DNA from: Cyanobacteria bacterium RM1_2_2
Lineage (GTDB): Bacteria > Cyanobacteriota > Cyanobacteriia > Elainellales > Elainellaceae
Assembly: GCA_012033495.1 (NCBI GenBank)
Contig: JAAUQT010000031.1
Coordinates: 1 to 36,835, forward strand
Direction: 5' to 3'
DNA length: 36,835 nucleotides
The notes beneath the pieces were generated by a model. The model was given only the letters and a program-made list of their open reading frames with translations. It searched no databases and was not told the origin of the DNA. The position numbers and the translations under genes are program-made. Shown here piece after piece: positions 1 through 36,835 of this stretch. Numbering within the stretch: the stretch's first letter is position 1; the number at the start of each line of letters is the position of its first letter.

Positions 1-119
1 GCAGGGTCAAGCGTGCCACCATGCCCAACTCGCTTGAGGCGTAACAGTCGCCGCAGTTGCGCTACGCAGTCGTGAGAGGTGAGTCCGGCGGGTTTGTTGA
101 GATTCAGGAAGCCTTGCAC
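1..119 (-). CDS. truB: tRNA pseudouridine(55) synthase TruB, N-terminal part, cut by window edge
   Basis: TruB converts U55 of the T-loop of tRNAs to pseudouridine in the cytoplasm. Only the first 39 codons are present. The reading begins [18 protein letters not shown] and reaches GHGGTLDP, the TruB motif that holds the catalytic aspartate, just before the window ends. The start is a GTG at 119. An in-frame TAA lies six codons upstream and there is no ATG between, and the GTG puts the [10 protein letters not shown] motif at its normal distance from the N-terminus. No good Shine-Dalgarno sequence is visible. I recognise the family with confidence; activity cannot be judged because most of the gene is outside the window. 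Confidence 0.93.
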
Positions 120-336
120 GGAGGTTTCAAAAATTTAGAGCAGAGGCGACACTCTAGGTGAAATCTACTGAAATGTCAATTGACCAGAAGCAACTATCTT
201 TCGAGCGTCATGAATTCGGTGATCAACAGCGTCGCTTTTGTTGACTCTCTGCTTTGCAGGGTTCCGTCTGAGTTGTGTAAGGTCACTGCTGCTTAAAGTC
301 ACCACGAAGATCGAAGCCCAAGGTAGAAGGGCTGAA

Positions 337-598
337 TTAGCCGTAAACTTTGCTTCGATGCCGGATTAGAGTAATAAAAATTACTTCATCTTCACGGCTA
401 AATTCAATAAATGACTCTGTAATCTCCAACTCTGAGCTTAAAGAAACCTGATAGATCAGCCGTTAAAGCCTGCGGTGTAATTTGGTCGAAGTTTTTAGCC
501 AGCCAAGCAATCTTGATAATGACCCGTTCACGAACGATCTGAGTCAGCCTCTCTAAATCAGCAAGAGCTTCTGGCTCATATTCAGCCGAATAGCTCAT
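337..598 (-). pseudogene. RelE/ParE-family toxin, frameshifted
   Basis: Second gene of a toxin-antitoxin pair; its ATG overlaps the antitoxin stop (ATGA, 595-598), which implies translational coupling. The open frame gives 64 residues ending GDYRVIY and then TGA at 406-404. In the next frame, directly downstream, the sequence reads EFSREDEVIFITLIRHRSKVYG and stops at 339-337. That is the usual C-terminal strand and the terminal RHR.KVY motif of this family. Removing one base near 406-407 joins the parts into an 86-residue protein, the normal family size. RelE/ParE toxins are mRNA interferases or gyrase poisons; which one this is cannot be told from sequence. As written the toxin lacks its C-terminal catalytic residues and is probably inactive, unless the extra base is a sequencing error. 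Confidence 0.8.
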
Positions 599-813
599 CT
601 ATCGCCCAATCCTAATCTTTCCATCACCTCTTCTGCTGGAATACTCCGAGATCCTAACGCTCTGCGCTTCCGAATCTCCAACAGTTCTTGTTTGAAATCC
701 TCTCTAACCGTTGCACCTTCATCTGGATCTGGTAAAAGTGCCTCTAAAGCCTCCATGACAGTTTCTCGAATCAGAGTTTTCAATTCATCGATTGTCAGGT
801 CTTTGACTTGCAT
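595..813 (-). CDS. antitoxin of the RelE/ParE toxin pair
   Basis: A 72-residue acidic, mostly helical protein with the N-terminus MQVKDLTIDELKTLIRETV. It lies immediately upstream of the toxin and overlaps it by four bases, the standard order in type II systems (antitoxin first). The C-terminal half contains a basic stretch (RKRRALGSRSI) and a short helix, EEVMERLGLG. No ribbon-helix-helix or AbrB motif is obvious, so the DNA-binding mode is not clear. Its role is inferred from context: it should bind and neutralise the toxin and repress the promoter. It is intact although the toxin is frameshifted, a state often seen when a pair decays, since loss of toxin is tolerated. Confidence 0.75.
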   Translation of the reverse strand: MQVKDLTIDELKTLIRETVMEALEALLPDPDEGATVREDFKQELLEIRKRRALGSRSIPAEEVMERLGLGDR

Positions 814-1141
814 AGCAACTGCTCCATGACAACATTGCTAGTCTAGTCTAATCATAAGCGGCGACCATTAGGCGGGTTAGATGAGGGGTAAAACAGCGTC
901 AAATTACGGCGGCATCCCATCCGCTCTATTGGAGCAGACTGGCAAAGTTATCCAGTCTATGGCAAAAATTACCGATCACTGCTTAACCAGAACGACTTAG
1001 CGCCATTCCTAGCGCCTCTATAACCACTCACGAGGCTGAGTTGCTTTGAGATTGAAGTCTGCTTGCACTACCCCTTGCACTTTGGTCAAGATGCAAGAAT
1101 TTCCTTCAAAATAGAGACAAACAAAGCGACAGGAGAACACG
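814..1141. other. gene-free stretch between the toxin-antitoxin pair and gloA
   Basis: About 330 bases. It must hold the divergent promoters of the antitoxin (minus) and gloA (plus), but I see no convincing -35/-10 pair. A plus-strand open stretch at roughly 893-1023 reads RSIGADWQSYPVYGKNYRSL before a stop. It has no start codon and may be the tail of a lost gene. Just before gloA there is a clear AGGAGA ribosome-binding site. Confidence 0.4.
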
Positions 1142-1567
1142 ATGCGTTTATTACACACAATGCTGCGCGTGGGCAATTTGGAAGAATCGCTGAAGTTCTA
1201 TTGCGATGTCTTGGGGATGAAGCTCTTGCGTCAGAAAGATTATCCTGGCGGAGAATTTACGCTGGCTTTTGTCGGTTACGGCGACGAAGCAGACAACACG
1301 GTTTTGGAGTTGACCTATAACTGGGGCACTGACCACTACAACTTGGGCGATGCTTACGGGCATATCGCAATCGGTGTCGATAACATTTACCAAACCTGCG
1401 ATCTGATTAGGGAGCGGGGTGGTAAGGTGGTGCGCGAACCGGGGCCAATGAAGCACGGCTCAACGGTGATCGCGTTTGTGGAAGATCCAAATGGCTACAA
1501 AGTGGAGTTGATTCAAGCCAAGCCTCAGAGCGTAGAACAGCAGGAAGTTGCTGCCCAAGTTAAGTAG
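1142..1567 (+). CDS. gloA: lactoylglutathione lyase (glyoxalase I)
   Basis: Isomerises the hemithioacetal of methylglyoxal and glutathione to S-lactoylglutathione, the first step of methylglyoxal detoxification in the cytosol. The 141-residue protein has two beta-alpha-beta-beta-beta halves of the VOC fold. All four metal ligands known from the E. coli nickel enzyme fall at identical positions: His5, Glu56, His74 and Glu122. The short form, without the insert of zinc-type eukaryotic enzymes, also points to the nickel/cobalt class. The start ATG follows AGGAGA by seven bases. The last 15 residues are a Gln/Val-rich tail of no known role. The gene stands alone, with no glyoxalase II nearby. Confidence 0.96.
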
Positions 1568-1833
1568 GTGGATTAGAACCAAGTGAGCCTTAAAAGCGGG
1601 ATGCGAGAGTGGAACGTAACAGTCCGGTTTAAACTTGCCTCCCGCATTAGTTTTACAATTTTTGCTGCTGACCCAAGCACTTTGTCAGGATGATCTAGAA
1701 TAGGAGGCACAAAGAAAGAGTTTGAAAATTTCCGCTTTGTCTCAGTGTTTCGATCTTCCAATTTGCAATGGTAATGAATTGAATATGACAGCGATCGACC
1801 TTGATATTCGACAGCTTTCAATTACGACACTGC

Positions 1834-2478
1834 ATGGGTGATTCTGCAACATTGCGCCAACAGGTGCTGAACTGGCTAGCAAGCAATGTGCCTGAGTCGC
1901 GGGTCAAGCATGTGCTGCGAGTAGAGCAGATGGCAGTCGATCTGGCTGCTTTACACAACCTTGATCAAAGCAAAGCTGCTCAGGCTGGGTTGATGCACGA
2001 TCTAGCAAAATATTTTAAGCCTCAGGTTCTTTTGCAAATGGCTCAAGCGGCAGCCCTGCCTTTGGAGCAAGTAGATGAACTCAATCCGCATCTTTTGCAT
2101 GCCGATGTGGGGGCGATTGTGGCGCAGCAAACCTTTGATGTGCACGATCCAGAGATTTTGGCGGCGATTGCAAATCATACGTTGGGTCAGCCGGGCATGA
2201 GCGCTTTAAGCTGTGTGGTTTTTCTGGCAGACAGCTTAGAGCCGGGACGGGGCAGCACGCCTGCACTGGAAGGGTTGCGTCAACTGAGCCAACAGCATTT
2301 GCAGCAAGCCGTTTGGATGACCTGCGACTATACGCTGAGGCATTTAATCGAAACAGGGCGGCTAATCCATCCACGGGCAGTGGCAACCCGCAACTGGTTT
2401 GTGCGTCACTATCCGTTAAGTCAAGGCTCAGCCAAGCCATATTTATCTGCTAATGCAAACAAGATCCTACCAAGATAG
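1834..2478 (+). CDS. yqeK: HD-domain hydrolase YqeK (symmetrical Ap4A hydrolase family)
   Basis: A 214-residue HD-superfamily phosphohydrolase. The metal-binding signature runs H..RVEQMA, then GLMHDLAK (the HD pair), HLLHADVGA, a conserved NHT.G and CVVFLADSLEPGR, all in the order found in YqeK. Members studied in Gram-positive bacteria split Ap4A into two ADP. The open frame can begin at a TTG (1801), but I choose the ATG at 1834 because it gives the usual family start; neither has a good Shine-Dalgarno. The gene lies 215 bp upstream of rsfS in the same direction, an arrangement often seen in bacteria where yqeK and the ribosome silencing factor share an operon. The last 20 residues (SAKPYLSANANKILPR end) are variable. 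Confidence 0.9.
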   Translation: MGDSATLRQQVLNWLASNVPESRVKHVLRVEQMAVDLAALHNLDQSKAAQAGLMHDLAKYFKPQVLLQMAQAAALPLEQVDELNPHLLHADVGAIVAQQTFDVHDPEILAAIANHTLGQPGMSALSCVVFLADSLEPGRGSTPALEGLRQLSQQHLQQAVWMTCDYTLRHLIETGRLIHPRAVATRNWFVRHYPLSQGSAKPYLSANANKILPR

Positions 2479-2693
2479 CGGATTGAGATGGCTGTCAGTT
2501 CCTTTATAGAGTTTGTTCAAAATTTTGTTTCGCTGGAGGTTGATGAATCGATGAATAACGGAGTAATGAGTAGCGTAACCATGAATCAGATAACGAGGCT
2601 CCGATGCTTGCTGCACCCAATGCCTGTAATGCTTGCCAAATTAACGCTTGCCAAATTACCTGCCACTAACGATTAAGGAGAAACCCCTTCTGA

Positions 2694-3137
2694 ATGTCAA
2701 ACTTTATCCCGCTTTCTTCCAACGCCTTCCATTCTGCAACCTCGGCTCTTGAATCTGGAGCTTTTGAATCTGGCAGAACTGACGAAGACAGCTATAACCT
2801 TGCCTTGACGGTCGCTCAAGCCGCAGATGATCGTAAGGGAATCAACATCACACTTTTGCGAGTGGCAGATGTTTCTTATTTAGCTGACTACTTCGTCGTG
2901 ATTACTGGCTTCTCTAGCGTTCAAGTTCGTGCTATTGCCCGATCGATCGAGGAAAAAGTTGAAACTGATTGGCAGCAGCTACCCCTGCGAATTGAGGGAC
3001 AGGCGGAAGGAAACTGGGTTTTGATCGATTATGGCGATGTGATTGCTCACATTTTTATGCCGCAAGAACGCGAATTCTACAATCTCGAAGCGTTTTGGGG
3101 GCACGCTGAGCAAATTAAGTTCTCTTTGTCGCTTTGA
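2694..3137 (+). CDS. rsfS: ribosomal silencing factor RsfS (Iojap/YbeB family)
   Basis: RsfS binds ribosomal protein L14 on the 50S subunit and blocks joining with 30S, lowering translation when nutrients are short. The 147-residue protein contains the whole DUF143 core: [20 protein letters not shown], a [17 protein letters not shown] segment, [16 protein letters not shown] and the family end [13 protein letters not shown] variable N-terminal stretch of about 35 residues, rich in Ser and Ala, precedes the core. The start ATG follows AAGGAG at about 2674-2679, a little further upstream than usual. It probably shares a transcript with yqeK, although the 215-bp gap leaves room for its own promoter. 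Confidence 0.94.
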
Positions 3138-3267
3138 CCACGCTTCGCGAACAGTTCTCCCCTGACGAAGCTACCGTGTCCACACCCGTTGAGATTCGCT
3201 TCGTTGCAGACTTTTTCGTCCCCTAAATCCTCTGTTCTGGGGGACTTCTCCAAGCCGATTGTGTCTT

Positions 3268-3300
3268 CAAAGTCCCCTACGGGTAGGGAATTTAGGGGGC
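3268..3300. repeat. short CAAAGTCCCCTA...GGGGGC intergenic palindrome, copy 1
   Basis: A 33-base element starting CAAAGTCCCCTA and ending TTTAGGGGGC. A related copy lies at 24035-24066 and starts with the same twelve bases. Similar GTCCCC...TTTAGGGGG palindromes are common between genes in cyanobacteria. Confidence 0.55.
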
Positions 3301-3389
3301 TGAGAGGAGTTGTGTGTACATCGTAGCCTCACGAAGAGGTTAAGGGAGATTTTCAACCTGTGTGTACACCGTAGCCTTTTTTAAGGGGA

Positions 3390-3538
3390 GCTAGGGGCTG
3401 TGATCCCTTTCAGCCAGAATCCTAATGATGGCAGAGTAACAGCCCCTAGCCTGTTTTAGACAACGGGCGCGGTCAGGCAGATGCCCTCAACGGTTGACCA
3501 TCCATTGACCGTCTATTGTCTATTAATGGCGCGCCCTA
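3390..3538 (+). repeat. interspersed repeat, copy A (hairpin half plus GATGCC...GGCGCGCC half)
   Basis: First of three copies in the window. The left half is an inverted repeat with 12-base arms, GCTAGGGGCTGT at 3390-3401 and ACAGCCCCTAGC at 3439-3450. The loop contains AATCCTAATGATGGCAGAG. The right half runs from GATGCC (about 3480) through CAACGGTTGACCA to GGCGCGCCCTA. Copy B (25393-25521) shows both halves in reverse orientation; copy C (16311-16339) has only the right half. No protein is encoded. It could be a miniature mobile element or a structured RNA. I see no clear target-site duplication. Confidence 0.75.
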
Positions 3539-3567
3539 GAGGAAGATCAAATGCAAGCGCTTTATCA

Positions 3568-4803
3568 TCATCTTCCCCTCACCCATTCCTGCACTGCATC
3601 AGGGGGAAACAGCCCCAACCAAGCCAAATTCTGGACGTAGTAGGCAGAATCGTTGTCCCAAATGCCATCTTTGTAAGCGGGCAAAAGTTTTTGCTGCCAC
3701 ATTTCTTCAGCAATAGGGGGGTTGACCAACTGAAAGGCAGGATACAGCATGGCGTACTGGCTGGTGGCTTCATAGCGAGCCGTCGCAAACCCACGCAAAT
3801 TGATCCGGGCGGGGATAGCTTGGCGAGTTTGCCACAGGGTTTGCAGATGTCCGATGTGGTTTTGCAGAAAAGTTGTTGCCCTCGGTTCATCAAACCAGAC
3901 GGCATCCAGCGCAATTCGCCACCAAACGCGATAGGCATCAAAACTGTAGGTGCTGCGGAGTCGGGTACGAATCGGAGGCGATTGAAATGCTCCAGTGGTG
4001 AGGTTAATCGCCACCCAATCGCTCGGCAGGTTGACCGCAGAAAGCTGAGTAGACTTTTCCAGCACTTCATAGCTGCTCTCCACCAAGCTTAACCAGTCTC
4101 GTTCTGGATCAACTTGGGCAAACAGCCGAAAGGCGTAAGGGGCGAGATAGGACGGATTCAGGTAGGCAATCGGCGGCTGGGGCTGAAAGGCAGCGATCGG
4201 CCCTGGCAAAAAGTAGCGTCGCGGTTGTCCGGTTGGTGACGCCGTAACGGTCGATTGCTCCCAAAGGTCTTTGAGTTTGGTGCGAGCTAGATCGAGATAT
4301 TCTGATCGATGCCAGCGCCGACTTGCCAAAATCAGAGCTGTGGCTGCATCTAAATCTGCATCGCTGGCGAAGTTGGCATCTAAGATTTCCCAGCTTCCTT
4401 GGGCAGTTTGTCCCCATTTCCAAGCCCAAAGCGAGTCGGTTGGTTGGTTGGTTTCCCCGCGCCGCTGAAGATTGTCTTCTGCCCATTTCAGCGTTTGGCT
4501 GAAGGTCGCCGGATCATCTGCAAAGACTGCCCGCAGCATCGCGTAGGCTTGCCCTTCTGAAACCGTTCGGGCGTCTTGTTCCCAGTCAATGACCCGTCCG
4601 TCTGCCTGAATGAACCGCTGGCGATAGGCGACCCAACTTTGCTCTAGAACTTCGGTAGTTGTTGGCATTACCATCCCGGATTCAGCGGGTGCAGCCATCG
4701 GACTCGGAGACTGAGCCATCGCCAGGGGCAGCGATCCCATCCAGCCGGTTAAAAGCAGCATGATTGAGCAATAGACGACAGGTTTCGCCATAGGGGGTGT
4801 CAT
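3568..4803 (-). CDS. secreted glycoside hydrolase family 8 protein (BcsZ-like endoglucanase)
   Basis: GH8 enzymes cut beta-1,4-glucans such as cellulose, chitosan or xylan with inversion. The 411-residue protein has an N-terminal signal peptide (hydrophobic core YCSIMLLLTGWMGSLPLAMA, about residues 11-30, likely cleaved after AMA), so it acts in the periplasm or outside. An (alpha/alpha)6 catalytic domain follows. The GH8 signature residues are visible: proton donor Glu83 in VSEGQAYAML, an Asp in DANFASDADLD (148-150), and Asp289 in TYSFDAYRVWW, matching the three acidic residues of BcsZ. Two starts are possible, ATG at 4803 or the MAKPVV methionine four codons on; neither has a clear Shine-Dalgarno. 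No cellulose synthase gene is near, so the link to cellulose export is by family only. Confidence 0.88.
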   Translation of the reverse strand: MTPPMAKPVVYCSIMLLLTGWMGSLPLAMAQSPSPMAAPAESGMVMPTTTEVLEQSWVAYRQRFIQADGRVIDWEQDARTVSEGQAYAMLRAVFADDPATFSQTLKWAEDNLQRRGETNQPTDSLWAWKWGQTAQGSWEILDANFASDADLDAATALILASRRWHRSEYLDLARTKLKDLWEQSTVTASPTGQPRRYFLPGPIAAFQPQPPIAYLNPSYLAPYAFRLFAQVDPERDWLSLVESSYEVLEKSTQLSAVNLPSDWVAINLTTGAFQSPPIRTRLRSTYSFDAYRVWWRIALDAVWFDEPRATTFLQNHIGHLQTLWQTRQAIPARINLRGFATARYEATSQYAMLYPAFQLVNPPIAEEMWQQKLLPAYKDGIWDNDSAYYVQNLAWLGLFPPDAVQEWVRGR

Positions 4804-5157
4804 TTTGAATGGAAGTGTAATTTACTGTCGCACTTGATCTGTCGCACCTGATCTGTCGCACCTGATCTGTCGCACCTGATCTATTCACGCAAATCTATTC
4901 CTGCCAAGACCATTGCCATTGAGGAATGTTTCGAGAACTTCGGTGAAGTTTCGGTAAAGTTTGCAGAAATATCGCAAATCTAGGATTCCAGATCGGCTCA
5001 ACAAGCGCAGCGAACTCCATATTTGTGTTAGGTTTGGAGGCGATCTGGGCCAACCCTCCAAGCCTAGGAGTTAGCAGCGATCTTGGCAGGCTAACCACTT
5101 TGGTTTGGCAAAGGGGGAGTCCATCGGCTGAACTTGCTTTACTGATCCGATGCGATC
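4804..5157. other. divergent promoter region of the GH8 gene and ftsQ
   Basis: About 350 bases between two divergently read genes, so promoters for both should lie here. The part next to the GH8 start holds a four-unit tandem repeat (own entry). The rest shows no gene or convincing promoter boxes. Confidence 0.4.
4825..4880. repeat. tandem repeat, 4 x 14 bp
   Basis: Four head-to-tail units CTGTCGCAC(T/C)TGAT; the first has T and the others C at the variable position. On the minus strand the unit is ATCAGGTGCGACAG. The array begins 21 bases upstream of the GH8 start codon and so would lie in its leader or promoter. Fourteen is not a multiple of three and no coding use is seen. Confidence 0.9.
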
Positions 5158-6018
5158 ATGACGGATATCTCATCCATTTCTTCTGACGAATTAACCCAAC
5201 GGCGGCGGCAGTTACGACGGCAGCGACGAGCGCGGTTTTTGCAAACGAGTTGGCAAATTATTTCCATGACTGGGCTGACAGTCGGTGTCGTCTGGCTGGT
5301 AACGCTGCCTGATTGGATGCTGCATGATCCCAGCCAGGTGGTGATTGAAGGCAGTAAATCGCTTTCACCGGATGTCATCCGCTCTATGTTGCCCATTACC
5401 TACCCGCAGTCGGTGTTGGCGCTGCAACCGGAAGCGTTGGCCCGTCAGTTGGAAGCTGAAGCCCCGATTGCTGATGCCACGGTGACTCGCCGCATGTTTC
5501 CGCCTGGCGTGACGATTCACATCCAAGAACGCCATCCGGTCGCTGTGGTATATGCCGCTCCGCCAACGGCTGTCACCTTGCCGCAGAGTGGAGGTTTGGA
5601 GCACCTGTTTATCACGGCCCTGCTGGACGATCAAGGAACCTGGATGCCTTACGAGCAGTATGCTGCGCTGAACCCTTCGCAAAAACTGCCTGCTTTAAAG
5701 GTGATTGGCATCCGAGAACCCGATCAAAAGCAGTGGAAAAGTCTCTATGAGAGCGTAAGCCGCAGCCCGATTAAAGTCACAACCATCGATTGGCGAGAGC
5801 CGAGCAATTTAATTTTGCATACCGATTTGGGGCTGGTTCACTTTGGGGCGTTGAGCGAGCGCTTCCCGAAACAGCTTCAAGTGCTGGATCAGATGCGAAA
5901 GTTGCCTGACAGTCTTGAAACTGATCAAATCGCCTATATTGATCTGAGCAATCCAGATATGCCGATGCTAGAATTAACCGCTGGTGCAATTAAGCCTTCT
6001 CCCAAACCGGAAGAGTAA
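5158..6018 (+). CDS. ftsQ: cell division protein FtsQ (POTRA domain)
   Basis: FtsQ is a bitopic divisome protein that links early and late division factors. The 286-residue protein has a basic cytoplasmic tail (QRRRQLRRQRRARF), one transmembrane helix (about residues 32-50, IISMTGLTVGVVWLVTL) and then a POTRA domain starting SQVVIEGSKSLSPDVIRSML, with RRMFPPGVTIHIQERHPVAV as the typical second motif. The FtsQ beta domain follows and the protein ends in a Pro-rich tail. The gene is followed 674 bp later by ftsZ in the same direction, the normal cyanobacterial order without ftsA between. The start ATG at 5158 is preferred because the basic tail begins soon after it. Confidence 0.93.
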   Translation: MTDISSISSDELTQRRRQLRRQRRARFLQTSWQIISMTGLTVGVVWLVTLPDWMLHDPSQVVIEGSKSLSPDVIRSMLPITYPQSVLALQPEALARQLEAEAPIADATVTRRMFPPGVTIHIQERHPVAVVYAAPPTAVTLPQSGGLEHLFITALLDDQGTWMPYEQYAALNPSQKLPALKVIGIREPDQKQWKSLYESVSRSPIKVTTIDWREPSNLILHTDLGLVHFGALSERFPKQLQVLDQMRKLPDSLETDQIAYIDLSNPDMPMLELTAGAIKPSPKPEE

Positions 6019-6692
6019 TCGTCGCTCAGCCTCGGCGAGCCAGGCGGAAGCCTGACCTAGGAAAAAACGCAGAATTTTATTCCATTAGCGTGGTCTTTTG
6101 CTAGGATGATTTCCTAAATCTTTCGAGGTGCATCCAGACATCTACTGAACCGTTGGCTTTGGCTTAACCCCAACTCCTAAACTGTTCACTCTAGAAGGTT
6201 AGCTCTGGCAAGAGTCGCTTTGCCAGCAACAATGCTTTTTAGCTGTTTTGTCTTGGCAAGTGTAGTAGTTTTTCGGGGTGTCTTTTTAGATTTACTAGAG
6301 ACTATCTGGCGGCGATTTTGGCTGTTCAAATGTTGCCTGAAAAGGTTTCTGAAACTGCTTAATCAAGCTTGCATAGATCAATCGAAAATCGATAAAAGTA
6401 GGATGGCTGTCTCTAAGTCGATGATCGACTGTCAGTTGGCTAGTCGGAGGCGAATCGTTGTGCAGTTGTACAGCTTAAAGCAGGCTCTTTAGCGGAGCTT
6501 GTTAGAATTAAGTGAAAAAGAATCTCAACCTAAAAATCTTTGATTTCTTTCATAAAAATTAACTGCCAGGCTGCTGATATTGCAGTGATTGAACCGAAAA
6601 TAAACTGAAAGTCTGAATTTGGCTTTTTCAGCAACATCGCCTATAGTTATCTAGAGTTAAAAAGCCTTTGTATCAGTCGTCTCGCAATCCTA
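6019..6692. other. long leader between ftsQ and ftsZ
   Basis: A 674-base stretch with no gene I can support. A small hairpin, CAGGC-GGAA-GCCTG, lies at 6041-6054 just after ftsQ but has no T-run. The AT-rich final 200 bases, including TATAGTTATCT near 6640, are the likely place for ftsZ promoters. An open frame at 6220-6492 gives a Leu/Phe-rich peptide but has no ribosome-binding site and is probably chance. Confidence 0.45.
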
Positions 6693-7976
6693 ATGACATT
6701 TAATAGTAAGTTAATGGCTACTCACTCCGACCATCCCGACGCCGATCAGGTCAATTTCTCTCTACCGATGAATGCTGCAAATCCTTTTACAAACTCTGGA
6801 GTACACTTAGGTCAAGTTCGTGATTCCAGGGGCACATTGGCGGAGGAAATTAGGAGTGATGAGATCGTGCCAAGTAGCGTAGCCAAAATTAAAGTGATTG
6901 GGGTTGGTGGTGGCGGCTGCAATGCCGTGAATCGAATGATTGCCAGTGATGTGGCTGGAATTGAGTTTTGGTCAATCAATACAGACGCTCAAGCCTTGAC
7001 GCTTGCTTCCGCCCATAACCGTTTGCAGGTTGGTCAAAAGTTGACCCGTGGCCTGGGCGCGGGCGGCAATCCGGCGATTGGGCAGAAAGCAGCCGAAGAA
7101 TCTCGTGATGAGATCGCCGCAGCCTTGGAAAATGCTGACTTGGTGTTTATTACCGCAGGCATGGGTGGGGGAACGGGCACAGGTGCAGCCCCAGTCGTGG
7201 CAGAAGTCGCCAAAGAAGTCGGAGCGCTGACGGTTGGCGTGGTGACTCGTCCTTTTACCTTCGAGGGCAAACGCCGCACCAGTCAAGCTGATGAGGGAAT
7301 TGCCGCGCTGCAAAGCCGAGTCGATACGCTGATCATTATCCCGAACGACAAGCTGCTTTCGGTGATTTCTGAGCAAACGCCGGTGCAGGAAGCGTTTCGG
7401 GTTGCTGATGACATTCTGCGGCAGGGTGTCCAAGGCATCTCTGACATTATTACAATTCCGGGATTGGTTAACGTAGACTTTGCCGATGTGCGAGCCGTAA
7501 TGGCGGATGCGGGTTCGGCGTTGATGGGCATTGGGATTGGCTCTGGTAAGTCAAGAGCGCGAGAAGCCGCCACTGCTGCGATTTCGTCACCGCTGCTAGA
7601 GTCTTCGATTGACGGAGCAAAGGGCGTTGTATTCAACATTACAGGCGGCTCTGACCTGACGTTGCATGAGGTGAATTCGGCAGCCGAAATTATCTACGAA
7701 GCCGTTGATCCAAACGCCAATATCATCTTTGGGGCAGTGCTCGACGACCGTTTGCAAGGAGAAATCCGCATTACAGTAATTGCGACTGGCTTCACAACTG
7801 AGGTGCAGGCTCCCCCCGTGCAGCAGTCCACGCGAGTTTCGCCCTTGAAGCGACCAACCGTTTCTGCGCCGCCCAGCCCCACTCCGCTGCCGCCGCCCGC
7901 CTCTGAGCCACGGCCTACTAGCAAACCCGGACTCGATATTCCAGAGTTTCTTCAGCGCCGCCGCCCGCCACGCTAG
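6693..7976 (+). CDS. ftsZ: cell division protein FtsZ
   Basis: FtsZ is the tubulin-like GTPase that polymerises at mid-cell into the Z-ring. The 427-residue protein carries the nucleotide loop [15 protein letters not shown] (about 68-82), the tubulin signature [11 protein letters not shown] (158-168) and the T7 synergy loop with N260 and D262 ([10 protein letters not shown]). It ends in a Pro-rich linker and the conserved C-terminal peptide [15 protein letters not shown], which binds division partners. An N-terminal extension of about 60 residues before the core is typical of cyanobacterial FtsZ. The ATG at 6693 starts the longest frame; a second ATG seven codons on is also possible. All catalytic parts are intact. 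Confidence 0.98.
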
Positions 7977-7980
7977 GAGG

Positions 7981-8041
7981 GGGCAGGTTTTGTTGGAGGC
8001 TTTTTGGAATTAGACAATTTTTCTAGTCGCTAAACCTGCCC
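7981..8041. terminator. inverted repeat between convergent ftsZ and galE, likely two-way terminator
   Basis: Ten-base perfect arms, GGGCAGGTTT (7981-7990) and AAACCTGCCC (8032-8041), enclose about 40 AT-rich bases with T-runs. It lies exactly between the two converging stop codons. The long loop makes it a weak classical terminator, so the call rests mainly on position. Confidence 0.55.
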
Positions 8042-8051
8042 TTGCAGTTGG

Positions 8052-9023
8052 TTAGTGGCGTTTTTGATGCCATGCCCAAGCATGTTGGATGATTTGCGTC
8101 AAATCGGCATATTGTGGCTGCCAGCCTAGAGTCGTTTGGGCTTTCTCGCTGCTGCCCGTCAGAGCCGGCGGATCTCCGGGGCGGCGGTCTTGTTCAATGA
8201 CGGTAATTGGACGTCTGGTGACTTGTCGTGCCGTTTCAATCACCTGCTTCACCGAAAAGCCGCTGCCGTTGCCGAGATTAAATACCTGACTGTCGCCGCC
8301 CTTCAGCAAATATTCAGCCCCCAGCACATGGGCCGAAGCCAAATCGGTGACATGAATATAGTCTCGAATGCAGGTTCCGTCAGGGGTGGGGTAGTCAGTG
8401 CCAAACACTGAGATCGCCTCGCGTTTGCCCAAGGCCGTTTGCAGCACTAGCGGGATCAGGTGTGTTTCCGGTTCGTGATCTTCACCCAAGCGCCCTTGAG
8501 GGTCGGCTCCTGCGGCGTTGAAATAACGGAAGCAAACCGATTTGAACTGATGCGCTACATCAAAATCTGCCAAAATTCGCTCAACCATTAGCTTGCTAGC
8601 GCCGTAAGGATTGATCGGCGCTTGCGGATGGTCTTCTGGAATCGGCACTATTTCAGGAATACCGTAGGTGGCACAGGTAGAGGAAAACACAAACTTTTTG
8701 ATGTTTGCCGCCAGCATTGCCTCTAGCAAAGTTAGCGTGCCAATTACATTGTTGCGGTAGTACTTTGCCGGATCGCTCACCGACTCACCCACATAGGCAT
8801 AAGCGGCAAAATGCATGACGGCGGCAATATCGTGACTGGCAAAAAGCTGATCGAGCAGCGGGCGATCGTTCGTGTCGCCTTCGATCAATTTGGCTTTCAG
8901 CACCGTTTCCACCAGATCTCGATGTCCATAAACCAAGTTATCCAAAACGACAACCTTGTATCCGGCTTGCTGGAGCGCTAACACAGCATGAGAGCCAATG
9001 TATCCGGCTCCTCCTGTAACCAA
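8052..9023 (-). CDS. galE: UDP-glucose 4-epimerase, probable indel at the N-terminus
   Basis: Interconverts UDP-glucose and UDP-galactose using bound NAD, supplying galactose for envelope polysaccharides. The 323-residue frame contains the Rossmann motif VTGGAGYIGSH, the catalytic SSTCATYG serine region, the YGASK Tyr/Lys pair and NPYG, RDYIHV and NLG family motifs. The open frame can only begin at a TTG (9023) directly at VTGG, with no Shine-Dalgarno. A much better start lies at the GTG at 9043: AAGGAT stands eight bases before it and the peptide reads MAEVTTI, but it is one base out of frame. Adding one T to ATTTGG (about 9024-9028) gives MAEVTTILVTGGAGYIG, the normal family N-terminus. I therefore think the true gene runs 8052-9043 with an indel. 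Confidence 0.94.
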   Translation of the reverse strand: MVTGGAGYIGSHAVLALQQAGYKVVVLDNLVYGHRDLVETVLKAKLIEGDTNDRPLLDQLFASHDIAAVMHFAAYAYVGESVSDPAKYYRNNVIGTLTLLEAMLAANIKKFVFSSTCATYGIPEIVPIPEDHPQAPINPYGASKLMVERILADFDVAHQFKSVCFRYFNAAGADPQGRLGEDHEPETHLIPLVLQTALGKREAISVFGTDYPTPDGTCIRDYIHVTDLASAHVLGAEYLLKGGDSQVFNLGNGSGFSVKQVIETARQVTRRPITVIEQDRRPGDPPALTGSSEKAQTTLGWQPQYADLTQIIQHAWAWHQKRH

Positions 9024-9043
9024 ATGGTAGTCACCTCTGCCAC

Positions 9044-9627
9044 GGCAGTTATCCTTATTTTTGCTAACAGCTTTTCTCCTGCTGTTATAGCAGTTCTATT
9101 GGTCGAAGCCTAAAAGAAACCAGTAGATTCATTTCATCTTTGCCTGGGGAAGGCAGAAGGCAGAAGGCAGAAGGCAGAAGGCAGAAGGCAGAAGTAAGGA
9201 GGTTTAGAGTTTTGTGTCAATTCAGCTTCAGGCGATAAATTGATTTGAGCCGCTTTGCTGCCTGACCCACACGCAAATCGATTGCGGGCTATTCGATGTC
9301 ACCTCACTTAAAGCCTTTCAGAATCCAGCTTCTAGACCTCGAACAGCACGATTGTTGATCATCAACCCGTGAAAATTGCTGTATGTGTCTCTTAGGATCG
9401 TGGATTGAATCAATCCGTCAACTGTACGGGCGGGTTGAGCAGATCAATGGGCATCCGGCAATGAATTTGACCGCAGAACCTGCCCCTACCCACGATCAAA
9501 CGGATTGAATTTCTATTTCTTAGCCACGGTTCAACCCCTTCCACCAAATCCTCTTTCAAAGAAAGCGATCGTTTTGCTCAGTCTCAGCGATCATAAAGAA
9601 TCGGTTGTCTCTTCTCAAGCAAAGCTC
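9044..9627. other. gene-free stretch upstream of galE and the antiporter
   Basis: About 580 bases between divergent genes. It holds galE's ribosome-binding site (AAGGAT on the minus strand, about 9052-9057) and a seven-base tandem array at 9151-9192. The antiporter frame is open back to a TTG at 9505, but the peptide before 9628 looks non-coding. No other gene or RNA was recognised. Confidence 0.45.
9151..9192. repeat. heptamer tandem repeat, 6 x AGGCAGA
   Basis: Six perfect copies of the seven-base unit AGGCAGA, followed by a broken copy. It resembles the short tandemly repeated repetitive sequences long known from cyanobacterial intergenic regions. No function is evident. Confidence 0.93.
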
Positions 9628-11262
9628 ATGCCGTGTCATCTCACCAATTCAATTGCAGGCTTCCCGATCTTGCTTGCTGCTAGTCCTGCTGAGAGTGGGT
9701 TAGTCGTACAGGGCAATCTTGCCTATGTCACCAATGCCATCATTTTGCTTTTGGTTGCCACGATTGTTGCGCTGTTGTCTCGGCGGCTGCGGATGCCTTA
9801 TGTGACTGGATTAGTTCTGGCTGGCTTAACGATCACTCATTTTTTGCCCAGCAGCATTGGACTAGACTCCTCGCTGATTCTGAATCTGTTTCTGCCCATT
9901 TTGCTGTTTGAAGCCGCGATCAATACCGACATCAGCCGACTGCGCAGCACCGTCAAACCGATTGCGCTGTTAGCCCTGCCAGGGGTTGTGATTGCTTCTA
10001 GCGTGACAGCAACTGTGCTCAAACTGGGGTTGGGGCTAGGGTGGGTTTCGGCGTGGCTGCTCGGCACAATTTTGGCCATCACCGATACTGTTTCAGTGAT
10101 TGCCGTCTTCAAGGAAATCCCTGTTCCTTCGCGGCTCAGTACCATTGTTGAAGGAGAAAGCCTGTTTAATGACGGCGTAGCGCTCGTTCTGTTTAACCTG
10201 ATTTTGCTGGTTCACACGACGGGCAGCGTTTCTTTCAGCGAAGGCATCCAGGAACTCGTTGTCGTGATGGCAGGCGGCATTTTGGTCGGGTTGATTTTGG
10301 GCTATCTCAGCGCCGAACTGTTTGCTCGCTCGGATGACAACCTCAGCAGCATTTTACTCACCGTGGCATTGGCGCTTGGAGCCTATCAGGTGGCACACTG
10401 GCTGGAAGTTTCAGGAGTTGTGGCAGTGGTGGTTGCTGGGCTGATGGTCGGCAATGTGGGGCTATCGCGGCGGGTTTCGGCATCGAATCGAGTTACACTC
10501 TACAGCTTTTGGGACTATGCCGGATTTGGCGTCAACACGTTTATTTTTTTGCTGATTGGCGTAGAGTTGGCTCCTGCGACTCTTTGGCAACGGCTCCCGG
10601 CAGTGCTGCTCGCGGTGCTGGCGTACCAAATTGGGCGGTTGCTGGCGGTCTATCCTTTGTTGACGCTGTTGCGCTGGTTCGATCGTCCTCTGCCTCTCCG
10701 CTGGCAGCATGTACTATTTCTCGGCAACATTAAAGGATCGCTGTCGATGGCGTTGGCGCTGAGTTTGCCGCTGACGATTGAAGGGCGCAGTAATTTGATT
10801 GCAATTGTGTTTGGGGCAGTTTTGCTGTCGCTGGTGGTGCAGGGGTTGAGTTTGCCGTGGATGGTCAGACGGTTGCGAATTGCAGGACTTTCGCCCTCAC
10901 GTCAGCAAACCGAAGAGCTACGCGCCCAGCTAATTTCAGCCAAAGCGGCCCAAGATGAGCTAGAAGGCATGTTGAAAACTGGAGTGCTGCCCAAATCAAT
11001 CTATGAAGAAATGCGAGCGATGTATCAGGTGCAGGTGGCTAAAGCAGAACGAGCGCTGCGGGATTTGCACGATCGATGGGCAGTCGAAGTCACCACCGGA
11101 CAACGCGACCCCTCTGGACTGGATGCCATTCGCAAACGACTGCTGCTTGTTGAGAAGGGCGCACTCAGCGAAGCGTTGCGGCGAGGAATTTTGACCGAAT
11201 CCACGGTGAAGGGGCGCTTACAGCAGATTGACGAAAAGATTTTGATGTTAGAAGATGACTAG
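9628..11262 (+). CDS. CPA1-family cation/proton antiporter (NhaP-like)
   Basis: An inner-membrane Na+(or K+)/H+ exchanger for pH and salt balance. About a dozen hydrophobic helices span the first 420 residues. The CPA1 core is visible as ILAITDTVSVIAVFKEIPVP followed by VEGESLFNDGVALVLF, in which the ND pair belongs to the ion site. The usual first-motif DPVAV reads DTVSV here, a notable change. A cytoplasmic tail of about 125 residues (from SPSRQQTEELRAQLISAKAA) is charged and helical and may be a coiled-coil regulator. I choose the ATG at 9628 over the TTG at 9505 because the extra 41 residues are polar and unlike the family. Which ion is carried cannot be told from sequence. Confidence 0.85.
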   Translation: MPCHLTNSIAGFPILLAASPAESGLVVQGNLAYVTNAIILLLVATIVALLSRRLRMPYVTGLVLAGLTITHFLPSSIGLDSSLILNLFLPILLFEAAINTDISRLRSTVKPIALLALPGVVIASSVTATVLKLGLGLGWVSAWLLGTILAITDTVSVIAVFKEIPVPSRLSTIVEGESLFNDGVALVLFNLILLVHTTGSVSFSEGIQELVVVMAGGILVGLILGYLSAELFARSDDNLSSILLTVALALGAYQVAHWLEVSGVVAVVVAGLMVGNVGLSRRVSASNRVTLYSFWDYAGFGVNTFIFLLIGVELAPATLWQRLPAVLLAVLAYQIGRLLAVYPLLTLLRWFDRPLPLRWQHVLFLGNIKGSLSMALALSLPLTIEGRSNLIAIVFGAVLLSLVVQGLSLPWMVRRLRIAGLSPSRQQTEELRAQLISAKAAQDELEGMLKTGVLPKSIYEEMRAMYQVQVAKAERALRDLHDRWAVEVTTGQRDPSGLDAIRKRLLLVEKGALSEALRRGILTESTVKGRLQQIDEKILMLEDD

Positions 11263-11674
11263 CAAGCAAAGCTGATATAACGGTAGGAAAACACGGAGAA
11301 AAAAGCGCAGAAGCCCAATAAATCTGACATACTTTATTTCTGTATCAGCGGTGGCATCTGCTAGATTTAAAGTTGATTGGTTGCTTATATTTCCTCATTT
11401 CTTTCTCCTAACTGCACTTCGATAGCGGAAGCCCCTCTGCTGTAAGTAAAAAAAGCTCCTCTTATTGGGGTTTGGGTATTGACCTAAACCTCCAATTCTG
11501 ATTAGGAACCATCGTGATTTGTCAGAGACAGCGTTTTGTAGCGGTCGCCCAACGCTCAAAAAACTGTGGAATAGCCTCTCAGTAGCAAGAGCACAATGCT
11601 GGTGTCTATTCCAACCGATGTCTCTAGTTGGTGAATTGTTTCTGAATTATCTACTAAGTAATGATTTCTCAATC
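11263..11674. other. gap between the antiporter and the sensor kinase
   Basis: About 410 bases. The kinase reading frame is open from a TTG at 11519 and has another ATG at 11618, so part of this may be coding. There is no strong ribosome-binding site before any candidate start. TATTGACC...TTCTGATTAGG near 11476-11505 could be part of a promoter, but this is weak. Confidence 0.35.
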
Positions 11675-14600
11675 ATGGCTCAATCCAGATGGATGGAAGA
11701 TGACTCATTGGCGGAACCCGTCGAAGTAGCAGCATCTCTGGGCGAATTAAACCATCAGCTAGGGGAAGAACCGGCTGAGGCTTCAAGCTCAAATTCAACC
11801 GATTTAGCTTTCGATGCAATGCCCTTCCACAGCCTATTCAAGCAAGCTGCTGTAGGCATGGTTATTGCTGATCTCGACTATCGTCTGCTGGAGGTCAACC
11901 CAGCCTTCTGCAATCTTTTGGGCTATTCAGCCACCGAGCTTCAGTTTCGTAGATTTGAAGAAATTACCCATCCAGACGACTGGGAAGCAGCTTGGAACCA
12001 TCTGCAAAAATCCATACTGGAGAGCAAAGCCATTTTACGCTGGAAAAGCGCTATCTGCGGCGCGATGGCTCGATCCTCTGGACAAACACAACCGTCTCGC
12101 CACTCTATGCTGCCGCTGGCTTTCTGCAACACTACGCAGTCATTGTGCACGATATTAGTGAGCAGCAAATCATGTTGCGCCAGCGCGGTCTGGCAATCCA
12201 GGAGAGTGAAGAAAAATTTCGCCAATTGACTGAAAATGTTGGCAAAGTTTTTTGGATGGAAGACATGGAGCGGCGAACCCTTTACGTTAGCCCGATCTAT
12301 GAGCAAATTTGGGGAACCAGCATCGAATCGCTTTACCAAAACTCCTTAAGTTGGATAGAAGCAATCCATCCCGACGATCGGGCAACCATTGCAGCCAAAT
12401 ATATCGACCTGTGGAGCAGCCCGCATCCCGAAATGGAGTATCGGATTGTTCGACCTGATGGCGAGATCCGCTGGATTCACGATCGCACTTTTCCCATTCG
12501 CAATGCCCAAGGTGAAGTCTACCGCATTGCGGGTTTTGCAGAAGACATTACCGAACGCAAGCAGGCGGAACTAGAAGTTCGGCGTAATCATGATTTGTTT
12601 GAAGCGGTGTTTCAGGAGTCGGCAGACGCGATTTTCCTAGTCGATCCTGCCACCTTACTGAACCTAGATTGCAACCAACGAGCCGTTGAACTATTTGAAG
12701 CCGACAGCAAAGCCGATTTAATTGGCATCCAAGGCCATGTGCTACATAAAACCCCATTCTTGGACACAGAACTGGCGGCAGCGCGGGAACAGATCAGAAC
12801 GCAAGGAGTTTGGAGCCGAGAAATTGAATACCGAACGCTGAAAGGAAATTTCTTTTGGGGCAACATTGCAGGCAAGGGAATTAAAGTGGTAGGGCAGCGA
12901 ACAACCTTAATTCGGATTACGGATATTAGCGATCGCAAAGCCTCAGAGCAAATGCTGAAACAGCAAGCTGAGCGAGAAAGTTTGCTGAAGCAGGTGGCTT
13001 TTCAAACCCGCGAATCGCTGAATCTAGACTACATTCTCAGCACCACTGTTGAACGAACGCTGGCTTTCCTGCAAACAGATCGCGTCGTGATTTACCAGTT
13101 TGAGCCAGACGGCACCGGTCAGATCGTGATTGAAGCTGTCTCTCAGCCTGAATTTGCCATCATTGGTGAACACATTGAAGATCCTTGCTTCCGGCTGGAT
13201 CTGGGCACCCAATATCAACAAGGCCGCACCTGCGCCATCAGTGACATTTATGCTGCCGATCTTGCGCCTTGTCATGTTGAACTGCTGGCTCAGTTTCAGG
13301 TGAGGGCTAACCTCGTTGTGCCCATCTTTCAAGATAACCAGCTTTGGGGGCTGCTGATTGCTCATCACTGCACGGCTCCACGAGAATGGCAGTCGTTTGA
13401 ACTCGAACTGCTGAAGCAATTAGCTAATCAGGTCAGCATTGCCATCCGCCAAACGAGCCTCTATGCTCAGCTTGCGATGCAGTTGTCTGAGCGGCAACGG
13501 GTCGAGCAAACCCTAGAGCAACAGGTGCAGCGAGAACAGCTAATCCGGGCGATTGCTCAACAAATTCGCGGTTCGCTGCAACTCGACGAAATTTTGGAAG
13601 CCTCCGTCACTCAAGTGCGGCAGGTGCTCCAAGCCGATCGAGCGCTGGTGTTTCGCCTCAATTCCGATCGCTCTGGCGTTGTAATCAAAGAATCTGTCAT
13701 GGCGGATTATCCTGTTACGGCTGAAATGCTGCTTTCGGATCAGCACTTTCCGTTAGAAAGCTACGAGTCTTATCTAAACGGACAAGCCCGCGCCATTGCC
13801 AACGCTGAAACCGACCAGTTATCGCCTTGTTTGGCGGAATTCATGCACCAAATTCACGTCAAGTCGAAGCTGGTTGCCCCGATCATCCAGGCGGTTGAAA
13901 CCGGAGACTTGATTGTTTGGGGATTGCTGATTGTGCATTCCTGCACCCGCTGTCGCCAATGGGAATCCGCTGAGGTGGCTCTAGTCCAACAGGTTGCAGT
14001 GCAGATGGGGATTGCGATTCAGCAGGCTGATCTTTACTCGCAGCTAGAAACCCAGCTTCAGCAGAAAGAAGTTTTGCTCAAAGAGGTGCATCACCGGGTT
14101 AAAAATAACTTGCAGGTTATTTCTGCCATGCTGAATCTGCAAGCCCGCGTCACCCAAGACAAAGCAGTGCGAGATGTTTTAGAAGATAGCCGCAGTCGGT
14201 TAAGAGCCATTGCCCTCATTCATGAAACGCTTTACCAGTCTGATAATTTAGAGCGTCTAAACTTTCAGCAATACATTCGACGGCTGGTTGGAACCATTCT
14301 CAGCACCTACAGCAACACCCAGATTAGTTTGGTGTATGAAATGCAGCCCGTTTTGCTGAATTTAGAAACCGCGATTCCTTGCGGGCTGCTGGTCAGCGAA
14401 CTGGTCACGAATGCGATTAAGCACGCTTTTCCCTATGGTCGCCAAGGCGAAATTCGGATTATTTTGCAGTCTATCAACCGTTCAGATTTACAGAACGACC
14501 CATTCCCTTCCGCCAATCCGCTTGTCTCTCCGGTACGGAAATCGGCGCAGTCATCCGCCTACCAATACAGCTTGGTGATTCAAGACAATGGGGTGGGAAT

Positions 14601-14757
14601 TCCAGAGTATTTAAACCTCAAAGATCTCAAATCACTGGGATTAAAGATTGTGTATGATCTCGCCCTACAGATTCGAGGAACACTAGAGTTAGAGCGGGTT
14701 TCTGGGACTCGGTTTCAACTCACGTTTTCAGAGTTGGAATATCGGAGGCGGTTTTAG
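11675..14757 (+). CDS. PAS/GAF sensor histidine kinase with a DXCF cyanobacteriochrome-type GAF domain; frameshifted in the first PAS
   Basis: Likely a light-sensing kinase. Order: PAS1 (FHSLFKQAAVGMVIADLDYR on), PAS2 (FRQLTENVGKVFWM on), PAS3 (FEAVFQESADAIFLVD on), GAF1, GAF2, then a HisKA_2-type kinase with HHRVKNNLQ (phospho-His), the N box ELVTNAIKHAF and DNGVGI. GAF1 has both cysteines of the DXCF class: DPCF (Cys codon 13186) and PCHVELL (Cys codon 13270, followed by His), with VRANLVVPI after. GAF2 keeps the second Cys (codon 13828), followed by Leu, but has DQHF instead of DXCF. The frame breaks inside PAS1: the first frame runs 11519-12229, the second 11992-14757. Adding one A to the A5 run at 12006-12010 restores HLQKIHTGEQSHFTLEKRY, a normal PAS end. 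The start is uncertain (11519 TTG, 11618 ATG, 11675 ATG). Without the missing base a shorter kinase beginning in PAS1 or PAS2 could still be made. Confidence 0.85.
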
Positions 14758-14817
14758 CGCGCTTTATTACATATACATAGCATTCACATACACAGCTATC
14801 ATGCAGTCCATCAAACT

Positions 14818-16005
14818 ATGCAGCCCATCAAAATTCTAGTGACCGAGGATGAAATCTTAATTGCGCGAGAAATTGAAATGGCGCTGCAAGACTTGGGCTA
14901 TTCAGTAGTTGGATTAGTCTCTGATGGAGAAGCAGCGCTGGCAAAAGTGGCTGAAACCAAACCCGATCTCGTTTTGATGGACATTGTGATTCAAGGTGAG
15001 CAAGACGGAATTGAAACCGCCCAACGCATTCGCAATCAGTTTCAAATTCCGGTTATTTTTTTAACAGCCTATGCCGACGCTGATACCCTGCAACGCGCAA
15101 AAGTGACAGAACCGTTTGGCTATGTGCTCAAACCTTTTCAGCCTCAAGAACTCAACATTGCCATTCAAGTTGCCTTGGTTAGACACAACACGGAACAGTT
15201 TAAATTGGCAATGTTGCGAAACAGTATTACGCTGTCACTTCCTCACGAAATTAATACGCCTTTGCATGGTTTATTGGGCTTTACCGATCTGTTGCTTCGT
15301 TATTACGATTCCATGTCAAAAACTGAAGTGCTAGAAACGCTTCAATGTATGCGAACTTCTGTCGTGGGACTCGAACGCATCTGTCAAAACTTCTTGCTAC
15401 ACGCCAAATTAGAGGTGCTTGCTTCTCGTCCGCAAACACTAAAAAACCTGCGGCAAGGCGAAGCTTGCCTGACTCAAGACGTGATTCCTAGTTGTGCTGA
15501 AAAACAAGCCAGTCTGTTCAAGCGTCAGGCAGATTTAAGCCTAGACTTAGCCGATTTTGCAGTGCCCATGTCTGAAGTTTACTTCCGAAAAATATTAGAG
15601 GAACTGCTCAACAATGCCTTTAAATTTTCTGAACCAGGATCGTTAGTTTCGGTGAAAACTGAGCTTCAAGAACAGACATTTTGCCTCGCAATTACTGATC
15701 AAGGGATCGGGATGACGGCTGATCAAATTGCGCTAATTGGAGCTTACATGCAGTTTGAACGCGCTCAGCTTGAGCAACAGGGCGTTGGTTTAGGCTTAGC
15801 GTTGGTGAAGCGAATGGTGGAATTACATTACGGCACTTTAACCATCACTAGCGCCATTGAAGAACAAACCACGGTCGTTGTGCAATTACCAATTCCAGAG
15901 ATTCACTCTGCCCACTCTGCTTTCTCAGCGATGTCTAACCCACTAATATCTCACCCATTAGTATCTCCAATAGAAGAAAGTTCAGAATCTGATTTTCTTG
16001 CCTAA
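14818..16005 (+). CDS. receiver domain fused to a histidine kinase (hybrid response regulator)
   Basis: A 395-residue cytoplasmic signalling protein encoded 60 bp after the sensor kinase and probably co-transcribed, so a likely phosphotransfer partner. Receiver domain: acidic pocket E10/D11, phospho-acceptor Asp55 in DLVLMDIVI, the Thr/Ser site in FLTAYAD and Lys105 in GYVLKPF. A HisKA domain follows with His143 in LPHEINTPLHGLLGF, then HATPase_c with the N box ELLNNAFKFSEPGS, G1 DQGIGM and G2 GVGLGLALVKRM. So it both receives and can pass on phosphate. There is no DNA-binding output. The last 45 residues are Ser/Pro-rich and contain the near-repeat NPLISHPLVSP. The ATG has no strong Shine-Dalgarno. 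Confidence 0.9.
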   Translation: MQPIKILVTEDEILIAREIEMALQDLGYSVVGLVSDGEAALAKVAETKPDLVLMDIVIQGEQDGIETAQRIRNQFQIPVIFLTAYADADTLQRAKVTEPFGYVLKPFQPQELNIAIQVALVRHNTEQFKLAMLRNSITLSLPHEINTPLHGLLGFTDLLLRYYDSMSKTEVLETLQCMRTSVVGLERICQNFLLHAKLEVLASRPQTLKNLRQGEACLTQDVIPSCAEKQASLFKRQADLSLDLADFAVPMSEVYFRKILEELLNNAFKFSEPGSLVSVKTELQEQTFCLAITDQGIGMTADQIALIGAYMQFERAQLEQQGVGLGLALVKRMVELHYGTLTITSAIEEQTTVVVQLPIPEIHSAHSAFSAMSNPLISHPLVSPIEESSESDFLA

Positions 16006-16115
16006 AACCTTCTCTGCAACTCTAAAAGCTCCCTAGCTGCTCAATTTACATTCCCCAGAGATCAGCGCGTTTTCGCAGAAATTGGGGACTTGTGCCGTCT
16101 TTTCACACCGCTTAT

Positions 16116-16182
16116 CAGCCACTCGTCAGCTACTTGTCAGCTACTTGTCATACCAATTGAAACCAATTGAAACCAATTGAAA
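16116..16182. repeat. two adjacent tandem arrays: 3 x 11 bp, then 3 x 10 bp
   Basis: CAGCYACTYGT at 16116-16148 (the first unit differs at two bases), then, after four bases, three perfect copies of CCAATTGAAA at 16153-16182. Both lie between genes. Confidence 0.85.
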
Positions 16183-16310
16183 CAGAGGCCACGGCAGTTC
16201 GCAGACTGAAACCATCGCTGCGCAAAGCTGCCAAAATCCAAAAGTTGCTAGCGCAACGCTGCGCGAACGCAAATCCAAAATCCAAAAGATGCTGTCATCT
16301 GATGCCGTCA

Positions 16311-16339
16311 ACAGTTGACCATTCATGGATGACGCGCCC
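16311..16339 (+). repeat. interspersed repeat, copy C (right half only)
   Basis: GATGCCGTCAACAGTTGACC followed by ATTCATGGATGACGCGCCC. It matches the right half of copies A and B; the hairpin half is missing. It is in the same orientation as copy A. Confidence 0.6.
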
Positions 16340-16413
16340 CATAACCCGTTATCAGCAATCCCAATTCCTGATATGGTAATACAGCACAACCCCTAATCCT
16401 TGCTAACCCTCCT

Positions 16414-17064
16414 ATGGCTTTGCAACTGCGCGTTTATGTTCCTCCTCATCCGCTGATTAAACATTGGCTGGCAGTTGCCCGCGATGAAGCGACCCCCTCT
16501 GTGCTGTTCCGCAGCGCCATGACCGAGTTGGGGCGATGGCTCACCTACGAAGCAATCCGAGAGTGGCTTCCTACCGTTGACACGCAAGTGAATACTCCTC
16601 TAGCGCCCTGTCCTGCCAACTTTATTAATCCAGAAGTGCCGCTGGTGATCGTGCCCATTTTGCGAGCCGGATTATCTTTGCTGGAAGGAGCGCAAAATTT
16701 GTTGCCCCTTGCGTCGATCTATCACATTGGCTTAGTGCGCAACGAAGAGACGCTAGAAGCCAGCATGTATTTAAACAAATTTCCGGCTCAGTTTGATTCG
16801 CAAACGCGAGTGCTGATCACAGAGCCGATGTTGGCAACAGGCGGCACGATTACCACCGTGATGGCAGAACTGACTCAACGCGGCATCGATCCAGCAATGG
16901 TGCGAATTATTTCGGTGGTGACGGCTCCCCCCGCGCTCCAAAAACTCAATGTTGCCTATCCCGGTTTGGTGATCTACGCTGCCGCCATTGATGAAGGGTT
17001 GAACGAACGCGGCTACATTGTTCCTGGACTAGGCGACGCGGGTGATCGCACTTTTGGCACATAG
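16414..17064 (+). CDS. upp: uracil phosphoribosyltransferase
   Basis: Salvages uracil with PRPP to give UMP. The 216-residue length is usual. Family marks include VPILRAGLSLLEGAQNLLP, the PRPP loop PMLATGGTITTVMAEL, and the uracil-binding end AAIDEGLNERGYIVPGLGDAGDRTFGT. One oddity is that the Asp before PMLATGG in the E. coli enzyme is Glu here (ITEPMLATGG). The change is conservative, but it sits at the PRPP site. The gene is monocistronic or the first of a short run, with the next gene 138 bp away. Confidence 0.94.
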   Translation: MALQLRVYVPPHPLIKHWLAVARDEATPSVLFRSAMTELGRWLTYEAIREWLPTVDTQVNTPLAPCPANFINPEVPLVIVPILRAGLSLLEGAQNLLPLASIYHIGLVRNEETLEASMYLNKFPAQFDSQTRVLITEPMLATGGTITTVMAELTQRGIDPAMVRIISVVTAPPALQKLNVAYPGLVIYAAAIDEGLNERGYIVPGLGDAGDRTFGT

Positions 17065-17202
17065 CGCTGTTTCTGTGAACCCTTCTGTAAACCCTGTAGA
17101 CCGATTACTTTTTTAATTCAGATTTCGATTCCTGCTAGCAGACGGTTCTAAGCTAGCAGAGGGTACTAAAATTGAAGCAATCAGAGCACTAGGCATTGGA
17201 TC

Positions 17203-17535
17203 ATGAGTCAGCAAGGGAATTTTTTAGGTGGTTTTTTGCTTGGAACGGTTGTCGGTGGCGCGGTGGGGGGTGTAATTGGGGCACTGGCTGCCTCTCGCCT
17301 CTCCCAAACTGAGCCGGCCGCCAAACTGGAAGGCAGCAAAACAGATCCCAAAGCAGCCAAAAAGCGCCCCCTTAAAGCAGCGCCCGAACAAAATATGGAA
17401 GTGGCTCGACGCGGATTGGAAGACAAAATCGCTCAACTGAACGACGCAATCGATGATGTGCGGCAACAGTTAGGTACGGTGAATGGCACGGTGAAAGAAG
17501 GCAGCCGCGAACGAACCATTGCGCCGGAGCCATAA
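17203..17535 (+). CDS. small membrane protein with a glycine zipper, cyanobacterial conserved hypothetical
   Basis: 110 residues. An N-terminal helix rich in Gly (FLGGFLLGTVVGGAVGGVIG, about residues 7-26) should cross or lie in a membrane. It is followed by a polar Lys/Ala linker and a helical stretch (EDKIAQLNDAIDDVRQQLG, 72-90) that looks like a short coiled coil. Proteins of this pattern are widespread in cyanobacteria, but I know of no assigned function. It overlaps no other gene; the CYTH gene starts 13 bp after its stop, which suggests one transcript. A nine-base direct repeat, GCTAGCAGA, lies about 40 bases upstream. Confidence 0.7.
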   Translation: MSQQGNFLGGFLLGTVVGGAVGGVIGALAASRLSQTEPAAKLEGSKTDPKAAKKRPLKAAPEQNMEVARRGLEDKIAQLNDAIDDVRQQLGTVNGTVKEGSRERTIAPEP

Positions 17536-17548
17536 GGTTATCGCCACA

Positions 17549-18013
17549 ATGGCAGTTGAAATTGAACGCAAATTTTTGGTGAACGGAGACGGCTGGCGCT
17601 CGCTGGCAGTTGGAGTGGTCTACCGTCAGGGTTATCTGGCTTCAGGGCAGGGCTGCACCGTGCGGGTACGGGTTGCGGGCGAGCAGGGCTACTTGACGAT
17701 CAAAGGAGCAACCCAGGGGATCAGCCGCGCCGAGTACGAATATGCCATTCCGGTCACAGATGCCAACGAGCTACTAGATACGCTGTGTCAGCGTCCCTTG
17801 GTTGAAAAGACGCGCTACCGGATTCCTTGGCGCACTGTGGTTTGGGAAGTTGACGAGTTTGCTGGCGAAAATCAGGGGTTGGTTGTGGCAGAAGTGGAAC
17901 TCACCGACGCAGCCCAGATTTTGGAACTACCCGACTGGATTGGCGAAGAGGTATCTCATGATCCGCGCTATTACAACGTCAATTTGGTCAAGCATCCATT
18001 TAGCTGTTGGTGA
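17549..18013 (+). CDS. CYTH-domain protein (inorganic triphosphatase family)
   Basis: 154 residues forming one CYTH (triphosphate tunnel) domain. The defining ExExK motif is at Glu4, Glu6 and Lys8 (VEIERKF). Alternating charged strands typical of the tunnel follow: TVRVRVAGEQGYLTIKG, EYEYAIP, KTRYRIPW, WEVDEFAG and VAEVEL. Characterised bacterial single-domain members hydrolyse tripolyphosphate; substrate and role here are inferred from the family. I start at the ATG at 17549 rather than 17519 because ExExK should sit at the extreme N-terminus. It ends 17 bp from the converging hydrolase gene, with no room for a separate terminator. Confidence 0.9.
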   Translation: MAVEIERKFLVNGDGWRSLAVGVVYRQGYLASGQGCTVRVRVAGEQGYLTIKGATQGISRAEYEYAIPVTDANELLDTLCQRPLVEKTRYRIPWRTVVWEVDEFAGENQGLVVAEVELTDAAQILELPDWIGEEVSHDPRYYNVNLVKHPFSCW

Positions 18014-18029
18014 CACCGCTGCCAGCACA

Positions 18030-18953
18030 TCACCCGATCTCGGATTCCGGCAGCGTTGAGATTCGCTGCTGAAGCCATGCCAAAATCTCTTGATTAACCA
18101 GTTCGGGGCGCTCGTCGTGGGGGCAATGTCCAGTTTCAGGAATCGGGATAAAGTCTACCTGTTCTGACTGGGCGGCCAGTTCTCGATAGAGTTTTGCGCC
18201 TGTGATGGGCGTCCAGGGATCGGCTTCGCCCCACAAAATCAACAGCGGCTGAGTGACGTGAGGCAGCAGATCTTCTGGTTTTGGGCCAGGCGGAGCCGTG
18301 AGGATTTTGGCAAAGACTTTCGGCGCTTGCGGATCGCAGGCTGGCTCATGGATTAGATCAATGAGCTCATCGGTGACAGCAGTGCGGTCGCGGTAAACTT
18401 GGTGCAGGGTTCGACGCAGACGCGGCTTTTGCCGAATCCGGTTGAACAAAAACGGCCCCACTATCTCAGAACTGACCAGTTTTGTGAAAGCGCCCATCAC
18501 TAGCCTCAGCGGTGGGTTCAATTCTTCAGGACGGTGATTTAAGCCACCTGCCGCATTCAGCAACACGCCGCCTCGCGCCAGTTCAGGGTGGTTGGCCAAC
18601 ATGATCAGGCAGAGCAGCGCCCCAATCGAATTGCCGACAAACACAGCCGGTTCTTGCACGTGGGCAGCGCAAAAGTCGTGCAGCATTTCCTGCCATAGCT
18701 CCATGCGGTAGTCCACCAGCGGCTTGTCTGACTTACCGAAGCCTAGGAGATCAATCGCAAAAACGCGATAGCCTGCCGCTGCTAAAGCCGGAATATTATT
18801 GCGCCAATGTCCGATCGATGCGCCGAAGCCATGAATTAAGATCAAGGGAGTGCCGCTGCCCATTTCGGCATAGGCGATGCGGTGATCTTGCCAAGTCCAA
18901 AATTGAGTTTCAATGGGAGTTGCCGTTGCAACAGACGGAGTTTGAGTGGTCAC
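18030..18953 (-). CDS. alpha/beta-fold hydrolase
   Basis: A 307-residue soluble hydrolase. The catalytic triad can be read directly: Ser109 in the nucleophile elbow VGNSIGA, Asp245 in WGEADPW and His276 in ETGHCPHDE; the oxyanion site is HGFGAS at 41-46. The cap region (about 140-220) is basic and helical. The protein resembles plastid and cyanobacterial hydrolases annotated as pheophytinase-like or haloalkane-dehalogenase-like, but the substrate cannot be told. The start is a GTG; the next in-frame Met would remove the first strand. It is convergent with the CYTH gene and divergent from the ferredoxin gene. Confidence 0.85.
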   Translation of the reverse strand: MTTQTPSVATATPIETQFWTWQDHRIAYAEMGSGTPLILIHGFGASIGHWRNNIPALAAAGYRVFAIDLLGFGKSDKPLVDYRMELWQEMLHDFCAAHVQEPAVFVGNSIGALLCLIMLANHPELARGGVLLNAAGGLNHRPEELNPPLRLVMGAFTKLVSSEIVGPFLFNRIRQKPRLRRTLHQVYRDRTAVTDELIDLIHEPACDPQAPKVFAKILTAPPGPKPEDLLPHVTQPLLILWGEADPWTPITGAKLYRELAAQSEQVDFIPIPETGHCPHDERPELVNQEILAWLQQRISTLPESEIG

Positions 18954-19059
18954 GATCGTTAGTTACGTTTCTTAAACTATTCTAATGATAAGACAGGCTT
19001 CTAGCCGCCTGCTTGCTCCTTTGAGAATTGACCTTGAGAACCTTATTTCTGAGAACACC

Positions 19060-19287
19060 ATGCCTCATACGATCGTAACGAACACCTGTGAAGGCGTTGC
19101 CGACTGTGTTGATGCTTGCCCCGTTGCCTGCATCCACGAAGGCCCCAGCAAAAACGCCAAAGGTACAGACTGGTATTGGATTGATTTTGCCACCTGCATC
19201 GACTGTGGAATTTGTCTGCAAGTTTGTCCGGTTGAAGGCGCAATCGTGCCAGAAGAACGCCCCGAATTACAAAATACGCCCAGCTAA
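19060..19287 (+). CDS. two-cluster [4Fe-4S] ferredoxin
   Basis: A 75-residue electron carrier. Two cysteine sets are visible: TCEGVADCVDACPVACI (spacing x5, x3, x3) and CIDCGICLQVCPVEGAI (the classic CxxCxxCxxxCP). The first set is looser than usual, so the first site could hold a 3Fe or 4Fe cluster. The form is very common in cyanobacteria. Its redox partner is unknown and the neighbours give no clue. The reading frame is open from 18985, but MPHTIVT at 19060 is the family start and is preceded by GAGAA. Confidence 0.92.
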   Translation: MPHTIVTNTCEGVADCVDACPVACIHEGPSKNAKGTDWYWIDFATCIDCGICLQVCPVEGAIVPEERPELQNTPS

Positions 19288-19311
19288 ACTGCAAAATTTT
19301 ATGCACACTCA

Positions 19312-19342
19312 GATCCCTGGAATCTTCAAGATTCCAGGGATC
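19312..19342. terminator. 15-bp perfect palindrome between convergent ferredoxin and rpe genes
   Basis: GATCCCTGGAATCTT, one C, then its exact complement. It lies 24 bases after the ferredoxin stop and 11 bases before the rpe stop, so it can act for both strands. There is no long T-run on either side, so termination strength is uncertain. Confidence 0.65.
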
Positions 19343-19353
19343 ACAACCCTGAC

Positions 19354-20061
19354 CTATGCAGTTGCCAAAGCAGGCTCAGGACGCTTGCTGTTGCGAATGC
19401 CTTCAATTGCGGTGGCGTAGTCTTTCTGACCGAAGACTCCAGAGCCAGAGACAATCGCATTTGCGCCTGCTTCCAGCACTTGCCACGTGTTGTTTGCCTT
19501 CAAGCCGCCGTCTACTTCGATCCACGGATCAACCCCACGCTCGTCGCACATTTGACGCAGCTTCTGAATTTTAGTCACCATGCTGGGAATAAAGCTTTGC
19601 CCACCGAAACCAGGGTTGACGCTCATAATCAGCACCAAATCGCACAGGTCTAGCACGTTCTCTAGAAAGCTGAGCGGCGTAGACGGATTTAGCACCACGC
19701 CTGCCACTTTGCCCAATTCCTTGATTTGACCGAGGGTGCGATGTAGATGCGGCGAAGCGTTATGCTCTACGTGAACCGTGATGTGGTCTGCCCCTGCTTT
19801 GGCAAAATCTGCCACATACTTTTCTGGCTCCACAATCATCAAATGCACGTCCAGCGGTTTCTGAGTGTAAGGACGGATGGCTTCAACAATCAGCGGCCCG
19901 ATGGTAATGTTAGGCACAAAGCGCCCGTCCATCACATCCACATGAACCCAGTCAGCGCCTGCTGCATCAATTGCCTTGATTTCTTCTCCCAAGCGGCTAA
20001 AATCTGCTGATAGAATCGATGGGGCAACAACAATCGGTTTTTGAGATAGGGTCTGGCTCAT
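19354..20061 (-). CDS. rpe: ribulose-phosphate 3-epimerase
   Basis: Interconverts ribulose 5-phosphate and xylulose 5-phosphate in the Calvin cycle and pentose phosphate pathway. The 235-residue TIM barrel shows [32 protein letters not shown] (metal-binding His and Asp), [10 protein letters not shown] (metal His), [12 protein letters not shown] and IEVDGGL (metal and catalytic Asp), with a phosphate site near IVSGSGVF. The start is the ATG at 20061, six bases after GAGGAGAG, and not the upstream frame extension to 20112. It is one of the clearest ribosome-binding sites in the window, as suits a highly expressed enzyme. Confidence 0.97.
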
Positions 20062-20208
20062 AGCTCTCCTCGAATTTCCTGCGTCCGGTTTGTAATCAGT
20101 GTAACAAAACACGCCCTCAGCCCCTCGATATTGATGCGCCGGTGGCTGGCAATTTCATCAGAAGTTTACCATTAAATGCTCTAGTCTGTTGGATAGCGAG
20201 ATTACCCT

Positions 20209-21888
20209 ATGACTCATCTAGATCGGCAGTCTGTTGGTGAATTGAACCGCAAGTCAAGAGGTCGCCTGTGGTGGTCAGCGTATGGGATTTGGAGCAGCCT
20301 GATCCTGAGTTTGATTGGGGTTCCGGTGATTGCCTTAGAAAATTCAGTGGGGGATACGGGCATTGATGCTTATCGGTTACAAGCAGCGCCCTACAACTTA
20401 ACCGGACGCAAAATTGCGATCGGACAGGTGGAAGTGGGTCGCCCGGCAGGACAGGGGTTGGATAAGGCCGCCAACTCGAATCCTACAGTGCGGGTGCGGC
20501 GGCTGTTTGTGCGCAACAATTCTGCTCAGCCAAATGATTTGGTAGACACCCACGCTGGACGGGTTGCCAGCATTATGATTAGCCGCGACAAACGCCAGAA
20601 GGGAGTTGCGCCCGATGCGATGCTGTATTCCTCCGCGATTGGCAATGATCCAGATGGCGGACAGCCCCAGGAATGCATGGCAGCGCAGACGGTGGCGAAC
20701 CAAAACGGCGGCGATGTGCGGGCGATTAACTTCAGCTTCGGAGAGTCGCTGCAACGCGATCCGCGCCCCAAACCTGTTCTAGATGGCAATGCGCTGCTGA
20801 CTCAATGTGTCGATTGGTCGAGCCGCGTTCACAACATGCTGTATGTAATCTCTGGCAACCAAGGACGGGGCGGATTCCCAATTCCAACCGATACTTTCAA
20901 CGGCATGACGATTGCCAACTCGATGGCGCTAGACGACATCTTCAACAAAGTCGATTTCTTTAGCTTGGGTAGCGAACCCACGATGGTAATTGGACGCAAT
21001 CCTGCCGATGAACGTAACGTAGGCCCACGTCGTTCGGTGACGCTGATGGCTCCCGGCCGGGCAATTGCTACCTTCAAGCCCGATGGCTCGGTTGCTCCTC
21101 CCGATACAGGCGGCACTAGCTTTGCGGCTCCTCATGTCACAGCAACGGTGGCTTTGCTGCAAGAATATGGCGACCGCATGATTCGGCAAGGTTTAAGAAC
21201 AGGTGCTGCTGCAACATCATGGACGTTGGACGCACGTCAGCAGGAAGTAATGAAAGCAGTGCTGATGAATTCGGTAGATAAGATTCAGGATGCAGGCGAT
21301 GGATTGCATTTAGGCATGAGCCGAACGGCTCTGAATATTCACAATCGCACCTGGTTAGAATCAGATGCGTATCAAAATGTGCAACTGCCGCTCGATGCTC
21401 AGATGGGAACTGGACACCTAAATGCCTACCGCGCCTATCAGCAGTTTAGTCCGGGGCAGATGAGTCCTGATGCTCCAATTGGCGCAATCGGCTGGGATTA
21501 CCGCGCCGTCAGTCGAACTGATAGTGAAGCACCCTATCAAGACTATGTGTTTGCTGAGCCGTTGCAGGGCGGTAGCTATGTTTCGGCAACGTTAGCGTGG
21601 AATCGGTTAGTAGAACTTCAAGATCGCAACCGAAACGACGCCTTTGATGAAGGTGAATCTTTTCGTGATCGTGGCTTGAATAACTTGGATATTTATTTGA
21701 TGCGAGCCGAAGATACCGATATTAATCAAAGCATTTGGTCGTCGGTGAGCCGAGTTGACAGCGTTGAGCATATTTTCCATCCGGTTCCCAGCACCGGACG
21801 CTACAAAATTCGGGTTGTGTTTCCCAATCAGGCAAACGAACCCACCCAACCCTACGCGCTAGCCTGGTGGACGGCTCCAGCGAAGTGA
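20209..21888 (+). CDS. S8 (subtilisin-like) serine peptidase with Glu in place of the catalytic Asp
   Basis: 559 residues. A single hydrophobic helix (about 27-43, IWSSLILSLIGVPVIA) works as signal peptide or anchor, so the rest should be periplasmic or outside. In the catalytic domain, the His of THAGRVASI (His115), the oxyanion Asn in ISGNQG (Asn217) and the Ser in GGTSFAAPHV (Ser304) are present. Where S8 enzymes have the DTG aspartate the sequence reads IGQVEVGRP (Glu75). That is either a Glu-containing variant or a weak or inactive enzyme. A C-terminal part of about 150 residues, with DRNRNDAFDEGESF (calcium-loop-like), resembles a beta-sandwich domain. The partner proteins and substrate are unknown. 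Confidence 0.85.
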   Translation: MTHLDRQSVGELNRKSRGRLWWSAYGIWSSLILSLIGVPVIALENSVGDTGIDAYRLQAAPYNLTGRKIAIGQVEVGRPAGQGLDKAANSNPTVRVRRLFVRNNSAQPNDLVDTHAGRVASIMISRDKRQKGVAPDAMLYSSAIGNDPDGGQPQECMAAQTVANQNGGDVRAINFSFGESLQRDPRPKPVLDGNALLTQCVDWSSRVHNMLYVISGNQGRGGFPIPTDTFNGMTIANSMALDDIFNKVDFFSLGSEPTMVIGRNPADERNVGPRRSVTLMAPGRAIATFKPDGSVAPPDTGGTSFAAPHVTATVALLQEYGDRMIRQGLRTGAAATSWTLDARQQEVMKAVLMNSVDKIQDAGDGLHLGMSRTALNIHNRTWLESDAYQNVQLPLDAQMGTGHLNAYRAYQQFSPGQMSPDAPIGAIGWDYRAVSRTDSEAPYQDYVFAEPLQGGSYVSATLAWNRLVELQDRNRNDAFDEGESFRDRGLNNLDIYLMRAEDTDINQSIWSSVSRVDSVEHIFHPVPSTGRYKIRVVFPNQANEPTQPYALAWWTAPAK

Positions 21889-21910
21889 GCGCTGATTCTG
21901 GCAGCGTCAA

Positions 21911-23356
21911 CTAAACTAGACCTCGCAGCAATGCCTGCAATTTCAGCTTGACTTCTGCAAACTCGCGGTCAGGATCGGAACCTGCCACAATTCCGGCTCC
22001 GGCATAGAGTCTAGCCCGATTGCCGTCTAGCAAAGCAGAGCGAATCCCGACGATAAACTCGGCGTTGCCCTGCGCGTCTACCCAACCCAGCGGCGCGGCG
22101 TAGAGAGAACGGTCAAACTGCTCATATTGCGGGATTTGCTCACAGGCAGTTTGACGCGGCATTCCGGCAACAGCGGGCGTTGGGTGCAGAGCCGCCACGA
22201 TCTCTAACGGGTGCAAATGGGACGGCATCACGGCTTGGATCGGCGTATGCAAATGCTGGATATTCGACAGTTTCAACAGTCCTGGAACGTCGGCATAGTG
22301 CGGATTCAAGCCCAATTCTGTAAGCTGCTGAGCAATAAACGACACCACAAGCTGATGCTCACGCCGTTCCTTTTCGCTGTCCATCAATCGCTGTGCCAAA
22401 GTTGTGTCTTCGGTAACGGTGCGCCCACGAGAAGCCGAGCCAGCCAGCGCGTCAGTAATGAGTTTACGGTTACGAATGTTCAACAACCGCTCTGGACTAG
22501 CTCCAATAAAGCTTTGCCCTTTGCCATTGCCGACCGAAAAAACACAGCAGTCGGGATGTAGCTGACGCAAATGATGTAACGATCTTCCTTGCTGAAATGG
22601 TAGAGTTGAGTGAACGTCTACGGCATGAGCCAGAACAAGCTTTTGGTAATCTTGATTTTGAATTGACTGTAACGCCGAATGAACGGCAGATTGAAAATTG
22701 TGAGTATCTGTCATCTGCCATCGATCAACAGATGAGTGATGATCTGAAAGATGAAAGATATTATATTGCGCAAATTGCAGCCTTTGAAACTGATTCCAAA
22801 TCGTTTGAGTCAACTCACCAATCTTAGATGTTGCCTCGATCACTAAATTCACAATGGCAAAACTGACTTCATGCCAGCGTCCAATTTGCCAGCGCGGAAG
22901 AAAGAGTGTTGCTGGTGGAAAGGGCGATTCGGCAAGACGATTTTGATCAAAAAAAGTGAAGCTACTGAAGAAACATGGAGTCATCCATGGGGGCTGTACT
23001 GCCTGCACCGAAGCTTGATTTGGCAAGAGACGGCTGAAGCAATCCTGCATCAAAGATTGGGCTTGCAAAAACCGATTTCGACCAGAAAATTCAACTGCAA
23101 TTGTGGTATCAAAAGCAGCAATTGCCTGATTTCTGTCTCGATTCTCAAAATAGAAGTGAAGTTGATCAGGTTGGGATAACTTACACAGCGCTACCAGCGG
23201 ATCAATGGATGGAATTTCTAATGCAATGCTGGCAATCTTAGACTGCCGATCAGCAAGTGATTGTTGTTGGCAAAAGTCAAGAAATTGATATAGATTTTTA
23301 CAATCTTGTGAAGAAGCTAGGCGATTAAACGGCGATTGGCATAGCATCGAAAGCAA
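21911..23356 (-). CDS. menF: isochorismate synthase (MenF/EntC family)
   Basis: Turns chorismate into isochorismate, in cyanobacteria the entry to phylloquinone for photosystem I. The 481-residue protein has a variable N-terminal half and the conserved chorismate-binding C-terminal domain: KLVLAHAVDV, FIGASPERLL, the AGSASRGRT loop, SEKERREHQLVV, LHPTPAVAGMP and AGAGIVAGSDPDREFAE with its Mg2+-binding glutamates. The start may be TTG at 23356, which has AAAGGA at good spacing, or the ATG three codons later. No other men gene is in the window, as is usual for the scattered cyanobacterial pathway. Confidence 0.93.
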   Translation of the reverse strand: MLSMLCQSPFNRLASSQDCKNLYQFLDFCQQQSLADRQSKIASIALEIPSIDPLVALCKLSQPDQLHFYFENRDRNQAIAAFDTTIAVEFSGRNRFLQAQSLMQDCFSRLLPNQASVQAVQPPWMTPCFFSSFTFFDQNRLAESPFPPATLFLPRWQIGRWHEVSFAIVNLVIEATSKIGELTQTIWNQFQRLQFAQYNIFHLSDHHSSVDRWQMTDTHNFQSAVHSALQSIQNQDYQKLVLAHAVDVHSTLPFQQGRSLHHLRQLHPDCCVFSVGNGKGQSFIGASPERLLNIRNRKLITDALAGSASRGRTVTEDTTLAQRLMDSEKERREHQLVVSFIAQQLTELGLNPHYADVPGLLKLSNIQHLHTPIQAVMPSHLHPLEIVAALHPTPAVAGMPRQTACEQIPQYEQFDRSLYAAPLGWVDAQGNAEFIVGIRSALLDGNRARLYAGAGIVAGSDPDREFAEVKLKLQALLRGLV

Positions 23357-23487
23357 AAGATTCCTTTGGTAACGAACTGTTAAAATTCAATTTGTTGAGG
23401 CTAGGAATATAAATACTGTTAGTATTACTGGCACTCTTTTGTCAATGGAGCTTCTGAGGAGAAGTCCCTGAACGATCGTTGTCCTGG

Positions 23488-23631
23488 CTAGTCTGGACTG
23501 AGTAACCCTAAATCGTTTTGGCCATCTTGCCACGCTTTGTAGAGATCTTTAAACAACCATTGACAGAACTTTGGGTAGCTTTTCCAAATTTGGGCTGTCT
23601 TCTTTAAGGTTTGGCTTTTAAGTTTTGGCAT
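23488..23631 (-). CDS. possible 47-residue small protein
   Basis: ATG to TAG frame giving a Lys- and Trp-rich peptide, MPKLKSQTLKKTAQIW on to GQNDLGLLSPD. The composition (several Trp, Tyr and Lys, then an acidic end) looks more protein-like than the surrounding DNA. No good ribosome-binding site is seen and I do not recognise a family. It lies just downstream, on the same strand, of a decayed gene and may belong with it. Confidence 0.3.
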   Translation of the reverse strand: MPKLKSQTLKKTAQIWKSYPKFCQWLFKDLYKAWQDGQNDLGLLSPD

Positions 23632-23701
23632 TGAGGGGCAACTCATAGAATAGTTGTAGTCTAGCAATTGGTAAGCTTACTTCTGAGTAATCTGCTGCTT
23701 T

Positions 23702-24017
23702 TTACCACAACCATGAGGGATCTTGGTGGGCTAGGCATTCTTTAATCTGGTTATGTTGCTGCCATTCGGTTAGTTCGAGTTTCTGAATTGCTGGTGTTAA
23801 GGTGGTTTTGAAGGAGTGCTCTTTAATCCATTCTTTGCGTTGGCGTCTTTGCGTTGGCGTTTTGTCCATTTGTCGACTGTTGCTGGTTTACCGAGTCGGA
23901 TGAATAGCCGAGTTGCGCTGGGCCGGCGGCGCGTTACCATCATCATTTCTAAATCGCTGTAGATGGCTGTGGTCACTTCTTTGTTGCCGGATTGGATTCG
24001 CGGCGCTGCGGAATCAT
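23702..24017 (-). pseudogene. decayed gene of unknown function (14-bp duplication)
   Basis: Two frames together read as one protein. One gives VTTAIYSDLEMMMVTRRRPS and RLFIRLGKPATVDKWTKRQR; the other continues KEWIKEHSFKTTLTPAIQKL and ends HQDPSWLW. The break falls exactly on a perfect 14-base tandem duplication (23832-23845 and 23846-23859), whose removal joins the frames. At the start, MIPQRRESNPATK (ATG at 24017) joins the main frame if one A is added. With both repairs the product is exactly 100 residues. I do not recognise the family. The basic, helical first half and the Trp-rich C-terminus give no secure function. Confidence 0.6.
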
Positions 24018-24034
24018 GATATGAATTTGCCGCT

Positions 24035-24066
24035 CAAAGTCCCCTAGAATGAAGGATTTGGAGGGC
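24035..24066. repeat. short CAAAGTCCCCTA intergenic palindrome, copy 2
   Basis: Starts CAAAGTCCCCTAGAATGAAG and ends TTTGGAGGGC, with a mismatch relative to the copy at 3268-3300. It lies between the decayed gene and the DUF1802 gene. Confidence 0.5.
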
Positions 24067-24097
24067 GATCAGAGCAATAGCATCTCAAGAATTCATT

Positions 24098-24694
24098 CTA
24101 TTCAGCAACGCCCGAAATCGTTGGTGAAATCGTCTGCGAAATCGCTTGCACTTGCTGTAGGTATGCCGCTTCGGTTAAGGCGGGAATTGCCGACGTTGGA
24201 GACAAACTTCCTGCTAGCTCAATCCAAGATTTGCAGCCTCCATAAGCTGAATCATAGGCAATAGAGTACGGTTGAATGAGTCGATAAACGCGCAGCAACA
24301 GCACCGATAAAGGCGTGCGTGGCTTCCACTTCAACCGTTCCGTCAAAAAGTCTTCTGTCCAGATCTGAAAAGGCAGCAGCTTGAAGACAGTATCAGCGTC
24401 GCTCACTGGAAAGGCATGGGTGATTTCTGCCCACGCTGGAATGGTGACAGTTTCGGGATGCCAACCGGAAGCCACGGCAACCACCTGTTTTGCGTAGTCA
24501 GGCTTCAGTAAATGCGGTTTTTGATGCTCAAACGTGGGATACAGCCAGAAGCGAGACTGCTCGACCGTAAATGAGCCTGCCTGCTCTCGAATCCCGCCTT
24601 TACGCAGCAGCAGGATAGTTTTGCCACAAGCGAGCGCATCTACGGCAACCGCCCACTCTTTTAATGCAGTTGTGATTGTGACTGAAGTTGTCAT
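24098..24694 (-). CDS. DUF1802 family protein
   Basis: 198 residues. It begins with the family signature ALKEWAVAVDALACGKTILL then RKGGIREQAG, followed by RFWLYPTFEHQKPHLLKP, which identifies DUF1802. The family is common in cyanobacteria and some other bacteria and has no established function; it is cytoplasmic, with no signal or membrane segment. The open frame extends to 24835, but the first 47 residues of that are low-complexity and unlike the family, so I place the start at the ATG at 24694 (MTTSVTIT). The gene lies alone, about 240 bp downstream of a minus-strand terminator. Confidence 0.88.
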   Translation of the reverse strand: MTTSVTITTALKEWAVAVDALACGKTILLLRKGGIREQAGSFTVEQSRFWLYPTFEHQKPHLLKPDYAKQVVAVASGWHPETVTIPAWAEITHAFPVSDADTVFKLLPFQIWTEDFLTERLKWKPRTPLSVLLLRVYRLIQPYSIAYDSAYGGCKSWIELAGSLSPTSAIPALTEAAYLQQVQAISQTISPTISGVAE

Positions 24695-24855
24695 GCTGTT
24701 TGCCCCATGCAGCTTTCTTTGTCCTGTTGGTTTGCCTGTTTGCATCGCTATAGTCGCTGGTGTTAGAGCGGAATGCAGAGGTGAACTTGGCTGAAGGCTA
24801 CGGCCCCCAAACCCCCGCCCCCATGTTCTCGGCAAGCTGGCGACAGCTATACTCT

Positions 24856-24919
24856 TACTTGTACTGTTCTATTGCTTGTACTGTTCTGTTGCTTGTACTG
24901 TTCTATTATTTGTACTGTA
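24856..24919. repeat. 17-bp tandem repeat, about 3.8 units
   Basis: Units of TGCTTGTACTGTTCTRT: 24856-24872 (first two bases TA), 24873-24889, 24890-24906 and a partial unit to 24919. It lies upstream of the DUF1802 gene. Confidence 0.85.
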
Positions 24920-24935
24920 GCGCGTGCGGCAGATG

Positions 24936-24965
24936 AAAAAAAAGCCGACTCCTCCCAGAGCCAGC
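24936..24965 (-). terminator. intrinsic terminator, minus strand
   Basis: On the minus strand, an eight-base stem GCTGGCTC / GAGTCGGC (two G-T pairs) with loop TGGGAG is followed at once by eight T. It is a textbook Rho-independent terminator. The nearest minus-strand gene upstream ends at 25622, so it ends either a very long 3' tail of the biosynthetic operon or an unrecognised RNA. Confidence 0.75.
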
Positions 24966-25318
24966 CTTGCAGTCTATTATTTACGTCGTTATCTCAATCG
25001 AAGGAAATTGAAGGAACCCCAAACTGCGCGTTCCCAAATCGGCAGTGAGTCCTAAGAATAATCCACAAGCTGGTATTATCCTTTTCCAGAAAACATCGTA
25101 ACAAGATATACAGACTTTTTTTATAAAACTTTACATCGACTCCAACGAAATTTGATAACTCTAGTTAATCAATCTGGGAGTATGCACAAAATCTGCAACA
25201 AATCTGCAACAAAAGTGACAAGCTTGCTGCAAATCAGAACAACGTAAGTCAGGCGGCAATACCTCTCAGCTAAATCTCAGGTTGACCTAGTAGAGTGGAT
25301 TTCAGCAAAACGGGATCA

Positions 25319-25353
25319 AGCACCCAGTCCGCGCTTGGCTGGGGCTTTTTATT
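25319..25353 (+). terminator. probable intrinsic terminator, plus strand
   Basis: AGC-AC-CCAG, loop of eleven, CTGG-G-GCT, then TTTTATT. The stem has a small internal loop. There is no plus-strand gene within 1.5 kb upstream, so it may mark the end of a small RNA. Alternatively it could serve as part of a two-way termination zone. Confidence 0.5.
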
Positions 25354-25392
25354 GAGAGCCTCTCACAAGCTGCGCCAATGGTAGCAAGACGG

Positions 25393-25521
25393 TTTAGGGC
25401 GCGTCATTCATTGGTCAACCGTTGGCGGCATCAGCCGGATCGCGTCCATTCCCCCAAGCAGGCTAGGGGCTGTCACTCTGCCATCATTAGGATTCTGACT
25501 GAAATGGCTCGCAGCCCCTAG
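25393..25521 (-). repeat. interspersed repeat, copy B (both halves, inverted relative to copy A)
   Basis: Arms CTAGGGGCTG (25463-25472) and CAGCCCCTAG (25512-25521), with the same loop core, ATCATTAGGATTCTGACTGA on this strand. It is joined to GGGCGCGTCATTCATTGGTC then AACCGTTGGCGGCATC. The spacer between the halves differs from copy A in length and sequence, while both halves are well kept. Confidence 0.75.
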
Positions 25522-25621
25522 ATCCCCAGATTCTCGAAGAATTCGCAGATCTGGACGCAACCCGTGAAAGATTCAGGATAAGTCAGAAAAGCTTGACAAA
25601 GTTCGTGCGGTAGATTGGTTG

Positions 25622-27352
25622 CTAATCTTCTAATTCCTCTAATTCCTCTAACCGATCGCTAATTTTGCCTCTGACGGCTGAAATGGCCACCACTCGCGGA
25701 GACGCTAGATAGTTTTGGGCAGTCGGATCACCGCTTCTACCTTGAAAGTTGCGATTGGTGGCATAGAGTCCTACTTCTCCCGGTTCCAAAACGCCCAGTC
25801 CAGCATTAATGCAAGCTCCGCAGCCCGTTTTCAAGATTTGCGCCCCCGCTTGTTCTAGGATTTGCAAATATCCTAATGCCTCTGCCTGCTGTTTGATCTC
25901 CTGCGAAGCGGGCACAACAAACAAACTTACCCCCGGAGCCACCTGCCGCTTGCGCAACACGGCTGCTGCCTGAGCCAGATCATAGAGTTTTCCACCCGTA
26001 CACGATCCAATGAACGCGCGCGTAATCTTAACGTCTTCTAGTTCGTGTATGCCAACGACCTGATCGGGCTTCGGCGGACGAGCAATCTGGGGTTCTAAAT
26101 TACTTAAATCAAATCGATAAATTTGCTCATATTCAGCATCCCAATCGCCTACCAGTTCATTGTTCTGAAGCGTAACCGCTCTGCTGTACATATAATTCGT
26201 AGTGATCTGATCAGGCGGAATTAAACCGCACATCGCGCCGCATTCAATCGCCATATTCGCTAACGTCATTCTTTCATCAATGGGCAGTTGAGCAATTACG
26301 CTACCGTGAAATTCCATCACCTTGCCAATAGCCCCGTCACAGCCAATTCGTCCCAGAATAAACAGCATGATATCTTTAGCGCTGATGTGGTGGGGTAACG
26401 TCCCGGTTAATTCAAATCGCAGAGTAGTGGGAACGCGAAGCCACATATCTCCAGTTGCAAACAGGTTGGCCATATCGGTGGTGCCGATTCCAGTCGAGAA
26501 GCAGCCAAACGCGCCGTAGGTGCAGCTATGGGAGTCGGTTCCGGCAATCACCATTCCCGGACGGATAAACCCTTTTTCGGGCAGCAAAACATGACAAATC
26601 CCGGCGGCATCTCCGGGAGAAACCACATCCAGCAAATGACATCCCTGCTGCTGTGCAAATTCCACCATCTGTTGATGCATCGTGACAGCTTTTGGATCGG
26701 CTCGAATATCGTTAATTTGAATAAAATGATCGGCAACTAACACAATCCGGTTTGCATCCCAAACTTTCGCAGTATTGCCAAACTGCTGGTAAAACAACTG
26801 CCCAACTGCCCCCGCAATCGCGTCATGGGACATCGCCAAATCAACGTTGACAAATACCACATCTCCGGGCTGCACGTAGGCATGACCCGAAGCTTGCGCC
26901 AACAGCTTTTCTGCCAAGGTCATCGGGCGGGGTGGCGTTTGGCTGACCGGAATTGCGGTTTGTTCACTCAGGCGGTTTTGGTTAAAGGCAAACAGTCCGC
27001 CTGCTGCCACAATTGCGGCTTCTACTGGATTTTGGCGAGGTTGCCCGACAATTTCAAGCGGTAGTCCAATGTTGATGCTGTTACGGTAAAAGATTTCGGC
27101 AAACGATCGCGCCTTCACTTTCTGAATACCTGCTGCTTTGAGGGCAATGGGAGCAATTTCCCGACTGGAACCACAGCCAAAATTGTCGCCTGCTTCAATT
27201 ACGCTGTAGTTCAACAAATTGCCTGCCCCAATTAAATGCTCCAACGCATAATGCTTCAAATGATCGGGATCAAGATTCGTTCCCCGTTTGGCGGGAATAA
27301 TGTCGTCTGTATTGATGTGATCGCCAAGTTTGAGAACAGAGTCAGAGTTCAT
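25622..27352 (-). CDS. isopropylmalate dehydratase-like protein, LeuD-LeuC fusion (HphCD-like)
   Basis: A 576-residue [4Fe-4S] hydro-lyase of the aconitase superfamily that should move the hydroxyl group of a 2-substituted malate. The swivel (LeuD) domain comes first: [38 protein letters not shown] and [16 protein letters not shown]. After a linker near residue 140 comes the LeuC part, with [16 protein letters not shown] and the cluster cysteines in [11 protein letters not shown] and [10 protein letters not shown]. Housekeeping cyanobacterial LeuC and LeuD are two proteins, so this one-chain form in LeuD-LeuC order suggests a special pathway; HphCD of homophenylalanine formation is a known one-chain case. 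The ATG at 27352 overlaps the end of the upstream dehydrogenase gene, which points to coupled translation. The open frame reaches 27391, but that would overlap by 50 bases. Confidence 0.88.
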
Positions 27353-28394
27353 AGGATTGAGAAGTGATTTCATCCAATAATAGCTTGACAAAATCTTGGG
27401 TGGTAACGGGTTTGCTAGCCACGAGATCGGCCGTTCCGTAGCCCTGCGCCAATACGCGCTCCTCTGCCTGCATGATTAAATCTCCTGCCCTATATTCGCC
27501 CCACTGTTGCAGCATCAAAACGAGGCTATTGATTGCCCCTAAAGGATTCGCAATGCCTCGCCCAGTGATATCAGGGGCGGTTCCGTGAACAGGTTCGTAG
27601 ATGCCAAATCCTAGTTTATTTAAGCTTGCCGAACCTAATAAACCAATCGATCCCACAATCGCCCCACCAATGTCACTCAGAATATCTCCAAACAGATTAC
27701 TCGCTAAAATCACATCAAAATACCGAGGTTTCACGATGAGTTGCATCGCTAGGTTGTCCACTAGCATGGGTTCAATTTGGACATCTGGATATTTTACAGC
27801 TTCCTCCATCACCATTCCAGTCCACGGTAAATGGGGCAAGGCATTTTCTTTGTGGGCAACCGTCAGCAATTTTCGCCGCTGCTGTGCTTTTTCTAGGGCA
27901 ATTCTGGCAATCCGCCGGATCTCCCAATCGTGATACTGCATCGTGTGATAGCCATAGTCACCCTGAGCATCTGCCGACCGCCCGGATGCCCCAAAATAGA
28001 TGCCGCTGACCAACTCCCGCACAAACAAAATGTCGGTTCCAGAGAGGCTTTCAGGTTTGAGCGGAGACTGGTGCGACAGGCTGGCAAATGGACGGATCGG
28101 ACGCAAATTGGCAAAACAGTCAAATCGCTTGCGCAGTTCCAGCAACCCACCTTGGCTCACAGCCCCCAGCAGAATTCCATCACTGCCTTCACAGGATTGA
28201 GCCGTAATATCTGGGAATAGTTCACCATATTTTTCACGGGCAGGTTGACCGATCAACGCTTGGTCGATTTGCACTGAGAAACCTTGCTGTTGTGCAACAT
28301 GCTCAAGTACCATCACCGCTGCTGTAATTACTTCAATCCCGATGCCCTCACCAGGCAATGCAACGACACGATAACGGCGGCTGATTGGGTTCAT
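27342..28394 (-). CDS. isopropylmalate dehydrogenase-like enzyme (LeuB/HphB family), divergent
   Basis: A 350-residue NAD-dependent beta-decarboxylating dehydrogenase. Catalytic marks are kept: FANLRPIRP and the nearby Arg residues, [11 protein letters not shown] (Arg, Tyr), a Lys in VAHKENALP, the metal-binding Asp residues in VDNLAMQL and [11 protein letters not shown], and the NAD site [18 protein letters not shown]. It is not a standard LeuB. The segment before LLELRKR is about 13 residues shorter ([14 protein letters not shown]), and the residue that lines up with Glu87 of the Thermus enzyme, which touches the isopropyl group, is Gln. That suggests another side chain. A Shine-Dalgarno (GGAAGTGAG) precedes the ATG. 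The gene lies 28 bp after the polyketide synthase gene and overlaps the dehydratase gene. Confidence 0.88.
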
Positions 28395-28422
28395 CTCACT
28401 TCCTGTTCTCTCATTAATTCGT

Positions 28423-31400
28423 CTAGGCTAGCTGACTCAGTTCCGCTTGAATAGACGCAACGGTCTGCTGAATTTGGGCTTCCGTATGTAAACAGGTGAC
28501 GAAAAACCTTAGACGCGACGCATTGTAAGGAACGGAAGGATAGACCATTGGCTGTACGGTGATGCCGCGATTCAACAGCAAGCGAGAAAGTTTTACCGCT
28601 TTATAAGGCTCGCCGACAATAATTGGAATCACTGGCGAATCATGGCTGCTGCCGGTGTTTAGCTTCTGTTGCGCCAACTTCAAAAAGAGGCGAGAGCGAG
28701 CCTGTAAGGTTGCAACTCGATCGGGTTCTTGCTGTAAAAGTTGCAGGGCAGCAAGGGCAGCCGCCGTATTGGCAGGTGACATGCCGACACTGTAGACAAA
28801 TCCGGGAGCCGTATACTTCAAATACTGCACGATCGCTTTGCTGGCCGCAATGTAGCCGCCACAGCTTGCAAACGACTTACTTAACGTCCCCATCCACAGG
28901 TCAACATGGGCAGCAGTGATGCCGAAGTGTTCGCTGATGCCTCGACCTGTTCCGCCCAGTGTGCCGATCGAATGCGCTTCATCAACCAGCAAAAACGTTT
29001 TGTAGCGCTGCTTCAGGGTGACAATTTCTGGCAGAGGCGCAATGTCGCCATCGGTGCTGTAAATGCCTTCAATTGCAATCAGCACTTTCTGGTAGTGGCT
29101 GCGATGTTTTTGTAATAAAAGCTCCAACGTTTGCCAATCGTTGTGCGGAAACTCCATTGCGGTGGCTTGTGACAGTTGACAACCTTGACGAACGCTATTG
29201 TGGCTGAGCGCATCGAATAGAATCAAGTCTCGCTCACCAAACAAATGCCCGATTGTGGTGACATTTGTGGCATGTCCACCAACATAGATGATGCAGTCTT
29301 CAACATTCAAGAAGTCTGCAATGAAGCGTTCTAGCTTCAAGTGAATCGGACGTTCACCCGCTACCACACGGCTGGCAGAAACAGAAGTACCATATTGATC
29401 AATAGCTGCCTGTGCTGCTCGTGACACAGTTGGATCACCTGACATTCCCAGATAGTTATAGCTAGCGTAGCTGATAAATTCTTTTCCATTAATCTGAGTT
29501 GTGTCTTTAGCAATGCCATCATGAACTTCAAAAAATGGATTGCCTAATTGTTCTAATCGCTCTAGATCGGAACATAAGCTCAAATATTCTGAGGATTGTT
29601 CAAACTGGTAGAATTGGGCTGGAATTTCTAAATTTTTAGGTTCTAAACTTATAAATTCTGAACTTATAAATTCTGAACTTGTGAGTTCTAAACCTGTCGA
29701 TGAAGGGACAGGCTCAGAGATTTTAGATTCAGTGGGTGTCACCACAGAGAGGGCGGCTTGATTGAGACTGATTATATCCCTGCCATTCCCGTTCACTTCA
29801 AGCGTCAATTCTTCGGAACTCAGTTGAGGCGTTGCAATTGGCGTAACCAGAACATCAGCAGATGCTTGTGAATGTTGGCTTTCTTGTGAATGTTGGCTTA
29901 AGTAATGGGCTAGGGCTGCCACGGTTGGATAATCGAAGGTCAACGTTTGGGGAATTGTGTAACCAAGACTTGATTCTAGGCGATTCCTAAATTCCACTGC
30001 CATTAAGGAATCCATGCCCAGATCTGCAAAATTCTCCTGGGGATTGATTGCTTCTGCGCTGCTAAATCCCAACACTTGCGCCAACTGTCGCTGAATCTGC
30101 TGCTGCAAAGTGGTCATCTGATCACGGGTTAAGTGCTGCGGCAATGGAGGTTGTTTCAACGCTGAAGGCTGATTTGATGGTAGAGAGGGTTTCTGCTGCG
30201 GAGCGATCTCATCTAATAGAGGGAACGGTTGAGTGAACTGAGTTCGATACATTGACCAATCAATCGGCAGAACGCTGACCTGAGCCAGATTTTGCTGAAG
30301 CAACAGATTGAGAGCCTGCACGCCTCGTTGCGGCTCAATCAACCTCATACCGCTTTGGGCGAGGCGCTGCTGATTCGTTTGCGTCAGTTCAGCCGCCATG
30401 CCTACTTCTGCCCATGCTCCCCAGTTGATACTGAGTCCCGGTAATCCTAACTGCTGACGATAGTGGGCTAACGCATCGAGAAACGCATTGGCGGCGGCGT
30501 AGCTCCCCTGCCCGACTGAACCGATCACGGCGGCAATCGACGAAAAACAAACAAACAAATCCAGCGGCAAGTCTTGGCTCAATTGGTGTAAGTTCCAAGC
30601 ACCGCGCACTTTTGCTGCCATCACGGTTTCAAATCGCTGCCACGTTTGCTGGTGCAGGAGTCCGTCATCCAAAACGCCTGCTGCATGAATAATGCCGCGT
30701 AATGGCATTTTCTGTGGCTCTGCTGAGTGGGGCTCTGCTGAGTGTGGTTCTGCTGGAGATGCTGCAATTGCCAGCAGGTTTTTCACCTCGGTTGGGTTAG
30801 CCACATCCGCTTGAACAATTTGCACCGTTGCACCTAACTTTCTCAGTTCAGCAATGCAGGCTTCAGCGGCAGGAGAAGGAGCGCTGCGCCCCGCTAAAAT
30901 CAGATGGTGAGCGCCTTGTTCAACCAGCCAACGAGACACTTTGAGTCCGAGTCCGCCCAGTCCTCCTGTAATCAGATAGCTGCCGTCTGGTCTGATGACG
31001 GGCTGCCGAGATGGATTAGGAACAGTTAAAACAACTTTACCGACATGCTTGGCTTGGGCCATGTAGCGAAAGGCGTGTACGGCATCAGTAATACCAAACA
31101 CAGTGCAAGGCGGTGGTTGCAATCTACCCTGCTGAAATTGCAGCATCAATTCTGTGAGTAAAGCCTTAATGAACAGTGGGTTCTGTTGCGCAATTTCTAA
31201 CAGGTCAAATGGCAAGTAGTTCACATCTGCTCGCGCCTGTCGTACCTGTTCTGCATCCCAAATCCCCACTTTACCAATTTCTACAAACTGTCCGCCTGTT
31301 GCCAGCACTGACAGACTATTTGGGATAAACTCACCGTTCAAACTATTGACAACAATATTGACCCCTTGATGATCCGTTAGCGTTCTCACTTGATCAACAA

Positions 31401-34400
31401 AATCTAGCGTGCGAGAGTTCATCACATAATCCACGCCAAGGGATTTCAAAAAATTCCACTTACTGGGGCTGGCCGTTGCAAAGACTGTTGCTCCTGCCTG
31501 TTGCGCCAACTGCACTGCCGCTAAACCAACTCCCCCTGCCGCTGCATGAATCAGCACCCGGTCGCCTGCCTGAATGTTCGCTAGCTTGTGCAGCCCATAG
31601 TAGGCCGTCAAAAAGGTGGTCGGAATCGATGCGGCGGCTGTATCGCTAAGATTGGCAGGTTTGGCGATCACGAAGGCAGCCGGAACCGTCACAAACTGCC
31701 CCAAACTGCCGGTTGCCGCGACAGCAATGACAACATCTCCCACCTGCTGATCAACCCCTGCCCCAACTGCGGTAATGATTCCAGCACATTCCCAACCAAA
31801 CTGAACTTCCGTCGCTTCTGTCAAGCCCATCTGCTCCAAATGGGGTTTCAACATTCCCAGCGCGTTCAGTACATCTCGAAAGTTCAGTCCTGCGGCTCGT
31901 ACCTGAATTTCCACCTCTCCCACAGCAGGGGGGCGTCGCAAGCTCGGCATCAATAAAAGATTGTTGAGCATCCCATACTGAGAGATTCTAAGCTGGAAGC
32001 TTTCGGTTTCGGGCTGGGCTTCAGGAATCGACAACCGCTCCTGATCGGCTTCCTGTTGCCGCACGAACCGCGCCACATAGCGGTCTCCCTGTCGGTAGGC
32101 AATTTGATCCTCTAGTTCGGTTGCGGGTGTAGGGGCGTTTAACTCGTTCAGCAGGGCTGCGATATCCACCTGAGCAGGATCAAGGTCAATGCAAGTTGAT
32201 TGCAATTCGGGATGCTCCAACCGAATCACGCGATGCAGCCCCCACAGTGGAGCTTGTTGAATCTGAATCGGCAACCAAGCTGCTCTCACGGTCTGTGCCC
32301 CTTGCGTCATCAGCCATAGGCGCGGATTCCATCTTTGCGTTGTTAATGCCTGCACGAGATGCAACACACTACCGCAGATTTGGGTTTGTTGGCACGGATC
32401 AAATGAGGCGTTAAGGGAGTTGTGATCGCTAGCGTGATTCAAACTCCAAAGATGCACGACCTGATCTGGGATGGTGTCGATATTTTGGAGTAAAATATCT
32501 TGCAGTAATTGGTGTATGAATTCAGGTTGAGTGGAATCGACAAAATAGGTTTCCTGCTTTGTCTGATTTCGGATATCATCTCGCTGATTTGCATCTTCAA
32601 ACACCAGGATACAGCGGCTTCCTTGCTGAGTCAGGTGATTCGCTAACTCGGTTCCCAAACCATGCTGGTCTGCAAAAATTAGCCATAGTTTTCCTGGATT
32701 CGATACCGTAGTTTGGCTGAGCGCTTGTGGCTTCCAATTAATTTCATAAAAATCGGTTGCTGATGTTGCAGAGTCACCAAACAATCGTTGTAGTGATTGT
32801 GAGTGAATCTGTTTTAACGTGAAGCCCTTAATACTAGCGCTTAAGTTTCCTCGGTCATCAACCAACCATAAATCGGCTTTCAAAAATGCATGATTCGCGC
32901 TATTTTCCTGCGCCTCTCTCAGTTCAACAAAGCACCATAGCTGCTGACCTATCTGGCGATGTAGCTGCAATGTATCAATGCTAACGGGCAGAAATGACAT
33001 CTCAGACTGAGCCGTACCCATTGCAGCAGCGAGTAATTGAAAGCAGGCGTCTAATAAAACCGGATGGATCTGAGATGAATCCGTGAGTGATTCCGGTAAC
33101 TGAATTCGCCCTAATGCATGCCCCTGCCCTCGCCAGAGTTGCCGAATTGCTTGAAAAGATTTGCCGTAGTGTAGCCCTTGGGCTTCAAGCTGCCGATAAT
33201 AGGTTGAGATTGGCGTAGAGTCAGGAGTTAAACTCGCTTGACGCTGGGCAAGATCGAACGGAATCAGAGGCTCTCTAGTTTCTAACGGCTCTAATTTACC
33301 AGACGCATGACGAACCAAGGGCTTTTCTAAACCATTTTGTTCACTAAAAATCTCAACTGCATATTCTGACTGTTCGTTTAAACGTAGCCTGATCTGTAGG
33401 ATTTGAAGTTGATCATTCAGTAGCAGCGGTTGTTCAATCTCGAATTGACTCAGTTTTAGTGAATTAGACGGATGTTGATGTCTTCCTGCTGCCAGCATCA
33501 TTTCTACAAAGGCAGCGGCAGGAAACACCGATTGATTCAGAATACAGTGATCAGCCAGATAGCTAGGAGCGTTCTTACTCACTTGCGCCTGAAAACAAAT
33601 TTGTTGTTCTGTAATCTGCACGAGCTGTTGCAGCAAAGGGTGGAAGGATCGCTGCTGTTGGCGGGTTGTAGAGGATGGCAGCGACACAGCATCAGGCTCC
33701 CACCAGAATCGCTGACGCTGAAACGGATAGGTAGGCAACGGCAGCCATTCACTAGCATCACTGAAGTCAGCCCCATTTGCCCAATTTACGTTAGCCCCCT
33801 GCACATAAAGCTGCCCTAAACTTTGCAGAAGTGGCTGCCAATCTGACTGCCCTGGACGCAAGCTTGGTAGCCACATTCCATTAGGTTGAGAAGCTCGCCC
33901 CATGCCGGATAGGATCGGTTTAGCGCCAATTTCTAAAAAGATTTCACAGCCCTGTTGCTGAAGAGTTTCTACTGCCTCGGCAAAGCGCACCGCCCGACGC
34001 ACCTGATCACGCCAATAGTCTGGCGTTGCGATCAAATCATGAATCAGCGCACCTGTTACGGTAGAGACGATCGGAATTTGCGGTAAGTGATACGAGATCT
34101 GCTTTGCCACTTGCATAAATGCGGTCAGCATCGGTTCCATTAATGGCGAATGAAACGCATGGGAAACATTCAGCGCAGTTGTGCTGATGCCTTTTTTAGC
34201 TAGCTCGGCTGCAATGCCGTCAATGGCGGCTTTTCGTCCAGAAATGACGGTATTCTGCGGCGCATTCACGGCAGCAATTGCAACTTCTGTCTCTTTGCCT
34301 TGCAGAAATGCACTCACCATCGTTACATCTGCCATCACCGCCACCATTGCCCCATCCGTTGGCAGCGCTTGCATCAACCGACCGCGAGCCGCCACCAGCT

Positions 34401-36420
34401 TTAGCGCATCTTCTAAGCTGAATACTCCGGCAATGCAGGCTGCCACATACTCGCCAATGCTGTGTCCCGTCACGGCAGACGGACGAATTCCCCAAGCCAT
34501 CCAGGTTTGGGCTAGGGCATACTCAATTGCAAACAGGGCAGGTTGGGTGTAAATCGTTTGATTGAGCAGAGCATCAGGTGTAATATGCTCGAAACGCTGG
34601 CTGGCTTTGCGGTGCTGCTTCCCAGACTTGCCGTTGTTGCCCCACATCACGGCTAGAATCGAGCTTCCTAACTCTTTCCGCAAAAGTTGATCGCACTGAT
34701 CAAGAGCAGCTTTGAAGATCGGGCAAGTCTGGTAGAGTTCGCGTCCCATGCCGATGTACTGCGAGCCTTGACCTGTGAACAGAAAAGCCACCGGCAGCGC
34801 TCGATCGGCAGCAGTACCGCGAGCCACCGCGCCCATCGCCGGACTGTTTGCTTCCCCTTGGCTAAAACTCACCAACCGTGCCTGCAACTCTGCCACCGAC
34901 TCCGCCGCCACCGCCAACCGCTGCGAAAAGTGAGTTCGTTTCGTTTGGGCAGCGCGACAAAGCTGAGGCAGAGAAACGGCCGGATGCTTTGCCAACTCAT
35001 CAACATAGCGCTGCACCAACGCCTGCAAAGCAGCCGGACTCTTCGCCGATAGCGTTAGCAAAGGTGGGTTAATTTGAGGCGGTTTACTTTTTGCCTGCTT
35101 GCCCTTGCCCTTCCCCGCTTTCTGCTTTTGCGGCGGTGCTTCTGCCATCACCACATGGGCATTGGTGCCGCCAAACCCAAACGAGTTGATGCCTGCAATC
35201 CGAGGCTGATCATGGTTCTGCCAATCTGTTAGTTGAGTTTGTACTCGCAAACCAAGCTGGGTAAATGGAATCTGCGGATTGGGTTGCTGAAAGTGCAAGC
35301 TGGGTGGGATTTGCTGATGTTTGAGCGCCAAAGCTACTTTGATCAACCCTGCCACGCCTGCTGCGGTTTCCGTATGCCCAATGTTGGTTTTAACAGAACC
35401 GATCGCGCAAGGTTTGTCTGCATCGCGTCCCGCTGATAGCACTGCGCCCAATGCCTCCGCCTCGACTGGATCACCCAACTTCGTGCCTGTGCCATGCGCT
35501 TCGATGTACTGCACCTGCGCCGGAGCCACGCCCGCCCGTCGGTAAGCCTCTCGCAGGACGGCAGCCTGCGCCTGCGGATTCGGAGCCGCCAAACCGTGAC
35601 TGAAGCCATCCTGGTTCACCGCAGTTCCGCGAATCACGGCATAAATCGGATCATTGTCCGCCCTTGCCTCAGACAGCGGCTTCAGTAGCACCAAACCCGC
35701 ACCCTCACTGCGGACATAGCCGTCTGCCGTTGCATCAAAACTTTTGCAGCGCCCCACCCCCGACATAAACCCGCCCTTGCTGAACCCTGCCGTCACGGTT
35801 GGCAACAGCAGCACATTCACTCCACCCGCCAGCGCTAAGCTCGATTCGCCACACCACAGGCTTTGACACGCCAAATGCACCGCTACTAAAGACGACGAGC
35901 AAGCCGTATCAACCGCCAAACTCGGCCCCTTAAAGTCGAAGACATAGGAAATGCGATTGGCCGCAATGCAGTTGCCCGTCCCGGTGGTGGCGTAGGGGTC
36001 ATTGACCGGATGCTGCCAGAGTCGAATTGAGTAATCGTGGGTGCCGATGCCGATAAACACCCCAGTACGGCTGCCGCGCAAGCCATCTGGAATTTGGCCA
36101 GCATCCTCCAACGTTTCCCAAGCCACTTCCAGCAAGAGCCGTTGCTGCGGGTCCATGGTGATCGCTTCGCGGGGGGCAATCCCAAAAAACTGCGGATCAA
36201 ACTGATCAACCGCCTCCAAAAAACCACCCCATCGAGTGTTGGTCTTGCCCGGTTTGGTCGGATCAGGATCATAGAATTGCTGCACATCCCAGCGGGAATC
36301 GGGCACTTCGGTGATGGCATCAACCCCGTTACAGAGCAACTGCCAAAATGAAGCTGGATTGTGGACACCTCCAGGAAAACGGCAGCCAATCCCAATAATG
36401 GCGATGGGTTCTAACTTCAT
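28423..36420 (-). CDS. type I polyketide synthase, KS-AT-DH-ER-KR-ACP, fused to a C-terminal alpha-oxoamine synthase
   Basis: 2665 residues, one complete fully reducing module. KS 1-430: Cys174 in DTACSSS, His309, His349. AT about 545-905: Ser654 in GHSIGEY, and HAFH (754-757), which marks malonyl-CoA. DH about 925-1205: His958 in DHCILNQSVFP (Asn for the usual Gly) and Asp1124. An inactive KR-like structural part, then ER about 1475-1800 with HAAAGGVGLAAVQLA. KR about 1810-2060: GGLGGLG, an LDD motif (1917-1919, the type giving a 3R alcohol), Ser/Tyr1974/Asn1978. ACP: Ser2138 in DLGMDSLM. After a 120-residue linker, a PLP enzyme (about 2270-2665) with DEAHSIG and Lys2515 in GTLSKSFAS joins the acyl chain to an amino acid with CO2 loss. 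It has no loading domain and no thioesterase; release is by the PLP domain. It is the first gene of the operon. Confidence 0.95.
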   Translation of the reverse strand: MKLEPIAIIGIGCRFPGGVHNPASFWQLLCNGVDAITEVPDSRWDVQQFYDPDPTKPGKTNTRWGGFLEAVDQFDPQFFGIAPREAITMDPQQRLLLEVAWETLEDAGQIPDGLRGSRTGVFIGIGTHDYSIRLWQHPVNDPYATTGTGNCIAANRISYVFDFKGPSLAVDTACSSSLVAVHLACQSLWCGESSLALAGGVNVLLLPTVTAGFSKGGFMSGVGRCKSFDATADGYVRSEGAGLVLLKPLSEARADNDPIYAVIRGTAVNQDGFSHGLAAPNPQAQAAVLREAYRRAGVAPAQVQYIEAHGTGTKLGDPVEAEALGAVLSAGRDADKPCAIGSVKTNIGHTETAAGVAGLIKVALALKHQQIPPSLHFQQPNPQIPFTQLGLRVQTQLTDWQNHDQPRIAGINSFGFGGTNAHVVMAEAPPQKQKAGKGKGKQAKSKPPQINPPLLTLSAKSPAALQALVQRYVDELAKHPAVSLPQLCRAAQTKRTHFSQRLAVAAESVAELQARLVSFSQGEANSPAMGAVARGTAADRALPVAFLFTGQGSQYIGMGRELYQTCPIFKAALDQCDQLLRKELGSSILAVMWGNNGKSGKQHRKASQRFEHITPDALLNQTIYTQPALFAIEYALAQTWMAWGIRPSAVTGHSIGEYVAACIAGVFSLEDALKLVAARGRLMQALPTDGAMVAVMADVTMVSAFLQGKETEVAIAAVNAPQNTVISGRKAAIDGIAAELAKKGISTTALNVSHAFHSPLMEPMLTAFMQVAKQISYHLPQIPIVSTVTGALIHDLIATPDYWRDQVRRAVRFAEAVETLQQQGCEIFLEIGAKPILSGMGRASQPNGMWLPSLRPGQSDWQPLLQSLGQLYVQGANVNWANGADFSDASEWLPLPTYPFQRQRFWWEPDAVSLPSSTTRQQQRSFHPLLQQLVQITEQQICFQAQVSKNAPSYLADHCILNQSVFPAAAFVEMMLAAGRHQHPSNSLKLSQFEIEQPLLLNDQLQILQIRLRLNEQSEYAVEIFSEQNGLEKPLVRHASGKLEPLETREPLIPFDLAQRQASLTPDSTPISTYYRQLEAQGLHYGKSFQAIRQLWRGQGHALGRIQLPESLTDSSQIHPVLLDACFQLLAAAMGTAQSEMSFLPVSIDTLQLHRQIGQQLWCFVELREAQENSANHAFLKADLWLVDDRGNLSASIKGFTLKQIHSQSLQRLFGDSATSATDFYEINWKPQALSQTTVSNPGKLWLIFADQHGLGTELANHLTQQGSRCILVFEDANQRDDIRNQTKQETYFVDSTQPEFIHQLLQDILLQNIDTIPDQVVHLWSLNHASDHNSLNASFDPCQQTQICGSVLHLVQALTTQRWNPRLWLMTQGAQTVRAAWLPIQIQQAPLWGLHRVIRLEHPELQSTCIDLDPAQVDIAALLNELNAPTPATELEDQIAYRQGDRYVARFVRQQEADQERLSIPEAQPETESFQLRISQYGMLNNLLLMPSLRRPPAVGEVEIQVRAAGLNFRDVLNALGMLKPHLEQMGLTEATEVQFGWECAGIITAVGAGVDQQVGDVVIAVAATGSLGQFVTVPAAFVIAKPANLSDTAAASIPTTFLTAYYGLHKLANIQAGDRVLIHAAAGGVGLAAVQLAQQAGATVFATASPSKWNFLKSLGVDYVMNSRTLDFVDQVRTLTDHQGVNIVVNSLNGEFIPNSLSVLATGGQFVEIGKVGIWDAEQVRQARADVNYLPFDLLEIAQQNPLFIKALLTELMLQFQQGRLQPPPCTVFGITDAVHAFRYMAQAKHVGKVVLTVPNPSRQPVIRPDGSYLITGGLGGLGLKVSRWLVEQGAHHLILAGRSAPSPAAEACIAELRKLGATVQIVQADVANPTEVKNLLAIAASPAEPHSAEPHSAEPQKMPLRGIIHAAGVLDDGLLHQQTWQRFETVMAAKVRGAWNLHQLSQDLPLDLFVCFSSIAAVIGSVGQGSYAAANAFLDALAHYRQQLGLPGLSINWGAWAEVGMAAELTQTNQQRLAQSGMRLIEPQRGVQALNLLLQQNLAQVSVLPIDWSMYRTQFTQPFPLLDEIAPQQKPSLPSNQPSALKQPPLPQHLTRDQMTTLQQQIQRQLAQVLGFSSAEAINPQENFADLGMDSLMAVEFRNRLESSLGYTIPQTLTFDYPTVAALAHYLSQHSQESQHSQASADVLVTPIATPQLSSEELTLEVNGNGRDIISLNQAALSVVTPTESKISEPVPSSTGLELTSSEFISSEFISLEPKNLEIPAQFYQFEQSSEYLSLCSDLERLEQLGNPFFEVHDGIAKDTTQINGKEFISYASYNYLGMSGDPTVSRAAQAAIDQYGTSVSASRVVAGERPIHLKLERFIADFLNVEDCIIYVGGHATNVTTIGHLFGERDLILFDALSHNSVRQGCQLSQATAMEFPHNDWQTLELLLQKHRSHYQKVLIAIEGIYSTDGDIAPLPEIVTLKQRYKTFLLVDEAHSIGTLGGTGRGISEHFGITAAHVDLWMGTLSKSFASCGGYIAASKAIVQYLKYTAPGFVYSVGMSPANTAAALAALQLLQQEPDRVATLQARSRLFLKLAQQKLNTGSSHDSPVIPIIVGEPYKAVKLSRLLLNRGITVQPMVYPSVPYNASRLRFFVTCLHTEAQIQQTVASIQAELSQLA

Positions 36421-36835
36421 AGAATTGATTCGATCGGGAGATTCAACCGAGACGCGATCGGGACGGGAAACCGCCTTCGATCACAGAGTTTAGGCAAGTT
36501 TAGCTCACGTAGGATACCATGATCACCGTTCAACTCAGGTTTTCACCGATTTGCAACCGCCAAACTTTAAGATTGACTGCTTCATAGAGCAAGTAGCCGT
36601 CCTCCATCATGGGTAAATCTTGTAGAGCAGGCTCCTAGCCAGCACGGGTAGGTTGCCCACCTGACATTCACAATTCAAATCGAATCGCTATAGAATCTTT
36701 GAATCAATTTTTATGAAATAGCGGGAAAGGGATGCTAGGAACAATGGCTCATTGTGCGGCAATTATTTTTATTTTTAAAACCCACTCATCTTGAGTTTGA
36801 ACGAGCCGAAAATTAATTTTCCTTGTTTTTCAATT
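36421..36835. other. upstream region of the polyketide synthase operon
   Basis: About 415 bases that should hold the operon promoter. Near the gene there are GCGATCGGGACGGG-type sequences. A minus-strand mini-frame at 36530-36610 gives MMEDGYLLYEAVNLKVWRLQ and a few more residues; it has a stop just upstream and no ribosome-binding site. The far end is AT-rich (36690-36835), a possible promoter zone. No gene or riboswitch was recognised. Confidence 0.4.

What the first reader, a model, noticed from the sequence alone, without database searches (positions are those of the whole stretch)
25622..36420. Operon joining a one-module PKS-oxoamine synthase to isopropylmalate-type chain-extension enzymes
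Seen: three minus-strand genes with a 28-bp gap and an 11-base overlap. Known: alpha-oxoamine synthases (for example CqsA, serine palmitoyltransferase, PigH) release acyl chains as alpha-amino ketones. LeuB/LeuCD-type pairs add one carbon to 2-oxo acids, as in homophenylalanine (hph) and 2-oxobutyrate (citramalate) formation. Inferred: the operon makes its own unusual amino acid and couples it to a reduced polyketide or fatty acyl chain, giving an amino ketone or sphingoid-like or CAI-1-like molecule. I know of no described cluster with this combination. The missing 2-oxo acid synthase (LeuA-like) and transaminase may lie beyond the right edge or elsewhere in the genome.
Basis: partly seen in the sequence, partly recalled or inferred. 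Interest (0 to 1): 0.88.

Follow-up and report, generated by a model that had tools for sequence, protein, structure and literature searches.

The report
Cyanobacterial polyketide-to-amino-lipid pathway with own amino acid
Some cyanobacteria carry a conserved set of genes that appears to build a fatty chain, make an unusual extra-long aromatic amino acid, and probably join the two into a sphingosine-like lipid whose structure is still unknown.

Summary
In detail: a PKS (KS-AT-DH-ER-KR-ACP) fused to an alpha-oxoamine synthase (AOS), then a LeuB-like and a LeuD-LeuC fusion gene. The last two look like HphB and HphCD, enzymes of homo-aromatic amino acid synthesis; other leuB, leuC and leuD genes lie elsewhere in the genome. 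The missing synthase was found: an HphA-like gene on contig C181, divergent from a fatty-acyl-AMP ligase and a second reducing PKS. Contig C62 carries a ketosynthase and an SDR whose best solved relative is the 3-ketosphinganine reductase TSC10. In a single-contig relative (G024) all parts sit within 35 kb. In 388 sampled genomes of the class, HphA occurs in 21 and close AOS in 18, 15 shared; those 15 HphA form a clade. Six of 21 carriers tested, two of them single-contig, have no NRPS condensation domain. Best reading: a polyketide sphingoid-like pathway, as Pseudomonas SgaABC, with its own homophenylalanine/homotyrosine supply whose likely user is the AOS. That last step is inferred: relatives without Hph genes have a very similar AOS, so serine remains possible. 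Ten searches of an open-access library listed no characterised cluster of this kind.

The parts
28423..36420 (-). PKS-AOS gene, 2665 aa: KS-AT-DH-ER-KR-ACP-alpha-oxoamine synthase
   Evidence: Pfam; KS Cys/His/His, AT GHSIG and HAFH, ER, KR, ACP DSL and AOS PLP-lysine motifs present
35290..36411 (-). KS domain (residues 4-377)
   Evidence: PF00109/PF02801
33796..34785 (-). AT domain (546-875); HAFH motif, malonyl type by a recalled rule
   Evidence: PF00698; motif
32788..33642 (-). DH domain (927-1211)
   Evidence: PF21089/PF14765; strict HxxxGxxxxP motif not found
31027..31920 (-). ER domain (1501-1798)
   Evidence: PF08240/PF00107/PF13602
30406..30984 (-). KR domain (1813-2005)
   Evidence: PF08659
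29899..30102 (-). ACP domain (2107-2174)
   Evidence: PF00550
28426..29565 (-). AOS (serine-palmitoyltransferase-like) domain, PLP lysine at residue 2515
   Evidence: PF00155; model pLDDT 88, nearest folds ThAOS and SPT 3a2b; best PDB sequence hit SPT
27342..28394 (-). HphB-like (isopropylmalate dehydrogenase family)
   Evidence: PF00180; below the LeuB cut-off; motifs of the own LeuB kept, 13-residue loop missing as in two NRPS-linked HphB
25622..27391 (-). HphCD-like LeuD-LeuC fusion; likely ATG start at 27352
   Evidence: PF00694 + PF00330; cysteines 464, 524, 527 shared with the own LeuC
36421..36835 (.). upstream region to the contig end; no further gene of the set in it

Best explanation
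The operon is part of one conserved pathway that is spread over three contigs in this genome. FAAL and its ACP activate a fatty acid; PKS1 (C181) and PKS-AOS (window) each add a reduced malonyl unit; the fused AOS releases the chain by decarboxylative condensation with an amino acid, giving an alpha-amino ketone; the KDSR-like SDR (C62) reduces it to a 1,2-amino alcohol. HphA (C181), HphCD and HphB (window), with a general aminotransferase (not searched for), lengthen phenylpyruvate or 4-hydroxyphenylpyruvate to homophenylalanine or homotyrosine, most likely the amino acid that the AOS uses. The product would be a sphingoid-like lipid with a phenethyl side chain where sphinganine has CH2OH. 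Shown: gene and domain content, co-occurrence, linkage, absence of condensation domains in some carriers. Inferred: order of steps, substrates, product.
For: Gene set in the own genome: C179, C181, C62. Together at G024 2522873-2557877, single contig. HphA divergent from FAAL-PKS in 13 of 15 genomes, AOS-HphB same strand within 500 bp in 10 of 15, HphCD near AOS in 4 and near HphA in 4 others: partner switching among the same genes. HphA in 21 and AOS (68% or more) in 18 of 388, 15 shared, 1 expected; these 15 HphA form a clade, 96/99, apart from the other 6, whose hph genes lie beside NRPS or NRPS-like genes. HphA keeps A159 and S242 and a small residue at 73, not the HCS/IPMS residues. Condensation domains absent from 6 of 21 carriers, including single-contig G024 and G193. 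AOS (37 genomes) and SDR (38) share 32 of 388, within 1 kb in 14; the own SDR's best PDB hit is TSC10, E 6e-35, next 2.5e-27.
Against: Close AOS occurs without Hph genes in 3 of 18 sampled genomes (G173, G214, G242) and HphCD was not found in 7 of 16 genomes reached by name (six no match, one only a 43% hit; one is G214 again, one a 0.9-Mb assembly). FAAL-PKS relatives (43-51%) also occur in Hph-minus G214, G391, G398 and G399. Hph-plus and Hph-minus AOS mix in one clade, at least two changes. No pocket position separates them cleanly; V337, invariant in 14 Hph-plus rows, is also V in 2 of 6 Hph-minus PKS rows and in serine-using SPT 3a2b. SgaB, the characterised analogue, prefers serine over Ala and Gly. 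In G138 an AMP-binding/ACP/thioesterase protein lies just upstream of HphCD and could be another user. In G193, G141 and G118 the loci are far apart. The own genome has NRPS genes. No metabolite data.
Confidence: 0.55

Rival explanations
1. The pathway makes a true sphingoid base: the AOS uses serine (or Ala/Gly), and the Hph product enters the same molecule elsewhere, for example as the acid loaded by the FAAL after loss of its carboxyl carbon.
For: AOS closest by sequence to SPT; SDR closest to TSC10; AOS pocket alike in Hph-minus relatives; SgaB prefers serine; HphA is the direct neighbour of the FAAL gene in 13 of 15.
Against: Among the G024 cluster proteins given to Pfam, no enzyme that would turn the 2-oxo acid into a FAAL substrate was recognised; the AOS is the only one recognised there as using an amino acid.
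Confidence: 0.25
2. The Hph genes supply an NRPS or NRPS-like enzyme and only happen to sit beside the PKS-AOS.
For: Known role of hphA/B/CD; own genome has 16 condensation-domain matches on C52, C53, C75, C89 and C301; an AMP-binding/ACP/thioesterase protein beside HphCD in G138.
Against: Six of 21 carriers, two single-contig, have no condensation domain; these HphA form a separate clade; linkage to PKS-AOS and FAAL-PKS recurs across genera and families.
Confidence: 0.09
3. The HphA/B/CD set lengthens some other 2-oxo acid (branched or longer), so the building block is not aromatic.
For: Position 157 is Cys in 11 of 15 here against K, E, N or D in the 6 others.
Against: A159 and S242 kept in 21 of 21; IPMS and HCS residues absent; HphB loop deletion shared with two NRPS-linked enzymes.
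Confidence: 0.11

Closest known systems
PfSgaABC, Pseudomonas fluorescens MYb115 (PMC12134224; abstract, passages and sections 8-9 read)
   Same: Type I PKS, AOS and a KDSR-homologue SDR make sphinganines from a polyketide chain
   Different: There one iterative PKS, separate AOS, serine; here AOS fused to the PKS, FAAL-primed second PKS, HphA/B/CD genes
hphA/hphB/hphCD of Nostoc punctiforme and anabaenopeptin clusters (PMC12961565, parts 1 and 3 of 6 read; PMC6562525 passages)
   Same: Same three enzyme types; by name HphCD is one protein there too; conserved HphA pocket residues
   Different: Known sets feed NRPS; this set is tied to PKS-AOS and FAAL-PKS, and its HphA is a separate clade
Fungal sphinganine-analogue pathways (fumonisin, sphingofungin; as cited in PMC12134224 section 8)
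   Same: PKS-derived chains with KDSR homologues in the cluster
   Different: Eukaryotic; separate AOS and no homo-amino acid genes, both recalled
Vitroprocine amino-polyketides of Vibrio (recalled; search listing only)
   Same: Recalled as PKS plus AOS with an aromatic amino acid
   Different: Recalled as using Phe/Tyr directly

Membership tests
HphA/HphB/HphCD homologation pathway | All three enzymes in the genome, distinct from other leuA-, leuB-, leuC-, leuD-like genes | tested here: met
HphA/HphB/HphCD homologation pathway | LeuD-LeuC fusion with the cluster cysteines | tested here: met
HphA/HphB/HphCD homologation pathway | HphA pocket residues (A73, D157, A159, M186, S242 in N. punctiforme) | tested here: inconclusive
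   A159 and S242 kept 15 of 15; 157 Cys in 11 of 15; 186 Leu in 14 of 15, as in 4 of 6 others; 73 Ser
HphA/HphB/HphCD homologation pathway | Converts Phe or Tyr to the homo-amino acid | not testable with these tools
   needs enzyme assay
PKS-derived sphingoid pathway (SgaABC-like) | Type I PKS coupled to an AOS | tested here: met
   fused in one protein
PKS-derived sphingoid pathway (SgaABC-like) | KDSR-homologous SDR | tested here: met
   own C62; TSC10 best hit; not on the window contig
PKS-derived sphingoid pathway (SgaABC-like) | AOS uses serine | not testable with these tools
   no residue comparison was decisive
Anabaenopeptin cluster | hph genes beside NRPS genes | tested here: not met
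   no NRPS gene among the window ORFs given to Pfam; 6 of 21 carriers lack condensation domains
CqsA/CAI-1 synthase | AOS closest to CqsA | tested here: not met
   CqsA E about 6e-28 against SPT 9e-66

The most novel reading that the evidence does not exclude
A new class of sphingoid lipid in which serine is replaced by a dedicated homo-aromatic amino acid: an AOS pathway with its own non-protein amino acid supply, conserved in several cyanobacterial families and assembled by a FAAL-PKS/PKS-AOS line.
Probability: 0.5. Interest if true: 0.85.

Novelty: new variant of a known kind. Interest (0 to 1): 0.72.

Why it matters
A 2022 study states that for cyanobacteria neither a sphingolipidome nor a genetic basis of sphingolipids had been reported (PMC8895605, passages). 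The AOS plus KDSR-like pair found here gives direct candidates, and the Hph-linked branch predicts an aromatic-headed lipid that can be sought by mass spectrometry in cultured strains. It would also show homo-amino acid synthesis serving something other than an NRPS.

Tried and rejected
Considered and rejected: (a) plain leucine operon, because other leuB, leuC and leuD genes exist. (b) Tartrate or homoisocitrate dehydrogenase for the second gene: scores far below cut-off. (c) The C227 gene as the missing synthase: it passes the homocitrate synthase cut-off. (d) NRPS as the general user of the amino acid.

Led nowhere: AOS pocket comparison (37 of 38 rows grouped, row L251 left out; its assembly is only 0.9 Mb); structure of the membrane protein beside the SDR, pLDDT 49, not searched; paper searches for cyanobacterial AOS-PKS clusters; the FAAL review holds none of six terms. 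The plasmid search gave 712 records, all under 60% identity. The position 73 printed is one column off; by the numbering that fits the other residues it is the Ser/Ala/Asp column.

Circularity noted: the 15 'F' HphA were labelled by genome carrying the AOS, so '15 of 15' is not a test. The overlaps HphA/AOS (15 of 21 and 18; hypergeometric 1e-19) and HphCD/AOS (14 of 22 and 18; 6e-17) are, without correction for relatedness.

NRPS or NRPS-like neighbours of the other six hph sets were verified by Pfam.

Full report
Observation. The three genes are as described. The PKS is KS-AT-DH-ER-KR-ACP with a C-terminal AOS domain. The second gene is a LeuB-family dehydrogenase, the third a LeuD-LeuC fusion. 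Among the NCBIfam matches shown, neither reaches an equivalog cut-off; the third passes three broader subfamily models. The window is a whole contig, C179, of a draft genome of 5,540,289 bases.

Identity of the two small genes. Papers describe hphA, hphB and hphCD of Nostoc punctiforme as the route from Phe/Tyr to homoPhe/homoTyr (PMC12961565, parts 1 and 3 of 6; PMC6562525, passages). The third gene has the fused architecture that the name HphCD implies. HphB keeps motifs of the own LeuB but lacks a 13-residue loop, as do the two NRPS-linked HphB and the G024 one compared. The genome has another LeuB on C84 and LeuC/LeuD on C93.

The missing synthase. The HMGL family occurs five times in the genome. 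One, on C181, is a 417-aa protein that matches homocitrate and isopropylmalate synthase models far below cut-off and aligns with HphA of NRPS-linked hph sets. It is divergent from a FAAL gene followed by a second PKS, ACP-KS-AT-DH-ER-KR-ACP. The gene on C227 passes the homocitrate synthase cut-off.

One pathway, several loci. In G024, a single-contig genome, HphCD, HphB, PKS-AOS, HphA, a FAAL-PKS fusion, a KS protein, a START/cyclase-like protein, an SDR and a membrane protein lie between 2522873 and 2557877; six other genes sit between HphB and PKS-AOS. The own genome repeats the KS, cyclase, SDR, membrane-protein row on C62 (48-65% identical). So the window's genome holds the set on three contigs.

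Conservation. Three searches used the same 388-genome sample of the class. HphCD at 70% or more: 22 genomes, two by fragments only. AOS at 68% or more: 18, one a fragment; the PKS fusion was seen in 16, and in G166 and G261 the gene runs off a contig end. HphA at E 1e-90 or better: 21. HphA and AOS share 15 (1 expected). The six HphA genomes without close AOS are G097, G129, G136, G271, G289 and G338; condensation domains lie beside their hph genes in five, and in G289 two AMP-binding/ACP proteins, the second cut by the stretch end. G097 also has a FAAL-KR-ACP protein (FAAL 47%) some 7 kb from HphB. The HphA of these six fall outside the 15-member clade (96/99) and five of their HphB form a clade (99/99); HphCD is less resolved. 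Linkage differs between genomes: AOS-HphB within 500 bp on one strand in 10 of 15, HphA-FAAL divergent in 13 of 15, AOS-HphCD within 10 kb in 4 (G000, G024, G099, G118), HphA-HphCD within about 1 kb in 4 (G109, G125, G141, G223). Against: in G193, G141 and G118 some of the loci are 0.4 to 2 Mb apart; HphB was not seen in the stretches examined of G113, G166, G193 and G202; FAAL not in those of G099 and G166. In the remaining 7 it was not found; one is G214 again and one is a 0.9-Mb assembly. HphA was not searched in these 16 handles.

Not for an NRPS in general. Of 21 genomes with AOS and Hph genes (six of them known to me only by HphCD, G202 only by HphA), 6 have no condensation domain: G024 and G193 (one contig each), G109, G125, G166 and G261. 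The own genome does have NRPS genes (16 matches), so sharing there is not excluded. In G138 an AMP-binding/ACP/thioesterase protein of 917 aa lies about 350 bp upstream of HphCD on the same strand; it may use the same 2-oxo acid or amino acid.

The AOS-SDR pair. The SDR (E 1e-75) occurs in 38 and the AOS (E 1e-100) in 37 of 388 genomes, 32 shared. From the coordinates in those calls they lie within 1 kb in 14 genomes. The own SDR's best solved relative is TSC10, 3-ketodihydrosphingosine reductase. The AOS model (pLDDT 88) is closest to ThAOS and SPT. This resembles SgaB and SgaC of Pseudomonas fluorescens, where a PKS, an SPT-type AOS and, presumably, a KDSR homologue make sphinganines from serine (PMC12134224, sections 8 and 9). 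In G024, G141 and G193 the SDR lies in the FAAL-PKS locus.

Which amino acid? The Hph set supplies one, and the AOS is the only G024 cluster protein in which I recognise an amino-acid substrate. But AOS proteins of Hph-minus relatives are up to 72% identical and no pocket position separates the groups cleanly; Hph-plus and Hph-minus mix within the PKS-fused clade (100/100); and FAAL-PKS relatives occur without Hph genes. So either AOS of this clade accept aromatic amino acids in general and Hph changes which one, or the AOS uses serine and the Hph product goes elsewhere. I put the first, with the pathway frame, at 0.55 and the second at 0.25.

HphA specificity. In 15 HphA of AOS genomes and 6 others, A159 and S242 of the characterised enzyme are kept in all 21; 157 is Cys in 11 of 15 against K, E, N or D in the 6; 186 is Leu in 14 of 15. 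Residue 73 is Ser in all 15 by the alignment. The N. punctiforme sequence itself was not at hand; numbering was carried over from the paper. This fits an aromatic substrate but does not prove it.

Accessory genes. A GT-C (PMT_2) family lies within about 3 kb of the AOS or HphB in G024, G109, G141 and G145, and of HphCD in G193; a GT4 family within about 1 kb of the AOS in the first four (Pfam run on the GT-C of G024, G109 and G141 and the GT4 of G024 and G109). A PagL-like outer-membrane family lies by AOS or HphB in G024, G141 and G223 (Pfam on G024 only). This hints at a glycosylated membrane lipid; none of it is in the window.

Literature. Ten searches of the open-access library listed no cluster that joins hph genes to a PKS-AOS; only the top 20 rows were seen. 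Subscription journals and cluster databases were not searched. A 2022 paper states that no genetic basis for cyanobacterial sphingolipids was reported and points to a second AOS in Moorea (PMC8895605, passages); AOS genes about 2 to 3 kb from the SDR in Moorena loci here (L276, L283, L292) may be such genes.

Limits. Statistics are not corrected for relatedness. All functions are by homology.

Noticed in passing
L260, L263, L274, L276, L280, L283, L284, L292, L294, L298, L299, L301, L303: AOS within a few kb of the same KDSR-like SDR in Moorena, Acaryochloris, Calothrix and others (stand-alone or multidomain): candidates for the unknown sphingolipid genes of cyanobacteria.
   Followed up: partly
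L049:11064-13817 (G138:C37): AMP-binding/ACP/thioesterase protein directly upstream of HphCD; the same layout as enzymes recalled to couple aryl 2-oxo acids. A possible second use of the Hph product.
   Followed up: partly
L015:5699-14187 (G000:C181): FAAL and PKS1 are one protein in most relatives seen but split here by a frame change near a run of six T; G145 is split at a similar place. Error or real is unknown.
   Followed up: no
L035 (G240:C109, 3447 bases): HphB and HphCD pieces 93-96% identical to the window in a genome placed in another genus, HphCD with a broken frame; recent transfer or binning mix-up.
   Followed up: no
L190:3409-5277 (G000:C62): 622-aa helical, probably membrane protein without Pfam match, kept beside the SDR in G024, G173 and G214; model too poor to search (pLDDT 49).
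   Followed up: partly
L190:28-1929 (G000:C62): A second FAAL-like gene (633 aa, AMP-binding) on the SDR contig.
   Followed up: no
L191-L194 (G000:C52, C53, C75, C89): NRPS genes of unknown product on short contigs of the window's genome.
   Followed up: no
L059 (G338:C1): HphA beside an NRPS gene that is intermediate between the two HphA groups in sequence and tree.
   Followed up: partly
L060:7359-12514, L114:16265-19214: Glycosyltransferases and, in G024, an Asp/Asn beta-hydroxylase-family gene near the PKS-AOS, suggesting later decoration of the lipid.
   Followed up: partly
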